Of a stretch of DNA of 64,000 bases, positions 1-64,000 are shown one piece after another. Location: positions 62,001 through 126,000 of the forward strand of contig NZ_JABMKW010000008.1 of NCBI RefSeq assembly GCF_013204795.1, in the 5' to 3' direction. The position numbers were made by a program, and so were the translations under genes. How positions within the stretch are numbered: position 1 is the stretch's first letter; each line of letters starts with the position of its first letter. The notes beneath the pieces are model-generated. The model searched no databases and was not told the origin of the DNA. It saw nothing but the letters and a program-made list of their open reading frames with translations. The DNA is from Pedobacter panaciterrae (lineage in GTDB: Bacteria > Bacteroidota > Bacteroidia > Sphingobacteriales > Sphingobacteriaceae).

Positions 1-697
1 CTACATTGTGCTTAGACAAACGCTCCGGGAATGTACTCCATGAAACGTTTTCAGAACCGTCTATATACCCGTTAGAGTGGTGTGCTGTTGAGGTTGCATT
101 TTGTTCTTCACGGATTTTGCCGGTCCAGAAGAAACAGCGGTTAGGACTGGTTCCTGTTAATATAGAACAGAAATTATGGTCGCAAACTGTAAATGCATCG
201 GCCAGGGAATAGTAGAAGGGGATGTCCTCGCGATTGTAATATCCCATGGTTAATGGAATATCAGCATATTCCTTATTGCCTGATCTTTTGGCTTCCAGCC
301 ATCCATCGTATTTTCCGTTATTGCGGGCATCTACCTGATTTTCCCATGAGTGTGGAAGCGCGCTCATCCAGGTTGCTTTTGTATCTTTAATGTTTAACCG
401 GAATGGGGCATAGGTTTGACCTTTTTTATTGCTTTGCAACCATACAGGGTATTGATTAGGTAGGGCAATAGCTCTAGGATCGTTAAAGCCCCTTACGCCT
501 TTAAGCGTGCCAAATGCGTGGTCAAAAGACCTGTTCTCCTGCATCAAAAATACCACATGTTCTGCATCTAAAAAGGTACTGCCCACTTTAGGGTCTATTG
601 CCATAGCTCTTTGTATTGATGGCGGTAAGATGCCAGCTATGCCTAGCGCACCGGTTAATAGGGATGCTTTTTTGATAAAGTCTCTTCTGGTTTCCAT
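1..697 (-). CDS. Phosphocholine-type phospholipase C, Tat-exported (partial, C-terminus outside window)
   Basis: Reading back from the ATG at 695-697 the frame stays open to the window edge (232 codons), so this is the N-terminal third of a longer gene. The protein starts with a twin-arginine signal (METRRDFIKKASLL, R4-R5) and a probable cleavage after Ala33. Residues 54-63 give ENRSFDHAFG, the metal-binding signature of the phosphoesterase/phospholipase C superfamily, and NRCFFWTG near residue 196 is also typical. Family members hydrolyse phosphatidylcholine or sphingomyelin outside the cytoplasm. It lies 75 bp after SusD with no visible terminator between them, so it is probably the third gene of the SusC-SusD operon. 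The substrate is inferred from the family; an acid phosphatase-like member is the main alternative. Confidence 0.88.
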   Translation of the reverse strand, partial: METRRDFIKKASLLTGALGIAGILPPSIQRAMAIDPKVGSTFLDAEHVVFLMQENRSFDHAFGTLKGVRGFNDPRAIALPNQYPVWLQSNKKGQTYAPFRLNIKDTKATWMSALPHSWENQVDARNNGKYDGWLEAKRSGNKEYADIPLTMGYYNREDIPFYYSLADAFTVCDHNFCSILTGTSPNRCFFWTGKIREEQNATSTAHHSNGYIDGSENVSWSTFPERLSKHNV

Positions 698-772
698 TTA
701 AGTGTGTTATAATAAAAGGATTGGTTAGCCTAAACTAATCAATCCTTCGAATAAATTATAAAGAATATGAGC

Positions 773-2263
773 TTATTTTACCCACCAAACTTGTTGGTTA
801 ATTTTATCGTTTCCTGCACCAAACTGAGTTTCAATTGCTTTTGAAACATTGTCTCTGTTGTTGTCGTATTCCGATTGAGGATAAATCCAACGGTTAGGAA
901 CGGTAACACCAGCAGGGCGACGGAATTCGGGATATCCTGTTCTAAGGTTGTCGTAAAATGCGCTCCATCCCGATTGGAAAAACGTTCTTAAATACTTTTG
1001 AGTAATTATCTGCTCCATTTTCTGGGCAGTTGTAGTGCTCAATGCAAAGTTGTTTACCGGCAATGCCAGGTAATCGTTTGCTTTTTCTTCTGTTAAATAA
1101 GCCTCATAGCCTTTAACATAGGTTTGATAGAATTTAAAGGATGCCTTTACACCGTTTTTATAATGTTGGTTGGCATCGCCCGAAATCCAGTTTCTTACAA
1201 TTCCTTCAGCAATAATAAATTCCTGTTCTGAGTAGCCCATTAGTACTAATGGCTCATTTGTAGGGTTGCTTGGAAAGCGGTCATTCACTTTAGATACCTT
1301 GCCTGCTGCGGCTTTAATGCTGGTTTCTGCATAGGGAGCAGCAGGGTCGCCACCTTCGTATGAGGTAAAATCATTAATTGGTTTACCCGCCTCTTTGCCA
1401 ATTTTTGTTTGCGTACAATACAAGAATAAACGCGGGTCTTTTCTGTTTTGAAGATGCTCTATAAAAGTAGATGCCATGAACATACCAGATCCGAATCCGC
1501 TTGAGTTGAACTCCGGATAGCGGTTCCCTTCCTGATCTAGAAAGATCAGCTGCCCATCACCATCGGCTTCAGTATTGCCTAAAATAGGCTCGCTTTGTAC
1601 AATCTGAGCAAAGGTTTCTTTAACTTTCAGGTCGTTGTCGCTTTCTTTTTTTGATAAAGTCATCAATACTTTTAATCTGAAAGAGTTAACCAGCCTGCGC
1701 CATTTAGCTGCATCGCCTTTGTAAATGATGTCGCCAGCAATGATTACGTTTAAGCCTTTAAGCATGTTGTTTGCCTCATCAAGCTCTTTAAGAATACCTT
1801 GAAACACGGTTTTCTGACTGTCGTAAACAGGCGGCATATAACCTGCCTGATCTTCTCCTTTCAGGGCTTGATTGTAAGGGATATCGCCAAAAGTAAGGGT
1901 CAGGTTGTAAAAGTAATAGGCTCTAAAAAATTTGGCTAAGGCGATGTAAGAGTTGTCGTTAATACGGCCGGCTTCTTCTATCATTTTAGTCACATTTCTA
2001 AGAGAGGAGTAGGGCGCAAAGTCGCCTCTTCCCCATTTAAAATACTGGCCTTCACTTTCGCCATCTGTTTGTACAAGCATACGGGTTGCATACAAAGGCG
2101 AAGTACCGCTGTATGCGCGGAAGGTATCCCACTCAATTTTGGTAAGCAAAAGCTGCGGGTGGGTTTGGGTAGGTTTGTTAGGGTCTATGTTCATTAAATC
2201 CTGGTCCTTGCATGACGACATAAGGAGTACCCCGGCTAGTAAACTATATATTAATTTTTTCAT
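773..2263 (-). CDS. SusD-like outer-membrane lipoprotein (SusD-like_2 type)
   Basis: A 496-residue surface lipoprotein with lipobox LMSSC and Cys18 as the predicted lipidated residue. The body (N-x-DPNKPTQ near the start, ARMLVQTDG, then an alpha-helical TPR-like region with FFRAYYFYNLTLTFGDIPY) resembles the SusD-like_2/RagB group rather than classical starch SusD. These proteins bind the nutrient at the cell surface and close the lid of the SusC transporter. It begins 28 bp after the SusC stop and is followed by the phospholipase C gene, so all three are read as one unit. The ligand cannot be deduced from sequence. The C-terminus ends in QQVWWVK, with no sign of truncation. Confidence 0.93.
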   Translation of the reverse strand: MKKLIYSLLAGVLLMSSCKDQDLMNIDPNKPTQTHPQLLLTKIEWDTFRAYSGTSPLYATRMLVQTDGESEGQYFKWGRGDFAPYSSLRNVTKMIEEAGRINDNSYIALAKFFRAYYFYNLTLTFGDIPYNQALKGEDQAGYMPPVYDSQKTVFQGILKELDEANNMLKGLNVIIAGDIIYKGDAAKWRRLVNSFRLKVLMTLSKKESDNDLKVKETFAQIVQSEPILGNTEADGDGQLIFLDQEGNRYPEFNSSGFGSGMFMASTFIEHLQNRKDPRLFLYCTQTKIGKEAGKPINDFTSYEGGDPAAPYAETSIKAAAGKVSKVNDRFPSNPTNEPLVLMGYSEQEFIIAEGIVRNWISGDANQHYKNGVKASFKFYQTYVKGYEAYLTEEKANDYLALPVNNFALSTTTAQKMEQIITQKYLRTFFQSGWSAFYDNLRTGYPEFRRPAGVTVPNRWIYPQSEYDNNRDNVSKAIETQFGAGNDKINQQVWWVK

Positions 2264-2291
2264 TATTCTTTTGTTTTAAATGTGATAGCTG

Positions 2292-5200
2292 TTAAAGTTT
2301 TACGCTTAATGAGAAGCCGATAAATCTTGCAGATGGATCTTGCAGGTTATCGTCATTACCGTAATCAGGATCTAGTAATGGCATTTTCTTCCACATCAAA
2401 GGGTTGTAGCTGTAAGCAGATACGTGAACTGATTTTAAGCTGCCCATTTTTATAACCTTTGCAAGGTCGTAGCCTACCGATATTCTTCTTAATTTGAAGA
2501 ATGAGCGATCAAAAACGTTAGCAAATTTCTTGTTCTCTTCTTCAGTAACTCTTGCCTGGTATGGATAGATCTGACTCCATGTTTGCCAGTTTACAGCAGT
2601 TGTGTTTTTCTTATAGGTGCGTGTATCAGAAAGTACGTTTCCGTTTACATCTCTTTTAAGCTCGCCACCGGTAATTACTACACCTTCTGGAATGTAAATT
2701 GCTTTTCCGGCTGCGTATTCTGCGTCTCTGAATTCAACAGAGCTAGGATGTTTACCACCCCACCACATTTTTTCGATAGTTACAGAGCGCATAACGCCGC
2801 CCCATGCACCATCGATATCGATGTTTACATCAAAACCTTTTATCATGAACTTGTTTTGCAAGCCTAATCGCCAGCTTGGATCGCTATGACCAAGGTTTAC
2901 GTTGAAGTTGTCTCTGGTAGGCAAACCAGTATTTGGATCAAGAATTACCTCGCCTGTGGCGCTTTTTTGCCATACTGTACCGTAGAAGCTATCTGCTCTT
3001 TCGTTTAATTTCAGATCGCCAAACTTAGCCTGGTTGTTATAGATTTCTGTTAATTTCTTTACAGAAGTGCTCCAGTTTGCGGCAATATCCCAGCTAAAGT
3101 TCTGGCTTTTTACAGCACTATAATTGGCCATTATTTCCAGACCCTGAGTTTTGTATTTGTTGCCGTTTACCTTACGTGTTTTAAAGCCAGATGCCTCTGA
3201 TGTGCTTAAATCTATGATCTGGTTTTCATCAATTACATTGTAATAGGTAAATTCTAAGCCCACTTTTTTTACCAGTGAGGTTGATAAACCAACTTCGTAC
3301 GATGTAGATTTTTCTGGATTGATGTTAGGGTTGATGATCCCGTTAGGGTAGGTAACAGATGGTGTTGATCCGTAGGTTACATCTTTTGTATAGGTGGAGC
3401 TGATGCTATATGGAGCAAGATCGTTTGATACTTTGGCCCATGAGGTGTAAAGTTTAAGGTAGTCTAAGGCTTTAGGCATTTTAATATAATCTGAAACCAT
3501 AGTACTTAAAGATGCAGATGGATAGAAGTATGATCTGTTTTCTTTTGCAAGGGTTGATGACCAGTCGTTTCTGCCGGTTACGTTTAAGTACACCGCATTA
3601 AACAAATCGAAATTTGCCGATCCGTATACACTTCGGATAGATTTCTGTTCCAGGTAATTTGTTGCCTGTACCGGGCCCTGGGTGTTGTTTAAGCTATAAA
3701 CAAAAGGCACAATTAGACCGTCACTAGATGCATATTCTTGCTGTATGTCTCTATTGAAAGTGGATGCACCCGCGTTTAAAGTGAAGTTTAGATCTTTAGA
3801 GATCTCTTTATTGTATGAGGCAAGGAAATCCAGATCGACATTCATTTGTGAATTGTTCCACATTTTGTAATCCCCATTTCTTGAATCGCCATAGTTCATG
3901 TACGATTTAGGGCTTTTCATGTTGTCGAACGATTTGTTTTCACGTCCCGAAGCTCTTGCCTGCAAGCTTAACTCAGGCGTTACCTGCCATCTAAGTTTTG
4001 CTTGTGCATTTAATACATTTCTATCTGTTGCTTGTGTAAGTTCTTCTGAAGCAAAATATGGGTTGTTGTACCAGGCGTAGTTATAGTTTGCCTGTCTGTA
4101 TCCTTCCATGCCTGGAACATACATGTGGTCTCTAAGGTCTTTGCCGTTTACGTCGTCGCCCATCCATATTAAAATGGTGTACATATGGTTTTTAGGTCCG
4201 TATCCGTAACGTGGGTAGTTTGGAGAGCTAACTTTGTTGTAAGATAGGGTAGCGTCTAATTGAAGATTACTGGTAAGGTTAAATGAAGAGTTAAAGTTCA
4301 TACCACCTGTTGTAAGTGAGGTATTTGGCACCTGACCTCTTTGAAATGAATATTTACCTGAGGCATAAAATTGTGCTTTGGCACCTTTATAGGCTACCGA
4401 GAAATCGTTATTGGTTACTATACCGGGTCTAAGAAAATCGTTTAGGTTGTCGTGTCTAACCCAATCGGTAGGTACTCTTTCGTATTTAGATTTATCATCA
4501 TAAATAGTTCCTTTAACATTTCCGTACCATTGTATGGTTTCTCCGGTTTGCTTGTTTCTGATAGGGCTGTTCCATTGTGCTATTTTAACCCCTGGCTGAA
4601 ATTTAGGCCCCCAGATCATATCACCATCAGAGATACCTCCATCTTCACCATCCCAGAATTCGTACTTGCCGTTAGATCCGTTTCCGTATTCGGTTTGCGT
4701 TTCAGGAAATACAGTGAAGCCTGCAGTAACCATATTGTTGGTGTTGATGTTGATCTCCAATCCGTCTTTTTCAGCATTTTTTGTAGTGATTAAGATTGCG
4801 CCATTTTTACCTCTGGAACCATATAAAGCAGATGCAGTAGTACCTTTTAGTACGTTTATATTGGCAATATTATCACCGGAAACATCGAAAAAGTCCGTTT
4901 CAACAGGAACGCCATTTATAACAATAAGTGGATTTTTACCTCTTAAAGAGAAGCCTGGTGCCTGGAACATCCCAGTAGGGTTGTTTACCGTTAAACCGGC
5001 AACTTGTCCGGATAGGGCATTACCGATGTTCATTGTTTTTGATTCTGACAACACATCTAATTTTACTTCCTGCGTTGCATAACCAATTTTTTTCTTTTGT
5101 TGCTTAATACCAATTGCAGTTACTACTACCTCGCCAAGTGTTTTAGAATCTTCCTGGAGGGTAATGTCGAGCTGAGTTTTACCTGCTACATCTGCGTTTT

Positions 5201-5435
5201 GAGAAATATAGCCAAGGTAAGTAAACGTAAGTGTGGCATCGGCAGCTGCCGGAATGCTGTATTTACCCTCGAAATCTGTAACTGTTGCTTTTTTTGAATT
5301 TGCTACACTTACACTAACGCCTGGTATGCCCACGCCCTTGGTGTCTTTTACGACTCCTTTAATGAGATTTTGTGCTATGGCTGCCTGAGCGAAGAAGAGG
5401 CATATAACACTAAATAAAAGTAGTTTTCTTTTCAT
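2292..5435 (-). CDS. SusC/RagA-type TonB-dependent outer-membrane transporter
   Basis: A 1047-residue SusC-family receptor. A signal peptide (about residues 1-21, ending AIA before QN) is followed by a carboxypeptidase-D-like regulatory domain (about 24-100, with VKDTKGVGIPGVSV and TDFEGKYSIPA). The linker LGEVVVTAIG leads into a plug domain with INVLKGTTASALYGSRGKNGAILITTK (about 190-220), then the 22-strand barrel to the end (IGFSLSVKL). It lacks an STN signalling domain, so it is not an obvious partner of an ECF sigma/anti-sigma pair. It imports substrate handed over by the downstream SusD, using TonB energy. It is the first gene of the SusC-SusD-phospholipase C group and has its own promoter-like site upstream. 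Confidence 0.95.
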   Translation of the reverse strand: MKRKLLLFSVICLFFAQAAIAQNLIKGVVKDTKGVGIPGVSVSVANSKKATVTDFEGKYSIPAAADATLTFTYLGYISQNADVAGKTQLDITLQEDSKTLGEVVVTAIGIKQQKKKIGYATQEVKLDVLSESKTMNIGNALSGQVAGLTVNNPTGMFQAPGFSLRGKNPLIVINGVPVETDFFDVSGDNIANINVLKGTTASALYGSRGKNGAILITTKNAEKDGLEININTNNMVTAGFTVFPETQTEYGNGSNGKYEFWDGEDGGISDGDMIWGPKFQPGVKIAQWNSPIRNKQTGETIQWYGNVKGTIYDDKSKYERVPTDWVRHDNLNDFLRPGIVTNNDFSVAYKGAKAQFYASGKYSFQRGQVPNTSLTTGGMNFNSSFNLTSNLQLDATLSYNKVSSPNYPRYGYGPKNHMYTILIWMGDDVNGKDLRDHMYVPGMEGYRQANYNYAWYNNPYFASEELTQATDRNVLNAQAKLRWQVTPELSLQARASGRENKSFDNMKSPKSYMNYGDSRNGDYKMWNNSQMNVDLDFLASYNKEISKDLNFTLNAGASTFNRDIQQEYASSDGLIVPFVYSLNNTQGPVQATNYLEQKSIRSVYGSANFDLFNAVYLNVTGRNDWSSTLAKENRSYFYPSASLSTMVSDYIKMPKALDYLKLYTSWAKVSNDLAPYSISSTYTKDVTYGSTPSVTYPNGIINPNINPEKSTSYEVGLSTSLVKKVGLEFTYYNVIDENQIIDLSTSEASGFKTRKVNGNKYKTQGLEIMANYSAVKSQNFSWDIAANWSTSVKKLTEIYNNQAKFGDLKLNERADSFYGTVWQKSATGEVILDPNTGLPTRDNFNVNLGHSDPSWRLGLQNKFMIKGFDVNIDIDGAWGGVMRSVTIEKMWWGGKHPSSVEFRDAEYAAGKAIYIPEGVVITGGELKRDVNGNVLSDTRTYKKNTTAVNWQTWSQIYPYQARVTEEENKKFANVFDRSFFKLRRISVGYDLAKVIKMGSLKSVHVSAYSYNPLMWKKMPLLDPDYGNDDNLQDPSARFIGFSLSVKL

Positions 5436-5445
5436 GTTTGAGTTT

Positions 5446-5484
5446 GATTTTTACAGCGCAAAGCTAGATGAGTGCTGTAAAATC
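5446..5484. repeat. Bulged inverted repeat around the susC -7 box
   Basis: GATTTTTACAGC (5446-5457) and GCTGTAAAATC (5474-5484) are complementary except for one extra T in the first arm, separated by 16 bases that contain the -7 box. It could be an operator that blocks the promoter when bound. The downstream arm would also be in the leader of the mRNA. Confidence 0.55.
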
Positions 5485-5486
5485 AA
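5459..5486 (-). promoter_or_regulatory. Predicted Bacteroidota promoter of the first susC
   Basis: On the minus strand TAGCTTTG (5466-5459) matches the -7 consensus TAnnTTTG exactly, with TTG (5486-5484) 17 bases upstream as a -33 element, slightly short of the usual 19-21. The predicted start of transcription is about 20 bases before the susC ATG. The -7 box sits between the arms of an inverted repeat (listed separately). Confidence 0.6.
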
Positions 5487-5626
5487 TATGAAAATGGGAT
5501 TATGGTTTTGTGATTTTGAGGTGGTGGAAAGACCGTGCCTATAACTTAAAGGTTATAGATTAAACTAATTGTTAACTATGTATTAGGTTTCTGTTTTCTA
5601 TGAATAACGATGTTGTTTTATTTCCG

Positions 5627-5634
5627 TAAATTTG
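5627..5634 (+). promoter_or_regulatory. Promoter -7 core for the helicase-like gene
   Basis: TAAATTTG matches TAnnTTTG exactly, 28 bases before the GTG start of the following gene. No well-spaced -33 TTG/TTTG is visible, so this is a partial match. Confidence 0.45.
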
Positions 5635-5662
5635 CGCCATTATAATTTAATATTAGGAAACT

Positions 5663-6955
5663 GTGTCGTTAGATAAATTAAAACTAAGCAAGTCGCTGGT
5701 AACAGCAATGAATGATGCCGGATATATATCTGCTAAAGAAATTCAGGCAAAAACTATGTCCAGGATAATTGGCGGGCAAGATATTATTGCTGTTGGACCT
5801 GAAGGCTGTGGTAAAACCACAACCTACGTGCTTGGCGTTTTAATGCGTTTAAAATACAGTACTGATGAGGCTCCTAAAGTATTAATTCTGGTTCCGGATC
5901 AGGAACGTGTGCTTGCAGTAATTGAAGAGTTCAAACTTTTAAGCAAAAACCGCAATCTGCGTATTATCGGCTTGTACGGTACAGGGGGCATGGATGAGGT
6001 GATTCAGGAACTGCTTGACGGTATTGATATTGTGGTTGCTACACCTACCAGAGCACGCGCGGTATATTTAAAACTTGGCCTTAACTTAAACAGGTTACAA
6101 ATGCTGATAGTTGATGATGCTGAAGTGATTGTAAAGCAAGGTATGCCGTTACCGGTTTGTGAATTGGCAAGAAGTGCCGGTAAAGTTCAGCATTTAATTT
6201 TTACTACTGTTGTTCATGATAAACTGAACCTGATGATTGATCAGTTTATGAATTTCCCTACTACTTTAGAGGTTGAAGATCTTGGAGATAGTAAGGCAAT
6301 AACGCACGAGCTTTTGCTATATCAGGTGCCTAATTTTAAAACCAAGGTGAACTTACTGAACCTGTTGTTGCGTGATGATGAGGTGTTTGATAAGGTTGTG
6401 GTTTTTGTGAATTCGAGATTAACAGCGCAGAAACTTGGTAAAACTTTACACTCGGCCAAACCAGGTGAGGTTTCTGTATTGAATCCTTTGTTTTTTGATG
6501 AAGAGGGTTTTGATCATATAGAGGATTTTAAAGATACCCCTGAAGCAAGGGTTTTAGTTATAGCCAATGAGGGATCTGCAAATGTAGACTTATCGGGTAT
6601 TCCATTTTTATTCCACTTTGAGGTTCCTGAACATAAGGAATTGTTTTTAAGCAGGGTTGTAAAATCAGACTCGGAAGAGATTGTGGCCATTACTTTTGCT
6701 ACTGATATGGAACTGGTAGACTTAAGGAAGATTGAGCAGTCGTTAGGTGCAAAAATTCCGGTTATGGATTTGCCTGAAGATTTGGTGATTGATAAAGTTG
6801 CTAAAGCCTCTACTAAAATTAAAACAGTAAAAGAAACTGTTGACGCTCCAAAAGGTGGTGGCGCTTTTCATGATAAAAAAGAAAGCAACACGAAAGATTA
6901 TAACTACGGAATTGGGCAGAAAGCTAAAATGACAATGAAAAAGAAACACGGTTAA
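5663..6955 (+). CDS. DEAD-box helicase-like protein with degenerate motifs
   Basis: A 430-residue protein with superfamily 2 helicase architecture, starting at GTG 5663. Visible: a Q-motif-like Gln28 (KEIQAKTM), intact Walker A GPEGCGKT (45-52), motif Ib TPTR (127-130) and a C-terminal RecA-like domain with VVVFVNSRLTAQKLGKTL. Motif II reads DDAE (151-154) where active enzymes have DEAD. The SAT motif is replaced by FTT, motif V (usually ARGxD) reads ANEGSANVDL, and I see no HRxGRxGR motif VI. The tail is basic (KAKMTMKKKHG), as in RNA-binding DEAD-box proteins. It may bind ATP and RNA without ordinary unwinding. It is convergent with the sulfotransferase-like gene. Confidence 0.85.
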   Translation: MSLDKLKLSKSLVTAMNDAGYISAKEIQAKTMSRIIGGQDIIAVGPEGCGKTTTYVLGVLMRLKYSTDEAPKVLILVPDQERVLAVIEEFKLLSKNRNLRIIGLYGTGGMDEVIQELLDGIDIVVATPTRARAVYLKLGLNLNRLQMLIVDDAEVIVKQGMPLPVCELARSAGKVQHLIFTTVVHDKLNLMIDQFMNFPTTLEVEDLGDSKAITHELLLYQVPNFKTKVNLLNLLLRDDEVFDKVVVFVNSRLTAQKLGKTLHSAKPGEVSVLNPLFFDEEGFDHIEDFKDTPEARVLVIANEGSANVDLSGIPFLFHFEVPEHKELFLSRVVKSDSEEIVAITFATDMELVDLRKIEQSLGAKIPVMDLPEDLVIDKVAKASTKIKTVKETVDAPKGGGAFHDKKESNTKDYNYGIGQKAKMTMKKKHG

Positions 6956-6967
6956 TTATACTGTGTT
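6945..6967. terminator. Weak hairpin between convergent genes
   Basis: AACACGG (6945-6951) pairs with CTGTGTT (6961-6967) with one G-U pair and a 9-base loop, spanning both stop codons. There is no strong U-tract, so termination is only suggested by position. Confidence 0.3.
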
Positions 6968-8366
6968 ATTCTATATAGGGTGCTAATTTTTCTTTAGGTA
7001 TAAACTCTACGCGATAAGGCATAATACTACTTTTGAGCATCCAAAGGAAAGTTCCTTTAAAGTTGGTAAGTACTACAGTATGTCTTTTTGAGGTACATTG
7101 TAAAATTGTAGTATCAGCTATCAGGTAAGAGCTTCCCATGCGGTCGTTATAGATTTCCTGCGGAAGCTTTGTTTCGGTAACCAGTTGTGATGTTTTATCG
7201 CTTTCATCTAGCTTAAATATCAGTGTTCTGGATAGCTTTTTACTGGTGCCATTGTCGAACAGCATCAGGTTACCCTGATTGTTCATGTGAACGGAATGAC
7301 CCTGATCAAAGGTGCTTCCTTCGGGCATTTTAAAGTCGCCATCTTTACCGAACTTCCAGATCACTTTACCTGTTTTGGCGTCTATTTTCCAGATTTGTCC
7401 GTTGTTATAAAAGGAGATAATGTAATTGCCATCCTTATCGAAATTTAAGCTGTTTGCATGCATCCAGTCTTTCTTATCCCTCATTAAATTTTTGTCCTTT
7501 AACGGATCAAGCTCGTCAAATACTTTCCAGCTCCATACTTTCTTGCCTTTCCTGTCTAGTACTAAAATACCATCGCTCTTAACGGTGTCTTGTTTGCTGC
7601 CTCCATATTTACTAAGGTCCATTATCTTTTGTTCTACACACAAGGTAACTACCTGATTTTGCTTGTTTAATATAATTTCGTGATGTATGGTTTGCTTAAA
7701 ATCCTTTTCACCTTTTTTGAGATGAAGCAAGGTATCGCCATTTAAAGATACCTCCAGTATTTCATTGCCATAACTGGTTGGGTACTCATCATTACCAAGA
7801 ATGGAAAGCAGGGTTTTGTTTTGGGTAAAGTGAGTGGTTTTAAAACCTGTTCCATCTACCTGATGGTACCATTTTATTGCGCCTTTAGCATCTATAATGA
7901 AAATGATGCCGGGTATTTCTCTTCTGTAGATAAGCATATAGCCTTCTTTGAAAGAGGTAGGGATTACTTTAGGATCAGGGGCGTAAACTTTAAAGAAGTC
8001 CTGTATCCACATTGGGAAGTCTGTGGTTCTAAAATCGTAGGTTTTGCTTTTGGCTTCGCATTTACTGGTCTGTGTAATTACACGATACTGATATTCTTGT
8101 TTGGGATTTAAGTTGGTCATCACGATGCGGTGATGCTTTTTGTTGACCGAAACGGGAGTTCTTGTTATTTGCTTTTCTTTTCCCTTTGGCCAATATTCAA
8201 TTGAAACATCTAAAGAGGTTTTGAGTTCTACATCGGCATGTACCTTTAAGCTATTCCTATCTGGAGCGCTGAGTTTTATCTCTATAATTTGTTGCTCGCA
8301 CTGGTTAGCGCAGGCACTTAACAGAAATAAAAAGAATAGGGGAATCAGTCTCTTTATGAATTGCAT
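6966..8366 (-). CDS. Arylsulfotransferase (ASST)-like lipoprotein
   Basis: A 466-residue predicted lipoprotein (LLSAC, Cys19). Residues 25-115 resemble a fibronectin type III-like domain (NLNPKQEYQYRV). The rest has the beta-propeller look of the arylsulfotransferase family: GIIFIIDAKGAIKWYHQVDG, IHHEI, a conserved DWMHANSLNFD and GHSVHMNNQGNLMLFDNG, in which the histidines match the positions expected for PAPS-independent transfer of sulfate between phenols. A strong terminator separates it from the SusD gene upstream, so it is probably transcribed on its own. The exact substrate is unknown, and a non-enzymatic propeller role is possible. Start ATG at 8364-8366 gives a good lipoprotein signal. 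Confidence 0.8.
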   Translation of the reverse strand: MQFIKRLIPLFFLFLLSACANQCEQQIIEIKLSAPDRNSLKVHADVELKTSLDVSIEYWPKGKEKQITRTPVSVNKKHHRIVMTNLNPKQEYQYRVITQTSKCEAKSKTYDFRTTDFPMWIQDFFKVYAPDPKVIPTSFKEGYMLIYRREIPGIIFIIDAKGAIKWYHQVDGTGFKTTHFTQNKTLLSILGNDEYPTSYGNEILEVSLNGDTLLHLKKGEKDFKQTIHHEIILNKQNQVVTLCVEQKIMDLSKYGGSKQDTVKSDGILVLDRKGKKVWSWKVFDELDPLKDKNLMRDKKDWMHANSLNFDKDGNYIISFYNNGQIWKIDAKTGKVIWKFGKDGDFKMPEGSTFDQGHSVHMNNQGNLMLFDNGTSKKLSRTLIFKLDESDKTSQLVTETKLPQEIYNDRMGSSYLIADTTILQCTSKRHTVVLTNFKGTFLWMLKSSIMPYRVEFIPKEKLAPYIE

Positions 8367-8423
8367 ATGAATAGTTTTTTAGCTGTAGTACAAGGTAATA
8401 TGAAAATGTATAGAAACAAAAAA

Positions 8424-8457
8424 CGGGATACAATACCGTGTAGGTTGCTGTATCCCG
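8424..8457 (-). terminator. Intrinsic terminator after the second SusD gene
   Basis: On the minus strand CGGGATACA pairs perfectly with TGTATCCCG (9 bp, 16-base loop) and is followed by TTTTTTGTTT. It ends the SusC-SusD transcript before the ASST-like gene. Confidence 0.85.
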
Positions 8458-8474
8458 ATTAAATTTATTAATTA

Positions 8475-9992
8475 TTAAAGTCTTCCTGCATTGCTCAGGT
8501 TCGGATTTAAATCGACCTGAGTTTGAGGATAAGGGAAATACTTGTGTTTGGCAATATCTATAGAAGCTGGTTTGCCAACCGATTTCAGATAAGTGTTAAC
8601 TACTTCCTGGTATTTGCCCATACGGATTAAATCTACTCTGCGTTTACACTCAAAGAAGAATTCCCAACCGCGCTCCTGTAAGATCTTGTCGCGAAGGCTA
8701 TCTTTAGTATAAGTGCCCGGAGCGCCAAGCAGGGTTGCTTTTGAACGTGCTTTTACCGAGTTAATCAAGTCAATACTTGCCTGTGTAGGTCCGTTTACTT
8801 CGTTTAATGCTTCTGCTTTGCAAAGTACGATATCTGCGTATCGTAGAATTGGAATACCATGGCCATCATAATAGGTTTTAGAACCTGCCGGATCTGCATA
8901 TTTTTTGGTAGCAACATCTGGTAAGTAGTATTTGCCTTTTGGAGGTGTAGTTTGTCCGGCAGGGGCTTGCATGTATTGTAAACCATCGGTACCCTTATAG
9001 TCATAAAAAAACATTTCACGACGCTCATCATTTGGTGCATATGAGTTCCAGAAACTCCAGCTTACAGCATAATATTGCCAGCGATCTGTTACAACCGGAT
9101 TATTTAATGGACCAAAGTGGTTCATTAATTCGGTGGCGTCATTTAATGCATCGGCAAGTGAACTAAAAATTGATTCTTTACACCATTTGTTGCTTTCCGC
9201 AAAAAGGCCTGCATAGGTAGGATATAATTCATATTGATGTAAGTCTTCTATCTTTTGGATGGTCTCTAAAGCTTTTTGCCATTGATGCTCGCGCATATAC
9301 AGTTTGGTAAGCAACGAAAGGGCAGCGCCTTTAGTAGCCCGACCAACATCATTGGTAGGGTAAATGGCTTTTCCTTCGTAATTAACAGGGAGGTTTGCTG
9401 CGGCCGATTCCAGATCACTTATTAAGAACGCATTGATAACTTCCAGACTTGCAGGAGGCACTTTTGTGGTGTAATCTGGATTTTTTAGATTTTCTTCGGT
9501 AGTTAGGATAACCGGGCCAAATTCATCTGTTAGATCTATATAAGCCAATGCACGAAGGAATTTGATTTCGGAGAAATATTGATTCAATTGTGTTTCAGTA
9601 AGCGTTTTGATCTTTGGGATGTTGAAGAGCGCAGTATTTGCGTCTGAAATAAGCTTATATTGATGTTGATAGGCGAAGTTGATATATTTATTGTTGGTTG
9701 ACCATTGTGCGTCAGAAAGTTGCGAGATATCTCCTGATTGAAAAGAATGACCAATATCTGTTGTGAAATCTGTTATGGCCATTTGAAAACCAGCATAGTA
9801 TTGGTAGGAATCGCTAACACCACTAGGCTGTTTTAACCTTGCATAGATTCCGTTTACAGCGGCTACTGCATCGGCCTTTGTTTGAAAAGCATTTGCTTCT
9901 GTTAAGATGCTATAGACCGTAGGCTCTGCAATTCTTTTACATGAAGCAAGACCTATTATGCAAGCTGAGAATAAAATTATAGTACGTTTCAT
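8475..9992 (-). CDS. RagB/SusD family nutrient-binding lipoprotein
   Basis: A 505-residue protein counted from the ATG at 9990-9992; a TTG three codons earlier is possible but less likely. The lipobox LASC places the lipidated residue at Cys18. The sequence has the standard SusD layout: an N-terminal SusD-like domain (AVAAVNGIYARLKQ, EIKFLRALAYIDLTDEFGPVIL) and a C-terminal RagB/SusD domain with PILRYADIVLCKAEALNEVNG and LRDKILQERGWEFFFECKRRVDLIRMG, ending in YPYPQTQ-like PYPQTQVDLNPNLSN. It caps the adjacent SusC transporter at the cell surface. It starts 19 bp after the SusC stop. No polysaccharide-degrading enzyme is next to the pair, so the imported substrate cannot be assigned. Confidence 0.95.
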   Translation of the reverse strand: MKRTIILFSACIIGLASCKRIAEPTVYSILTEANAFQTKADAVAAVNGIYARLKQPSGVSDSYQYYAGFQMAITDFTTDIGHSFQSGDISQLSDAQWSTNNKYINFAYQHQYKLISDANTALFNIPKIKTLTETQLNQYFSEIKFLRALAYIDLTDEFGPVILTTEENLKNPDYTTKVPPASLEVINAFLISDLESAAANLPVNYEGKAIYPTNDVGRATKGAALSLLTKLYMREHQWQKALETIQKIEDLHQYELYPTYAGLFAESNKWCKESIFSSLADALNDATELMNHFGPLNNPVVTDRWQYYAVSWSFWNSYAPNDERREMFFYDYKGTDGLQYMQAPAGQTTPPKGKYYLPDVATKKYADPAGSKTYYDGHGIPILRYADIVLCKAEALNEVNGPTQASIDLINSVKARSKATLLGAPGTYTKDSLRDKILQERGWEFFFECKRRVDLIRMGKYQEVVNTYLKSVGKPASIDIAKHKYFPYPQTQVDLNPNLSNAGRL

Positions 9993-10011
9993 AATTGACA
10001 ATTGTAATAGG

Positions 10012-13000
10012 TTAGAAATTTAATTTAAGACCAAGAGTGAAAGAACGGTAAGCCGGATACGCATTGAAATCCAGACCAGCTCTTAAATTAGTGCTATTGG
10101 GATCAGTATCACTGTTATTCGAATTTACTTCAGGATCTGAACCAGTATATTTGGTGATGGTAAACAAATCTTGTGCATTAAAATATATTTTAGCAGTACT
10201 AATACCTTTTAAGAATCCAATTTTTGAAGTTGGAATGTTATAGCCAATACTTAAGTTTTTCAGTTTCACATATGACGCGTTCTCTACGAATCTAGAGTTG
10301 ATATAGCCACCATATTTTGAGGTAAAATATCCATTTCTAGGTACATCAGTATTGTTGTTTTGAGGGGTCCAGCGCTGTAATGCATCTGTACCTGTGTAAG
10401 TTTCCAATAACAAGCGATTCATATTATAAAGATCAGATCCAAAAGCACCCTGGAAGAATATGCCAAGTTCAAGACCTTTATATGTGAAGCTGTTATTAAA
10501 CCCTAAAACATAATGAGGGTAAGCGTTTCCTAGTACCTTGCGATCATCAGCGGTAATTGCTCCATCACCATTTAAATCTTTATATTTTGGATCTCCAGGT
10601 TTAGATAGGGGTTGAGCAGCATAAACCTCGCCTGTCTTAATTACTCCATCATAAACATAGCCATATAGTTCACTTAATTCTCTACCTACAGCTAGCTTGG
10701 TGAAATCAGCTGCTGGCACAGCTCCATCGGGATTAGCTGTTTGAGAAATAATGTATGGTCTGTCGTTTAGATTTATTGCTTTTTGTTTGTTATAAGCAAT
10801 GTTTAAAGTGGTATTCCATGTCATGTTATCATTCTCAACGTTTCTGCTGTTGATAGAAAGCTCGATTCCTTGATTTTGAAGTGATCCACCATTGATTAAC
10901 TGAGAGTTGAATCCATAGATTTGTTCAATTGGAATATCTAGCAGAAGGTTTTTTGTTGTTTTGCGATAATAATCAGCTGTAACACTTAAGCGGTCATTTA
11001 AAAAGCCCATGTCTACACCTGCATCAAATTGATAATTACTTTCCCATTTTAAGTTGGGATTAGGTAAACGGGTGCCAACAACACCGCCGTATAGGTCACT
11101 TTCTTCGCTTAATGAAACTCCGGTTGGCCCAAATGTACTCATGTATACGTAGTTGTTTACCCGGTCGTTACCTGTTCCACCGTATCCCATTCTAACTTTT
11201 AAGTTAGAAAAGATCTTATTATCCTTCATGAAATCTTCATCGCTAACTCTCCAGGCTAATGATCCTGATGGATAATATCCTATTCTGTTTTTTGAAGAGA
11301 ATTTTGATGAAACATCCTGACGAATAGTGAATGTAGCCAGATATTTGTCTTTTAAAGCATAATTTAAACGACCGAAATAAGAATACATTATTGCTTCTTG
11401 CTTATCAGTAATAGCTTTAATTCTTTCAGCAGCACCATCAAGATTGTTATAAAGGTACTTATCAGTAGTGAATTTTTGTACCTGAGTATAATGTCTTTCA
11501 TTTTGATCGAACTGATAAGAAAATCCTGCTAATGCGGTAAATGAATGTATCTCATTAAATACCTTTTTATAGGTAAGATAAGTTTCCATTAAATTACGGG
11601 TAGAATTTAGTTCATTCACCGAAGCCTGTCCCTGAACCTTTTCTCCTGAGACAAGAGTAGTAGGTAGGTAAGTTCCTTCTTTAGTTGCTGAAAATTCTGT
11701 TCCTCCACTAATATGTAAGGTAAGCTCGTCAAGAATTTGCAGGTCACCAAAAATGTTAGCAGTCATTCTATTGTTGTAACGATCGTTAGTGGGTTCAAGT
11801 AACCAAGCTAAAGGATTATCTTTCCCATTTCTACGAGCATATGTTCCGTCTGCATTGTATGGAGCAATAGCCGGAGAAGTGAACATAATACCATATAATA
11901 CGTTAGATGGTACTATGTTTCCGTCGTAAGTTTTAAATTGCGAAAATGATCTGGCAGCATATATATTCGCGCCAGCTTTAAATCTTTTACCAACTTTTTG
12001 ATCTATGTTGAAACGACCAGAGTAACGATCGAAATCTGTTTTCTTTAATGCACCTACTTGTCCGAAATAATTTCCTGAGATAGAGATACGTGTATCTTCA
12101 TTACCACCGCTGATGTTTAAGTTATGGCTTTGTACTGTGGCATTTCTTGTAGCAAGACTAAACCAATCAGTATTAGTAGAACTCTCTAAATCTTCGGCAG
12201 TATATTCTGGCGGGTTTCCTTGCTCAATTGCTTTTGCGTTAGCAATAGCTTTGTAGTCAGTCGCGTTCATTAAATCAGGTCTGTTCTTGATCCGTTGAGT
12301 TCCATAATAGCTTTCTAGTTCTACTGATGCTTTTCCTGATTTACCTCTTTTTGTTGAAATTAGAACAACTCCATTTGCACCCCTGGAACCATAAATAGCC
12401 GTAGCAGATGCATCTTTTAAGATTTGAATGTCTTCAATGTCACTTGGCGAAATATCTTTACCATTGTCTGTAATAAAACCATCAACTACGTACAAAGGTT
12501 CGTTAGTAGATTTTACTGAATTACCACCCCTGATGCGGATAATACTTGTACCTCCCGGTGCTGAACTAGCTTGAGTAACCTGTACACCCGAAGCACGACC
12601 CTGAATGGCTTGTGCAACGTTTGAAGTAACACCCCCTAAGTTTAAGCTTTCTTTTGAAATAGAGCTAATCGCACCGGTAAGGTCTTTCTTCTTTGATGTA
12701 CCGTAACCTACCACAACTACCTGCTCAAGTTCATTTTGAGTTTCTTTTAAGGTTACATTTATTTGTGTTTTAGATCCAACAGTAAATTCCTGAGAATCGA
12801 AACCGATAAACGAGAATTGCAGAATGCTTTGTGCATCTGGTGCAGTAAGCGCATAATTACCGGAACCATCGGTAAGGGCACCTACTTTACCACCTTTTAC
12901 TTTAACACTAACTCCCGGGATGCCTTCTCCTTTAGCATCCGAAACTTTTCCGCTTACTTTAATCCCTGTTTGGGCATAACCCTCTATAGAGAGGAGAAAT

Positions 13001-13038
13001 GTTATTAATAGTGAAAATAGTAGAAATTTAGATTTCAT
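10012..13038 (-). CDS. SusC/RagA-type TonB-dependent outer-membrane transporter
   Basis: A 1008-residue SusC protein: signal peptide to about residue 22 (GYA before QTG), carboxypeptidase-D-like domain (about 28-105), the VVVVGYGT linker, a plug with LYVVDGFI and IQILKDASATAIYGSRGANGVVLISTKRG, and a barrel ending in SFTLGLKLNF. These are textbook SusC hallmarks. It is translated from ATG 13036-13038 and followed after 19 bp by its SusD partner. A long upstream region (13039-13613) carries two inverted repeats, but I found no clean TTG/TAnnTTTG pair. There is no STN domain, so regulation by an anti-sigma factor is not suggested. Confidence 0.96.
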   Translation of the reverse strand: MKSKFLLFSLLITFLLSIEGYAQTGIKVSGKVSDAKGEGIPGVSVKVKGGKVGALTDGSGNYALTAPDAQSILQFSFIGFDSQEFTVGSKTQINVTLKETQNELEQVVVVGYGTSKKKDLTGAISSISKESLNLGGVTSNVAQAIQGRASGVQVTQASSAPGGTSIIRIRGGNSVKSTNEPLYVVDGFITDNGKDISPSDIEDIQILKDASATAIYGSRGANGVVLISTKRGKSGKASVELESYYGTQRIKNRPDLMNATDYKAIANAKAIEQGNPPEYTAEDLESSTNTDWFSLATRNATVQSHNLNISGGNEDTRISISGNYFGQVGALKKTDFDRYSGRFNIDQKVGKRFKAGANIYAARSFSQFKTYDGNIVPSNVLYGIMFTSPAIAPYNADGTYARRNGKDNPLAWLLEPTNDRYNNRMTANIFGDLQILDELTLHISGGTEFSATKEGTYLPTTLVSGEKVQGQASVNELNSTRNLMETYLTYKKVFNEIHSFTALAGFSYQFDQNERHYTQVQKFTTDKYLYNNLDGAAERIKAITDKQEAIMYSYFGRLNYALKDKYLATFTIRQDVSSKFSSKNRIGYYPSGSLAWRVSDEDFMKDNKIFSNLKVRMGYGGTGNDRVNNYVYMSTFGPTGVSLSEESDLYGGVVGTRLPNPNLKWESNYQFDAGVDMGFLNDRLSVTADYYRKTTKNLLLDIPIEQIYGFNSQLINGGSLQNQGIELSINSRNVENDNMTWNTTLNIAYNKQKAINLNDRPYIISQTANPDGAVPAADFTKLAVGRELSELYGYVYDGVIKTGEVYAAQPLSKPGDPKYKDLNGDGAITADDRKVLGNAYPHYVLGFNNSFTYKGLELGIFFQGAFGSDLYNMNRLLLETYTGTDALQRWTPQNNNTDVPRNGYFTSKYGGYINSRFVENASYVKLKNLSIGYNIPTSKIGFLKGISTAKIYFNAQDLFTITKYTGSDPEVNSNNSDTDPNSTNLRAGLDFNAYPAYRSFTLGLKLNF

Positions 13039-13221
13039 ATTTATTGGTTTATATGTTTGTTGTTTTAGTTTTAAAAAGGAAGCTGGCAGATTTTAGGTGT
13101 GTTTTTGTTAAAAAACATGGCCCAGCGAAATAACTGTCGGGGTAGAAATGAAAAAAGTCAATAAGGAGAGCCCTATGAAATTTCATTATCATTTTAGTTT
13201 AGTTTTGTTTAGTTTTTCCCA

Positions 13222-13254
13222 ATCAGATTTATGCTTTTGAGTGCATAAACTGAT
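13222..13254. repeat. Bulged inverted repeat upstream of the second susC
   Basis: ATCAGATTTATGC (13222-13234) is complementary to GCATAAACTGAT (13243-13254) apart from one unpaired A, with an 8-base loop. It could be an operator or an mRNA leader hairpin, about 185 bp from the susC start. Confidence 0.5.
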
Positions 13255-13370
13255 ATAAAGTATTAAGAGTGAAGGTAGAGCTAAAAACAGTGAGGGGCCG
13301 TTCAATTGTAATGTAAAAATTGCGCAAACGTTTGTTCTGGCAGTTTTTTACTGAATTACTATCGGAATTT

Positions 13371-13408
13371 AATAAGTGATTAATTTAACGTTAAATTAAT
13401 CACTTATT
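13371..13408. repeat. Perfect 38-bp palindrome
   Basis: AATAAGTGATTAATTTAAC is followed at once by its exact reverse complement, with the axis at 13389/13390 in AACGTT. No U-tract follows on either side, so it does not look like a standard terminator. It could form a 17-bp hairpin or cruciform, or bind a dimeric regulator. Confidence 0.9.
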
Positions 13409-13423
13409 GTAACCAGTTACGTT

Positions 13424-13446
13424 CCCTGATTATCAGGGCATTTTTT
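13424..13446 (+). terminator. Terminator-like hairpin on the plus strand, no known gene
   Basis: CCCTGAT (13424-13430) and ATCAGGG (13432-13438) form a short hairpin followed by CATTTTTT. It points along the plus strand, where no annotated gene precedes it, so it may be incidental or end an unseen small transcript. Confidence 0.3.
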
Positions 13447-13613
13447 AGGTTTTAACGCAAAATAGGAGGTTTTAACTCCTTTTTAAAAGAGGAATGGGTG
13501 CCCAAACTAAGGTTATGTCTATTTAATTTTTTGGATTATTGTAAGTGGCAGTATATGAGCTTGTTAGTTTGAGTGCAAACGATTGATATGCTTTTTTTAG
13601 TAAAATGAAATTG

Positions 13614-14423
13614 TTACTTCAAGCTCTTGGCCTCATTCCAGTAAATATCCATTTCTGCCAGTGTCATATCATTCAGTGCTTTGCCATTTTCTTTGGCTTT
13701 GCTTTCAAGATATTGAAAGCGCTTAATGAATTTTTTGTTGGTTTTTTCTAATGCGTTCTCAGGATTGATGTTAATGAAACGAGCGTAATTAATTAAAGAG
13801 AACAGTAGGTCGCCAAATTCACTTTCTGCTTTTTCTATATCTATAGCGGCACCATCTACTACATTATACTCATCTTTAAATTCCTGCAACTCTTCTTCAA
13901 CCTTTTCCCAAACCTGTTCCTTATTGTCCCAATCAAAGCCAACACCTCTTGCTTTTTCCTGAATGCGACTTGCTTTTACCAGAGACGGCAGACCAGCGGG
14001 TACCCCCGATAAAACAGATTTGTTTCCTTCTTTAAGTTTTAGTTGCTCCCAGTTTCGTTTTACATCGTGCTCATCTTGTACCTCAACATCTCCATAGATG
14101 TGCGGGTGTCTGCTAATTAATTTATCACATACACTGTTCAGTACATCAATTATGGTAAAGTCATTAGTTTCTGACGCTATGCGGGCGTAAAAAACAAGGT
14201 GCATCATTACATCTCCCAGCTCTTTTTTTACCTCGTCAAGGTCTCCTTCAAGGATAGCATCAGATAGCTCATAGGTTTCCTCAATAGTTAAATGTCGCAG
14301 CGTTTCCATGGTTTGTTTTTTATCCCATGGGCATTGTGTGCGTAATGTATCTAACACTGTAAGTAGTCTTTGAAATGCCGAGGCAGGATCGTTTGCAGTA
14401 ACAGGAGGTATATTATTAGGCAT
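13614..14423 (-). CDS. mazG: Nucleoside triphosphate pyrophosphohydrolase MazG
   Basis: A 269-residue MazG with two all-alpha NTP-PPase domains. The N-terminal domain has CPWD (31-34), the metal-binding EExxE (E48, E49, E52) and ELGD (68-71). The second domain repeats EELQEFKDE and ESEFGDLLFSLINYAR. It hydrolyses (d)NTPs to monophosphates and pyrophosphate in the cytoplasm, cleaning the nucleotide pool and, in other bacteria, lowering ppGpp. It is the last gene of a three-gene unit with the small membrane protein (7 bp upstream) and the AI-2E-type permease. Length and motifs are normal for the family. Confidence 0.96.
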   Translation of the reverse strand: MPNNIPPVTANDPASAFQRLLTVLDTLRTQCPWDKKQTMETLRHLTIEETYELSDAILEGDLDEVKKELGDVMMHLVFYARIASETNDFTIIDVLNSVCDKLISRHPHIYGDVEVQDEHDVKRNWEQLKLKEGNKSVLSGVPAGLPSLVKASRIQEKARGVGFDWDNKEQVWEKVEEELQEFKDEYNVVDGAAIDIEKAESEFGDLLFSLINYARFININPENALEKTNKKFIKRFQYLESKAKENGKALNDMTLAEMDIYWNEAKSLK

Positions 14424-14430
14424 TGGGTGT

Positions 14431-14727
14431 TTATTTTATGACGTTAAAGGTAACCATCATTGTGGTTAAAAAAAGAACAACAAGGCCTAATAAAAATATA
14501 ATATCGGCAGCTCTCTCTAAAGGATAGTTCGAGGGACCTCTTCTTTTCATGGAAAGAAATGATAAAATACAGGCCGTCATAAATAATATAATTGCAAGAG
14601 CTGTTGTTTCGTCAATGATTGTACTGTCGCTCATTTTTGCGACCTTAAGAGAGGTCAATACAATAAAGCACAAACCCAGTAAGGTTGCAGAGGTATTAAG
14701 TATATGCGGCGTTCTGTTTTCGGGCAT
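14431..14727 (-). CDS. Small three-helix membrane protein of unknown function
   Basis: A 98-residue protein with three predicted membrane segments (about residues 13-30, 42-60 and 74-96), separated by short charged loops; the second loop carries MKRRGPSNYPLERAAD. I do not recognise the family. It sits 24 bp after the AI-2E-type permease and 7 bp before mazG on the same strand, so it is very likely co-transcribed with both. The opposite-strand frame across it is a shadow. Tight spacing and typical membrane-protein composition support it as a real gene. Confidence 0.75.
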   Translation of the reverse strand: MPENRTPHILNTSATLLGLCFIVLTSLKVAKMSDSTIIDETTALAIILFMTACILSFLSMKRRGPSNYPLERAADIIFLLGLVVLFLTTMMVTFNVIK

Positions 14728-14751
14728 TTATCAAGCTATTAAAATTTGTTT

Positions 14752-15864
14752 TTATTCCTGTTCTTCGAGCTTAATATTCTTGGTGATTCGATATATCTTA
14801 CGTTTTTTATGCGGCTTTTCTTCTCCGCCAAGTAAAACTCCCCATGGTTTTAAAGAATCTACACGATCAAATATAATTTTTAGCATTGCCATGTAGGGAA
14901 TACATAAGAACATACCTGATATGCCCCATATCATTTCGCCAACTACTATGCCTATAAAGGCAAATAGTGCATTTATCTTTACCTTTGAACCTACAACCAA
15001 TGGCATTAATACATTGCCATCCAGGGCATGAACACCTGCAAAGGCAACCACCACAAGTAACATCTTGGCTGCGCCTGCAGTAGCAAAAGTAATCAGCGCA
15101 CTGATCAGCAACGCGGTAAAGATGCCTATATAGGGGATGATGTTGAAAATGCCGGCAATCAGACCAAGTAACACCGCATACTTTACATTTAATACCCAAA
15201 GTACTAAGATCATTAATAAGGTAACGATGAGCATTTGCAGGAATAATCCGGTGATATATTTTTTGATGATATATTGTATGCGCCTTACAATTTCTCCTAC
15301 CTTATCTGCATGTTGTTCTTCAAATACAGCGGTTAAAAAGGTGAAAAGTACTTTACGATAGTTTAAGATGAAAAAGGTAAAAAGTAATAGAAAAGACAGA
15401 AAAAGCAGCGTTGAAGACAGGGTAAGTAATGTAGCGCCTAAAACAGTGGCGCTGGTGGAAAGTGCCGCACTGGTACTATCTCTTAAATAGTCTATCTGCT
15501 TTTTTGTATTGATGTTAAAGGTATTTGAAATCCAATTCTGGATGTCGTGAAATGAAGTTTCTCCTTGCTTTTTAAGCGCAGGCCAGTCTTGCCAGAGATC
15601 GGTAAGCTGGTTTGCCAAAAAATATAGTATGCTAGATATAAAAGCGATCATGAGTATCACAGATACGATTGCAGCCAGACTCCTTTTAAAGCGCCATTTT
15701 TGTTCCAGAAAATTAGAAAGAGGTAATAACAGTAAAGCCAGCAAGAATGACGTTAGCAGTGGCGCAAGTAATGTTTGTCCTAAAATGGCGAGGTACCCTA
15801 AACAGATGATTGCAAATAGCACCAAAGCAAGTTTAGCGTAAAAAGGGAGCGTGATGTTTCTCAT
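14752..15864 (-). CDS. AI-2E family transporter (PerM-like permease)
   Basis: A polytopic inner-membrane protein of about 370 residues. I place the start at ATG 15862-15864 (MRNITLPF). An in-frame ATG at 15898-15900 would add 12 residues, but a near-promoter core TAATTTTC at 15903-15910 favours the shorter form. Around eight membrane segments are visible, with a central soluble part (RIQYIIKKYITGLF) and the family hallmark LLGLIAGIFNIIPYIGIF followed by HALDGNVLMPLVVG. Members export small molecules or ions; despite the name, autoinducer-2 transport is not established for most, and some act as Na+/H+ antiporters. It heads the operon with the small membrane protein and mazG. Confidence 0.93.
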   Translation of the reverse strand: MRNITLPFYAKLALVLFAIICLGYLAILGQTLLAPLLTSFLLALLLLPLSNFLEQKWRFKRSLAAIVSVILMIAFISSILYFLANQLTDLWQDWPALKKQGETSFHDIQNWISNTFNINTKKQIDYLRDSTSAALSTSATVLGATLLTLSSTLLFLSFLLLFTFFILNYRKVLFTFLTAVFEEQHADKVGEIVRRIQYIIKKYITGLFLQMLIVTLLMILVLWVLNVKYAVLLGLIAGIFNIIPYIGIFTALLISALITFATAGAAKMLLVVVAFAGVHALDGNVLMPLVVGSKVKINALFAFIGIVVGEMIWGISGMFLCIPYMAMLKIIFDRVDSLKPWGVLLGGEEKPHKKRKIYRITKNIKLEEQE

Positions 15865-15913
15865 AGATGATTTATTAAGCCAGTTAGAAAAGTTTAACAT
15901 AGGAAAATTAACT

Positions 15914-15957
15914 AAAAACAAACGCCCTGCCAAATATTTAGCGGGGCGTTTGTTTTT
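15914..15957. terminator. Strong bidirectional hairpin terminator
   Basis: AAAAACAAACGCCCTGC (15914-15930) pairs with GCGGGGCGTTTGTTTTT (15941-15957) with one mismatch and a 10-base loop, giving a GC core flanked by A and T runs. It closes the aldo/keto reductase transcript just before the permease gene. Confidence 0.9.
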
Positions 15958-15974
15958 ATTAAAAGAATTAAAGG

Positions 15975-16928
15975 TTATTCCCAGGCACTGGCTTCGTCAA
16001 GGATTGCAATATCCTCAACATTTAGTTTTAATGTTGCGGCTTTCTTAAGATCTTCGAGCTGGTCTAAACTGGTAACGCTTGCAATTGGTGCAGTTATGGA
16101 TGGACGTGCAATAAGCCAGGCCAGTGCTATACTTGCCTGATCTGCACTGTATTGTTCTGATACATCATCAAGGGCTTTTAAAATTTTAAATCCTCTTTCA
16201 TTCAAGTAATTTTTAACTGCACCACCCCGCTGACTTTTATTAAGGTCTTCTACTGAACGGTATTTTCCGGTTAAAAAGCCACTTGCCAGAGCATAATAGT
16301 TAATTGTACCTAAATCATTATCCTGTACAATTTGTTCGAAGTTTTTTTCGTAACCCTCGCGTTGGTATAAGTTGTATTCTGGCTGTAAGGTTTGATATTT
16401 AGGGAGATTGAATTTTTTTGCTATTTCCAACGATTCAGTTAAGCGCTCCGGTGTTAAGTTGGAAGCGCCAATCCATCGAACCTTGCCTTCTTTTATTAAT
16501 TGATGATATGCCTCAAGTGTTTCTTGTATTGGTGTTTCAGGATCATCGTAATGAGATTGATAAAGATCTATGTAGTCTGTTTTTAATCTTTTTAAGGAGT
16601 CTTCTACAGCTTGAAAGATATACTTTTTAGACAAGCCCTTTTTATCAGGTCCCATTGGGGCGCCAACTTTTGTGGCAAGTATAATTTTGTCTCTGTTATT
16701 TCTCTGCGACATCCAGTTTCCGACTATTGTCTCAGATTCGCCACCGGTGTTTCCGGGTACCCAGGCAGAATATACATCTGCGGTGTCTATAAAGTTAAAG
16801 CCTGCATCGGTAAAGCCATCAAGTATTTCGAATGATTTCTTTTCATCCGCGGTCCAGCCAAATACATTTCCCCCAAAGGCTATTGGGTAAACAAATAAAT
16901 CGGAGTTTCCTAATTTTCTTTTTTTCAT
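15975..16928 (-). CDS. Aldo/keto reductase
   Basis: A 317-residue cytoplasmic NADPH-dependent oxidoreductase with the (beta/alpha)8 aldo/keto reductase fold. The catalytic tetrad is readable: Asp48 (FIDTADVYS), Tyr53, Lys87 (LATKVGAPMG) and His126 (LYQSHYDDPETP). The family signature LKRLKTDYIDLYQ precedes the histidine, and the cofactor region ALASGFLTGKYR is present. Proteins of this subgroup (YajO/Tas-like) reduce diverse aldehydes and ketones; the physiological substrate is not predictable. It appears to be a single gene with an exact promoter core upstream (16984-16991) and a strong terminator downstream. Confidence 0.95.
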   Translation of the reverse strand: MKKRKLGNSDLFVYPIAFGGNVFGWTADEKKSFEILDGFTDAGFNFIDTADVYSAWVPGNTGGESETIVGNWMSQRNNRDKIILATKVGAPMGPDKKGLSKKYIFQAVEDSLKRLKTDYIDLYQSHYDDPETPIQETLEAYHQLIKEGKVRWIGASNLTPERLTESLEIAKKFNLPKYQTLQPEYNLYQREGYEKNFEQIVQDNDLGTINYYALASGFLTGKYRSVEDLNKSQRGGAVKNYLNERGFKILKALDDVSEQYSADQASIALAWLIARPSITAPIASVTSLDQLEDLKKAATLKLNVEDIAILDEASAWE

Positions 16929-16983
16929 CGCTGTGATTTCTGTTGTTAAGGTAGGTTGTGCGAGCGCATTATTACTTACTTAA

Positions 16984-16991
16984 CAAATTTA
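16984..16991 (-). promoter_or_regulatory. Promoter -7 core for the aldo/keto reductase
   Basis: TAAATTTG on the minus strand matches TAnnTTTG exactly and lies 55 bases before the ATG. No convincing -33 element is visible. Confidence 0.4.
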
Positions 16992-17038
16992 ACAGCATGG
17001 TGTTTCTAATATAGTCGGTGGTTTGTAATTTATAATAA

Positions 17039-17722
17039 TTATTTGGGTTCAATTGCTTTAGTTGCTCTTAGCATTTCTCGCTTTCCCGGTGCTCCGGGAA
17101 GCTTTTCTATGATAAAACCTACTGATTTGAGTGCACGTTTAAGTTTTCCGGTAATTGCATATGTAACGAATATGCCTCCCGGTTTTAAAAATTGGCAAGT
17201 ATGTGCAATAATCTCGTCTGTCCACATTTCGGGCTGATGCTGAACAGAAAAAGCATCAAAGTAAATGAGGTCAAATCTTTGTTCAGTCTGGAACCTGTGA
17301 AGATATGTTTGTACAATTTTAAGCTGTTGGTCTGGAAGCATGGTTACTGCCTGCAGTAATGCTTTTCCATAATTGTCAATCAAACTGTTCCAAACAGTAT
17401 CGGGTACGTATGCGGCATAGCCTGTTGATTCTAATTCTTCAATTCTTAATGGAAAGGCCTCCAGGCCAATATATTGAAGCTTTATCTGATGTTCGGCACA
17501 ATGAGAAATGCTCATTAAAAAGTTAAGTCCTGTGCCAAAGCCAACCTCCAAAACAGATATTTCTTTATCCGGAAAGCTGGCTATTGCATGCTTTAAACCG
17601 GCATCAATAAATACATGTTTGCTTTCCTGTAAAGCACCGTGTTTGGAATGATAATTTTCGCCAATACTTTCGTTGTATAGTGTGTTTGAACCATCAGCGG
17701 TTTGGATAAGTTTATTCATCAT
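17039..17722 (-). CDS. mnmD: tRNA (5-methylaminomethyl-2-thiouridine)-methyltransferase MnmD-like
   Basis: A 227-residue SAM-dependent methyltransferase of the MnmC N-terminal type (DUF752), without the FAD oxidase domain found in enterobacterial MnmC. Hallmarks: TADGSNTLYNE (8-18), SAM-binding EVGFGTGLNFL (about 59-69), YFDAFS...PEMWT, TYAITGKLKRALKSVGF and EKLPGAPGKREML. It would complete the mnm5s2U modification at wobble position 34 of tRNAs for Lys, Glu and Gln. Two ATGs in a row (17722, 17719) are possible starts; an exact promoter core nearly touches them, so the second may be used on an almost leaderless mRNA. It is divergent from the MmcQ/YjbR gene. Confidence 0.9.
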   Translation of the reverse strand: MMNKLIQTADGSNTLYNESIGENYHSKHGALQESKHVFIDAGLKHAIASFPDKEISVLEVGFGTGLNFLMSISHCAEHQIKLQYIGLEAFPLRIEELESTGYAAYVPDTVWNSLIDNYGKALLQAVTMLPDQQLKIVQTYLHRFQTEQRFDLIYFDAFSVQHQPEMWTDEIIAHTCQFLKPGGIFVTYAITGKLKRALKSVGFIIEKLPGAPGKREMLRATKAIEPK

Positions 17723-17724
17723 TG

Positions 17725-17732
17725 CAAACTTA
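17725..17732 (-). promoter_or_regulatory. Promoter -7 core touching the mnmD start
   Basis: TAAGTTTG on the minus strand is an exact TAnnTTTG match ending two bases before the first ATG of mnmD. Transcription would begin within or next to the start codons. Confidence 0.5.
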
Positions 17733-17771
17733 GATAAAATAGTTTTTAACTTTAGACCTTAATTGCTTGCT

Positions 17772-18107
17772 ATGGATGTTGAAACATTTAGAGATTATTG
17801 CCTGAGCCTAAAGGGAACTACTGAAGGTATGAAGTGGGATCACCTGTGTTTTATGATTGAAGAAAAAATTTATGTGATTATGTCTCTTGAAGAAGGAAGG
17901 TTTTCTATTAAATGTGATCCGGATGAGTTTGATATGCTGGTGGCAAGACCGGGTATTCAGCAAGCTTATCACATGGCAAAACGCCAGTGGATATCTTTAG
18001 ATAGTTTGGACGTATTGCCTGATCCTGAATTGAAAAGCCGTGTTGCAGAATCCCGAACCTTTGTACTAAGAAAGCTTAGTAAAAAGGTTCAGGAGAAATA
18101 TAATTAG
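17772..18107 (+). CDS. MmcQ/YjbR family protein
   Basis: A 111-residue protein starting at ATG 17772. It has the CyaY-like fold signature of the MmcQ/YjbR family: YCLSLKGTTEGMKWDHLCFMI, then a beta-hairpin (KIYVIMSLEEGRFSIKCDPDEF), the ARPGIQQAYHMAKRQWISLD segment and a helical end (ESRTFVLRKLSKK). The family is called DNA-binding on the basis of its structure, with no firmly known role. It is divergent from mnmD with about 50 bp between starts and ends three bases before the convergent outer-membrane protein gene. A TAACTTTA near-match to the -7 consensus lies upstream. Confidence 0.9.
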   Translation: MDVETFRDYCLSLKGTTEGMKWDHLCFMIEEKIYVIMSLEEGRFSIKCDPDEFDMLVARPGIQQAYHMAKRQWISLDSLDVLPDPELKSRVAESRTFVLRKLSKKVQEKYN

Positions 18108-18110
18108 TTA

Positions 18111-20570
18111 CTATTTGCCGGATTTAACCCTGCGGCCTTCTGACTCGGAACTACCTGAGCGCTGACGGGCTGCTTTAATATCGTTACTTCCAAATCGGTA
18201 TGTACATGTTAAGCGGAATACCTGACTTTCCCATCTTTCATTAACTACATAGTTTTGTGAAGACAGTGCACTTGTAATTACACTTTTTTGCATTTTAAAC
18301 AAGTCATTCGCAGCAAGTTTGATACTCAATTTTTTATCAATGAAAGATTTATTTATACCAAGGTCAATACCGTACTGAGGGTCTATTAATATTGTTCCGT
18401 AAACTTGTTTAGATTGATAAAAGCCAGACCATTCTATATTTAATGACGGATTTACAGTAATGGTCTGTGTTGTATTAAAGTTAAATGCAACTCTTCCACT
18501 TTGAAACGGTTGGCCTAAAAGATCTGGAGTTTTGAAATTGTTGTAGAATCCGGTAAAGTTGTTATTACTGCTCCACCACTTGGTTATTTGTATTGGATAA
18601 CTAATGTTCAGGTTGTATGCATCTTGCGTAGCAAGGTTCTGATTAGAAATGAAAATTGTTTTTTTAGCCGTATCTGTTAATAGAACATCAGACATTACAT
18701 CAGTGGTATGGCTATACCCAAATGTTACGTTTAATGTTTTTTTGTAAGAATAGGATAGCTCGAAAGCATTAGTGTATTGAGGTTTTAAGAATGGATTCCC
18801 AAACCTGTAAGAATACAAATCAAGGTAATAGATAAATGGATTTAATGAACCATAATCTGGACGGTCAATTCTTCTGCTGTAAGAGAGGCCCATTTCATGA
18901 TCTTTAGATAGTTCCTGGTTTATAAAAATGCTTGGGAACAGATTAAGGTAATGTCTGTTTACAATCTTTTGTTCTGTAACAGAATTTCCTTTTGAGTTGG
19001 TTTGTTCAGCTCTTAATCCTAATTGTACAGAAGTAGTTTTAAATTTTTTGTTGAGGTTAGCATAGGCAGCATTGATATTTTCATCGTAAAGGAATTGATT
19101 ACTGCGCTTAACATCGTTTTGCCACTGGTTGTTTTCGTAGTTCTCAAAGATGAAGTTGTTGTCTGTTTCTACAAAACTCGATTTTAAGCCAACTTCAAGT
19201 TTCATCTCTTTGTTAATAGGGTAGGTGTAATCTGTTTTTCCTGCCCATATTTTGGTCGTGGATGGTGTAGCATTTCTAAAAATATAATCAGGTTTGGCAG
19301 GCAGACCTTGGTTGTTTAAATATCTATTGTTGAAATTGTTATCCTGTCTTCCTATATGTTCGGAGTAATCAGCATCTATGCTTATTTCCTGTCCCAGGGT
19401 GTCTATTGTCCCTTTATAATTCAGGTTGTACGACATGCCGGTGTATTTATACCTGTTAGGGTTTTGAGCAACTACTGATGAATCTGTTTTGGAAGGCTGA
19501 TCACCGATCAATGTAAGCACATCTGATGCATTTTTTCCGTTTGCATTATATCCATTAAAAGCAAAACCAATTGTGTTCTTGTCATTGATGAAATAGTCTA
19601 TCCCGCCTTTATAATTGCTGTTGTTTCTGCGTCGTATGTTCATATTTGTTTGATCAAAATAGGTTTGATCGGTTGCGGTATTGTTTACCCTGGCAATATC
19701 TGTGCTGCCAAACCCTTTATTGCGTCCGTAATCGTAATTTCCAAAAATATTGATTTTTTTTTCACGATGATTTAGGTTTAAACCACCATTTGCCTTGTAA
19801 TATCTTCCGTAACCAACACCTCCAAGTATAGAGCCATTAGTACCATAATTTCTGTTCTTTTTTAGTTTAATATTGATGATCCCAGAGTTACCGGCGGCGT
19901 CATATTTTGCAGAGGGGTTGGTAATTAATTCGATAGATTGGATTGCATTTCCCTCAGTAGATCTAAGAAGATTGGCTAATTGTTCTGAAGATAGGTAGGT
20001 AGGTTTGCCATCAAGCATTACGGTAACACCCTGTTTACCCTTTAAGCTAATTTTGCCATCTTTGTCGACAGTAACTCCAGGCGACTTCTGTAAAATATCC
20101 AGAGCCGTATTACCAGCTGCCAATGCGCTATTTTCTACATTTATGACTGTTTTATCAATCTGTCTTTCTATCAGGGGTTTTTGTTTAACAATTTCAACAC
20201 CTTTAAGCTCTTTTGCATCGGTAGCCAATTGAACATTGCCTAGATCGTGAGTTTTTTTGCTTGAACTTATAGAATAAGGCCCCTTAAATACCTTTTTGTA
20301 ACCAACTACATAAATGGCAATAAGATAATTCCCTTGTTTAATTTCTTTTAACTGATAGGTTCCATTGTCGGAAGTAAGTGTCCCTTTTACAGTGGTTGAA
20401 TCTTTGGCATTTAACAAGCTAATGGTGGCATACGGAAATGCCTTTTGCTGTTCGTCTAACACCTTACCGGATATTTCTCCGGTTGTATTGTCTGATTGCG
20501 CATTCGCGACTGTAAAAGTCAGCGTAAAGGCAAATATGGCGAGAAGTAGAATGTATTTATCAGGTTTCAT
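18111..20570 (-). CDS. TonB-dependent-receptor-like outer-membrane beta-barrel protein
   Basis: An 819-residue protein counted from ATG 20568-20570; an ATG seven codons upstream is also possible. Signal peptide to about residue 25 (VANA before QS), then a carboxypeptidase-D-like domain (ISGKVLDEQQKAFPYATISL), a plug-like region (ALDILQKSPGVTVDKDGKI, VMLDGKPTYLSSEQL, IELITNPSAKYDAAGNSGIINIKLKK) and a barrel of the OMP_b-brl_3 family ending in FRLTCTYRFGSN plus a basic tail. Such proteins occur singly in Bacteroidota without a SusD partner, and their substrates are mostly unknown. The gene stands alone and is convergent with the MmcQ/YjbR gene. Confidence 0.92.
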   Translation of the reverse strand: MKPDKYILLLAIFAFTLTFTVANAQSDNTTGEISGKVLDEQQKAFPYATISLLNAKDSTTVKGTLTSDNGTYQLKEIKQGNYLIAIYVVGYKKVFKGPYSISSSKKTHDLGNVQLATDAKELKGVEIVKQKPLIERQIDKTVINVENSALAAGNTALDILQKSPGVTVDKDGKISLKGKQGVTVMLDGKPTYLSSEQLANLLRSTEGNAIQSIELITNPSAKYDAAGNSGIINIKLKKNRNYGTNGSILGGVGYGRYYKANGGLNLNHREKKINIFGNYDYGRNKGFGSTDIARVNNTATDQTYFDQTNMNIRRRNNSNYKGGIDYFINDKNTIGFAFNGYNANGKNASDVLTLIGDQPSKTDSSVVAQNPNRYKYTGMSYNLNYKGTIDTLGQEISIDADYSEHIGRQDNNFNNRYLNNQGLPAKPDYIFRNATPSTTKIWAGKTDYTYPINKEMKLEVGLKSSFVETDNNFIFENYENNQWQNDVKRSNQFLYDENINAAYANLNKKFKTTSVQLGLRAEQTNSKGNSVTEQKIVNRHYLNLFPSIFINQELSKDHEMGLSYSRRIDRPDYGSLNPFIYYLDLYSYRFGNPFLKPQYTNAFELSYSYKKTLNVTFGYSHTTDVMSDVLLTDTAKKTIFISNQNLATQDAYNLNISYPIQITKWWSSNNNFTGFYNNFKTPDLLGQPFQSGRVAFNFNTTQTITVNPSLNIEWSGFYQSKQVYGTILIDPQYGIDLGINKSFIDKKLSIKLAANDLFKMQKSVITSALSSQNYVVNERWESQVFRLTCTYRFGSNDIKAARQRSGSSESEGRRVKSGK

Positions 20571-20747
20571 AATGGCATACTTTTTCCACATACGCTTTTA
20601 AGCATATTAATCGAATATGTGAATGGTTTTTGTGATTCTTATTTAGTTATTTATAAGATGCAGGAATGGTGCGAAAGGTTACAGCGAATATTAAAAAAAA
20701 GTGAAAATATGCCTTTACGATATTAATTATGAATTTCTATAAAATAA

Positions 20748-20777
20748 AAATGACCCGAAATTCCTTCCTGGTCATTT
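20748..20777 (-). terminator. Intrinsic terminator after the 67-residue protein gene
   Basis: On the minus strand AAATGACC and GGTCATTT form an 8-bp perfect stem, followed by TTTTTATTTTAT. It gives the small gene upstream its own transcript end. Confidence 0.75.
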
Positions 20778-20818
20778 GAATTGTTGAGCGTTGAGTTAAT
20801 AATTTGATTTCTTCTTTA

Positions 20819-21022
20819 TTAGTCGGATTTAATGATTAATTCTTCAGTTTTATTAAAATTCCAGACTTGTCTTTGTTCCATTCTATCTATAACTAACGAG
20901 AAAGAGTCTTCATTTTCAATGATTTCGAGGAGGGTGCCCAGATTGACTATAATGTCTCCTGCAGCCAGGTTCGAAATTCTAATGGCTTTTAGGTCTGGTA
21001 AAGGTTCCGGTATGTAATTCAT
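20819..21022 (-). CDS. Small 67-residue protein of unknown function
   Basis: A short soluble protein without signal peptide or membrane segment. Its sequence alternates strands and charged turns (IRISNLAAGDIIVNLG, then SFSLVIDRMEQRQVWNF), as in a small SH3- or Hint-like beta barrel; this fold guess is inference. I do not recognise the family. Support for it being real: a TATTTTTG promoter core on the same strand (21069-21076), an intrinsic terminator after the stop, and balanced composition. The frame on the opposite strand over the same bases (20832-21017) looks like a shadow. It is divergent from the TetR-type gene, with about 106 bp between the starts. Confidence 0.7.
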   Translation of the reverse strand: MNYIPEPLPDLKAIRISNLAAGDIIVNLGTLLEIIENEDSFSLVIDRMEQRQVWNFNKTEELIIKSD

Positions 21023-21128
21023 AGTGAGAGATGTTAATTTGGTTATTTAGGTACATAAACTTTCTCAAAAATAGTTGTTAGAATTTTGCAAAGTGGTGAC
21101 ATACACATTTTTTTCTTATTTTTAGCCC

Positions 21129-21779
21129 ATGGAGAAACCTAGAAAACGTATAGCCGGAGCAATTAGAGATAAGGAAAGAACTATGCTTAAATTGATTGCT
21201 GCGGTAGGTGAAATTATTAAGAATGAGGGGTATACGGCATTAGGTGTTAACAATATTGCTAAAAAAGCAGAGGTCAATAAGAAGTTGATTTATAGGTATT
21301 TTGATAACAATGTAAATAATTTGATAGAAACCTATGTAAAGACAAAAGATTATTGGATTGGTTTATCTGGAGACATGGAAAGACTTATGGCCGAATCTCA
21401 AATTGATGGTGGCCGGCCTATGGTTAAGACAATATTAAAAACTCACCTTAGTTTTTTTTACACTGAAGAGGAAATGCAGAAGATCGTTATCTGGGAAACC
21501 AGTGAAAAAAGTAAACTGATGAAGGAGGTTGGTTTAAAGCGGGAAGCTTTTGGTGAGGAAGTTTTTAAACTACTTCTTCCGAATTTCGAAAAATCAGGTG
21601 TTGACTTTCGTGCGATAATGGCATTGCAGGTAGCAGGTATAATTTTTATGGTATTACAGTCTAAGGCTAGCGGAAATCCATTTTGTGGTATTGATATTAA
21701 TAATCCGAATGATATGGATCGAATATTAAAATCACTCGATCAACTCACTGATTTAGTATACGATAAAGCAAAAAACTAA
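21129..21779 (+). CDS. TetR/AcrR family transcriptional regulator
   Basis: A 216-residue regulator with an N-terminal helix-turn-helix (about residues 20-65: AAVGEIIKNEGYTALGVNNIAKKAEVNKKLIYRYFDN), the normal TetR DNA-binding domain, followed by an all-helical ligand/dimerisation domain without recognisable specificity. It would repress genes until a small ligand binds. Its target is unclear: upstream and divergent is the 67-residue protein, downstream and convergent is the M13 peptidase. The start ATG at 21129 follows a TATTTTTA near-promoter core by only a few bases. Confidence 0.92.
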   Translation: MEKPRKRIAGAIRDKERTMLKLIAAVGEIIKNEGYTALGVNNIAKKAEVNKKLIYRYFDNNVNNLIETYVKTKDYWIGLSGDMERLMAESQIDGGRPMVKTILKTHLSFFYTEEEMQKIVIWETSEKSKLMKEVGLKREAFGEEVFKLLLPNFEKSGVDFRAIMALQVAGIIFMVLQSKASGNPFCGIDINNPNDMDRILKSLDQLTDLVYDKAKN

Positions 21780-21812
21780 TATAATGGCGCTTTTGCAAGC
21801 GCCATTATATTA
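21777..21812. terminator. Perfect-stem bidirectional terminator
   Basis: A 16-bp perfect stem (21777-21792 with 21797-21812) and a TTGC loop, GC-rich at the top and AT-rich at the base. It includes the TetR stop codon and lies six bases before the end of the convergent M13 peptidase gene, so it can stop both transcripts. Confidence 0.9.
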
Positions 21813-21817
21813 TGTAT

Positions 21818-23854
21818 TTACCACATTCTAATTCTGTTTTCAGGTTTCTTATATAATTTATCACCTGGTTTAACGTCAAATGCCTCATACCACGCATCCA
21901 TATTTACAGGTGCGCCAATGGTTCTGTAAGGTCCTGGCGAGTGCGGATCTGTTTTAATCAGCTGCGCTGCACTTTCAGGTAAAATGTTACCTCGCCAAAC
22001 CTGTGCCCATGATAGGAAGAAACGCTGATCTGGTGTAAAACCATCAATCTTTTCATTTGACTGACCCTGTTTAGTTAATTTAAATGCTGTATATGCAGCA
22101 TTAAGGCCGCCAAGGTCACCTATATTTTCTCCCATCGTTAGTTTTCCTATTACGTGGATGGTATCTAATACAGTATATGCATCAAATTGCTCTCCTAAAG
22201 CTTTGGTTTTTGCTTCAAATTTAGTCTTATCTTCGTCAGTCCACCAGTTACGAAGATTACCATCTTTATCATACTGGCTTCCTGAATCATCAAATCCGTG
22301 AGACATTTCATGTCCAATTACAGCACCAATACCACCATAATTAACCGCATCATCAGCATTTGGATCAAAGAACGGGAACTGAAGAATCCCGGCGGGAAAC
22401 ACAATCTCGTTCATTGTTGGGCTATAGTAGGCATTAACGGTTGGCGGGGTCATTCCAAAACGTGTACGGTCAACAGGTTTGCCTAACTGATCTATTGATT
22501 CTTTATACCCCCACGCACCTGCATTTCTTAAGTTCTGGAAATAGGCAGCACGGCTTATAACCAAACCATCATAATTCTTCCACTTTTCAGGATATCCTAT
22601 TTTTGGCACAAATGCATTTAGTTTGGCAAGTGCTTTTTCTTTTGTTGCAGCACTCATCCAGTCCAGATTTTTAATCCTGATCTCAAATGCTTTTCTAAGG
22701 TTACTGATGAGCTCGGTCATACGCAGTTTTGCATCTGGCTTAAAATATTTGGCTACGTATAGTTGTCCTAATAATTCTCCAATTGTGCCATCTGTTAATT
22801 GCGACATTCTTTGCCATCTTGGAGTTTGAACTTTTTGTCCGCTTTGTACCTGATTAAAAGCAAAGTTTGCGGCCACAAAAGGTGAACTTAGGTTAGGAGC
22901 AGCATTTTTTAATACATTCCATTCCAGGTATGTTTTCCAATCTTTTAATGAAACACTCTTTAGCATTTCGTCAAAAGTCACAAAGAATTTTGGCGCAGAA
23001 ACAAGTATCGTATCCTGACCGCTTACTTTTAGTTTAAGCAGCATTTTTGCCCAGTCTACAGATGGAGTGGTTTTGCTAAAGTTTGCAACAGTAAACTTAT
23101 TATAGGTTTTATATGGATCGCGCATTTCTACACGAGACATTTGAGCATCTGCAAATTTCTTTTCTATCGACATTACCGTTGCTGCTTTTTTCTGACCTTC
23201 TGTATTATTGTAGCCAATTAAACCAAAAAGGGTAGTCATGTAGGTTGTATACGCCTCACGAATCTTTACACTCCTGCTATCATCCTTCAAATAGTAATCG
23301 CGATCAGGAAGTGTAGTGCCTCCCTGTCCAAGTTGAGGAAGGTATTTTGTTACGTTTTTTCTATCCTGACCGACACTAAATCCAAACATGGGAGAAGCAA
23401 GCCCGCTTACGCGCATATATACCGTATGGTCTAAAATATCCTGAACAGTTTTAAGTTGTTTAACTTTTTCCAGGTCAGCTTTAATTGGACTATAACCCAG
23501 TTTTTCAATTGCTATGCTGTCCATTGCGGCGGCAAAGAAATCACCTACACGTTTTTTTACTGATCCTACCGGAGCTGTTTTATCAGCAGCAGCATCTTCT
23601 ACAAGTCCTTTTACTGCATTTATATTAAAATCTCTTAATACATTGAAACTGCCCCAACGTGTTTCTTTTGCAGGAACAGGATTGTTTTTAATCCATGTGC
23701 CGCTGGCATATGTGTAAAAATCATCTCCAGGTTTTACGCTGAGATCCATGTTGGTCGGGTCAATAAATTTTGCGGGAGATTGAGCACTAGCCGTATAGCC
23801 GGTCGCAAGAATTCCTAAGGCAGCAATGTGCCTGGTTAGTTTTAAAATATTCAT
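21818..23854 (-). CDS. M13 family (neprilysin/PepO-like) secreted metallopeptidase
   Basis: A 678-residue zinc peptidase from ATG 23852-23854, with signal peptide MNILKLTRHIAALGILATG ending ASA before QS. The zinc site is VIGHEMSHGFDD (His515, Glu516, His519), with the third ligand Glu576 in GENIGDLGG. NAYYSPTMNEIVFPAGILQ upstream is the M13 substrate-edge motif. The C-terminal ENRIRMW replaces the usual CxxW ending. It would degrade short peptides in the periplasm or at the surface. It ends at a shared bidirectional terminator with the TetR gene, and a long interrupted stem-loop lies about 100 bp upstream of its start. Confidence 0.95.
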   Translation of the reverse strand: MNILKLTRHIAALGILATGYTASAQSPAKFIDPTNMDLSVKPGDDFYTYASGTWIKNNPVPAKETRWGSFNVLRDFNINAVKGLVEDAAADKTAPVGSVKKRVGDFFAAAMDSIAIEKLGYSPIKADLEKVKQLKTVQDILDHTVYMRVSGLASPMFGFSVGQDRKNVTKYLPQLGQGGTTLPDRDYYLKDDSRSVKIREAYTTYMTTLFGLIGYNNTEGQKKAATVMSIEKKFADAQMSRVEMRDPYKTYNKFTVANFSKTTPSVDWAKMLLKLKVSGQDTILVSAPKFFVTFDEMLKSVSLKDWKTYLEWNVLKNAAPNLSSPFVAANFAFNQVQSGQKVQTPRWQRMSQLTDGTIGELLGQLYVAKYFKPDAKLRMTELISNLRKAFEIRIKNLDWMSAATKEKALAKLNAFVPKIGYPEKWKNYDGLVISRAAYFQNLRNAGAWGYKESIDQLGKPVDRTRFGMTPPTVNAYYSPTMNEIVFPAGILQFPFFDPNADDAVNYGGIGAVIGHEMSHGFDDSGSQYDKDGNLRNWWTDEDKTKFEAKTKALGEQFDAYTVLDTIHVIGKLTMGENIGDLGGLNAAYTAFKLTKQGQSNEKIDGFTPDQRFFLSWAQVWRGNILPESAAQLIKTDPHSPGPYRTIGAPVNMDAWYEAFDVKPGDKLYKKPENRIRMW

Positions 23855-24173
23855 AAAGTTAGTCAACAGATTTTATAACACTTTACCTATGCAGGAGAAT
23901 CCCTGCGACATGTGGTGTTTATAATAACATCAATGAGGTAAAAGTAATAAATACTGCTTAACAAGCATTTTGTCTATTCAAAATATTACTTGTTAAACCA
24001 GTAGTAGATTTTAGTTAGGCTGAACCGCCTAAGCAAGGAACCTGAAAAGAAAAATAGTTTTATTGCTTTCATGACTAAGTCAGTTATACCTATTTAACAT
24101 ATTTTAACATATTTTATTGTGTAAGGGGTGTAAAATATGTTCTATTGTTTGGTAAGGTATGATCTGTTTACTG
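23855..24173. other. 319-bp intergenic region upstream of the M13 peptidase
   Basis: No coding frame is apparent. It contains an interrupted stem-loop (23952-24003) and a tandem 10-bp repeat of ATTTTAACAT type (24091-24110, with a partial third copy). It must hold the 3' end of the EamA gene transcript and the promoter of the peptidase; TAACTTTA, one mismatch from the -7 consensus, abuts the peptidase ATG. Confidence 0.6.
23952..24003. repeat. Interrupted 19-bp stem-loop
   Basis: Three paired blocks nest: TACTG with CAGTA, TTAACAAG with CTTGTTAA, and ATTTTG with CAAAAT, separated by small bulges (ATTA opposite one base) and closed by a 6-base loop. The minus-strand RNA could be a leader structure of the M13 peptidase mRNA. 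Confidence 0.55.
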
Positions 24174-25049
24174 CTAATTAATACTTCTGCTTAATTTTTT
24201 TCTCTGGCCAAGATATAATCCGAAAACAACAAGCAAAGTGCCTGCAACTGTGTACATGGTAATAGGCTCGTCCATTAACCACCAGGCATAAAAGAAACCG
24301 AAAAGTGGACATAGAAACAGCCATAGTGAAGCTTTAACCGTATCTATTTTTAATAAGTAGAACCAACATATAAGCCCTATTACAGACACTGCAAGGCTAA
24401 GCCATAAAGCAGAGAATATAAGCCTGTTGTCCATTCGTATCAATGAGAAATCACTAAAGAAAAAGGTAAACGGGAGCAGAAATATTCCCCCTAGCGCCAC
24501 CTGCCACCCATTGATCAAAATGTTGGGGAGCTTCCATTTCACTCTTGCGTAGTATACACTTGCAAAAGATACACAGACCATACTTAACATCAATAAGCTG
24601 ATTCCCAATATAGTTGTACTGCTATCTTTTAACAGTGGATAGGTGGCAATTCCAATACCTGCCATACCTATTATAATGCTAAATATTTCTTCTTTTGATG
24701 GTTTACGGCCAATTAGCCAGGAAGACAATAGTACAATTAATAGTGGGTTTGTAGATGTAGCCAAACTGCCTATACCTGCTGCGGTATATTTCATCGCACA
24801 TACGTACAGGCCAAGATAAACGGTGGTATTTAAAAGGCCAAATATTGAAAGGTGCTTCCATTCTTCGGCATTAGGTAATTTATAGGATTTATTAAATATA
24901 TATCCAAATGAGAGTAATACAAGCCCTGCCAGGAAAAAACGAATATTTGCCAGGACCAATGGAGGCGCAGATAAAATGCCAAATTTTGTAGCTACAGATG
25001 CTGAAGCCCACAACATAGCGAACAGTAAACCTATAAAGATGTTTTTCAC
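24174..25049 (-). CDS. EamA/DMT superfamily transporter
   Basis: A 291-residue inner-membrane protein with ten predicted membrane helices in two EamA repeats (FIGLLFAMLWASASVATKFG in the first; NGWQVALGGIFLLPFTFFF at the start of the second). Members export amino acids, nucleosides or other metabolites; the substrate cannot be told here. The start is GTG at 25047-25049, because the neighbouring ATG is out of frame. An exact promoter core TACCTTTG lies 5 bases upstream, predicting an almost leaderless mRNA. It is divergent from the S9 peptidase gene. Confidence 0.92.
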   Translation of the reverse strand: MKNIFIGLLFAMLWASASVATKFGILSAPPLVLANIRFFLAGLVLLSFGYIFNKSYKLPNAEEWKHLSIFGLLNTTVYLGLYVCAMKYTAAGIGSLATSTNPLLIVLLSSWLIGRKPSKEEIFSIIIGMAGIGIATYPLLKDSSTTILGISLLMLSMVCVSFASVYYARVKWKLPNILINGWQVALGGIFLLPFTFFFSDFSLIRMDNRLIFSALWLSLAVSVIGLICWFYLLKIDTVKASLWLFLCPLFGFFYAWWLMDEPITMYTVAGTLLVVFGLYLGQRKKLSRSIN

Positions 25050-25053
25050 ACAT

Positions 25054-25061
25054 CAAAGGTA
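25054..25061 (-). promoter_or_regulatory. Promoter -7 core next to the EamA start
   Basis: TACCTTTG matches TAnnTTTG exactly and ends four bases before the GTG start, so transcription would begin at about the start codon. Confidence 0.5.
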
Positions 25062-25095
25062 ATCAAGCCAACGATGTAATTTGCGATATTTTGTA

Positions 25096-25103
25096 TAAGT
25101 TTG
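25096..25103 (+). promoter_or_regulatory. Promoter -7 core for the S9 peptidase
   Basis: TAAGTTTG matches TAnnTTTG exactly. It also forms the left half of TAAGTTTGGCC/CCAACTTA, a short bulged inverted repeat (25096-25114) that would be at the 5' end of the mRNA. The leader would be about 105 bases. Confidence 0.4.
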
Positions 25104-25212
25104 GCCCCAACTTATTATTCATACGATGAAACCATCATGTGCTGCATTATATAAACCGAAATGAATAATAGCGAGCGGCGCATGATAGCTTCATCATCTT
25201 TTAGAACAACTG

Positions 25213-27366
25213 ATGAAAAAACTGATTTTATGTATTCAATTGTTGTCAATTGCTTTTTATGGCATAGCCCAGGATAAACAATTGACCATTCAGGATGCAA
25301 TGAGTAATGCACGCACTACTTTGGCTCCGGAAAATCTTTCTCAAATTCAATTTATTTATGGCACAGAAGATTATGTGTATGCCAAAAAAATAGGGAATGA
25401 ACCCGTATGGATGAGTGGCAATTTTAAGAGTCAGCATGAACAGCAATTTTTATCATTGGTCCAGTTAAATCAGAAATTAAAGTCATTTCAAAAGAATACT
25501 TTAAAGTCGATGCCTGTTATTCAATTTAATCAGGGACCCGACTGGATATTAACGGTTAACGGAAGTAAAGTTGCGTTTAATCCTGTAAAGAATACCTATA
25601 AGGTGCTCATAGATCAATCTATTGGTAGTAAAACTAGTGTTGAACAAAGTACCGCTGGTTACATCGCTTATTTGGATAACTTCAATTTGTTTGTGACAAA
25701 TGGTACTGATCAAAATCAGGTAACTAAAGATGGCAGCAAAGATATTGTGTATGCTTCGTCGGTTCATCGTGATGAATTTGGAATAACTAAAGGTACGTTC
25801 TGGAGCAATAGCGGTAAGCTACTCGCTTTTTATAGAATGGATCAAAGCATGGTTTCTGATTATCCGATCATTGATTGGACCACGAGACCTGCTAAAAATG
25901 TAAATATCAAATATCCTATGGCAGGCGATAAAAGCCATGAGGTAACTGTAGGGGTTTATAATGCAGATACGAAAGCTGTGGTGTACCTTAAAACAGGTGA
26001 GCCTGTTGAGCAGTATCTTACTAATATTGCATGGAGCCCGGATGATAAATACATATACATTGCGGTTTTAAACCGCGGACAGAATCACATGAAGCTAAAT
26101 CAATATGATGCAGCAACCGGTGATTTTGTGAAAACATTATTTGAAGAAAAGGATGAGAAATACGTTGAGCCATTGGTGCCTATGTTATTCCTCAAAAATG
26201 ATCCTGCTAAGTTTATCTGGCAAAGTAACCGTGATGGATGGAATCATTTATATCTATATGATTTAAATGGAAAAGTATTGAAACAATTGACAAAAGGAAA
26301 CTGGGAGGTACTTGATGTAAAAGGATTTAATTCAAAAGGTGATCAGCTGTTTTATGTTTCTACTGAAGAATCTCCCATAACCCGTAATTTATATGTGCTT
26401 AACTTAAAATCAGGTAAATCTAATAGGATTACACAAGGATTTGCTGTACATGGTGCACAGGTGAGCACTTCTGGAAACACTGTAATTGATAATTATAGTA
26501 GTCCGGAACAACCCCGAGTAATCCAGTTAATAGAAACTGCAACTGCTAAAACAAAAACATTATTAAAAGCACCCAATCCTTTAGCTGCATTTGCTACAGA
26601 AAACTCCTCAATCTTTACTATAAAAAGTAACAGTGGAGACGATTTGTATTGTAGCTTATATAAACCAGTTGGTTACGACAGCACAAAAAAGTATCCGGTT
26701 ATTGTTTACTGGTACGGCGGCTCACATGCGCAGCTTATCCTAAACTCATGGAATGCAGGTGCTGGAGATTATTGGTTCAGGTATATGGCTGAGCATGGTT
26801 ATGTGGTATTAACAATCGACACAAGAGGAAGTGATAATAGGGGTAGAGCTTTTGAACAGTCTATGTTCCGCAGAGCAGGGGATGTTCAAATGGAAGATAT
26901 GATGAAGGCAGTAGATTACTTGAAGGGGCTTCCTTATGTTGATTCTGCTAATATGGGGCTATTTGGCTGGAGCTTTGGAGGTTTTGGAACGGTTGATTTT
27001 ATGGTTACACATCCTGGTATTTTTAAAGCTGCTGTTGCAGGTGGTCCGGTAATAAACTGGAAGTTTTATGAGGTGATGTACACTGAACGCTATATGGATA
27101 CTCCGCAGGAAAATCCTGAGGGTTATGCTGCTACTGACTTGAGTAGTAAAGTTGACCAGCTAAAGGGAAAACTGATGTTAATCCATGGCCTGCAGGATCC
27201 TGTTGTAGTACAGCAACATTCTGTTGATTTCGTTAAAAAAGCTGTTGATAAGGGTATTCAAGTAGATTATATGATCTACCCTGGCCATGAGCATAATGTA
27301 ATTGGTAAAGACAGAGCACATTTGTATCAAAAGGTTACTGATTACTTTATGCAAAACCTGAAGTAA
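25213..27366 (+). CDS. Dipeptidyl-peptidase IV-like S9 family serine peptidase
   Basis: A 717-residue exported peptidase: signal peptide to about residue 19 (FYGIA before QD), an N-terminal eight-bladed propeller (DPPIV_N, about 60-470) and a C-terminal alpha/beta-hydrolase domain. The nucleophile is Ser587 in FGWSFGGFG (the usual motif is GWSYGG), with Asp662 in HGLQDPVV and His694 in YPGHEHNV completing the triad. It removes Xaa-Pro dipeptides from peptides in the periplasm or at the outer membrane. With the nearby M13 peptidase it suggests growth on protein, although the two genes are not in one operon. A perfect-palindrome terminator follows. Confidence 0.95.
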   Translation: MKKLILCIQLLSIAFYGIAQDKQLTIQDAMSNARTTLAPENLSQIQFIYGTEDYVYAKKIGNEPVWMSGNFKSQHEQQFLSLVQLNQKLKSFQKNTLKSMPVIQFNQGPDWILTVNGSKVAFNPVKNTYKVLIDQSIGSKTSVEQSTAGYIAYLDNFNLFVTNGTDQNQVTKDGSKDIVYASSVHRDEFGITKGTFWSNSGKLLAFYRMDQSMVSDYPIIDWTTRPAKNVNIKYPMAGDKSHEVTVGVYNADTKAVVYLKTGEPVEQYLTNIAWSPDDKYIYIAVLNRGQNHMKLNQYDAATGDFVKTLFEEKDEKYVEPLVPMLFLKNDPAKFIWQSNRDGWNHLYLYDLNGKVLKQLTKGNWEVLDVKGFNSKGDQLFYVSTEESPITRNLYVLNLKSGKSNRITQGFAVHGAQVSTSGNTVIDNYSSPEQPRVIQLIETATAKTKTLLKAPNPLAAFATENSSIFTIKSNSGDDLYCSLYKPVGYDSTKKYPVIVYWYGGSHAQLILNSWNAGAGDYWFRYMAEHGYVVLTIDTRGSDNRGRAFEQSMFRRAGDVQMEDMMKAVDYLKGLPYVDSANMGLFGWSFGGFGTVDFMVTHPGIFKAAVAGGPVINWKFYEVMYTERYMDTPQENPEGYAATDLSSKVDQLKGKLMLIHGLQDPVVVQQHSVDFVKKAVDKGIQVDYMIYPGHEHNVIGKDRAHLYQKVTDYFMQNLK

Positions 27367-27380
27367 AGAAAGTAAGGTTA

Positions 27381-27408
27381 AAAAAGATCAATGTACATTG
27401 ATCTTTTT
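27381..27408 (+). terminator. Intrinsic terminator of the S9 peptidase gene
   Basis: AAAAAGATCAATGT followed at once by its exact reverse complement forms a 28-bp perfect palindrome ending in TTTTT. It starts 14 bases after the stop codon. Confidence 0.85.
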
Positions 27409-27553
27409 CCCTATTTTTCTATTTCCTTTTCCCAAAAAAGTCAGTGTTATGAGCTGATATGCAAAATCTTCCCTTCAAGATTTTGGGGAAGCGAATAGCA
27501 TCTGTCTTTTTTATTCTTATTTTTACAGCCAAATCTGATACTTTTTCAAAATA

Positions 27554-30220
27554 ATGAGCATTTCTACAAAATACGACCCGGCGGCAACCGAAGACAAATG
27601 GTACAGCTACTGGATAGAAAAGAACTTTTTTCATTCTGAGCCTGACGAACGTGAGCCTTATACCATTGTAATCCCTCCTCCAAATGTGACTGGGGTTTTG
27701 CATATGGGGCATATGCTAAACAATACAATTCAGGATGTACTGATTCGTAGAGCGCGTATGCAAGGTAAAAATGCTTGCTGGGTGCCTGGAACGGATCATG
27801 CATCAATTGCTACTGAGGCAAAAGTTGTTGCCATGCTTAAAGAAAGAGGGATCAGCAAAAAAGACCTTAGCAGAGAAGAATTTCTTAAATATGCTTGGGA
27901 ATGGAAAGAGAAATACGGGGGTATTATTCTTGATCAGCTGAAAAAGTTAGGCGCAAGTTGCGACTGGGAGCGGACACGCTTTACTATGGAAGATGATCTT
28001 TCAGAAGCAGTAATCGATAGTTTTATCCATTTGTATAAAAAAGGAAGAATATATCGCGGCGTGCGTATGGTGAATTGGGATCCGGCAGGTAAAACTGCGG
28101 TTTCTGATGAAGAAGTGATCCGTAAAGAGGTAAATCAAAAGTTATATTATATAAAATATTCGGTATCGGGAACCAACGATTTCTTAACCATTGCAACTAC
28201 CCGTCCGGAAACAATTATGGCCGATGCTGCCATTTGCGTTAACCCTAACGACGAGCGTTACCAGCACCTGAAAGGAAAAAAAGTTTTTGTACCACTAATC
28301 AATCGTGAGATACCTGTTATTCAGGATGAGTATGTAACAATGGATTTTGGAACAGGATGCTTAAAGGTTACTCCTGCTCATGATTTGAACGATTACGAAT
28401 TGGGTGTTAAACATAAGTTGCCTGTAATAGATATCTTAAATGAAGATGGTACATTAAACGAACTTGCTGTTGTGCTTGTTGGTGAAGACCGCTTTGTGGC
28501 AAGAAAAAAGATTGCTGTCTTATTAGAAGAAGCTGGTCATTTAGATAAAGTTGAGGACTATAAATCGCAGGTAGGTTTTTCTGAGCGTACCAATGCAGCT
28601 ATTGAGCCTAAGCTATCTATGCAATGGTTCTGCAAAATGGATGAAATGGCCAAGCCGGCATTGAAAGATGTATTGGATGGCGATGTTAAGTTAATTCCTG
28701 AAAAGTTCGTAAACACCTATCGTCATTGGATGGAGAATGTTAGGGACTGGAATATCAGCAGGCAACTGTGGTGGGGACAACAAATTCCTGCATGGTACGA
28801 TGATAAAGGCAATTGGGTTGTAGCAAAAACTAAAGAAGAAGCACTTGACGAGTTTTTAAAACTTAAAGATATTGACGGGGTATTTACGGAAACTGAAATC
28901 CATGGTTTTAAACATCAGCTGGCACCTTTTGTAACTCAGGATCCTGATGTAATGGATACCTGGTTTTCATCATGGTTGTGGCCAATCTCTGTGTTTAATG
29001 GTTTTAAAGATCCAGACAATAAAGATATTAACTACTATTACCCTACCAATGATCTGGTTACTGCCCCTGAGATTTTATTTTTCTGGGTAGCACGTATGAT
29101 CATGGCAGGCCATGAGTTCAGAGGTCAAAAACCTTTTACAAATGTTTATTTAACAGGTATTGTAAGAGATAAATTGGGCCGTAAAATGTCTAAATCATTG
29201 GGTAACTCCCCTGATCCTATTGGGTTAATTGAAAAATATGGTGCTGATGGAGTAAGGGTAGGGATGTTGTTGTGCTCTCCGGCTGGAAACGATTTGATGT
29301 TCGACGAAAGCTATTGCGAGCAAGGCCGTAATTTTGCCAACAAAATCTGGAATGCTTTCAGATTAGTTAAAGGTTGGGAAGTTGATGAAAATCTTGAAAA
29401 TCCCAACCAACAAGCTATATTGTGGTTCGAAAATCGCTTTAACGAAGCGCTGGCAGAGATTGAAGAGAACTTTAAACAATACCGTTTATCGGAAGCTTTA
29501 ATGGCCTGTTATAAACTGGTATGGGATGATTTCTGTGCCTGGTATCTTGAAATGGTAAAGCCAACTTATCAACATCCAATAGACGCTGAAACTTTAAAAA
29601 TAACTATCGGTTTCTTTGAAAAAATCCTGACATTATTACATCCATTTATGCCTTTCCTAACGGAAGAATTGTGGCATGATGAACTCTTCGGAGAGAAAGG
29701 TGAGCTTGATTGCTGCATTGTAGCAAACTACCCTGTTGTTGGTAAAGCGGATGCGCAATTACTAAAAGAAGTGGAGATTATTAAAGGCCTGGTAGCTGAG
29801 ATCAGAAACGTTAGAAATACGAAACAGATCTCGCCTAAAGAAGCACTTCCTCTGGCTATAAAAGTAAATTCGTCTTTAGATTTCGAAAAATGGTTAAATA
29901 TTGTGTTCAAGCTCGCTAATATTAATCAGGTTGAGTTTGTAAACGATAAGATTCCAGGAGCTGTAAACTTTATGGTGGGCAACGATGAGTTCTTTATTCA
30001 TCTGAATGAGGCTATTGATATTGACGTTGAAATAGAACGCTTAAATGGAGAATTGGTTTATTTACAAGGCTTTTTGAAATCTGTAGATGCTAAGCTGAGT
30101 AACGAAAGGTTTGTACAAAACGCAAAACCTGAGATCATTCAAAACGAACGCAATAAAAAAGCAGATGCTGAATCGAAGATCAATACTATCGAAGAAAGTC
30201 TTGCTGCTTTAAAAGGATAA
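27554..30220 (+). CDS. valS: Valyl-tRNA synthetase
   Basis: An 888-residue class I aminoacyl-tRNA synthetase that charges tRNA-Val in the cytoplasm. The ATP-binding signatures are HMGH (50-53, within PPPNVTGVLHMGH) and KMSKS (544-548, GRKMSKSLGN). Between them lies the CP1 editing domain (TIATTRPETIMADAAICVNP, with the conserved T-rich editing pocket and GTGCLKVTPAHD). The C-terminus (about 820-888) is the charged coiled coil typical of ValRS (IERLNGELVYLQGFLKSVDAKL). Length is normal. A hairpin (27462-27485) lies between the previous terminator and the start. It is convergent with the SufR-like regulator. Confidence 0.98.
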   Translation: MSISTKYDPAATEDKWYSYWIEKNFFHSEPDEREPYTIVIPPPNVTGVLHMGHMLNNTIQDVLIRRARMQGKNACWVPGTDHASIATEAKVVAMLKERGISKKDLSREEFLKYAWEWKEKYGGIILDQLKKLGASCDWERTRFTMEDDLSEAVIDSFIHLYKKGRIYRGVRMVNWDPAGKTAVSDEEVIRKEVNQKLYYIKYSVSGTNDFLTIATTRPETIMADAAICVNPNDERYQHLKGKKVFVPLINREIPVIQDEYVTMDFGTGCLKVTPAHDLNDYELGVKHKLPVIDILNEDGTLNELAVVLVGEDRFVARKKIAVLLEEAGHLDKVEDYKSQVGFSERTNAAIEPKLSMQWFCKMDEMAKPALKDVLDGDVKLIPEKFVNTYRHWMENVRDWNISRQLWWGQQIPAWYDDKGNWVVAKTKEEALDEFLKLKDIDGVFTETEIHGFKHQLAPFVTQDPDVMDTWFSSWLWPISVFNGFKDPDNKDINYYYPTNDLVTAPEILFFWVARMIMAGHEFRGQKPFTNVYLTGIVRDKLGRKMSKSLGNSPDPIGLIEKYGADGVRVGMLLCSPAGNDLMFDESYCEQGRNFANKIWNAFRLVKGWEVDENLENPNQQAILWFENRFNEALAEIEENFKQYRLSEALMACYKLVWDDFCAWYLEMVKPTYQHPIDAETLKITIGFFEKILTLLHPFMPFLTEELWHDELFGEKGELDCCIVANYPVVGKADAQLLKEVEIIKGLVAEIRNVRNTKQISPKEALPLAIKVNSSLDFEKWLNIVFKLANINQVEFVNDKIPGAVNFMVGNDEFFIHLNEAIDIDVEIERLNGELVYLQGFLKSVDAKLSNERFVQNAKPEIIQNERNKKADAESKINTIEESLAALKG

Positions 30221-30230
30221 ATCTAATTGA

Positions 30231-30259
30231 GCATTCTTCGGCAGGCAGCTGGAGAATGC
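30231..30259. terminator. Hairpin between convergent valS and regulator genes
   Basis: GCATTCT (30231-30237) pairs with AGAATGC (30253-30259), with further pairing possible in the loop (CAGCTG). ATTATTTT follows on the plus strand. A modest, probably bidirectional terminator. Confidence 0.55.
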
Positions 30260-30265
30260 ATTATT

Positions 30266-30889
30266 TTAACCAGCCTTCTTTAATGTTATTCTGTAGGCGC
30301 ACCTTCTGTCGCCTGAAATAATATGATTTACCCTTGTTATATCTATATCCTCACCTAATACAAACTTAAAAGTATTAAGCTCTGAGGCGCAAAAACCCTG
30401 GCAAACCTGCGCTGCTGCACAAATTGGGCAGTGGTTCTCTATCAACAAATAGCCTTGTTCATCTTTACTATATTCAGCCATGTATCCTTCTCGTGTGCGG
30501 ATATCTGCGAGTTGGGAGATACGACCTTCAAGATCTGTAATAGATTGTAATTCGTTAGAATATTTTTCCTTGCCAACTTGTTCGCCTGCTGCTATCACTT
30601 TATCAAGAGCCTCGTCGCCCAGCGTGGTCTTCATAAGTTGTATCAGTTTAACAGTAAGTTCGGCATGCGTATCTGGAAAACCAGCATTTCCTTCTTCTGT
30701 TAAACTAAAGTAAACGGTGGGCCTGCCAACACCTTTTGATTCGTTGGTCGATTTGATCAATCCCTCCTCACTTAATTTGATGAGTTGTAAGCGCGCGCCT
30801 TCACTTGTAATCCCAAGTTCTTTTGAAATTTCTCCTGCAGTTAATGCACCACGGGTTTTTAAAAGCATTAAGAATCGATTTGTCTTCAT
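30266..30889 (-). CDS. SufR-like winged-helix regulator with a cysteine cluster
   Basis: A 207-residue protein. Residues 3-62 form a DeoR/ArsR-type winged helix (GALTAGEISKELGITSEGARLQLIKLSEEGLI), followed by the SufR-like linker GRPTVYFSLTEEGNAGFPDTH. The C-terminal half has cysteines at 154, 157, 163, 167 and 197 (NHCPICAAAQVCQGFC, then RRCAYR), the pattern used to hold an Fe-S cluster in SufR-type regulators. It probably senses iron-sulfur or redox status; this is inference from the family. It is divergent from an RND efflux operon, and an inverted repeat lies over its predicted transcription start, so it likely represses itself and controls the pump. No suf genes are nearby. Confidence 0.88.
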   Translation of the reverse strand: MKTNRFLMLLKTRGALTAGEISKELGITSEGARLQLIKLSEEGLIKSTNESKGVGRPTVYFSLTEEGNAGFPDTHAELTVKLIQLMKTTLGDEALDKVIAAGEQVGKEKYSNELQSITDLEGRISQLADIRTREGYMAEYSKDEQGYLLIENHCPICAAAQVCQGFCASELNTFKFVLGEDIDITRVNHIISGDRRCAYRITLKKAG

Positions 30890-30894
30890 AATCT

Positions 30895-30922
30895 AATAAA
30901 ACAAGTATTTGGTTGTTTTATT
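30895..30922. promoter_or_regulatory. Predicted operator in the regulator/efflux divergent region
   Basis: AATAAAACAA (30895-30904) and TTGTTTTATT (30913-30922) are exact reverse complements separated by 8 bases. The site covers the predicted transcription start of the regulator, and its right arm contains the -33 TTG of the efflux promoter. That placement fits a repressor site acting on both genes. Confidence 0.65.
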
Positions 30923-30941
30923 CACAAAAGTACTAACTTTG
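30913..30941 (+). promoter_or_regulatory. Predicted promoter of the RND efflux operon
   Basis: TTG at 30913-30915 and TAACTTTG (exact -7 match) at 30934-30941 are 18 bases apart. The leader to the first gene would be about 170 bases. Confidence 0.6.
30925..30932 (-). promoter_or_regulatory. Predicted promoter core of the SufR-like regulator gene
   Basis: TACTTTTG on the minus strand matches TAnnTTTG exactly. It gives a leader of about 31 bases that consists mostly of the inverted-repeat operator. Confidence 0.55.
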
Positions 30942-31089
30942 CTTAACTTTTTAACGAAATAAAGAATTATAATGAAATTATCGTGATACTCCATATTTAA
31001 TTATTAACCCAACACTTAGTTCGGGCGATAAATAATCGCTGTTAACCTTAACTGCCAAAAAGAGATTTTTTAGGAGATGAGGACTACTT

Positions 31090-31164
31090 ATGCCAAAAAA
31101 GAAAAATTACATTTATGAAAACAATACAATTACTCTCATTATTAGGCGGAATGTTGCTATTTGA
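31090..31164 (+). other. Possible 24-codon upstream reading frame overlapping the efflux adaptor start
   Basis: ATG at 31090, preceded by AGGAGATGAGGA, opens a frame beginning MPKKKNYIYENN that overlaps the adaptor ATG (31115) out of frame and stops at 31164. It may be a leader peptide or coupling device, or chance. The strongly Lys/Asn/Ile-rich content does not prove coding. Confidence 0.25.
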
Positions 31165-32227
31165 AGCATGCAGCCCCACACAAAGCCAAACGCAGGAAGA
31201 AACTATTCAGGAATATCCGGTTTCAACAGTACAACCGAAAGATGCTGTTCTCAATACAGATTACTCAGCAACTATACAGGGTCAGCAGAACGTAGAGATC
31301 AGACCAAAAGTAGATGGGTTTGTAGAACAGATACTTGTTGATGAGGGTGCAGTTGTTAAAAAAGGTCAGTTACTTTTTAAAATAAATGCCCCCCAGTACG
31401 AACAGGAGGTTAGAACAGCTACGGCCGCCATAAAAAATGCTGAAGCTGAAGTAAGTACTGCAAAAATGCAAGTCGAGAAAACCTTGCCTCTGGTAAAAGA
31501 AGAGATCATTAGTAATTATGAACTTAAGCAGGCAAATTTTAATCTGCATGCTAAAGAAGCTGCACTTGCACAGGCAAAAGCTAGTTTAGTTAATGCCCGC
31601 ACTAATCTTGGCTATACTCATATAAATAGTCCTGCCGATGGGGTGGTGGGAAACTTACCCTATAAAACAGGCAGTCTGGTTAGCAGTTCATCTCCACAAC
31701 CGCTAACAACAGTTTCAAATATTGCAAGTGTTTTTGCCTACTTCTCCTTCAATGAAAAGCAGTTTCTGGATTTCACAGAAAACAACAAAGGGAAAACCAT
31801 AAAAGATAAGCTAATGAATATTCCTCCGGTAACACTTTTGTTGGCCAATGGAACAGAATATTCAAAAAAAGGCAAGCTGGAAACCTTAAGTGGATTAATC
31901 AATACAGAGACGGGTTCAGTTAATCTTAGGGCAAGTTTCCCCAACCCCGATGGATTAATTAGGAGTGGCGCCAGTGCACTTATTCGCATCCCATTAAAAG
32001 TAAGCAATGCACTTTTGGTCCCTACTAAAGCAACCTTCGAAATGCAGGAAAAAACGATGGTCTACACCGTTAAAAACGGTGCGGTAAAAAGTACTGAAAT
32101 AGAGATAATGGATGTCCCTTCTGGTGAATTTTATGTGGTAACAAAAGGACTGAACCCTGGCGAACAGATTGTGACGGAAGGAATGGGAAGCTTGAAAGAT
32201 GGAATGAAAATCAAAGCAAAACACTAA
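31115..32227 (+). CDS. RND efflux periplasmic adaptor subunit (AcrA/MexA family)
   Basis: A 370-residue membrane fusion lipoprotein (lipobox FEAC, Cys19). The usual modules are visible: a first lipoyl half (VEIRPKVDGFVEQILVDEGAVVKKGQLLFKI), a helical hairpin (about 100-165, NAEAEVSTAKMQVEK and AKEAALAQAKASLVNARTNL), the second lipoyl half (INSPADGVVGNLPYKTGSLV), then beta-barrel and membrane-proximal domains (ALLVPTKATFEMQEKTMVYTV). It links the inner-membrane pump to the outer-membrane channel. It is first of three genes with 6 and 10 bp spacing to the next, under the divergent SufR-like control region. Confidence 0.96.
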   Translation: MKTIQLLSLLGGMLLFEACSPTQSQTQEETIQEYPVSTVQPKDAVLNTDYSATIQGQQNVEIRPKVDGFVEQILVDEGAVVKKGQLLFKINAPQYEQEVRTATAAIKNAEAEVSTAKMQVEKTLPLVKEEIISNYELKQANFNLHAKEAALAQAKASLVNARTNLGYTHINSPADGVVGNLPYKTGSLVSSSSPQPLTTVSNIASVFAYFSFNEKQFLDFTENNKGKTIKDKLMNIPPVTLLLANGTEYSKKGKLETLSGLINTETGSVNLRASFPNPDGLIRSGASALIRIPLKVSNALLVPTKATFEMQEKTMVYTVKNGAVKSTEIEIMDVPSGEFYVVTKGLNPGEQIVTEGMGSLKDGMKIKAKH

Positions 32228-32233
32228 AATATT

Positions 32234-35200
32234 ATGTTAAAGAAATTTATAGATAACCCGGTCTTGTCTACCGTTATATCGGTTATCATAGTTATAATGG
32301 GGTTACTAGGCCTATATTCATTGCCTATTTCCCAGTATCCAGACATTGCTCCACCCGCCGTTGAAGTAAGTACCTCATATCAGGGAGCAAGTGCGGATGT
32401 GGTCATGAAAAGCGTAATTGTACCGCTCGAAGAAGAGATTAACGGAGTAGAACACATGACTTACATGACTTCTAAAGCAAGTAATGACGGTAGTGCCAGC
32501 ATTACAATAAACTTTAAGCAAGGTACAGATCCGGATATGGCTGCAATTAATGTGCAGAACAGAATCACCAAAGCTACAAGTTTGCTGCCAGCGGAAGTAA
32601 TCAAAGTTGGCATTACCACCAGTAAGCGGTTGAATAGTGAAGTATTTAGTTTTCTGTTGTACAGCGAGGATGGAAAGTATGATCAGAAATTCCTCGACAA
32701 CTATTTAAAAATTAATGTGATGCCTCAAATCAAAAGAGTTGAGGGAGTAGGGAATGCCGCTGTATATGGAGGTATGGATTACAGTATGAGAATCTGGCTT
32801 AAACCAGATGCCATGGCTGCTTATGGGTTAATCCCTTCTGATATTACAGAAGCGCTTGCAGAGCAAAACATAGAAGCTGCACCAGGTAAAGTAGGAGAGA
32901 ACAGTGGTCAGGCATTCCAGTATACCTTAAAATATACTGGTCGCCTTGAAAAACCTGCACAATTTGAAAACATCATACTCAAATCTGTAGGTAATGGTCA
33001 GGTACTTAAGTTAAAAGACATTGCTGAGGTAGACATGGGCTCTTTTACTTATTCGAGTACCATCATGGCGCAAGGTCATGAATCACCATATGTTGCAATC
33101 AATCAAACTTCAGGTTCCAATGCCAATGAGATCATAAAGAAGTGTATAAAAATATTGGACGATGCTTCATTAACCTTTCCAAAAGGAGTCAAGTATAGCG
33201 TATTCGCCAATGCAAATGAGTTTTTGGATGCTTCAATTTCTAAGCTTATAGTTACAATTATTGAAGCATTTATATTGGTATTCATTGTAGTATTTATCTT
33301 TTTGCAGGATTTCCGTTCTACCTTAATTCCGGCCATTGCAGTTCCGGTAGCTATTATAGGAACATTCTTTTTCCTTAAACTTTTTGGATTTACGATTAAC
33401 CTGCTTACACTTTTTGCCCTGGTTCTGGCCATTGGTATTGTGGTAGATGATGCCATTGTAGTAGTAGAGGCGGTTCATGCTAAATTAGATCAGGGTGCTA
33501 AATCAGCAAAAAAAGCAACTATGCATGCCATGAGTGAAATTAGCGGGGCTATTATCTCTATAACCCTCATTATGGCTGCGGTATTTGTTCCGGTAACTTT
33601 TGTTACGGGGTCGGTTGGGGTATTTTACAAGCAGTTTGGGTTAACACTTGCTGTGGCCATTATCATATCTGCAGTAAATGCACTTACTTTAAGTCCGGCA
33701 CTTTGCGCATTGTTGTTAAAACCACATGGCGAGCATCATGAACAGAAAACCGGCTTTTTACAGCGCTTTTATGCAGGGTTTAATGCTTCATTCAGCACCA
33801 TGACTAACCGTTATAAGAAGTCGGTTGTTTTTCTGATTGCGAAAAAATGGATTGCATTTGCGATAATCATTGTGTTTAGTCTTTTATTCTGGTTTTTGGT
33901 TAAAACCACTCCAACTGGATTTGTGCCTAATGAGGATAGTGGTTCCATATATGGTAACGTTATTTTACCTCCGGCAACTTCTTTGGAACGTACTGAATTC
34001 ATTGCAAATAAAATAGATAGCATCGCCAGATCTATTCCTGAGATTGAATTGTCATCTAGAGTTGCCGGTATGGATTTAATGAGCGGCACCGGGAGTTCGT
34101 ATGCGGCTATATTTATCAGGTTAAAGCCATGGAAAGAAAGAACAAAAAAAGGGCAGGATATTAAAAGTATTGTTGGTCAGTTGTTCGCAAAAACTGCAGA
34201 AATTAAAGGAGCCAATATCATTTTCTTTGCCGCACCAACATTACAGGGGTTTGGAAATAATGATGGTTTCGAATTTCAGTTGCAGGATAAAACAGGAGGT
34301 AGTTATAAGGCTTTTGATGCAGTAATTGGGAAGTTTATGGGAGCACTAAATCAGCGTCCTGAAATTATGTATGCTGCTACATCATACAACACAAGTTTTC
34401 CGCAGTACGAGGTTAATGTAAACGTTGCGAAATGCAAAGAAGCAGGTGTTCCTGTTAACCGCGTACTTGGAACGCTGCAAGGCTATTTGGGGGGTATTTA
34501 TGCGTCAGACTTTAATCGTTTTGGTAAACAATACCGTGTAATGATTCAGGCTGAAGCGGAACAGAGAACCAATAAAGAGGCCATCAATAGAATATTTGTT
34601 AGGAATGATAAAGGGGCTATGGCTCCGATATCAGAGTTTATTACACTTAAAAAAATCTATGGCCCGGAATTTATAAACCGCTTTAACTTGTTTACGGCTG
34701 GTGCCGTAAATGGCGCACCCAAGCCTGGTTATAGTTCTGGTGATGCGATAAAAGCAATTCAGGAAGTAGCTGCCCAAACCCTACCACAAGGTTATACTTA
34801 TGAATTCTCCGGTTTAACACTAGAAGAGTTGTCTAGTGGTAGTCAAACCCTATTGATCTTTATGCTCAGCTTGCTGTTCATTTATTTCTTATTGAGTGCC
34901 CAGTATAAGAGTTATATTCTGCCATTCTCAGTGCTGCTTTCTTTGCCTATAGGACTGGCTGGAGCATTCTTGTTTGCACGATTATTTGGGCTTGATAATA
35001 ACATATTTCTGCAAATAAGTTTAATTATGCTCATCGGCTTACTTGCAAAAAATGCGATCCTTATTGTGGAGTTCGCATTGATGCACCGCCTTAGTGGTAT
35101 GAGTTTAATCCAGTCGGCAATTTCAGGCGCTACAGCCCGACTAAGGCCAATTTTGATGACCTCTTTTGCCTTTATCTTCGGCTTGCTTCCCTTGATGATC

Positions 35201-35368
35201 GCTACCGGAGCAGGGGCTTTAAGTAACCGCTCAATAGGTACCGCAGCGGTTGGTGGGATGCTTGTAGGTACAGTATTCGGGGTGTTTGTAATCCCTGCAT
35301 TGTTTGTAGTTTTTCAATCTCTGCAAGAGAAAATATCTGGAGTACGCAAAAACAATGAAGTTTTATAA
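32234..35368 (+). CDS. RND efflux permease (AcrB/HAE1 family)
   Basis: A 1044-residue proton-driven drug exporter with 12 membrane helices and two large periplasmic loops. It begins MLKKFIDNPVLSTVISVIIVIMG and SLPISQYPDIAPPAV. The TM4 proton-relay motif GIVVDDAIVVVEAV carries the two aspartates, and TM10 has the essential lysine in GLLAKNAILIVEFAL. Other HAE1 signatures are VGNAAVYGGMDYSMRIWL and FVPNEDSGSIYGNVILP. It exports hydrophobic or amphiphilic compounds from the periplasm and membrane. It sits 6 bp after the adaptor gene and 10 bp before the outer-membrane factor, making a complete tripartite pump operon. Confidence 0.97.
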   Translation: MLKKFIDNPVLSTVISVIIVIMGLLGLYSLPISQYPDIAPPAVEVSTSYQGASADVVMKSVIVPLEEEINGVEHMTYMTSKASNDGSASITINFKQGTDPDMAAINVQNRITKATSLLPAEVIKVGITTSKRLNSEVFSFLLYSEDGKYDQKFLDNYLKINVMPQIKRVEGVGNAAVYGGMDYSMRIWLKPDAMAAYGLIPSDITEALAEQNIEAAPGKVGENSGQAFQYTLKYTGRLEKPAQFENIILKSVGNGQVLKLKDIAEVDMGSFTYSSTIMAQGHESPYVAINQTSGSNANEIIKKCIKILDDASLTFPKGVKYSVFANANEFLDASISKLIVTIIEAFILVFIVVFIFLQDFRSTLIPAIAVPVAIIGTFFFLKLFGFTINLLTLFALVLAIGIVVDDAIVVVEAVHAKLDQGAKSAKKATMHAMSEISGAIISITLIMAAVFVPVTFVTGSVGVFYKQFGLTLAVAIIISAVNALTLSPALCALLLKPHGEHHEQKTGFLQRFYAGFNASFSTMTNRYKKSVVFLIAKKWIAFAIIIVFSLLFWFLVKTTPTGFVPNEDSGSIYGNVILPPATSLERTEFIANKIDSIARSIPEIELSSRVAGMDLMSGTGSSYAAIFIRLKPWKERTKKGQDIKSIVGQLFAKTAEIKGANIIFFAAPTLQGFGNNDGFEFQLQDKTGGSYKAFDAVIGKFMGALNQRPEIMYAATSYNTSFPQYEVNVNVAKCKEAGVPVNRVLGTLQGYLGGIYASDFNRFGKQYRVMIQAEAEQRTNKEAINRIFVRNDKGAMAPISEFITLKKIYGPEFINRFNLFTAGAVNGAPKPGYSSGDAIKAIQEVAAQTLPQGYTYEFSGLTLEELSSGSQTLLIFMLSLLFIYFLLSAQYKSYILPFSVLLSLPIGLAGAFLFARLFGLDNNIFLQISLIMLIGLLAKNAILIVEFALMHRLSGMSLIQSAISGATARLRPILMTSFAFIFGLLPLMIATGAGALSNRSIGTAAVGGMLVGTVFGVFVIPALFVVFQSLQEKISGVRKNNEVL

Positions 35369-35378
35369 TTCGTAAGAA

Positions 35379-36767
35379 ATGAATATAATGAAAAAATTTA
35401 TAGGGCTAATAATTTTGCTGACCATGTTGGTGTCGTGCCAGGTATCAAAGAAATACGAAAGGCCAGCAATAGATACAAAGAATCTTTACAGGGATCAGCA
35501 CGATACAGATACAGTTACCATTGCCACTATGCCATGGCAAAAGTTGTTTAATGATTCGCTGTTAATTGAATTGATAACAGAAGGATTACAGCAAAACCTT
35601 GATCTGAAAATAGCTGTAGAACATATAAATGCAGCCAGAGCTAATTTTAAGCAAAGTAAAGCTGCTTTTTTACCAGACTTAACTGGTAATGCGGCCATAA
35701 CCCAATCAAAATTGGCCTACCCTCAAGGATTTGGTATTATCAGCTCATCAACCCAGTATGATGTGGGGTTAACGGCCAGCTGGGAAGCAGATATTTGGGG
35801 TAAGCTTAAAAGTAGTAAGCGTAGTGCACTAGCTGGTTTACTGCAAACGGAAGAAGCGCGAAAGGCTGTGCAAACACAACTGATCTCTGAAATTGCAAAT
35901 AACTATTTTACACTTTTGGCCTTGGATGAACAGCTAATTGTTTTAGAGAAAACGGTTGCTAACAGGAAAACGGATGTAAGCACAATGAAATCTTTAAAAG
36001 CAGCTAATATAGTAACCGGCGCCGCTGAAGTGCAGAGCGAAGCCAATCAATATGCGGCAGAAGTTGCTATACCCCGTTTAAAAAGGCAAATAAGAGAAAC
36101 GGAAAATGCTATGAATGTTTTACTGGTTCGTAAAGCAGGTTCAGTAAATAGGAAAGCACTAGAATCTCAACAATTACCCTTTGATCTGAATATCGGTATT
36201 CCTGCCCAATTACTCCAGAACCGACCTGATGTTAAACAAGCAGAGTATGCTTTTATGAAGGCTTTTGAAACAACTAATGTTGCCCGACAGCTTTTTTACC
36301 CATCACTCAACATCACAGCTTCAAGTGGCTTTACCAGTTTTAGTTTTAAAGACTGGATTACACCCTCTGGGTTGTTTGCAAATGTTGCGGCAGGAATAAC
36401 CCAGCCTATCTTTAATAAGGGAGCAAATAAGGCTAGACTAACAACTGCCAGGGCTGCTCAACAGGAATCGGCGTATCTATTTCAGAAATCCTTATTGAAA
36501 GCGGGAGAGGAGGTTTCTAATGCGCTTTTCTCTTACCAAACCGCAATTGAACAGCAAAACATAAGAACTAAACAATTGCAATCGCTGCAGAAATCGGTAG
36601 ATTTTACCAAAAAACTGTTGCGTTATAGTTCTGCAACAAATTATACAGATGTATTAACTTCTGAACAGAACTTGCTATCGGCACAACTCGATAATATTGG
36701 TGATAAATTACAGCAATGGCAGGCAGTAATTAGTCTTTATCGCGCTCTTGGGGGTGGTTGGCAATAA
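35379..36767 (+). CDS. Outer-membrane efflux lipoprotein (TolC/NodT family)
   Basis: A 462-residue outer-membrane factor with a lipobox MLVSC (Cys20). NodT-family features: MPWQKLFNDSLLIELITEGLQQNLDLKIAVEHINAAR near the start, LTASWEADIWGKLKSSKRSA, PAQLLQNRPDVKQAEYAF, and LFANVAAGITQPIFNKG in the second repeat, with long coiled-coil helices between. It forms the exit duct of the pump encoded by the two preceding genes. MKKF at 35388 is an alternative start. The gene ends close to the convergent HsdR-like gene, and the two 3' ends share a bulged inverted repeat. Confidence 0.96.
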   Translation: MNIMKKFIGLIILLTMLVSCQVSKKYERPAIDTKNLYRDQHDTDTVTIATMPWQKLFNDSLLIELITEGLQQNLDLKIAVEHINAARANFKQSKAAFLPDLTGNAAITQSKLAYPQGFGIISSSTQYDVGLTASWEADIWGKLKSSKRSALAGLLQTEEARKAVQTQLISEIANNYFTLLALDEQLIVLEKTVANRKTDVSTMKSLKAANIVTGAAEVQSEANQYAAEVAIPRLKRQIRETENAMNVLLVRKAGSVNRKALESQQLPFDLNIGIPAQLLQNRPDVKQAEYAFMKAFETTNVARQLFYPSLNITASSGFTSFSFKDWITPSGLFANVAAGITQPIFNKGANKARLTTARAAQQESAYLFQKSLLKAGEEVSNALFSYQTAIEQQNIRTKQLQSLQKSVDFTKKLLRYSSATNYTDVLTSEQNLLSAQLDNIGDKLQQWQAVISLYRALGGGWQ

Positions 36768-36774
36768 AAGTACA

Positions 36775-36842
36775 GAGGAGACAGTTTGTTCTTATAAGGA
36801 TTGATACTCTGGAAGATCTTTTATAAAGACAAACTGTTCCTC
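36775..36842. repeat. Bulged inverted repeat linking two convergent 3' ends
   Basis: GAGGAGACAGTTTGT (36775-36789) is complementary to ACAAACTGTTCCTC (36829-36842) except for one extra base, with a 39-base loop. The right arm lies inside the last codons of the minus-strand gene. It could protect or end both mRNAs. Confidence 0.5.
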
Positions 36843-37253
36843 TTTGTGGTCTATTGTTGCATAACAATGCATTAGTCCGTTGGTTACTACCAGCCATTTG
36901 GTTTTATGAACAGAGTTGTACCTGGCCGCCTGGTCAAAAGTAGCCTGACTTATCTTAACAGAAGGTGCTTTACATTCAATAACCATTATTCGCTCTCCAT
37001 GGGTACTGAATATTACAATATCTGTTCTCTTTTGAAGTTTATTTAAGTTAAGTCCGCCTTCTATTTGAATAAGCGACTTTGGAAATTTCTTTTCCAGTAT
37101 CAGAAACTGGATGAAATGTTGTCTAACCCATTCTTCGGGTGTTAGTACCAGATGTTTTTTTCTTACTTCGTCAAAGATAAAATAACGCGACTCCTTTAGT
37201 GTGATCTTGAAAGGATATTGTGGTAGGTTAAGTGCTGTTGGTGTGAATGACAT
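36792..37253 (-). CDS. HsdR N-terminal-domain (PD-(D/E)xK) protein
   Basis: A 153-residue stand-alone protein from ATG 37251-37253, similar to the N-terminal nuclease domain of type I restriction subunit HsdR (HSDR_N_2). The fold's core residues are readable: Asp78 (KRTDIVIF), Glu93 and Lys95 (MVIECKAP), the PD-(D/E)xK arrangement, after LTPEEWVRQHFIQFLI. No helicase domain, methylase or specificity gene is nearby, so it is not a restriction system here. It is divergent from holA with 46 bp between starts, which hints at a DNA-linked role; that is inference only. Confidence 0.88.
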   Translation of the reverse strand: MSFTPTALNLPQYPFKITLKESRYFIFDEVRKKHLVLTPEEWVRQHFIQFLILEKKFPKSLIQIEGGLNLNKLQKRTDIVIFSTHGERIMVIECKAPSVKISQATFDQAARYNSVHKTKWLVVTNGLMHCYATIDHKEEQFVFIKDLPEYQSL

Positions 37254-37282
37254 TTTTGTAAAAATAGGCAAAAAATTTTATC

Positions 37283-37290
37283 TAAGTTTG
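37283..37290 (+). promoter_or_regulatory. Promoter -7 core near the holA start
   Basis: TAAGTTTG matches TAnnTTTG exactly and ends nine bases before the holA ATG, giving a leader of only about five bases. Confidence 0.5.
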
Positions 37291-37299
37291 ACCTATCAT

Positions 37300-38325
37300 A
37301 TGAGTGCTGCAGATATAATCAAAGACATTAAAGCCAGAAAGTTTAAGCCTGTTTATTTACTACACGGCGAGGAACCTTATTACATCGATCAGATCATTCA
37401 TTACATGGAAAATAATGTACTGAATGATATGGAAAGAGGGTTTAATCAAACTGTTTTGTATGGGAAAGATACAGACATGGCTACTATTATGAATGCTTCC
37501 AAGCGTTATCCTATGATGTCTGATTATCAGTTGATCATTGTAAAGGAGGCTCAGGATTTGAAGTGGGCCAAAGAGACAGAAGGGAGTAGTAAAGAGGCTG
37601 AGTTTGTGCTCAATTACTTTGAGAAACCCATGCCTACCACCATTCTGGTATTAGGTTATAAGTATGCTAATTTCGACAAGCGTAAAAAGATTTATAAAGC
37701 CATTGATAAGAGTGGTGTTATATTCCAGTCAGAACTGGTTAGAGATTACAAATTAGCCGGATGGATAGATGATCTTGTAAAAGAGAAAGGTTATAAAATT
37801 GCTCCACAGGCATCCGCCCTGATGGCTGAATACCTGGGTACAGACCTTTCCAAGATTGCTAATGAAATAGAAAAGCTGCTTTTAAATATTACTAAAGAAA
37901 CAACAATTGACACTGATCTTGTTCAAAGAAATATAGGAATAAGTAAAGAGTACAATGTTTTTGAATTGCAAAAAGCACTGGCAGTCAAGAATATTTTGAA
38001 ATGTAACCAGATCATCAATTACTTTGCCGATAATCCAAAAGCCAATCCAATGGTTATGGTTATGGCCAACCTGAATTCTTATTTCTCAAAGATTTTAAAA
38101 TATCACTACTTGCAGAATAAGGGCGATGCTGCTAAAGAATTGGGTGTGAATCCATATTTTGTTAAAGATTATGAAGCTGCTGCACGTAGCTATAGTCTAA
38201 ATAAAACCTTTGATATCATTAGCTTATTAAGGGAATACGACTTAAAGAGTAAAGGTGTAGACAGTACCGGTAACACCACCGATGGCGAGTTGTTAAAAGA
38301 GCTGTTGTTTAAAATGACCCATTAA
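37300..38325 (+). CDS. holA: DNA polymerase III delta subunit
   Basis: A 341-residue clamp-loader subunit starting at ATG 37300 (MSAADIIKDIKARKFKPVYLLHGEEPYYIDQI). The opening block with YLLHGEEPYYID is diagnostic for HolA. The AAA+-like domain follows (LIIVKEAQDLKWAKE, TTILVLGYKYANFDKRKKIYKAI), then the delta lid region (LAGWIDDLVKEKGYKIAPQASALMAEYLGTDLSKIANEIEKLLL) and the C-terminal collar helices. It opens the beta sliding clamp during loading. The upstream in-frame extension to 37201 overlaps the divergent gene and is not expected to be translated. A weak 5-bp hairpin follows the stop. Confidence 0.95.
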   Translation: MSAADIIKDIKARKFKPVYLLHGEEPYYIDQIIHYMENNVLNDMERGFNQTVLYGKDTDMATIMNASKRYPMMSDYQLIIVKEAQDLKWAKETEGSSKEAEFVLNYFEKPMPTTILVLGYKYANFDKRKKIYKAIDKSGVIFQSELVRDYKLAGWIDDLVKEKGYKIAPQASALMAEYLGTDLSKIANEIEKLLLNITKETTIDTDLVQRNIGISKEYNVFELQKALAVKNILKCNQIINYFADNPKANPMVMVMANLNSYFSKILKYHYLQNKGDAAKELGVNPYFVKDYEAAARSYSLNKTFDIISLLREYDLKSKGVDSTGNTTDGELLKELLFKMTH

Positions 38326-38419
38326 TAGTTTGAACCTAATTACCTGACTTTATTTCAGGATGTTTGAATTGTATAATAAATGCTTTGAAATGTGTAGTTA
38401 ATATTTATGCTCACTAGTG

Positions 38420-38427
38420 TAGATTTG
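38420..38427 (+). promoter_or_regulatory. Promoter -7 core for the alcohol dehydrogenase
   Basis: TAGATTTG matches TAnnTTTG exactly, 25 bases before the ATG. No well-placed -33 element is visible. Confidence 0.45.
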
Positions 38428-38452
38428 TTTTATTATAAAATATAAATTAGCT

Positions 38453-39493
38453 ATGATACAAGCCAAAGGATATGCAGCACAAAATGCTGAAACAGATTTA
38501 GCACCCTGGGACTTTGAACACCGGGAAGTAGGTCCGCACGACGTTCAACTTGAAATATTATATTGTGGTGTCTGTCACTCGGATCTTCATCAAATAAAGA
38601 ATGATTGGTTTCCAGGAGTATTCCCAATGGTGCCGGGTCATGAGATTGTTGGTAAGGTAATTAAAGTGGGCGACCATGTAAAAAGGTTTAAAAAAGATGA
38701 TCTTGCTGGTGTAGGATGTATGGTTGACTCTTGCCAGACTTGTGAAAACTGCAAGGAAGGATTAGAGCAATATTGCCTTGAAGGAAGTACCCAAACCTAT
38801 AACAATAAAGGTAGAGATGGTGTACCTACTTACGGAGGTTATTCCAATACCATTGTAGTTCGCGAAGAATTTGTACTCCACATTTCGGATAAATTACCCC
38901 TTGCGGCCACAGCACCACTGCTTTGTGCAGGTATCACCACTTATTCGCCTCTGCGTCATTGGAAAGTTGGTAAGGGTCATAAATTAGCCGTTTTAGGTCT
39001 TGGTGGTTTAGGACATATGGGAGTGAAATTTGGTGTAGCTTTTGGTGCTGAAGTAACCGTTTTAAGTACATCAGCTTCAAAAGAAGAAGCAGCGAAAGCT
39101 TTAGGTGCCCATCATTTTGTAGTTACATCTGATCCTGCTCAGGTTGAAGCTGTAAGAGGTTCATTTGATTTTATTCTTGATACTGTTTCTGCAGAACACG
39201 ATATGGATATGTACCTGTCATTGCTAAGAACAAATGGGACACAGATTTGCGTTGGTGTTCCATCTCAGCCTTATGCCATTCAGCCCTTTTCACTTTTAGG
39301 CGGCCGTAAAAGCATTGCAGGCTCAGGCATAGGTGGTATACCTGAAACTCAGGAAATGCTTGACTTCTGTGCTGAGCACAATATCGTTTCAGATATTGAA
39401 ATGATTGACATCAAAGATATAACTGCTTCGTATGCAAGAATGCTTAAAGGTGATGTTCGCTACAGATTTGTAATTGATATGGCTACGCTTTAA
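38453..39493 (+). CDS. Zinc-dependent NAD(P)-alcohol dehydrogenase (YahK/CAD-like)
   Basis: A 346-residue medium-chain dehydrogenase. Catalytic zinc ligands are Cys41 (YCGVCHSDLH) and His63-Glu64 (PGHEIVG). Structural zinc is held by Cys94, Cys97, Cys100 and Cys108 (SCQTCENCKEGLEQYC). The Rossmann motif is LGLGGLGHMGVKFG (about 182-195), followed by LSTSASKEEAAKALGA, typical of the cinnamyl-alcohol-dehydrogenase-like branch that reduces aldehydes with NADPH. It appears to be a single gene with its own promoter core and a strong terminator. The natural substrate is not predictable. Confidence 0.95.
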   Translation: MIQAKGYAAQNAETDLAPWDFEHREVGPHDVQLEILYCGVCHSDLHQIKNDWFPGVFPMVPGHEIVGKVIKVGDHVKRFKKDDLAGVGCMVDSCQTCENCKEGLEQYCLEGSTQTYNNKGRDGVPTYGGYSNTIVVREEFVLHISDKLPLAATAPLLCAGITTYSPLRHWKVGKGHKLAVLGLGGLGHMGVKFGVAFGAEVTVLSTSASKEEAAKALGAHHFVVTSDPAQVEAVRGSFDFILDTVSAEHDMDMYLSLLRTNGTQICVGVPSQPYAIQPFSLLGGRKSIAGSGIGGIPETQEMLDFCAEHNIVSDIEMIDIKDITASYARMLKGDVRYRFVIDMATL

Positions 39494-39519
39494 TATTCTA
39501 ATCTCTTTCTTTTAAAAAT

Positions 39520-39553
39520 CGTATTTAAATATATTTAAATACGGTTTTTTTTT
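39520..39553 (+). terminator. Intrinsic terminator of the alcohol dehydrogenase gene
   Basis: CGTATTTAAATA and its exact reverse complement (39520-39543) form a 24-bp palindrome followed by a G and nine Ts. Confidence 0.85.
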
Positions 39554-39746
39554 GATTTGACCGTAAACTCGGCCATTCAATATATATGGTTTTTAGCATA
39601 AATAATCTTAATAATTCCCGGTAATTAATCAGAAGACTTAATGAAATTTACTTTCTAAAAATAAATACAAGGCAAATTTGATAATATTAATAATTAGAAT
39701 GATTATTAATGAATAAAATGAACAATAAGTGAAAAAATCTTTACTT

Positions 39747-39772
39747 TTATCATAATATTTATAATATGATAA
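39747..39772 (+). promoter_or_regulatory. Hairpin containing the start codon of the giant PKD protein gene
   Basis: TTATCATA (39747-39754) is complementary to TATGATAA (39765-39772), and the ATG at 39766-39768 lies in the second arm. If transcribed, the hairpin could mask the start codon. TACTTTTA just upstream is one mismatch from the -7 consensus. Confidence 0.3.
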
Positions 39773-42700
39773 GACGTTTATCTTTACTGACGCTAGTTTT
39801 ATTCTTTTATCATATTTCTATAGCATTCTCGCAAATTGTTATAGATCAGGTTGCATCTGGACCTTACACGCCTGAGTCAACTATAGCCGCAACTTTTAGT
39901 TTGGGTGCTACCTGTTTACAACCAGGTAATTCGTTTAATCTTTATCTTGTATCGCCCCAGGGAGTTGAAAAATCTATCGGATCCTATACCGGCTTCTACT
40001 CAACATTTGTAAATGGAGTAATCCCTCCGGGTACTACCGCTGGAACAGGATATAGGCTTAGGATTAAATCAACATTGCCAGTGTTTACTTCTTCAGATTC
40101 AAACCCATTTGATATAAAAGCAGGAGGAAAGGCAACAGTTGCTATAAATTCTAATTCTAAAGCGAGCACAAATCCCCTAACATTTGGAACTTGTAATACC
40201 GATGAGAACACACCAACAAAAGAATTTTTCTTTAACAACGAATCGAACACAGGAAACGTAACTGTAACTTTTAAAAATGAGTTGAACCCTGGAGTGCCAC
40301 AAACAATAGCTTTTGGTGCTGTCGGAACTCCAATATCTTATACTGCATCACTTGCTCATTACACTATGTTTGTGAAAGCCACAATGCCCGATGGGTCGGT
40401 GGGTACAAAGGCATACTTTCTGATTAACAATCTTGCTGTAACTGCATTTACCACTACAAGCGGAAATACAGTATGTTTTCCCGTTGGTACATTCGAATAT
40501 CGTGTTGATGTATCCAATAAAGGTATTGGAGTAAATTTTCCCGGTAACATTTATAAGGTAGACTGGGGAGATGGCACGTCTAACGAGTATACATATTGTG
40601 ACATCAAGCAAAACAATGATCGTATAAGCCATACTTATACAAAGTCTTCCTGTGGGTTGTCATATCGATCTGGCAACCAAACCTTCTATAATGCTTTTGG
40701 TGTAAATGTTGGCTTAATAAGTCCGTTTTGCGGTGCAATCGGCTCACCTCTATCTACACCTGCAAAGGTAGTTACCAGACCAAAGAATCTGTTCTCTTTT
40801 CCTCCTATAGCATGTGTTAACGACGATATTATTTTTAACAATCAATCTCTACCCGGTGAACAGGCCAATACCAATTTTCCAGGTTGTGCACCAAATGATG
40901 TAAAATACAATTGGTACGTGGATGGCGCTCTTGCTGCTTCAGCTAAACCACTTACCTATAATTTAGTCCATAAATTTGTCACTACTGGAAAACATAAAAT
41001 ACGGCTTTCGTCAATCAGTGATGGAAATTGTCAGGCCGATGATCTGGAGTTAGAGATTTGTGTACAGGAACGACCAAAACCAAGTTTTACCTTACCAGAT
41101 AATTTGATTTGCTTAACCCCGGGAGTGCTTACTCCGGCAAACACTTCGGTTTTAGATAACACGTCGTGCCCCTCAACTCCGGTTTATACCTGGAATGTAG
41201 TTCCGGCGCAAGGAGTATCTTATCAGGGAGGAACTAGTAATTCAAGCGTAACCCCACAATTTAAATTTTCTCAATCGGGTGTATATAATATTACACTCTC
41301 TGTTAAAACCGGAACCTGTCAAGAAATTACATTGCCACAAAAGATTGTAGTAAATACTGAGCCACAGGCAACTTTATCTCCGGAACAAAGACTTTGCCAG
41401 AAGGGTGATTTCGTATTTGGTCCTAATGCGACGGATACAAAAACGACTGTCAATGGAACGGCTGAAGATCTTTCAGATACCTACACATGGGAAGTTATCG
41501 GAACGGGTGCTTACTCTTTTGTAGCTCCAAGTACGGCAAACAGCAAATATCCAACCATAAATTTCGCTGATTTTGGTACTTATACAGTTAGCCTAACCCA
41601 TAAAAATAATTGTGGAACCATTACCGTTAGTCAGAAAATAACATTTATAGAGGCACCGGTTCCAACTATCGTTGCAAATTCAAACCCCATTTGCAACAAA
41701 GCATCGGTTACTTTAACAGGGGCAATTTCAGGAAGCTATACCTCCTTTACCTGGGATAATGGAATTAATAATATTAATTTTTCAAATCCTTCTGATCTTA
41801 CTACTGTATATACGCCAAGTGTCGCAGAGCGTAATGCAGGAAAGGTAACCATATTTTTGAGGGTTAATACGGGAGTGCCAGGCGCTTGTGCTACAGTTTT
41901 AAAACAAATAGACATTATTATACTTCCTGAAAATAAATTAACCAATACAAATAACACTAAAGTAGTTTGTACGGGCAATCCAGTAGATTTTATTCCAAAA
42001 TCTACTGTTGATGGAAGCACATTTAAATGGACAGCAACAAATAATGATGGCTTAGCTACCGGATATAGTCCAACAGGAACGGGAAATATTACCGATATAA
42101 TCACAAATACCAGTGCAACAAGTAATACGGTTGTTAGCTATACCATTATACCTCAAAAAGATGGCTGCGACGGAGAGCCATTTATTTTAACAGTAACAGT
42201 TACCCCGAAACCCATTTTAACTGCTACAGTAGCAAAGGCAGTCATATGTACTGGTAATCCATCTGGTATTTCATTGAGCTCAAATTTAGGCAATAACAAT
42301 ACCTTGTATGTTTGGACAAGTACTGCAAGTCTGGTTACAGGCAACACGAATCAGGTTACTCCCGTATCTGTTATTGCAATAAATGATATCTTAACCAATA
42401 GCGGATTAAATGAGGGAAGTGTTACTTATACGATTACCCCAATTGTTAATGGTTGTCCGGGAAATCCGAAAACTATTGTAATCAAAGTACATCCCACAAT
42501 TACAGTGGCTGATGCAGGTGCCGATCAATCCATCTGTAACCAGTCTACTTATACTTTAAAAGGTAATGCACCCAAAGCTAGCGAAATAGGTAAGTGGACT
42601 GTATTGCCTGCAGGGCCTCTAATTACTGACCCTACAGCTTACAATAGTGCAGTAACCTCACTTAATCCCGGACAACGTTATGTTTTTACGTGGACAATTA

Positions 42701-45180
42701 CTTCGCCAAGTTTGTGTTCAACTACAGATGATGTGGTTATTGATAACTTAGAAGCACTTCAAAATACCATCACCAACACATCAGGAACAACTGTATGTTC
42801 CGGGCAACAGGTTACCATTAATGGCGATGTACCCATTGGAGGTAAGCCTCCATATACCTATAGATGGGAAATAAGTACTAATCCAAGTACGAGTTGGACA
42901 ATAATTCCTGATGCAACTAGCCGGGATCTGACCGTTACAATTCCTGTGAGCGCTTCGATTAGGCGTATAGTATCAGGTGGTGCTTGTGAAACCATAAGTA
43001 ATGAGGTAAACCTGATAGCGCTACCACCAATAGCGGGAAATACAATTGGCGTAGATCAGGTCATTTGTTCCGGCAGTATTCCTGCTCCTTTAACTGGCCC
43101 ACGACCTACCGGTGGCAATGGTTCAGATTACACCTATAGTTGGGAAAAAAGTATAGACAATGGGGTTAATTGGGTAGTTATAAATGGCGAAACAAAACCA
43201 ACATATGCACCGTCTGCTCTAACTGTATCAACAAAGTATAGAAGGATAGCAAGTAGTGGCCTTTGTTCTGGTGGTCAGGCTAGCACTAGTAATAGCATAA
43301 GCATTACCGTTAAACTGGATGCACTTGCCAGTTTTACATTTGCATCTGATAAAGGATGTACGCCATTTAATATCGACAACCAAAATGTAAAAGCAATTGT
43401 TGATGTAAATCGAAATGATATTTACATCTGGTATGTAAATGAAACAGAAATCGGCAGGGGCGCTCAATTTCCTGGTTATCAAATCGCAAACGACAATGAA
43501 TCCGTTATTATTAAGCTAGTAGTTACCAGTAAACAGGGGTGTAAAGCTGATGAAATGTCTCATGCATTTTCGACCCGGCAAAGCATTGCTGCGTCATTTA
43601 CACAAGATAAATCCGAAGGATGCGGTCCGCTACAAGTTAGTTTTGTAAATACTTCCACTTCTCTTGTTGATGCTGATTTTAAATGGGACTTTGGCAATGG
43701 TATAACTTCTTCTTTAGTGATGCCCCCTCCAATCACTTTTCAGCCACATCCCCAAGGAAAAGATACCACTTACGTAACTACCTTAAGCGTAACTTCGCCA
43801 TGCGGAACTAATGTGTTTACTTCATCAGTCTTTGTTAAAGCCCAGCCAATCGCTGTATTCTCACCAAATAAAACCGTTGGCTGCTCTCCAATGAAAGTTA
43901 CCTTTAGCAATACCTCTCCCGGTGGTACAAATACTTACTATTATGATTTTGGAGATGGCGCCTTTCTTACTAGAACAGATAAACTACCTGTAGAACATGT
44001 TTATGTAACTGGAACAATAAAAGAGTATACCGTGAGAATGCGTGCGGAAAATGAATGCGGCAGTCAGGAAAGCAGTTACGTTATCCAGGTTTCCCCTAAC
44101 ACTGTTTTGCCTGAGCTAGTGGTAAACAGCTCAGAAAAAAGTGGCTGTGCACCATTTCTTGTGAATTTTCACAACAATTCTAAAGGGGCGAATCTATTTA
44201 GATATGATTTTGGAGACGGTGGGAGTAGGGTAACAAGATCAGCACCAGAAATTGTACAATACACATTTAAAAATCCAGGAGTATATAAAGTTGTACTTAC
44301 TGCTTCAAATGGCTGTTCAGACACGACCACGACCGAGACAATCACGGTACTTGAACAACCAACAACCAACTTCACAGCAGACAAAACGGTTGGTTGTCCT
44401 GGCCTTCAGGTAAAATTCACCAACACAACCACTGGTGGATTGTCCTACCTATGGGATTTTGGAGATGGAACAACTTCTACAGAATTCGAACCAACGCATG
44501 TGTATAGCGGTTCTCTTTCATCTTATACTGTTACACTAACAGCAACAAATAGTTTAAATTGTCCAAATACACTTATACAAAGTGATTATATAAAAATTAC
44601 AGCACCACCTATCGCACAGTTTTCAGTAGATCCTGGCATTGAAATTAGCATACCTTCTTATACATTTAGTTTTATAGACCAAAGCACCAATAGTCCAGAT
44701 CAATGGCTATGGGATTTTGGTGATGGTATAACTTCGATAGACAGAAACCCAAAACATACCTATGCAGACACGGGGCTTTACAAAGTAACTTTAAAAGTGA
44801 TCAATCAAAGCGGATGCTTTACTAGCTCCTTTAAGAATGTGAGAATTAGTGGAGTGCCCGGATATCTGTTTGTGCCAAATTCGTTTATACCCGGTAGTGA
44901 AAGTAGCGAACTTCGACAATTCAGAGCTAAGGGTTCAGGAATTAAATCATGGAGGATGTCAGTTTTTAACAAATGGGGACAACTCATATGGGAAACAACA
45001 AAGCTTGACGAAGGACATCCCCAGGAAGGCTGGGATGGAACATACCGCAATGTGGAATTACCCCAGTCTGTCTATTACTGGAAAATTGATGTCGAATTCA
45101 TTAATGGATCACAATGGAAAGGCATGACATATAATAATAGCGCACCAAAACGAACGGGGCCAATTCATTTAATCAGATAA
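39766..45180 (+). CDS. Giant PKD-repeat surface protein with T9SS type B sorting domain
   Basis: An 1804-residue exported protein: signal peptide to about residue 22 (SIAFS before QIVID), then long Thr/Ser/Asn-rich Ig-like and PKD repeats. A WGDG motif is near residue 266, and clear PKD cores (DFGNG or DFGDG) are near 1308, 1394, 1481, 1563 and 1649. Residues from about 1715 (LFVPNSFIPG, MSVFNKWGQLIWET, GWDGTYRN, YYWKIDVEF) are the gliding-motility-associated C-terminal domain that directs type IX secretion and surface attachment. It is probably an adhesin. The PorP/SprF gene starts two bases after its stop codon, which is the standard pairing for SprB-like cargo. Confidence 0.93.
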   Translation: MIRRLSLLTLVLFFYHISIAFSQIVIDQVASGPYTPESTIAATFSLGATCLQPGNSFNLYLVSPQGVEKSIGSYTGFYSTFVNGVIPPGTTAGTGYRLRIKSTLPVFTSSDSNPFDIKAGGKATVAINSNSKASTNPLTFGTCNTDENTPTKEFFFNNESNTGNVTVTFKNELNPGVPQTIAFGAVGTPISYTASLAHYTMFVKATMPDGSVGTKAYFLINNLAVTAFTTTSGNTVCFPVGTFEYRVDVSNKGIGVNFPGNIYKVDWGDGTSNEYTYCDIKQNNDRISHTYTKSSCGLSYRSGNQTFYNAFGVNVGLISPFCGAIGSPLSTPAKVVTRPKNLFSFPPIACVNDDIIFNNQSLPGEQANTNFPGCAPNDVKYNWYVDGALAASAKPLTYNLVHKFVTTGKHKIRLSSISDGNCQADDLELEICVQERPKPSFTLPDNLICLTPGVLTPANTSVLDNTSCPSTPVYTWNVVPAQGVSYQGGTSNSSVTPQFKFSQSGVYNITLSVKTGTCQEITLPQKIVVNTEPQATLSPEQRLCQKGDFVFGPNATDTKTTVNGTAEDLSDTYTWEVIGTGAYSFVAPSTANSKYPTINFADFGTYTVSLTHKNNCGTITVSQKITFIEAPVPTIVANSNPICNKASVTLTGAISGSYTSFTWDNGINNINFSNPSDLTTVYTPSVAERNAGKVTIFLRVNTGVPGACATVLKQIDIIILPENKLTNTNNTKVVCTGNPVDFIPKSTVDGSTFKWTATNNDGLATGYSPTGTGNITDIITNTSATSNTVVSYTIIPQKDGCDGEPFILTVTVTPKPILTATVAKAVICTGNPSGISLSSNLGNNNTLYVWTSTASLVTGNTNQVTPVSVIAINDILTNSGLNEGSVTYTITPIVNGCPGNPKTIVIKVHPTITVADAGADQSICNQSTYTLKGNAPKASEIGKWTVLPAGPLITDPTAYNSAVTSLNPGQRYVFTWTITSPSLCSTTDDVVIDNLEALQNTITNTSGTTVCSGQQVTINGDVPIGGKPPYTYRWEISTNPSTSWTIIPDATSRDLTVTIPVSASIRRIVSGGACETISNEVNLIALPPIAGNTIGVDQVICSGSIPAPLTGPRPTGGNGSDYTYSWEKSIDNGVNWVVINGETKPTYAPSALTVSTKYRRIASSGLCSGGQASTSNSISITVKLDALASFTFASDKGCTPFNIDNQNVKAIVDVNRNDIYIWYVNETEIGRGAQFPGYQIANDNESVIIKLVVTSKQGCKADEMSHAFSTRQSIAASFTQDKSEGCGPLQVSFVNTSTSLVDADFKWDFGNGITSSLVMPPPITFQPHPQGKDTTYVTTLSVTSPCGTNVFTSSVFVKAQPIAVFSPNKTVGCSPMKVTFSNTSPGGTNTYYYDFGDGAFLTRTDKLPVEHVYVTGTIKEYTVRMRAENECGSQESSYVIQVSPNTVLPELVVNSSEKSGCAPFLVNFHNNSKGANLFRYDFGDGGSRVTRSAPEIVQYTFKNPGVYKVVLTASNGCSDTTTTETITVLEQPTTNFTADKTVGCPGLQVKFTNTTTGGLSYLWDFGDGTTSTEFEPTHVYSGSLSSYTVTLTATNSLNCPNTLIQSDYIKITAPPIAQFSVDPGIEISIPSYTFSFIDQSTNSPDQWLWDFGDGITSIDRNPKHTYADTGLYKVTLKVINQSGCFTSSFKNVRISGVPGYLFVPNSFIPGSESSELRQFRAKGSGIKSWRMSVFNKWGQLIWETTKLDEGHPQEGWDGTYRNVELPQSVYYWKIDVEFINGSQWKGMTYNNSAPKRTGPIHLIR

Positions 45181-45181
45181 C

Positions 45182-46210
45182 ATGGCAAAGACATTAAAGA
45201 TTCTGTTGATTTTGCTAATTTTTATAGGCATTGAATTTGCATCTGCACAAGATCATATTTATTCACAGTTTTTTAACCAGCCTATATATTTAAATCCTTC
45301 ATTAACCGGTCAATTTGAAGGAGATATTAGAATGAACCTTGTTTATAGAAATCAATGGTCAGGCTTAAGTGGTGATCTGTCCTATATCTCCGCTTCGGCC
45401 GATTTGAATATTGCCAAATTTCCGGGAGGAGTGGGATTGATTTTTAATCGTTCCAGTGAGGGAACTGCCTATTTAACTAAAAACAATGCGGCTGCTACAT
45501 ATTCTTACAGTGTCGGTGGCGATGATTTTGTACTGTCATTTGGTATACAGGCAGGTTTTACCAATAGAACGATAGACTGGAACAAGTTGGTCTTTTCCGA
45601 TCAGATTGATCCTCGCCTAGGATATGTTCCTGGCAGTATCTCTGCTGCTGAACCACCTGATATCTCCAATAAGTTTTTCTTTGACGCAGCAACAGGTGTA
45701 AACCTTGTTTACCGTAACTTTATGCTTGGGACGGCATTACACCACATTAACAGGCCCGACGAATCCTTTAGCGGAACGCAAGCCAAGCTTCCAATGAGAA
45801 TTACCGTAAACGCAAGTTTCAAAATTCCCCTCACTCCATATTTTGATTATAACCAAGATGAAGGTGCTTCTCTTATACCTTCTGTAGTTTACTACAGACA
45901 GGCAAGTAATAGCAACGTTAGTCTGGGAGCTCAATTTAAATACAAAAGCCTAAATACAGGTCTTTGGTATCGAACGGGCCCCCAGAACGGCCCTGATGCA
46001 GTTGTTCTTTCTCTTATTTTTGATCTTTTTAAAGGAAGGCGTAATGGAGAAAAGGTGAGGCTAGGTATAAGCCATGATGCTACCATTTCAAAAATTAATT
46101 ATACAAATACAAGCGGTACTACTGAGGCTAGTATTGGATACGAAAAGTACTTCCCGAATAGTTCTGGTTACAATCGTTTTAATGGGCTAAGGTGCTACGA
46201 CTTCTTTTAG
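45182..46210 (+). CDS. PorP/SprF family type IX secretion-associated outer-membrane protein
   Basis: A 342-residue beta-barrel protein with signal peptide (FASA before QDHIYSQ). The opening QDHIYSQFFNQPIYLNPSLTGQFEGDIRMNLVYRNQW is characteristic of PorP/SprF, as are the mid-region NLVYRNFMLGTALHHINRPDESF and the ending GYEKYFPNSSGYNRFNGLRCYDFF. In gliding Bacteroidota, SprF supports secretion or surface display of the large adhesin encoded just upstream. Stop and start codons of the two genes are one base apart, so translation is probably coupled. The pair is likely one dedicated secretion unit, separate from the core T9SS genes, which are not in this window. Confidence 0.95.
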   Translation: MAKTLKILLILLIFIGIEFASAQDHIYSQFFNQPIYLNPSLTGQFEGDIRMNLVYRNQWSGLSGDLSYISASADLNIAKFPGGVGLIFNRSSEGTAYLTKNNAAATYSYSVGGDDFVLSFGIQAGFTNRTIDWNKLVFSDQIDPRLGYVPGSISAAEPPDISNKFFFDAATGVNLVYRNFMLGTALHHINRPDESFSGTQAKLPMRITVNASFKIPLTPYFDYNQDEGASLIPSVVYYRQASNSNVSLGAQFKYKSLNTGLWYRTGPQNGPDAVVLSLIFDLFKGRRNGEKVRLGISHDATISKINYTNTSGTTEASIGYEKYFPNSSGYNRFNGLRCYDFF

Positions 46211-46240
46211 ATAATGATATAAATAAAGGAATAAAAAGTA

Positions 46241-46248
46241 TATTTTTG
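46241..46248 (+). promoter_or_regulatory. Promoter -7 core for the EVE-domain gene
   Basis: TATTTTTG matches TAnnTTTG exactly, 44 bases before the ATG at 46293. No clear -33 element is visible. Confidence 0.4.
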
Positions 46249-46292
46249 TCAGCGGTTTTGTCAACGAATGTATCAAAAACCCTTTTTAAACT

Positions 46293-46706
46293 ATGAAGAA
46301 CACACAGTATTGGTTAGTGAAGTCAGAACCTTTTAAATATAGCTGGGAGAAATTTAACAAAGACGGCAGAACCTTTTGGGATGGTGTACGCAATTATCAG
46401 GCACGTAATAACCTGAAAGAGATGAAAGAAGGGGATCTGGTTTTATTCTACCATAGTAATGAAGGTAAAAATGTAGTTGGTATAGCAAAAGTGGTAAAAG
46501 AGTTTTATCAGGATCCAACTACCAGTGACCCTAACTGGGTTGTAGTAGATCTGGCTCCGGTCGAGGCACTTAAAAATCCTGTTAGTCTGGAACAGATCAA
46601 AGCAGAAGAAAGTCTTAAAGACGTTTCATTGGTTAGACAAGGCAGGTTATCTGTAATGCCACTTAAAGCCGAGGAATTTGATAAAATATTAGAGATGGGT
46701 AGCTAA
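46293..46706 (+). CDS. EVE domain-containing protein
   Basis: A 137-residue protein made almost entirely of one EVE domain, the PUA-like fold named after DUF55/thymocyte nuclear protein 1: YWLVKSEPFKYSWE at the start, FWDGVRNYQARNNLKEMKEGDLVLFYHS, then VVGIAKVVKEFYQDPTTSDPNWVVVDLAPV. EVE proteins are thought to bind modified bases in DNA or RNA; no partner enzyme is next to it here. Its stop overlaps the stop of the convergent antiporter gene by four bases, so no terminator separates them. Confidence 0.95.
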   Translation: MKNTQYWLVKSEPFKYSWEKFNKDGRTFWDGVRNYQARNNLKEMKEGDLVLFYHSNEGKNVVGIAKVVKEFYQDPTTSDPNWVVVDLAPVEALKNPVSLEQIKAEESLKDVSLVRQGRLSVMPLKAEEFDKILEMGS

Positions 46707-47902
46707 TGCATCCCCGAATAAGGTTCTGCTCTTACATATTTCTTTGTTAAGAGCAGACCTATACTCATTATCAAACTCGATCCTAATACCACAACAAATA
46801 AGAAAGAAGTTCCTACTTCTGGTATTTTAAGCGCATGAGGTAAATTAAAATACAGCAGGATGCTAATCAGTCCTCTTGGCGCAATAAAAGCCTCCGCTCC
46901 ACTATTTTCCCTTCTAAAGATTTTAAGATAAACAAACCTGATCACAAAGATAGATGCAAGCATAATCAAACCGTTTACAAGAACAATTTGATCATTAAGC
47001 TGATAAATGTTCATTGTAAATCCGAATATTACAAAGAAAAACGTTCTTAAAATAAATGCACTTTCAGCAGATAACTGATGTAGTTGTGTTAAATCATTAG
47101 ATAGATTCTTGTAAATAAAAATACTTCTAAACCAGGCGTACTTGATGGTGTCTGCATTGTTTAAAAACAGACCGAAAGAGAGTATTAAAACAAGGGCCGA
47201 CAAGTGGTACGACTGCCCAATAGCATACACCATTATCAATATAGAGATGATCAGGAAAAACTTTATGTGATGTGATATTTTTCCCATTACATAAAGCAAA
47301 ACGATGCAGGAAATAGCCGATAATATAACTATCAGTATCGTATTTAGTCCTAAGCCAGTAAACGAAGAAGTAGAGATGTGAGGATTAGATATGGCAAAAT
47401 TAAAGAGTATGATCCCCAGAATATCAGAAAAAGAAGATTCATAAATGATAAACTCTTTTCCTTTTTTAGATAGTGCTGCGGCAGATGGAATAGCTATTGC
47501 AGAGCTAACCACACTAAAAGGAATTGCATTGCTAAAGCACGTGTAAAGGTCGCGGCCGGTAATCTCGTATATAATAAAAGTGATCACAGAAACCGAGGCG
47601 ATCAGTATTACAAGTGCCGATAGAAAAGCACCCTTAATGATTTTATTTTTATCCCGATCGTATTTCAGTTCAAGTGATCCTTCAAAAACGATCATGATCA
47701 AACCCACAGTACCAAGAGCAGGTAAGATCTTTAGAAAATCGAAGGTTTCTATCTTAAGGTTATCTACAAGTACGCGCAGGCCTATTCCTAAAAGCAATAG
47801 CAGCAGTACAGAAGGTAATTTAGTTTTACTGGCAACAAGGTCAAATAAATAAGAGAAGATGACCAGGCCGCTTAAAATAATCAGTGTAGTGTACGTCGTC
47901 AT
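46703..47902 (-). CDS. Cation:proton antiporter (CPA1/NhaP-like)
   Basis: A 399-residue polytopic inner-membrane protein with about twelve helices, of the sodium/hydrogen exchanger family. Features: DLVASKTKLPSVLLLLLLGIGLR near the start, TVGLIMIVFEGSLELKYD, an SVVSSAIAIPSAAAL segment and ESSFSDILGIILFNFA, whose acidic residues are in the position of the ion-binding site (ESSFSD instead of the more usual ESLLND). It exchanges Na+ or K+ for H+ across the inner membrane. It has no C-terminal regulatory domain. A 10-bp perfect hairpin lies between it and the thioesterase gene upstream on the same strand. Confidence 0.92.
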   Translation of the reverse strand: MTTYTTLIILSGLVIFSYLFDLVASKTKLPSVLLLLLLGIGLRVLVDNLKIETFDFLKILPALGTVGLIMIVFEGSLELKYDRDKNKIIKGAFLSALVILIASVSVITFIIYEITGRDLYTCFSNAIPFSVVSSAIAIPSAAALSKKGKEFIIYESSFSDILGIILFNFAISNPHISTSSFTGLGLNTILIVILSAISCIVLLYVMGKISHHIKFFLIISILIMVYAIGQSYHLSALVLILSFGLFLNNADTIKYAWFRSIFIYKNLSNDLTQLHQLSAESAFILRTFFFVIFGFTMNIYQLNDQIVLVNGLIMLASIFVIRFVYLKIFRRENSGAEAFIAPRGLISILLYFNLPHALKIPEVGTSFLFVVVLGSSLIMSIGLLLTKKYVRAEPYSGMH

Positions 47903-47917
47903 TTTTCCTATTTATTT

Positions 47918-47941
47918 AATAACAGCATTCCTGCTGTTATT
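47918..47941 (-). terminator. Hairpin between thioesterase and antiporter genes
   Basis: AATAACAGCA and TGCTGTTATT (10 bp, perfect, TTCC loop) follow the thioesterase stop by two bases. There is no U-tract beyond TTATTAAAT, so it may be a weak terminator or an mRNA-stabilising hairpin. Confidence 0.5.
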
Positions 47942-47943
47942 GT

Positions 47944-48465
47944 TTACTCCTTAAAAAAAAGGGCTTTCAACTCAATAGCGTCATTTGGCAACATCTTTCC
48001 ACTCAATATCAACCGCAATTGTCTTCTTCTTAAAGCCCCGGCAAATAATTCGATTTCTTCCTCAGTCTCAGGTTTCAATTCCGGAACAGGAATAGTTCTT
48101 CCACTTTGGTCAACCGCTACAAAAGTATAGTAAGCCTCATTTGATTTTACCCTGCTTCCCGAAGGAATATTTTCTGCCCAAACATCCAGTCTTACCTCAA
48201 CAGAAGTATTAAATGAGCGTGTAACCTTAGCCTCAATCGTAATTACATCCCCAAGTTTTATAGGCTGTTTAAATGATACATTATCTACAGAAGCTGTAAC
48301 CACAATTCTATTGCAATGTTTTTGAGCCGATATTGCAGCAGCAATATCCATCCAATGCAATAATCTGCCCCCCATTAAGTTATTAAGCGTGTTGGTATCG
48401 TTGGGCAATACCAACTCATTCATTATGGTGAAGGAATCCTTCGGACTTTTTACTTTTGTACTCAT
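47944..48465 (-). CDS. Acyl-CoA thioesterase (hot-dog fold)
   Basis: A 173-residue cytoplasmic enzyme from ATG 48463-48465; three upstream codons from a TTG are unlikely to be used. It has one hot-dog domain of the YciA/BACH type: MNELVLPNDTNTLNNLMGGRLLHWMDIAAAISAQKH, where the Asn and Asp around NNLMGG...MD are the catalytic positions, then DNVSFKQPIKLGDVITIEAKV and VKSNEAYYTFVAVD. It hydrolyses acyl-CoA to free acid and CoA. An exact promoter core ends six bases before the ATG, suggesting a very short mRNA leader. Confidence 0.93.
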   Translation of the reverse strand: MSTKVKSPKDSFTIMNELVLPNDTNTLNNLMGGRLLHWMDIAAAISAQKHCNRIVVTASVDNVSFKQPIKLGDVITIEAKVTRSFNTSVEVRLDVWAENIPSGSRVKSNEAYYTFVAVDQSGRTIPVPELKPETEEEIELFAGALRRRQLRLILSGKMLPNDAIELKALFFKE

Positions 48466-48471
48466 CTCAGG

Positions 48472-48479
48472 CAAAAGTA
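48472..48479 (-). promoter_or_regulatory. Promoter -7 core near the thioesterase start
   Basis: TACTTTTG matches TAnnTTTG exactly and ends six bases before the ATG; the predicted leader is only a few bases. Confidence 0.5.
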
Positions 48480-48567
48480 AACAAAATTCAACATAATCAC
48501 TTTTACGAGATAAAAGGAGTCAACTAGCTTTGGGTTTCTTGATGATTTTGTATCTTAGTTGTACGGC

Positions 48568-50058
48568 ATGAAAAATCAAACGCTGATACAATATTTTCAC
48601 TGGTATTATCAAGAAGACGTTAAGCTATGGATTAGGGTTGCCGAAGAGGTGCCAACATTTGTTGAACTCGGAATTACAGGCCTTTGGCTACCGCCAGCTT
48701 ATAAAGCAACCTCAGGAGATATTTCTGTAGGTTACGATTCCTACGATCTTTTCGATCTTGGCGAGTTTGATCAAAAAGATTGTGTAGCTACCAAATACGG
48801 AACTAAAGAAGAATACTTAAGTGCAATTAATGCACTAAAAGCAAGCGGCATAGCAACTATTGCCGATGTGGTGCTTAATCATAAGGCCGGTGGAGATGAG
48901 CTGGAAAAGATAAAAGTGCGGAAAGTAAACGACCTGAATCGTAAAGAGTTTATTTCGCCTGTTATAGAAATTGAAGCATGGACTAAATTTACATTTCCAG
49001 GCCGAAAAGGTAAATATTCAAGTTTTATCTGGGATTACCATTGTTTCAGCGGGCTCGATTTTGCCGCTAACCTGCAAGAAGGAGGGATTTTTTCAATTCA
49101 GAACGAATTTGGAGAGGGTTGGGAAGATGTTCCTTCCAAAGAACACGGCAATTACGACTACCTGATGTTTAACGATATAGAATCAAGAAATCCCGCCGTG
49201 AGGCAAGAACTGAAGGAATGGGGCGAGTGGTACTATAACACCTGTGGAATGGATGGTTTTAGAATGGACGCCGTCAAACACATCTCCCATAAATTTTTAA
49301 ATGAATGGATTGACCATATGAAGAGTACTTTTAAAAGGGAATTCTTTATAGTAGGTGAGAACTGGGTGGTTGATAATGTAGAAGAACTTAAATCTTACAT
49401 TGAACTTACCGAAGGCCGCATGAAGCTCTTCGATTCGGTATTGCATCAAAATTTATATGTTGCCAGTCAGCAGCGGGAAGCATACGACCTCAGTAATATT
49501 TTTGAAGGAACACTTACGTTGATAAATCCATACTTATCAATCACATTTGTTGATAACCACGATTCGCAGCCTTTGCAGGCATTGGAATCATTTGTTGCCC
49601 CGTGGTTCCGTCCTTTGGCATATGCACTTATTCTTTTACGTGAGCAGGGCATGCCTTGCTTATTCTATCCCGATCTTTACGGCAGCGCATATAAAGATAA
49701 AGACCACAATGGAAACGAAGTAGAAATAGAGCTTTCTGCGGTGTTCGAATTACCAAAGCTGTGTACGGTTCGTAAAGATCTTTCTTATGGTGTTCAGCGC
49801 GATTATCTGGATCATCAAAATTGCATAGGGTGGACAAGGGCAGGCGAAGATGAAAATCCGGGTTCTGGTATTGCGGTGCTTATGAGTAACAGTGGTGCAG
49901 GAATTAAAAACATGGAAATGGGTGTTAAACACGCCAATAAAACCTTTACAGATGCACTTGGTAACATAACTGAAGAAGTGGTAGTAAATGAAGAGGGATG
50001 GGCAGCATTTCTATGTGCCCAGAAAAGTGTTTCAGTTTGGGTGTTAAAAACTGATTAA
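48568..50058 (+). CDS. Cytoplasmic alpha-amylase (GH13)
   Basis: A 496-residue enzyme starting at ATG 48568 with no signal peptide, so it acts on intracellular alpha-glucans or maltodextrins. Glycoside hydrolase family 13 motifs are complete: ADVVLNHK (region I), GFRMDAVKHI with nucleophile Asp234 (region II), VGENW with acid/base Glu264 (region III) and FVDNHDSQP with Asp332 (region IV). The spacing matches bacterial liquefying-type amylases (GH13_5). It is not next to a SusCD pair or maltose genes. It overlaps the convergent T9SS plug-protein gene by four bases. Confidence 0.95.
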   Translation: MKNQTLIQYFHWYYQEDVKLWIRVAEEVPTFVELGITGLWLPPAYKATSGDISVGYDSYDLFDLGEFDQKDCVATKYGTKEEYLSAINALKASGIATIADVVLNHKAGGDELEKIKVRKVNDLNRKEFISPVIEIEAWTKFTFPGRKGKYSSFIWDYHCFSGLDFAANLQEGGIFSIQNEFGEGWEDVPSKEHGNYDYLMFNDIESRNPAVRQELKEWGEWYYNTCGMDGFRMDAVKHISHKFLNEWIDHMKSTFKREFFIVGENWVVDNVEELKSYIELTEGRMKLFDSVLHQNLYVASQQREAYDLSNIFEGTLTLINPYLSITFVDNHDSQPLQALESFVAPWFRPLAYALILLREQGMPCLFYPDLYGSAYKDKDHNGNEVEIELSAVFELPKLCTVRKDLSYGVQRDYLDHQNCIGWTRAGEDENPGSGIAVLMSNSGAGIKNMEMGVKHANKTFTDALGNITEEVVVNEEGWAAFLCAQKSVSVWVLKTD

Positions 50059-51323
50059 CGCTTTACGTTGCCAACATTGGAATATCCAATTAATTCTTCC
50101 CAACGCATACCCGGTTTTTTATAATAGGCAAATACCTGGTACGTATTTAAAGTTTCAAAGAATGAACCTTCAAAAATTGCCTGGTCAATTTTTCCAGTAT
50201 CCTTGTTTAACCAAACATATTTATAATCATAAAGCCCTTGTTTAAGCAATATGTTTCCGTAAAAACGTTTACGCGAAGATTCAAAGTTAAGCTTACTGGC
50301 CTCGTTTAAAACATAATTGTTAAACCTGCCAACAACATAAGCTTCTCCATTAGGAGTAGGGGGTACCGCATTTAAGGTAAACATCACATTCGCGTAATCA
50401 CCTTCTGTTGGATCATCGCTGCCTTCTTTGTTTCTGATAAAGAAACTACCATTCTCATCAACTAGGTTGCTGTATTTCACCTTGCTGGTATTGATGTCCG
50501 GAAAAAGCACCACTCTTGTTGTCGTATCCTTTATAATTTCCTGCACATTATCGCCTTTATACCGTAAGCTACGGATATCAAACTTTCGGAACTCATTACC
50601 TGCCAGGAAATCGTTGCTATTTACCTCGTTATAAGCCAATGAGCCGGGCTTAATAAAGTTCGGTTTTGTATTTATAATTGCCGTCTGCGGATTTCCATTC
50701 TGCATCACTATCGCTTTCAAATCCGTATAGGGATTCTGAATAGGCATTTGATGTAAAATAGTAAAGTTGACCTTCTGGTTGCTAAAACGCAGCGATACCT
50801 GTGAACTGGCCACTACATCTACGCCAATATTTACCACATTATCTACCACATAAAACTGCTGAGAAATAACCGGTTTTTGCTGGTTACCTTCTTCATACAC
50901 CTTTAAAATATAGTTGCCCGAAATTTTAGGCCTGATCTGAGTATTCGGTAAAGTCAGTTGGTAATGTGTGTACTTTTGGATAGTTCCAAATGAGTATTTA
51001 TACTCGGTTATCCTATCCTCACTTAAGCTTTCCAGATAATCTATGGTCGATAAGCGGGATGATTTCCAATCTGAAGTGCAATGTTCAACCGTATACCAGT
51101 AATTTTTGCTTCCGGCATTAAGGTCGTCAAATGAAAATACCAATCGTTCATTTGATTTTAGGGCAATTACAGGCAGAGATTGTTCTTGTTGCGAGTTGTA
51201 ACACTGTACCGTCTTTATTGTAGGTTGGTACACCTTGTTTTCATATACAAATTGCTGATTTTGTGCAACAGCAATTTGTATACTTAACAACAGCAAAAAA
51301 AATAATCCTGCAGGTTTTATCAT
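50055..51323 (-). CDS. Type IX secretion system plug protein (DUF5103)
   Basis: A 422-residue exported protein with signal peptide (AVA before QNQQFVYENKVY). The family signature is LVFSFDDLNAGSKNYWYTVEHCTSDWKSSRLSTIDYLES and, later, FRKFDIRSLRYKGDNV. In Flavobacterium a DUF5103 protein closes the periplasmic side of the SprA translocon between transport cycles; that role is taken from the family. Its ATG overlaps the TGA of the ABC-F gene (ATGA), so the two are translated in a coupled way, which is unexpected because the functions differ. It is convergent with the amylase gene. Confidence 0.9.
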   Translation of the reverse strand: MIKPAGLFFLLLLSIQIAVAQNQQFVYENKVYQPTIKTVQCYNSQQEQSLPVIALKSNERLVFSFDDLNAGSKNYWYTVEHCTSDWKSSRLSTIDYLESLSEDRITEYKYSFGTIQKYTHYQLTLPNTQIRPKISGNYILKVYEEGNQQKPVISQQFYVVDNVVNIGVDVVASSQVSLRFSNQKVNFTILHQMPIQNPYTDLKAIVMQNGNPQTAIINTKPNFIKPGSLAYNEVNSNDFLAGNEFRKFDIRSLRYKGDNVQEIIKDTTTRVVLFPDINTSKVKYSNLVDENGSFFIRNKEGSDDPTEGDYANVMFTLNAVPPTPNGEAYVVGRFNNYVLNEASKLNFESSRKRFYGNILLKQGLYDYKYVWLNKDTGKIDQAIFEGSFFETLNTYQVFAYYKKPGMRWEELIGYSNVGNVKR

Positions 51324-53248
51324 TTACTTTCTAGTTCCATTATTTCAGAAGCTAGGTCTTCCCAGGTATTTTGGGCAGTATCCAACTTATGCTTGGCAGC
51401 TAAATATTTTTTATTTGTTTCAGCAAGTTTACCTGCATCCGAATAAATTGCTTCATCAGCAATCTCGGCTTCTATAGACTTAACATCCGATTCAAAAGTT
51501 GCAATCTCAACCTCAATTTTTTTCAGTTGATCATTTAGCTTTTTAAGCTGTTGCAAACTGTTTGGAGTAGCAGGTTGTTTTTCTTCTAAGGCCTTTTTAA
51601 CTTCTTTTACCTCTTTATCAGGTCTTACAGGAACACTGGAAGGTTTTGCAGGAGGTCTTTTGCTATTCCATTCTTCGTATTCAGCATATGTTCCCGGATA
51701 TTCTTTAATGTCTTTGTCTTCTATGAACCAAATTTTATTAGCAACATTATCTAAGAAATACCTATCGTGAGATACCGCAATAAAAGTACCTTCATATTGC
51801 TGTAATGCCTGAATCAGGATGTTTACAGATTGTATGTCAAGATGGTTGGTCGGCTCATCCAGGATCAGGAAGTTAGAGTCAGTTGTTAGCGATTTAGCTA
51901 AAGCAACCCTTGATTTTTCACCTCCCGACAATACACGGATCTTTTTGAAAACATCATCACCGGTGAAAAGAAAACATCCTAATATACCACGCAATTCCGT
52001 GTCGGTATGTTTAGGTGCAAAGGCCTGTAATTCTTCAAGAATAGTGTTCTCAAGGTGTAACGACTCCAATTGATGCTGAGCAAAAAATGTAGTAGTAACA
52101 TTATGACCTGTTTCACATTTACCTGTAAAGCCTTCGGCACCTGCTATAATTCTAAGCAAGGTCGATTTACCCTTACCGTTAGCACCAATCAAAGCAATTT
52201 TATCGCCTTTTTCAATCACGCCTTCTGCATTTTCAAGAATCTCTACATTAGGGTAGCTTTTTGTGGCGCCTTCAATTCTGATTACATGACGGCCAGATGG
52301 TTTGGAGAATTTAAACTGGAAGTTTACAGTAGGATTGTCATCATCCACGTCTTCCACACGCTCCATTCTATCCAATGCTTTCATCCTCGACTGAGCCATT
52401 TTAGCTTTAGAAGCTTTTGCTTTAAAACGTTCAATTAAGCGCTCTTCCTGCTTAATTTTAGCTTGTTGATTTTTAAATTCTCCTTTTTGAATTTCACCGC
52501 GCAGTGCTTTTTCTTCAAGGTAGAAACTGTAATTACCGGCATAAGAAGTTAGTTTTCCTTTGCGCGATTCAACAGTTTTGTTTACTACCTTATCCAGAAA
52601 ATACCTATCGTGAGAAACAATTACAATAGCACCTTCAAAGGTTCCAAGATAAGTTTCTAACCATTTAATAGACGGTAAATCCATGTGGTTGGTAGGCTCA
52701 TCAAGTAATAAAATATCAGGTGTTTGCAATAGAATTTTGGCAAGCATAACGCGCATGCGCCAACCTCCCGAAAAGGTATTTAGCGGTCTTAACTGATCCT
52801 GGGTACTAAAACCCAAACCAGCTAAAATCTCATTAGCTCTATATTCTATATTGTATCCATCTAAAGCTTCAAATTCCTGTTGCTTATCGCTCAGTTTATT
52901 TAAAACCTCTTCAGAATAATCTGTTTCTATTTTTTTAAGTAATACCTCAATCTCATCGTGCAATTGGTTCTGGCGTTCAAAAGCCTCCATTGCAACGTGT
53001 AATATACTATGGTGAGAATCGTAAGAAAGTAAATCCTGGTTTAAGTAACCTATTTTTAAGTCTTTAGACATAGAAATAGTACCCGAAGAAGGAGCATACT
53101 CACCTACTATTATTTTTAAAAGTGTAGATTTTCCTGTTCCATTGGCACCAATTAGCCCAACGCGGTCGCCCGGTTTAATGTGCCAGTTTGCCTCGTCATA
53201 TAAGGCTCTGGAGCCTATCAGGAATGTTAAGTCGTTTATCGAAATCAT
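51320..53248 (-). CDS. ABC-F family ATP-binding protein
   Basis: A 642-residue cytoplasmic protein from ATG 53246-53248, with two ABC domains and no membrane part. Walker A is GANGTGKST in the first and GANGKGKST in the second; signature sequences are [10 protein letters not shown] and LSGGEKSRV; Walker B segments are [12 protein letters not shown] and [12 protein letters not shown]. The P-site tRNA interaction linker lies between the domains (about 240-320, rich in Lys and Arg), and a C-terminal coiled coil follows (about 570-642). ABC-F proteins act on stalled ribosomes. It heads a two-gene unit with the T9SS plug protein. Its promoter core is TATTTTTGCAGCC, eight bases before the ATG. Confidence 0.95.
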
Positions 53249-53255
53249 GTGGCTG

Positions 53256-53263
53256 CAAAAATA
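53256..53263 (-). promoter_or_regulatory. Promoter -7 core of the ABC-F gene
   Basis: TATTTTTG matches TAnnTTTG exactly and is followed by CAGCC; the same 13 bases occur at the tRNA-Cys promoter. The predicted leader is only a few bases. Confidence 0.55.
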
Positions 53264-53287
53264 CAAACAAATTCCTATCTTCGTCCC

Positions 53288-54319
53288 ATGTACCGTTTAA
53301 TTAAGCCTATATTTTTTCAATTTGACCCCGAAAAAGTGCATTATTTCGTCGTTAAGCGACTGAAATGGTTTCATGAACACTTTCCGCTTGGCGAAACTAT
53401 CCTCAGAGGAAGCTTTGATGTGAACATTAAAGGTCTTGAACGCGAAGTTTTTGGTATCAAATTTAAGAATCCTGTAGGCTTAGCCGCCGGCTTCGATAAA
53501 AACGGTGAGTACATAGAGGCACTAAGTGATCTTGGGTTTGGATTTATTGAGGTAGGTACTGTAACTCCATTGCCGCAACCTGGTAACGATAAGCCAAGGA
53601 TGTTCCGCCTGGAAGATGATAGCGCAATTATCAACCGAATGGGTTTTAACAACAAAGGTGTAGATACACTTGCTGAAAGGCTAAGGCTGTTAAAAAGTAA
53701 AAATAGCGATATTGTTGTAGGTGGTAACATTGGTAAAAATAAAAATACCCCAAATGAGGATGCATTAAGTGATTACATAAAATGCTTTGACCGCTTATTT
53801 GAGGTAGTCGATTATTTTGTAGTAAACGTAAGCTCTCCAAATACTCCGGGATTAAGGGCTTTACAAGAAAAAGAACCATTGATGGAGCTGTTAAATACTT
53901 TACAGCAACGCAATAATAAGAATAACATCAGCAGGCCAATTCTGCTTAAAATAGCACCCGATCTTACCAATGAACAATTGGACGATATTGTTGAAATTGT
54001 AATGACTACAGGTATCGCGGGAGTAATTGCTACCAACACAACTATAGATAGAAGTAGCCTGCAAAGTCCGGAGCCGCTTAAGAGCGAAATGGGTGGTTTA
54101 AGTGGTAAGCCACTAACACATCGTTCTGTTGAGGTGGTTAGGTATTTATCTACCAAGTCAAACAAAGCATTTCCAATAATTGGCGTAGGTGGGATTCATT
54201 CTCCTAAAGATGCACGGGATATGCTTGATGCAGGTGCTTCATTAGTTCAACTGTATACCGGTTTCATTTACGAAGGCCCAGGGCTAATCAAAAGGATTTG
54301 TAAAGAGCTGTTAAGATAA
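53288..54319 (+). CDS. pyrD: Dihydroorotate dehydrogenase (quinone), class 2
   Basis: A 343-residue flavoprotein starting at ATG 53288 ([23 protein letters not shown]), an N-terminal helix pair that anchors class 2 enzymes to the inner membrane. FMN-binding and active-site segments: [44 protein letters not shown], and [12 protein letters not shown] with the class 2 catalytic serine; later GLSGKPL and GVGGI. It oxidises dihydroorotate to orotate in pyrimidine synthesis, passing electrons to menaquinone. It is divergent from the ABC-F gene with 39 bp between the starts. TATCTTCG, one mismatch from the -7 core, lies just upstream. Confidence 0.97.
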
Positions 54320-54380
54320 TCCCTTCTCCGGTTTTTGTGCGCGATCCTAAAACGACATAGGCATGCCTTGTTAATGATAA

Positions 54381-54434
54381 AGGTCGTTCAGAGTCTTTTC
54401 AAAGTCGTTTAAGAGTCGTCTGAAAGTCGTTTAA
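54381..54434. repeat. Degenerate 11-bp tandem repeat (five units)
   Basis: After a 10-base first unit (54381-54390), four 11-base units follow in register (54391, 54402, 54413, 54424) with the core rAGTCGTTTAA. Units three and five are identical (AAGTCGTTTAA). It lies between the end of pyrD and a terminator and is not in a plausible reading frame. Confidence 0.75.
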
Positions 54435-54451
54435 AAAATGAGCATAAAAAA

Positions 54452-54476
54452 AGCATCCCTGTTTTTCAGAGATGCT
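54452..54476 (-). terminator. Intrinsic terminator of the tRNA-Cys/small protein unit
   Basis: On the minus strand AGCATC-CTG pairs with CAG-GATGCT around an A-rich loop with one mismatch, followed by seven Ts. On the plus strand it could also stop pyrD transcripts. Confidence 0.8.
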
Positions 54477-54500
54477 CTAATTTCTTTTTAGAAAAGAAAC

Positions 54501-54677
54501 TTATGCTTTAGCAGTAAGTTTTAATAAGACCGCGTTGTTTTTAGCTAACTGATCTGTTGTAGATTGACGTGAACGGCTACCCAATTCGATGTTAGTAGCA
54601 AGTTTTAAGTTTTTCACATCTAATTTTGCGAAAGTTTTATTTCTTCTGTCTTTTCTTTTTAATCTGGTAACTGCCAT
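54501..54677 (-). CDS. Small basic conserved-looking protein (58 residues)
   Basis: A short gene with ATG at 54675-54677 and stop at 54501-54503, encoding a 58-residue protein that begins MAVTRLKRKDRRNKTFAKLD and ends LLKLTAKA. It is very basic at the N-terminus (Arg/Lys cluster at residues 5-14), soluble and without cysteine, like a small ribosomal or RNA-binding protein. I recognise the general look of a Bacteroidota-restricted ribosome-associated protein but cannot name it. It lies 31 bp downstream of tRNA-Cys on the same strand, with a full promoter before the tRNA and a terminator after the stop, so it is probably co-transcribed. Confidence 0.8.
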   Translation of the reverse strand: MAVTRLKRKDRRNKTFAKLDVKNLKLATNIELGSRSRQSTTDQLAKNNAVLLKLTAKA

Positions 54678-54708
54678 GTTAATCTTTTTTTATTTATTAT
54701 AAATCTTG

Positions 54709-54779
54709 AGGTCGAGAGCGGATTCGAACCGCTGTAGGAGGTTTTGCAGACCTCTGCCTAGCCACTCGGCCACTCGACC
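54709..54779 (-). tRNA. tRNA-Cys (anticodon GCA)
   Basis: The minus-strand sequence folds as a full cloverleaf of 71 bases without encoded CCA. The acceptor is GGTCGAG/CTCGACC (7 bp, perfect) and the anticodon stem GAGGT/ACCTC holds loop CTGCAAA, giving anticodon GCA. The T-arm is AGCGG-TTCGAAT-CCGCT. The discriminator base is U73, the identity base for cysteine. Confidence 0.97.
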
Positions 54780-54797
54780 CTACTGAAATTCAGGCTG

Positions 54798-54827
54798 CAA
54801 AAATAGTAAATAATACTTATTATGCAA
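54798..54827 (-). promoter_or_regulatory. Consensus promoter of tRNA-Cys
   Basis: TTG (54827-54825), 19 bases, then TATTTTTG (54805-54798) match both Bacteroidota promoter elements with standard spacing. The start would be about 14 bases before the tRNA. This is the best promoter match in the window. Confidence 0.75.
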
Positions 54828-54828
54828 T

Positions 54829-55578
54829 TTATTTCTGCAAATTTCTATTAATATCTGCACAAAGAATTGCTGCCGATATTGCAACGTTCAATGACTCAGC
54901 CTCTCCAACCCTTGGTATTGTTACCGGATTGGTAATTAAATTTATGATTTCGGGTGTTATCCCTTGTCCTTCATTACCCAAAATCACGATGCCTTCATTT
55001 CCCCATTTTGTTTCATAAATACTCGTTCCATTAAGAACTGCACCAAAAATAGGTACTTTAATATCTTTTAAAAATCCAGAAAGTTCTTCGTAATAAACAT
55101 TTACCCTGCTCAAAGATCCCATTGTAGCCTGTACTGTTTTTGGGTTATAAATTTCAACGGTGTTGTTAGAACATATAATCTGTTTAAACCCAAACCAATC
55201 GGCTGTGCGAATAATAGTACCCAGATTACCCGGATCCTGAACTCCATCAAGCACCAAAGAAAATGATCCTTTTAGACTACTTATATCAAAACTGCGGCTT
55301 TTAGGGATGTGTACAAGAGCCAGTACACCTTGCGGAGTTTGTAAAGTACTAATCTTATCCAGTTCGGCGTTGTTTATTTCAAATAACTTTATATTTGCAG
55401 GCAAATTGGGCAGTAAAGACTGATATTGAGCCAGATAATAAATGCTATGTATTTGGTATGAAGATTGAATAAACTCTACAATAGATTTTATACCTTCAAT
55501 AATAAATATCCCATTTTCTTTACGGTACTTTTTTTGATGTAACGATTTTATAAACCCTATCTGAGATTTTGAAAGCAT
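54829..55578 (-). CDS. TrmH/SpoU family RNA methyltransferase
   Basis: A 249-residue SPOUT enzyme from ATG 55576-55578 (MLSKSQIGFIKSLHQKKYRKENGIFIIEG). The N-terminal substrate-binding domain (about 1-85) is followed by the knotted SPOUT domain with DGVQDPGNLGTIIRTADWFG (motif 1), VILGNEGQGI (motif 2) and GEAESLNVAISAAIL (motif 3). It would 2'-O-methylate ribose in rRNA or tRNA with SAM; the exact site cannot be told. Its start codon lies inside the first codons of the divergent tamL gene (ATGs nine bases apart on opposite strands). It ends beside the tRNA-Cys promoter. Confidence 0.93.
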   Translation of the reverse strand: MLSKSQIGFIKSLHQKKYRKENGIFIIEGIKSIVEFIQSSYQIHSIYYLAQYQSLLPNLPANIKLFEINNAELDKISTLQTPQGVLALVHIPKSRSFDISSLKGSFSLVLDGVQDPGNLGTIIRTADWFGFKQIICSNNTVEIYNPKTVQATMGSLSRVNVYYEELSGFLKDIKVPIFGAVLNGTSIYETKWGNEGIVILGNEGQGITPEIINLITNPVTIPRVGEAESLNVAISAAILCADINRNLQK

Positions 55579-57962
55579 ACTATAATAATAAAAGGAATGT
55601 CCATTTTCATGCAATATTACTATTTATTCTGGTTTTTGTTACGGGATGCTCCTCAACAAAATATATTGCGGACTACCAATCTATTGTTAAAAATGTAGAA
55701 ATTGACAGCATAGATAAAGCTTTTGAGGAAGAAGCACTCAATTATATTCAAAAAGATATCAGGCCCACATCTACAATTGGTATCAATGTTATTATTTATA
55801 ACATGTTCAATACTAAAGATGGCCGTTATAAAACTTCCAATATAAAACCGCTTGGTACGCCTCCTCCAATTCTTGATAGTGCATTGGTAGAGATCTCCCG
55901 CGGTCAAATTGAAAGATTTCTGATGAGCAAAGGGTATTTTATGGCGAAAGTAAAATCAGAGATAAAGGTTAAAAAGAAACGTGCTGATGTTTTTTTTAAG
56001 GCAAGTCCGGGGCCTGTTTTTCATGTCAATAAAATAAAGTATGAAATCGCTGATGAACTTGTTAATAAATTCTACATGGAAAGTAGGGCCGCTGAAACTT
56101 TTCTGAAAGAGGGGATGAGGTATGATGATGATTCTTTAGCCCACGAACGTGATCGAATCTATACTGTGATGAAGGAGAAGGGCTATTTCGATTTCGCGAG
56201 GCCATACGTAAAATACGAGGTCGATTCGAACTTAAATTCCAGCAAGGCTAATGTTACTCTGATTATAGATAACCCTCAGGATAAACCCAAGCATGAGCAG
56301 TTTTATATTGGTGAGACCAACGTAATTATTGCCCCAAATGCAGATGGTTTTCCTGATACGCTTAACATGAACGATAAGGTTTTTAGGGGTTTAAGGTATA
56401 CCGACCTCTCTAAAAAGTTTCGGAGGAATCCTATAGTACGGTATAACTTTCTTCATCAGGGCGAGATTTATAATATCTACAATGAGAACCTTACCTATGA
56501 TCGTATGTATGAGCTTAACGTTTTTAAAAATGTTAAGATAGATTATAACAGGCCAAAAGACAGTGTCAATAAAGTGTTCCCGGTTATCCAGTTAATTCCT
56601 CAAAAAATAATGAGCAACCGGGTAGAGGGGGAGGTGCCTTTTAATGCCGGTACTGTTGGTTTTACTTTATCAAATACGTATACAAACAACAACATGTTCC
56701 GCGGGGCTGAACGATTTGAATTTCAGGTTAAAGGAGGACTGCAATCCAGAATTGGGCAGGGGAATTCAATATTCAAGGATATTTATCAGCGCGATTTTTC
56801 AATTAGTGCTAATCTGACCGTTCCCAGATTAATGTTGCCGTTTATTACTGCCAGACCGGGCAGAAGAGGTGGTATGCCACATACCATATTCTCTACCAGT
56901 TACGTATATGCACAGCAAAAAAGTTTTTTTGAACGCCATGTATTTCTTAGTTCGCTAACTTACGAATTTGTAGAATCGAAATCTAAATACCATTCTGTGA
57001 CCCCTTTAAACTTTGAGTATAGATTTGGAGGACTTCTTTTTGATGCTGAAGATCCAAATAATAAAGGAGAGTTACTTAAGAATTTTTATAATCTTTTATT
57101 GTTAGACAGAAGAGATATCACCCTTGGTATCAAATACACATATTCCCTAAATGCCGATAAACTGCTGACAAATGAAAGCTTTATTTATTTTAGGGGAAGC
57201 ATGGATTTAGCTGGTAACATGTTACAACTGGCAACAAGTCTTACTGGTAATAAAGCTAATCTGAAAGATAGTGTATATGCTACAATATTTGGATTGCCGT
57301 TTAACCAATATATGCGGCCGGAGATAGATTTGCGCTGGTATAAAAACCTTGGGGGAGAGAAACAGTTTGTTGCCCGTTTAAACAGCGGAATTGGCTATGC
57401 TTATGGTAACTCTAATTCGGTCCCGTTCGAGAAATTGTTCTTCGCAGGAGGTTCAAGCGGCATTAGGGCCTGGCAGGCCAGAACCCTGGGGCCTGGAAAT
57501 TATGATAGGGGAAAGGCGCTTGATACTGATACCTTAAGAAGAGCATTATATGGCCTTGATCAGCTTGGCGAGCTGCATATTGAGGCGAATTTAGAATACA
57601 GATATAAACTCTTGAATAAGTTTTTTGGAGCCAAATTGAAAGGTGCTGTGTTTTTAGATGCCGGTAACGTATGGAATGTGACCAGAACCGGTACGCCATC
57701 TACCTATTTTGATTTCAAAAAACTGGGCAGTCAAATTGCCCTGGGCACTGGTATGGGTTTCAGGTACGATGTGCAGTACTTTGTATTTAGGTTTGATGTG
57801 GGTTTAAAACTTAAAGACCCACAGTTTGAAGGTTCCGATCAATGGATGTTCAAACGATTCTTTACTGGAAATAAGAAGTTTAAAGACGATTATTACCTTA
57901 CCCATAGTCCGGAAAGGTATCGCTTTGTGCAATACAATTTTGGTATAGGAATGCCTTTTTAA
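55569..57962 (+). CDS. Lipidated TamA/Omp85 family outer-membrane protein (TamL-like)
   Basis: A 797-residue Omp85-superfamily protein with a lipobox (FVTGC, Cys27) in place of a normal signal cleavage, the mark of the Bacteroidota TamL variant. POTRA-like repeats are visible (residues about 85-250: VEISRGQIERFLMSKGYFMAKVKSEI, then HERDRIYTVMKEKGYFDFARPYVKYEV), followed by a surface-antigen barrel with FFAGGSSGIRAWQARTLGPG, the conserved lid-loop region, and GVFLDAGNVW-type AVFLDAGNVWN. It would take part in inserting outer-membrane proteins. No TamB gene is adjacent. The start overlaps the divergent methyltransferase start. Confidence 0.9.
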   Translation: MKAYYNNKRNVHFHAILLFILVFVTGCSSTKYIADYQSIVKNVEIDSIDKAFEEEALNYIQKDIRPTSTIGINVIIYNMFNTKDGRYKTSNIKPLGTPPPILDSALVEISRGQIERFLMSKGYFMAKVKSEIKVKKKRADVFFKASPGPVFHVNKIKYEIADELVNKFYMESRAAETFLKEGMRYDDDSLAHERDRIYTVMKEKGYFDFARPYVKYEVDSNLNSSKANVTLIIDNPQDKPKHEQFYIGETNVIIAPNADGFPDTLNMNDKVFRGLRYTDLSKKFRRNPIVRYNFLHQGEIYNIYNENLTYDRMYELNVFKNVKIDYNRPKDSVNKVFPVIQLIPQKIMSNRVEGEVPFNAGTVGFTLSNTYTNNNMFRGAERFEFQVKGGLQSRIGQGNSIFKDIYQRDFSISANLTVPRLMLPFITARPGRRGGMPHTIFSTSYVYAQQKSFFERHVFLSSLTYEFVESKSKYHSVTPLNFEYRFGGLLFDAEDPNNKGELLKNFYNLLLLDRRDITLGIKYTYSLNADKLLTNESFIYFRGSMDLAGNMLQLATSLTGNKANLKDSVYATIFGLPFNQYMRPEIDLRWYKNLGGEKQFVARLNSGIGYAYGNSNSVPFEKLFFAGGSSGIRAWQARTLGPGNYDRGKALDTDTLRRALYGLDQLGELHIEANLEYRYKLLNKFFGAKLKGAVFLDAGNVWNVTRTGTPSTYFDFKKLGSQIALGTGMGFRYDVQYFVFRFDVGLKLKDPQFEGSDQWMFKRFFTGNKKFKDDYYLTHSPERYRFVQYNFGIGMPF

Positions 57963-57971
57963 GCGCTCTGC

Positions 57972-58502
57972 TTAAAACATTCGCTTTAAGCCATCAAATA
58001 TAGTCTCGAAGAAAGTAGACAGGTTTAAACCGTTGCTGTGATTAAAGTAGATGAATATTAAAAGGATAATCACTGCAGCTATAATGAACTTCCTAAATGC
58101 AAAAGCCAAAAAGATGATCAGTGCAGGGAATAATATTAACCACATACTGTTGATCACATACGGAGTTAAGGTGCCGTCCTTTTTATGAACATATAAAAGT
58201 TTGCTGTGGGTGCCAGTATCGTTCTGATGTTTTATATATACAAAGGCCGACCGTTCCAATTGTAATGGCAGCACACCAACACCTCCATTAAATTTAATAG
58301 GCTGGGTAAAACCGCTTACACTAAAAGTGTAAGTGCCATTAATCTTTTCTATAGGTATATCTAAAGAATCAGCTGCTATAATGGCAAGCTTGCTGTTTTT
58401 GAGCAGGCTCTCTTTAACTATAAAATTATTGATGTCTGCATTTTGAGCAAAGCCGGAAACACACATTACCAACAGCAATATCAACAAATATATTCTTCTC
58501 AT
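57972..58502 (-). CDS. Small exported/membrane protein, partner of the patatin-like protein
   Basis: A 176-residue protein with a signal peptide (LVMCVSGFA before QNADINNF), a soluble beta-rich middle part (about 25-120), two adjacent membrane helices (about 121-155, MWLILFPALIIFLAFAFRKFIIAAVIILLIFIY) and a short tail. I do not recognise the family. Its start overlaps the stop of the patatin-like gene by four bases, so the pair is translationally coupled and probably functionally linked. Location in the inner or outer membrane is uncertain; two strong helices suggest the inner membrane facing the periplasm. Confidence 0.8.
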   Translation of the reverse strand: MRRIYLLILLLVMCVSGFAQNADINNFIVKESLLKNSKLAIIAADSLDIPIEKINGTYTFSVSGFTQPIKFNGGVGVLPLQLERSAFVYIKHQNDTGTHSKLLYVHKKDGTLTPYVINSMWLILFPALIIFLAFAFRKFIIAAVIILLIFIYFNHSNGLNLSTFFETIFDGLKRMF

Positions 58503-60829
58503 TCTATAGATCGTTTATTGTAAATCAGATACCCCAAATGTAGTAAAACCCCGTTTCTTTTTATCGGGTCGTCATATAAATTGTAACTAAAACTTATAGG
58601 CCCAACCGGGGTATGGTACACCAGCCCTGCAGTTGCCGCATACTGCCATTTGGTAAGCGGTTTCATACGGTCTATTCCCTGGAAGCCTACCTTCTCAAAC
58701 TTCTGATATGGCAAAAACACATAACCTTCAACTCTTAAGTCAAGATTTCTTTTAATGCTGTATACGTTTTTAATTCCTCCTGCAAAGTAACTGGTGGCCC
58801 TAAAGTTTTCTAAAAATACAGATCTGCTGTCTTGCAATGGATAAAATGCAGGCGAAGCAAGTATAGTAGAGTAGTAGTTAGAAAATAAAGGCTGGTTTGA
58901 AATTACAGCTTCGAGTAGGTATCCTAAAGAATATTTATGTTTTGCGAGGAAGTAATTTTCATCGCTAACCTTTAAATTGAACCATTGCCGGTATTTTCTG
59001 TTTACTTCAGTTTTGCTTGCCACAAGTTCCGCAGATTCTGTTAAACCGTCGGTAATGTTGCCGGGTGTGTAGCTCTCTCTCCCTGCAAAATAATTCAGAC
59101 TTAACAGGAAATTACGGCCCTTATTGGCGTATTGCTTGCGATTAAAGGTGTACTGTTCAAAAGCAAAGGTAGATCTGGAAGCATTGAACACAGTTTTGTC
59201 TAATTTATTCCCAATCTCAAAGGTGTTATTCGGACTATAGCCATCGTAATTGTTAATAAAGGCAGTATTCAGTGTTACCTTGGTATTCCGGTTTAGCGGA
59301 AAACCGATCTTTAAATCTATTTTTCTATCTGTCTGCTCAATATATGTAGGATGAGGGTTTTCAATAAAAATAGAACTGGTTTTATAGTAGTCAAAGTGAT
59401 TATAGGTCATTTCCATAGCAAGGAATAATGGTAAACGAGAAGGATAATCTATCCTTCCATTTACTTGTATAGATTCGTAAAACCGCCCCGAATATAAGTT
59501 AGTGCCAAAAGTATACGATTTCTGGTTTAGGTAGTTGTACTGCATTCCAAGAAATACATTACTGATTGGTCGGGTGGATATGTTCCCCCCAAAGTCAATT
59601 TTAAAGCTTTTTTGTGGTTTGGCTACAATTTCGAAATTATAACTGTCCGACACCGGGTTGTACGTTATCTTGGGGTAAATGGTTTCAAAGGTTTCATCTG
59701 CTACAAGTTTGTAATAGCCTTGCTTAATATCATCAAGGTCAAAGGTGTTTTGATCTCTTTTGAAAAGACGCTCGATGTATTTTTTTTGCTGAGCATTTAC
59801 TCCGGATACGGTTACGCCGCTAAAAAGCAGGTTGGGTTTTTTATTGTTGAACTGAGTTCTTTTAATCATCAGATCTCCTGTGGTTATGCGTCTGCTTATC
59901 TTTTTCTTGATCTGGTCCATATCGGCAATGGTTGCATCATAGCCTTGTTTTATCAGTTCCTCTACCGGGTTGAAATTGGTTGAAGTATACCCCCTTAGGT
60001 TTGGCTGGATATAAATACCATTTGGGCCAATAAGGGTAGAGTCTGATTTAGAAAGAAACATAAAAACCATTAGGCGGTTCATTAACCGCTCATCATTGTT
60101 TTTAGGGTATTCATTGAAGTTTTTTGAAGATACATTTGAGCCAATAATTACATCAGGATTAAAAGTATCTCTCATTACATCGGCCGGAAAATTATTATAC
60201 AGACCGCCATCAAAAACGTACTTGTCGTCTAATTTTATAGGTCGGTAAATCAAAGGGACAGTCATGGTTGCTCTAACGGCATCGGCTAAACTGCCTTTTT
60301 TTACGGTTATGCTATTTTGCGACAACACATCAGATACCATGCAGCGGTAAGGGACAAACAGATTGTCGAAATTATCTTTTGAAATAGCTGATGCCTGGGC
60401 GAAGAGCTCTAGCAGGGCGAAGTTTAAAGGGATATCATTTACCAGATTTGACCTGAAATTGAATCTTAAATTAGAGTCGACAGAGAGCTTTGCTGTAATT
60501 ATTGAGGGGTTAATGTTTTTCTTCTGAAAGAAGAAGCTGTAATCGCTCTTGAATCTTCCGCTTACCCAATCCTGAAAATTGCTGCTTAAAGCTATTTTCT
60601 CTATTTCGGTTGGCGAATACCCCGCTGCATACATTGCACCAACAATGCCACCCATAGAAGTTCCGGTAATGTAATCAATTGGGATATTGTTTTCTTCGAG
60701 TGCTTTTAATATGCCTATGTGGGCAAGCCCCTTGGCCCCACCGCCACTCAGTACCAAGCCTACCTTTTGCGCATTTACATTTAATGCGGTTATAAATAGA
60801 AAAAGGAAGAGTAATCTTTTTATAAGCAT
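58499..60829 (-). CDS. Patatin-like phospholipase with C-terminal Omp85-like barrel
   Basis: A 776-residue protein with signal peptide to about residue 20 (NVNA before QKVG). The patatin domain has the oxyanion loop SGGGAKGLAHIG (28-39), nucleophile Ser58 in GTSMGG and Asp207 in FDGGLYNNFP, the catalytic dyad. A POTRA-like stretch follows (about 325-405, VSGVNAQQKKYIERLF and DDIKQGYYKLVADETFETIYPKI), then a beta-barrel to the end (GPISFSYNLYDDP, HLGYLIYNKR). The order lipase-POTRA-barrel is that of type Vd secreted patatins such as PlpD. Substrates are probably phospholipids. It is coupled to the small membrane protein downstream. Confidence 0.9.
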   Translation of the reverse strand: MLIKRLLFLFLFITALNVNAQKVGLVLSGGGAKGLAHIGILKALEENNIPIDYITGTSMGGIVGAMYAAGYSPTEIEKIALSSNFQDWVSGRFKSDYSFFFQKKNINPSIITAKLSVDSNLRFNFRSNLVNDIPLNFALLELFAQASAISKDNFDNLFVPYRCMVSDVLSQNSITVKKGSLADAVRATMTVPLIYRPIKLDDKYVFDGGLYNNFPADVMRDTFNPDVIIGSNVSSKNFNEYPKNNDERLMNRLMVFMFLSKSDSTLIGPNGIYIQPNLRGYTSTNFNPVEELIKQGYDATIADMDQIKKKISRRITTGDLMIKRTQFNNKKPNLLFSGVTVSGVNAQQKKYIERLFKRDQNTFDLDDIKQGYYKLVADETFETIYPKITYNPVSDSYNFEIVAKPQKSFKIDFGGNISTRPISNVFLGMQYNYLNQKSYTFGTNLYSGRFYESIQVNGRIDYPSRLPLFLAMEMTYNHFDYYKTSSIFIENPHPTYIEQTDRKIDLKIGFPLNRNTKVTLNTAFINNYDGYSPNNTFEIGNKLDKTVFNASRSTFAFEQYTFNRKQYANKGRNFLLSLNYFAGRESYTPGNITDGLTESAELVASKTEVNRKYRQWFNLKVSDENYFLAKHKYSLGYLLEAVISNQPLFSNYYSTILASPAFYPLQDSRSVFLENFRATSYFAGGIKNVYSIKRNLDLRVEGYVFLPYQKFEKVGFQGIDRMKPLTKWQYAATAGLVYHTPVGPISFSYNLYDDPIKRNGVLLHLGYLIYNKRSIE

Positions 60830-60875
60830 GGCTCATAAAAATAGGAGTTTTATTTCATAAAGGCGATCTGATTAA

Positions 60876-61349
60876 TCAGTTTAACGAAAATATGCTGTAG
60901 GTTAAAATGGTAGCAAAGCCGACCCATAATATATACGGAATGAAGAGTAAACCTGCAGTTTTGTCAATTTTATAGAATACCATTGCGTTTATAATGATGA
61001 CGAGCAGCAGGGCAATGATTTCAAAAAGTGCCAGCCCAATTTCGTGGGCGTAAAAGAAAAGGAACGACCACATTACATTTAAAACAAGCTGTATAAGATA
61101 TATTGCAACTGTACGATTGAAATGTTGAACTTCTTTTCTTTTTAACCAAACCAGATAGGCGGCAATTCCCATTAAAATAAAAAGGGTAGTCCATACCGGT
61201 GGAAATACCCAATTCGGTGGGTTAAAAGAGGGTTTATTTAGGGTTACGTACCATGTTTTAACATATTGAGAAGTAAACCATGCGCCGATAGCACCCATAG
61301 CTAAAGGAATAGCAATATTAATAATAAAGGCAAATGGTTTAAATCTCAT
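60876..61349 (-). CDS. tspO: TspO/MBR family protein
   Basis: A 157-residue membrane protein with five helices. TspO family markers: AIGAWFTSQYVKTWYVTLNKPSFNPPNWVFPPVWTTLFILMGIAAYLVW (the PxWxFPxVW region of the first loop and helix) and LIQLVLNVMWSFLFFY in the third helix. The family binds porphyrins and is linked to oxidative stress and tetrapyrrole handling; the role here is not shown. It seems to be a single gene. A 12-bp palindrome CTGATTAATCAG (60869-60880) covers its stop codon region. Confidence 0.95.
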   Translation of the reverse strand: MRFKPFAFIINIAIPLAMGAIGAWFTSQYVKTWYVTLNKPSFNPPNWVFPPVWTTLFILMGIAAYLVWLKRKEVQHFNRTVAIYLIQLVLNVMWSFLFFYAHEIGLALFEIIALLLVIIINAMVFYKIDKTAGLLFIPYILWVGFATILTYSIFSLN

Positions 61350-61380
61350 GTTCTGTTAAATTGTTGTGCAATGTTACAAG

Positions 61381-64000
61381 TTAATTTTCTTTAACAACAA
61401 TCATCCAGCCTTTGTTTTTTGTTACCGGGATCTCATCTATTGCAGCAAAAGTTTTTGAGGGTTGAAAGTTCTTAATCTCAGGGGCAGTTATTGTTGCCTT
61501 TGCCGGGTCAATTCCCAATGCTTTCCAGTCTATGCTCAGTTTTATTTTTGTATCCTCTTTAGCCCAGCTTGCAAGTGCTATCAGCACACTTTTGTCTTTC
61601 TTATAAATGGTTGCCAATACATCAGGGTTGTTGGTTTTAACCGGATTGTTTTCTACCCAATAGCCGATCATTTTAGTGCCCTGCATACCAAAATCATCCC
61701 AGGCTTTCCATATTGCACGAGGGTCTGCGCCATCGCTCCATGGCATGCGGTTAGTCATTCCGTAAACCATTCCGCGCCATGCGTTACCACCGTCTTGCAG
61801 CATTTCGCCCATTAGCCCGAATGGTATGCCCGAAGATTCTGTTAAAAAGAAATCAGGAGTGCTTTTCTCGTAGTCGAAATACTCACCAAACCATAAACGG
61901 TTTAGATAAGGGAAATGCTCCATATATAGGTTTGCACTGTTGTTAAAGCCATCGCTTTTATTGTATTGGTTTGCCGAGTGCAGGTCTATAATGCCAGGAT
62001 GTCCGTTTTGGGTAAGTACACTTTTTACGCGTTTCATTGTAGTTCTGTCGAAAGCTACATCATCCAGATAGAGCCCGTCTATGCCAACATTATTAACCAG
62101 CCAGTTCATGCCTTCAACATAATAGTTGTGCCAGCGGCTCATTCCACTGTTCACAACAGCTGCATCTTTTATTTCGGGTACATACCATGCCGCTATGTAA
62201 TCTTCGCCAAGGTGTTCCTGTAACCAGGAATAGCCACCGCCTTTACCTGGCGAGTAAATTTCGTGACCCAAGCTGCGCAATGGGAATGTCTCGTAAGCAC
62301 TGTTCGATAACTCGCGGACCGTATTGTAAATTTTAACCTTAAGCCCCTTTGAATGTGCTTCATCAATATAGGTTTTCATTTCCTTGTGGGCAATAAAAGG
62401 GTAATTGATGAATGGATTAATAGGCGTAGCATGGTGTATGTTTATTAGTGTTGCACCTGTTGCTTTAATGGTGTCCAGATTGTTGTATTTATGATAAAAG
62501 CGGTTGCTCCACTGAAAGTCGGTATTGATTGGGTGGAAAGGAGTGATTAGTAAAGTGAAGTTGTAATATAACGTATCGCCCTTTTTCATCAGGCGTTCTC
62601 CGCTGTAATTGTCGGCCAGAATGGCCTGTCCTTTTTTAGCGATTTTAATACCGCCTTTACCTTCGTTGCCCCATGATGTTGGCAATAGCAAAGGTTTCTG
62701 TAAATAGAAGTTTGTATTTAAAGGACGTACATAATGATTGTCTCTTAGTGAATATTGTAAACCTGCATTTACATCGCCTATCCAGGCGCCATCCTGGTTT
62801 TTGTTGGCTACATCCCATTTCCAGTTTAAGGAATCCGGGCGATAACCACCTTTCTGACCAAGGCCCATCATGTATTTAGCAGCGGTTGGGGTGAAGGGAA
62901 GATGCAAGCTGATGTTGCTCAGTTTAATATCATTTACAGCGATGAATTTAACTGTATACGATACAAAACCATCAAATTCAAGTGAGGCATTTACCTCCAT
63001 GTTTAAACTGTCGGATGTGCTTTTTGAAGTCCACTTTGCAATGCCCGGCTGCTTATCTGTAAAGGTAATTTCGGAAGTTTTAAATTTAATATCTTTATGG
63101 TTTGGTCTAGTTACATGAAAATGAACAGGCTCGGTAAGGATGTTTTTTGGAGTGGCCGATAATTCTGTCATCTCCGGTGTAAAGAATGTTTGTATCTGAG
63201 CAGGTAAGCCGTCCTGATTTATGGTGAACTTTCTGCCCAGCAGAGAAATGGTTTTGTCGTTTATAACAAGAGGAATGTAAGGAGCAATAACCTCATTTTT
63301 CTCTGCCATGGTTGAATTTAACCATTTAAGTCGGGTTTGTTTTTGCGGTTCATTTATACCTCCATCTGCCAGGACAGTGTTGTTTACTGTTAGCACAATC
63401 CGGATAATTGTACTGGCCGAGCCTTTGGCGCTAACAGTTGCTGTACCTGTATAAATACCTGCGCTAATGTCTTTAGGGATATCAGCAAGTATCCATAAGG
63501 CCTGAACTTTGTTTTTGGCTACGTTTACAGTTTTATGTAACGGGCTGCCGTCCCAGTTAACGCCATCGGTATTTAAACATGAAAAAGCTTTTGCAGAAAT
63601 GGATTTGCCTGCTTTATTTTTTAGATCGCTGAAGGTAACTTTAACATCATTAATATCTTTTTTTACCGGATAAATACCGAGCTGATAGGTGTAGTTTTCT
63701 CCTTTAGATGCTGTTCCGGAGAAAGCGTTCTTTAATCCTTTTGTGATCCATAACTGAGGCAGATCGTCCTGCATTTTTATAGGATTAACCCTGTCTTCAG
63801 TAAAAACAAGATAGTCTTTTTGTGGATGTTGTTTAATCAGGTTTTTAGTTTCTGCTGCGGTAGCAATTACTTCCATAGGGTAGAAACTGCTCATTGCATT
63901 AATTGCCTCTATGCGTACAAGTTTGGCAGGTACAGCGTTTGCGGTTGATTTTGGCCACTGACTCTCAGCCGTCGGAGCCTTTCTATACTGAGCATTTGGG
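61381..64000 (-). CDS. Glycoside hydrolase-like protein (DUF6067 type), N-terminus outside window
   Basis: The frame from the stop at 61381 stays open to the window edge: beyond the Met at 63894 it continues upstream through NAI..LKAPVANATSK-type codons without a stop. At least 873 residues are present and the start is missing. An N-terminal beta-sandwich region (DINDVKVTFSDLKNKAG, ISAGIYTGTATVSA) precedes a TIM-barrel-like part with THYIDEAHSKGLKVKIYNT-like AHSKGLKVKIYNTVRE, GIDGLYLDDVAFDR, GIIDLHSANQYN and MEHFPYLNRLWFGEYFDY. The pattern suits a DUF6067 putative glycoside hydrolase. The acidic pair in LYLDD is a candidate catalytic site. The substrate is unknown. Confidence 0.8.
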   Translation of the reverse strand, partial: PNAQYRKAPTAESQWPKSTANAVPAKLVRIEAINAMSSFYPMEVIATAAETKNLIKQHPQKDYLVFTEDRVNPIKMQDDLPQLWITKGLKNAFSGTASKGENYTYQLGIYPVKKDINDVKVTFSDLKNKAGKSISAKAFSCLNTDGVNWDGSPLHKTVNVAKNKVQALWILADIPKDISAGIYTGTATVSAKGSASTIIRIVLTVNNTVLADGGINEPQKQTRLKWLNSTMAEKNEVIAPYIPLVINDKTISLLGRKFTINQDGLPAQIQTFFTPEMTELSATPKNILTEPVHFHVTRPNHKDIKFKTSEITFTDKQPGIAKWTSKSTSDSLNMEVNASLEFDGFVSYTVKFIAVNDIKLSNISLHLPFTPTAAKYMMGLGQKGGYRPDSLNWKWDVANKNQDGAWIGDVNAGLQYSLRDNHYVRPLNTNFYLQKPLLLPTSWGNEGKGGIKIAKKGQAILADNYSGERLMKKGDTLYYNFTLLITPFHPINTDFQWSNRFYHKYNNLDTIKATGATLINIHHATPINPFINYPFIAHKEMKTYIDEAHSKGLKVKIYNTVRELSNSAYETFPLRSLGHEIYSPGKGGGYSWLQEHLGEDYIAAWYVPEIKDAAVVNSGMSRWHNYYVEGMNWLVNNVGIDGLYLDDVAFDRTTMKRVKSVLTQNGHPGIIDLHSANQYNKSDGFNNSANLYMEHFPYLNRLWFGEYFDYEKSTPDFFLTESSGIPFGLMGEMLQDGGNAWRGMVYGMTNRMPWSDGADPRAIWKAWDDFGMQGTKMIGYWVENNPVKTNNPDVLATIYKKDKSVLIALASWAKEDTKIKLSIDWKALGIDPAKATITAPEIKNFQPSKTFAAIDEIPVTKNKGWMIVVKEN

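Follow-up and report, generated by a model that had tools for sequence, protein, structure and literature searches.

A SufR-related winged-helix regulator with five cysteines and its predicted operator at a divergent RND efflux operon in Pedobacter panaciterrae

Relationship of the regulator to SufR and SoxR

SufR is a regulator that binds an oxygen-sensitive [4Fe-4S] cluster. It has been reviewed as dedicated to suf/Fe-S assembly genes, with a distribution restricted to Cyanobacteria and a subset of Actinobacteria (PMC8593673). Its known binding site is CAAC-N6-GTTG (PMC8593673, PMC13421787), the form in which the Streptomyces avermitilis site is also cited through PMC11995493. The classic SufR motif comprises four cysteines, C-X12-C-X13-C-X14-C (PMC8593673), and Mycobacterium tuberculosis Rv1460 requires three, namely C203-X12-C216 and C244 (PMC6034842). 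The coupling of an Fe-S sensor to an RND pump is a principle already known from SoxR, with SoxR-mexGHI-opmD in Pseudomonas aeruginosa and SoxRS-acrAB in Escherichia coli as examples (PMC7671543, PMC10333786).

The locus considered here lies in a stretch of 64,000 nucleotides from Pedobacter panaciterrae (contig NZ_JABMKW010000008.1, positions 62,001 to 126,000; hereafter the window), where the gene for a cysteine-rich regulator is divergent from adaptor, permease, and outer-membrane genes (Table 1), an arrangement proposed in the initial annotation and confirmed with Pfam and NCBIfam models. The sole full-length family match of the regulator is TIGR02702 (NCBIfam SufR_cyano; residues 6–201 of 207), at 105.7 bits against an equivalog cut-off of 178.8, and the sister clades tested against the same model score 94.8–112.8 bits. 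Its Pfam HTH matches (PadR, HTH_20) fall below their cut-offs, neither Pfam nor NCBIfam gives a MerR/SoxR match, and no solved structure matches it over its whole length, the best being winged-helix domains alone (PadR, ZitR). The nearest named relative, Pedobacter sp. V48, has a regulator 99% identical to it.

Table 1. Features of the regulator–RND locus, in positions of the window
Feature	Position	Strand	Basis
SufR-related five-cysteine winged-helix regulator, 207 aa	30266..30889	(-)	TIGR02702, E 2.5e-30, full length, below equivalog cut-off
Operator, perfect inverted repeat AATAAAACAA-N8-TTGTTTTATT	30895..30922	(.)	exact match, conservation, pattern search
Candidate pump -33 element, TTTG (30908-30911) or TTG (30913-30915), within operator	30908..30915	(+)	sequence; inferred from Bacteroidota promoter consensus
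Regulator -7 box TACTTTTG (TAnnTTTG)	30925..30932	(-)	kept in 19/20 relatives
Pump -7 box TAACTTTG (TAnnTTTG)	30934..30941	(+)	kept in 20/20 relatives
RND periplasmic adaptor (membrane-fusion protein), 370 aa	31115..32227	(+)	TIGR01730, 265.7 bits, cut-off 94.9
RND permease, HAE-1/multidrug type, 1044 aa	32234..35368	(+)	TIGR00915, 1047.2 bits, cut-off 940.35
Outer-membrane efflux protein (NodT/TolC type), 462 aa	35379..36767	(+)	TIGR01845, 260.1 bits, cut-off 210.05

All five cysteines listed in the initial annotation (154, 157, 163, 167, and 197) are found at exactly these positions in the translation. Cys154, Cys167, and Cys197 are invariant across 101 of 101 aligned homologs and, as C154-X12-C167 plus C197, match the three cysteines essential in Rv1460. 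The four-cysteine motif is incomplete, its third position being Asp181 in the regulator and never a cysteine in the alignment, though three cysteines suffice in Rv1460. All five cysteines are kept in 95 of the 101 homologs, and the six exceptions, which lack both Cys157 and Cys163, are all Pedobacter copies at the ends of SUF operons; given this wide retention we rejected Cys157/Cys163 as a mark of the RND-linked clade. The AlphaFold model (pLDDT 85.8, pTM 0.68) places the cysteines around helices 155–160 and 164–178 and the strand 194–203. Against an Fe-S model, the two extra cysteines could denote another cofactor, such as Zn, or a thiol switch.

Comparison with four SufR proteins (Synechocystis sll0088, M. 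tuberculosis Rv1460, S. avermitilis SufR, and Corynebacterium glutamicum Cg1765) shows a shared combination of an N-terminal winged helix and a C-terminal cysteine domain within a full-length TIGR02702 match, the CX12C + C ligand positions, an inverted-repeat operator likewise spaced by N6, and a divergent gene arrangement as in cyanobacterial SufR (PMC6034842, PMC8593673, PMC13421787). The regulator differs from these in scoring below the equivalog cut-off, in its two additional cysteines, and in facing an RND pump rather than suf. The earlier designation as SufR-like is thus upheld by comparative genomics in the sense of SufR-related and abandoned in that of a SufR equivalog: on these sequence comparisons the regulator is a member of a five-cysteine sister family, by descent next to SufR and outside its curated definition. 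A limited literature search found no paper joining SufR with RND efflux, though an earlier description elsewhere is possible; within the same limits we found nothing on SufR-like proteins or COG2345 with superoxide, on SufR with SOD in Bacteroidetes, or on DUF2480, and no experimental work on any member of the five-cysteine sister family.

With SoxR-controlled efflux the locus would share an Fe-S sensor tied to a multidrug RND pump; however, SoxR is a MerR-type activator with a C-terminal [2Fe-2S] cysteine motif, whereas the regulator is a SufR-type winged-helix protein and probably a repressor, the two families being unrelated. Among 26 genomes of the genus, none has a SoxR (TIGR01950) above the cut-off. 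In function the regulator would, by analogy, take the part of SoxR as a locally acting stress switch, and the use of a SufR-type sensor to drive an RND pump appears to be new.

The operator and the divergent promoters

The inverted repeat reported initially was recovered exactly, 5 bp upstream of the regulator start codon. Read in the regulator's direction (AATAAAA-CAAC-CAAATA-CTTG-TTTTATT), its core CAAC-N6-CTTG agrees with the SufR site in 7 of 8 positions with identical N6 spacing, and the exact 8/8 core CAAC-N6-GTTG occurs in four relatives (L169, L170, L102, L115), of which the SOD-linked L169 and L170 carry it inside the same arms, AATAAAACAAC-N6-GTTGTTTTATT. Allowing up to 3 mismatches, the operator is the only match in the window (shuffled sequences, 0.05 ± 0.22). 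All 20 arm positions are identical in each of the 20 loci compared, which are RND-linked and come from Pedobacter, Sphingobacterium, and Flavobacteriaceae, with mean column identities of 0.89 for the spacer and 0.48–0.57 for the upstream flanks.

Next to the repeat lie two divergent TAnnTTTG boxes, side by side and at a distance from it that is fixed in 20/20 relatives for the pump box and in 19/20 for the regulator box. The candidate -33 elements stand 22 nt (TTTG) or 18 nt (TTG) from the -7 box of the pump. Since both Bacteroidota -7-type boxes keep their distance from the repeat, the earlier claim that it covers the -33 region of the pump holds, as it likely does for the transcription start of the regulator, which is expected to fall within the operator.

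The initial annotation had suggested looking for the operator elsewhere. In the 6.2 Mb host genome, which has a single regulator copy, this is the only exact match. Across the genus, a search by DNA pattern alone with at most 1 mismatch recovered the repeat in 31 of 119 Pedobacter genomes, against 1 for a reversed-pattern control. The regulator was found 5 bp from the operator in 29 of the 30 loci fetched in this way, nearly all 29 facing an RND adaptor either directly or via DUF2480; in the thirtieth the operator precedes an MFS exporter. In one genome (G438) the regulator is located elsewhere, beside DUF2480, and the operator (1 mismatch) still precedes the RND operon by valS, where it also stands in the window; a further site in this genome lies before an MFS exporter, so that three sites are predicted there (regulator/DUF2480, MFS, RND). 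This separation of regulator and target, with the site kept at the pump, furnishes the best sequence evidence that the operator acts on the pump. Sites outside the regulator locus (G023, G438, G468, G479) precede the same DHA2-like MFS exporter, or the RND operon in G438, and this exporter is 47–48% identical to the MFS protein facing a homologous regulator in Rhizobiales. Judged by conservation and pattern search, the repeat is clearly beyond chance and functional.

Regulator and RND genes remain divergent across a clade of 20 members drawn from both Sphingobacteriaceae and Flavobacteriaceae, in which the flanking genes differ; Flavobacterium johnsoniae strain CI04 (L070) has an orthologous DUF2480-RND cassette. 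Together with the operator and the G438 arrangement, the conserved divergence supports the original proposal that the RND operon is under the control of the regulator through the operator. Downstream of the host SUF operon (L155) lies an IscR-related gene of the Rrf2 family, and no operator repeat precedes the host sufB or SOD gene. With the host SUF operon thus lacking the repeat and having an Rrf2/IscR-like gene of its own, the regulator, whose neighbor is the RND operon and not suf, looks dedicated to the pump in this host. A wider regulon in the host genome was likewise considered and rejected, no second exact operator being present. With its SOD and SUF genes lacking the repeat, no redox regulon is visible in the host itself, which counts against a redox reading.

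The sister family and its partner genes

Grouped by partner, 102 regulator loci, which include some genomes fetched twice, comprise 24 RND, 32 SOD, 20 SUF, 7 MFS, 4 FMN reductase, and 15 other loci; example SOD, FMN reductase, MFS, and FNR partners were verified with Pfam or NCBIfam. Frequent modules are SOD-DUF2480-FMN reductase in Chryseobacterium, FMN reductase-SufA-SufBCDSE in Chitinophaga, and SOD-FdxA-flavin reductase-FNR on a Salipiger plasmid, and a regulator-MFS module recurs in Serratia, Rahnella, Pseudomonas, and on a Klebsiella plasmid. One Chitinophaga locus (L073) combines SOD with adaptor, permease, and OMF genes, and on a Comamonas plasmid the regulator adjoins an AxyXY-OprZ-like RND set. 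In the tree, the RND-linked members from Pedobacter, Sphingobacterium, and Flavobacterium form a single clade (20 rows, support 100/99), and further RND links fall inside an SOD/FMN-reductase group. The partner set (RND, SOD, DUF2480, FMN reductase, SUF, FNR, FdxA, MFS) resembles, by analogy, the SoxRS regulon in its SOD, SUF, FNR, and efflux components (PMC7671543, PMC10333786).

The closest comparison within the family is with suf-linked relatives, the five-cysteine ones of Chitinophaga and the three-cysteine ones of Pedobacter, which are 45–57% identical to the regulator and have the same operator geometry, placed between the regulator and a SufA/SufB operon or upstream of sufB. They differ in that their target is the SUF operon, and the Pedobacter suf-end copies additionally in keeping the three SufR cysteines alone. 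Before sufB, these Pedobacter paralogs have AATAAACAAAG-N6-CTTTGTTTATT in all 6 genomes, with 1 mismatch in one of them; by comparison of the operator sequences, the geometry is thus common to the paralogs and the half-site sets them apart.

The partners also bear on the signal, for which the initial annotation had offered metal or redox stress. The metal half is unsupported because the pump is of the HAE-1/multidrug type, its permease reaching 336.6 bits against a cut-off of 701.45 with the heavy-metal model TIGR00914 (CusA/CzcA); heavy-metal export was rejected with both permease and adaptor failing the metal models. Redox stress is the better supported half, since SOD, FMN reductase, FNR, and SUF genes are among those that the family faces.

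A proposed redox switch and its alternatives

We consider it probable, taken as a whole, that a SufR-related, likely Fe-S redox-sensing repressor controls the RND pump via the operator. We propose that the winged-helix protein, probably as a dimer, sits on the inverted repeat between the divergent promoters, where it would block the RND operon at its -33 region and the regulator gene at its transcription start, such that both are held low by repression and autorepression. In the C-terminal domain of the protein, Cys154, Cys167, and Cys197 most likely ligate an Fe-S cluster, with Cys157 and Cys163 as potential additional or alternative ligands. Superoxide or redox-cycling compounds would cause the cluster to be lost or changed in redox state and the DNA to be released, whereupon the multidrug-type pump may expel the offending redox-cycling compound. 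The release and export steps are suggested by the SOD, FMN reductase, FNR, SUF, and MFS exporter partners of the family.

The chief rival keeps the same operator-based control of the pump and reads the five cysteines as a Zn site or a disulfide/alkylation switch without Fe-S, which would react with quinones, electrophiles, or peroxide. It draws on Cys157 and Cys163, which are additional to the SufR cysteines and kept in 95 of 101 homologs, on NCBI labels of relatives as ArsR/SmtB metalloregulators, and on FMN-reductase-like partners that fit electrophile stress. We nevertheless regard it as unlikely: the three cysteines left in the Pedobacter SUF-linked paralogs are exactly those at the SufR Fe-S positions, and the fact that the family also faces SUF operons is hard to explain by a pure Zn or thiol sensor.

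The regulator could instead be an ordinary drug-sensing repressor, with a C-terminal pocket that binds a pump substrate and cysteines that are structural. Divergent repressor-pump pairs are indeed common among TetR/MarR regulators, and the operator is confined to a single locus in the host genome; but the cysteines are invariant though the partners vary between pump, SOD, SUF, and MFS, which makes a common small-molecule substrate unlikely and this reading quite improbable. The repeat might also be a chance or structural feature, such as a terminator or the site of another protein, with neighbors unrelated to the regulator. A+T-rich repeats are frequent, and a looser 22-bp pattern with 2 mismatches gives 281 matches in the host genome against 214 for the control. 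Such a reading is extremely improbable and, on the sequence evidence, already contradicted by the exact arms in all 20 relatives with their strict 5-bp distance, by the recurrence of the regulator in the pattern-first search, and by the operator that stayed at the pump after the regulator had moved in G438.

With the Fe-S repressor preferred, a broader proposal, which we hold at roughly even chances, is that the five-cysteine SufR relatives, which occur in Bacteroidota, alpha-, beta-, and gamma-proteobacteria, and Acidobacteriota, constitute a widespread class of Fe-S redox regulators doing the work of SoxR, with the Pedobacter/Flavobacterium RND clade as its drug-efflux branch. If this is true, a local repressor would switch on efflux, SOD, flavin/ferredoxin reductases, and SUF when redox-cycling toxins damage clusters, which would explain, in a testable manner, how bacteria that lack SoxR couple such toxins to multidrug export. 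Members of the SufR-related family, which has the operator core of SufR, occur in both Bacteroidota and Proteobacteria and are wired to efflux and superoxide defense. The predicted operator can be used for regulon searches, and attention is drawn to plasmid-borne relatives in Klebsiella, E. coli, and Comamonas whose only annotation is as ArsR/SmtB or MarR regulators.

Operator copies remote from the regulator gene

In four Pedobacter genomes, copies of the operator, an inverted repeat, precede genes for a DHA2-like MFS exporter at sites distant from the regulator gene, and the exporter is predicted to be a second regulon member. One of these genomes (G438) further presents a natural case of the regulator separated from its target: the regulator gene lies elsewhere, while the RND operon retains its operator.

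Coordinates of the operator copies and neighboring genes
Feature	Genome	Location	Strand
Operator before MFS exporter	G023	L209:3108-3135	
Operator before MFS exporter	G479	L211:3433-3460	
Operator before MFS exporter	G468	L212:3258-3285	
Operator before MFS exporter	G438	L207:3426-3453	
Operator before RND operon, adjoining valS	G438	L208:3500-3527	
IscR-related Rrf2-family gene, end of SUF operon	host	L155:9818-10288	
ORF directly downstream of pump, candidate endonuclease domain	host	window 36792-37271	-

Neighborhoods of the regulator family

Plasmids of Klebsiella, E. coli, and Comamonas (NZ_CP129796.1 [locus L171], NZ_CP116116.1, and NZ_MT011984.1 [L172]) also carry members of the regulator family, annotated there as ArsR/SmtB or MarR regulators; the Klebsiella member faces an MFS transporter, and that of Comamonas adjoins an RND set. 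Locus comparison repeatedly places a DUF2480 gene between the regulator and RND, SOD, or FMN-reductase genes (loci L021, L022, L061, L063-L065, L069-L071, and Chryseobacterium L099-L126). DUF2480, on which a limited literature search found no paper, looks like a redox-stress protein. The Rrf2-family gene of the host's SUF operon has a three-cysteine SufR relative in the same position in other Pedobacter genomes, an apparent swap of regulators at one site.

Regulator start and pump-flanking ORF

Proteobacterial relatives (L103, L124, L128, and L132) have a CAAG-N6-CTTG repeat (about 6945-7001) that seems to overlap the regulator gene's initial codons (the protein begins MSSxDLEN or similar); operator and N-terminus would thus have common sequence. 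Judged by eye from its ECKAP motif, the ORF after the pump looks like a restriction-type endonuclease N-terminal domain, and a comparable ORF follows the RND operon in two relatives (L024 and L025).
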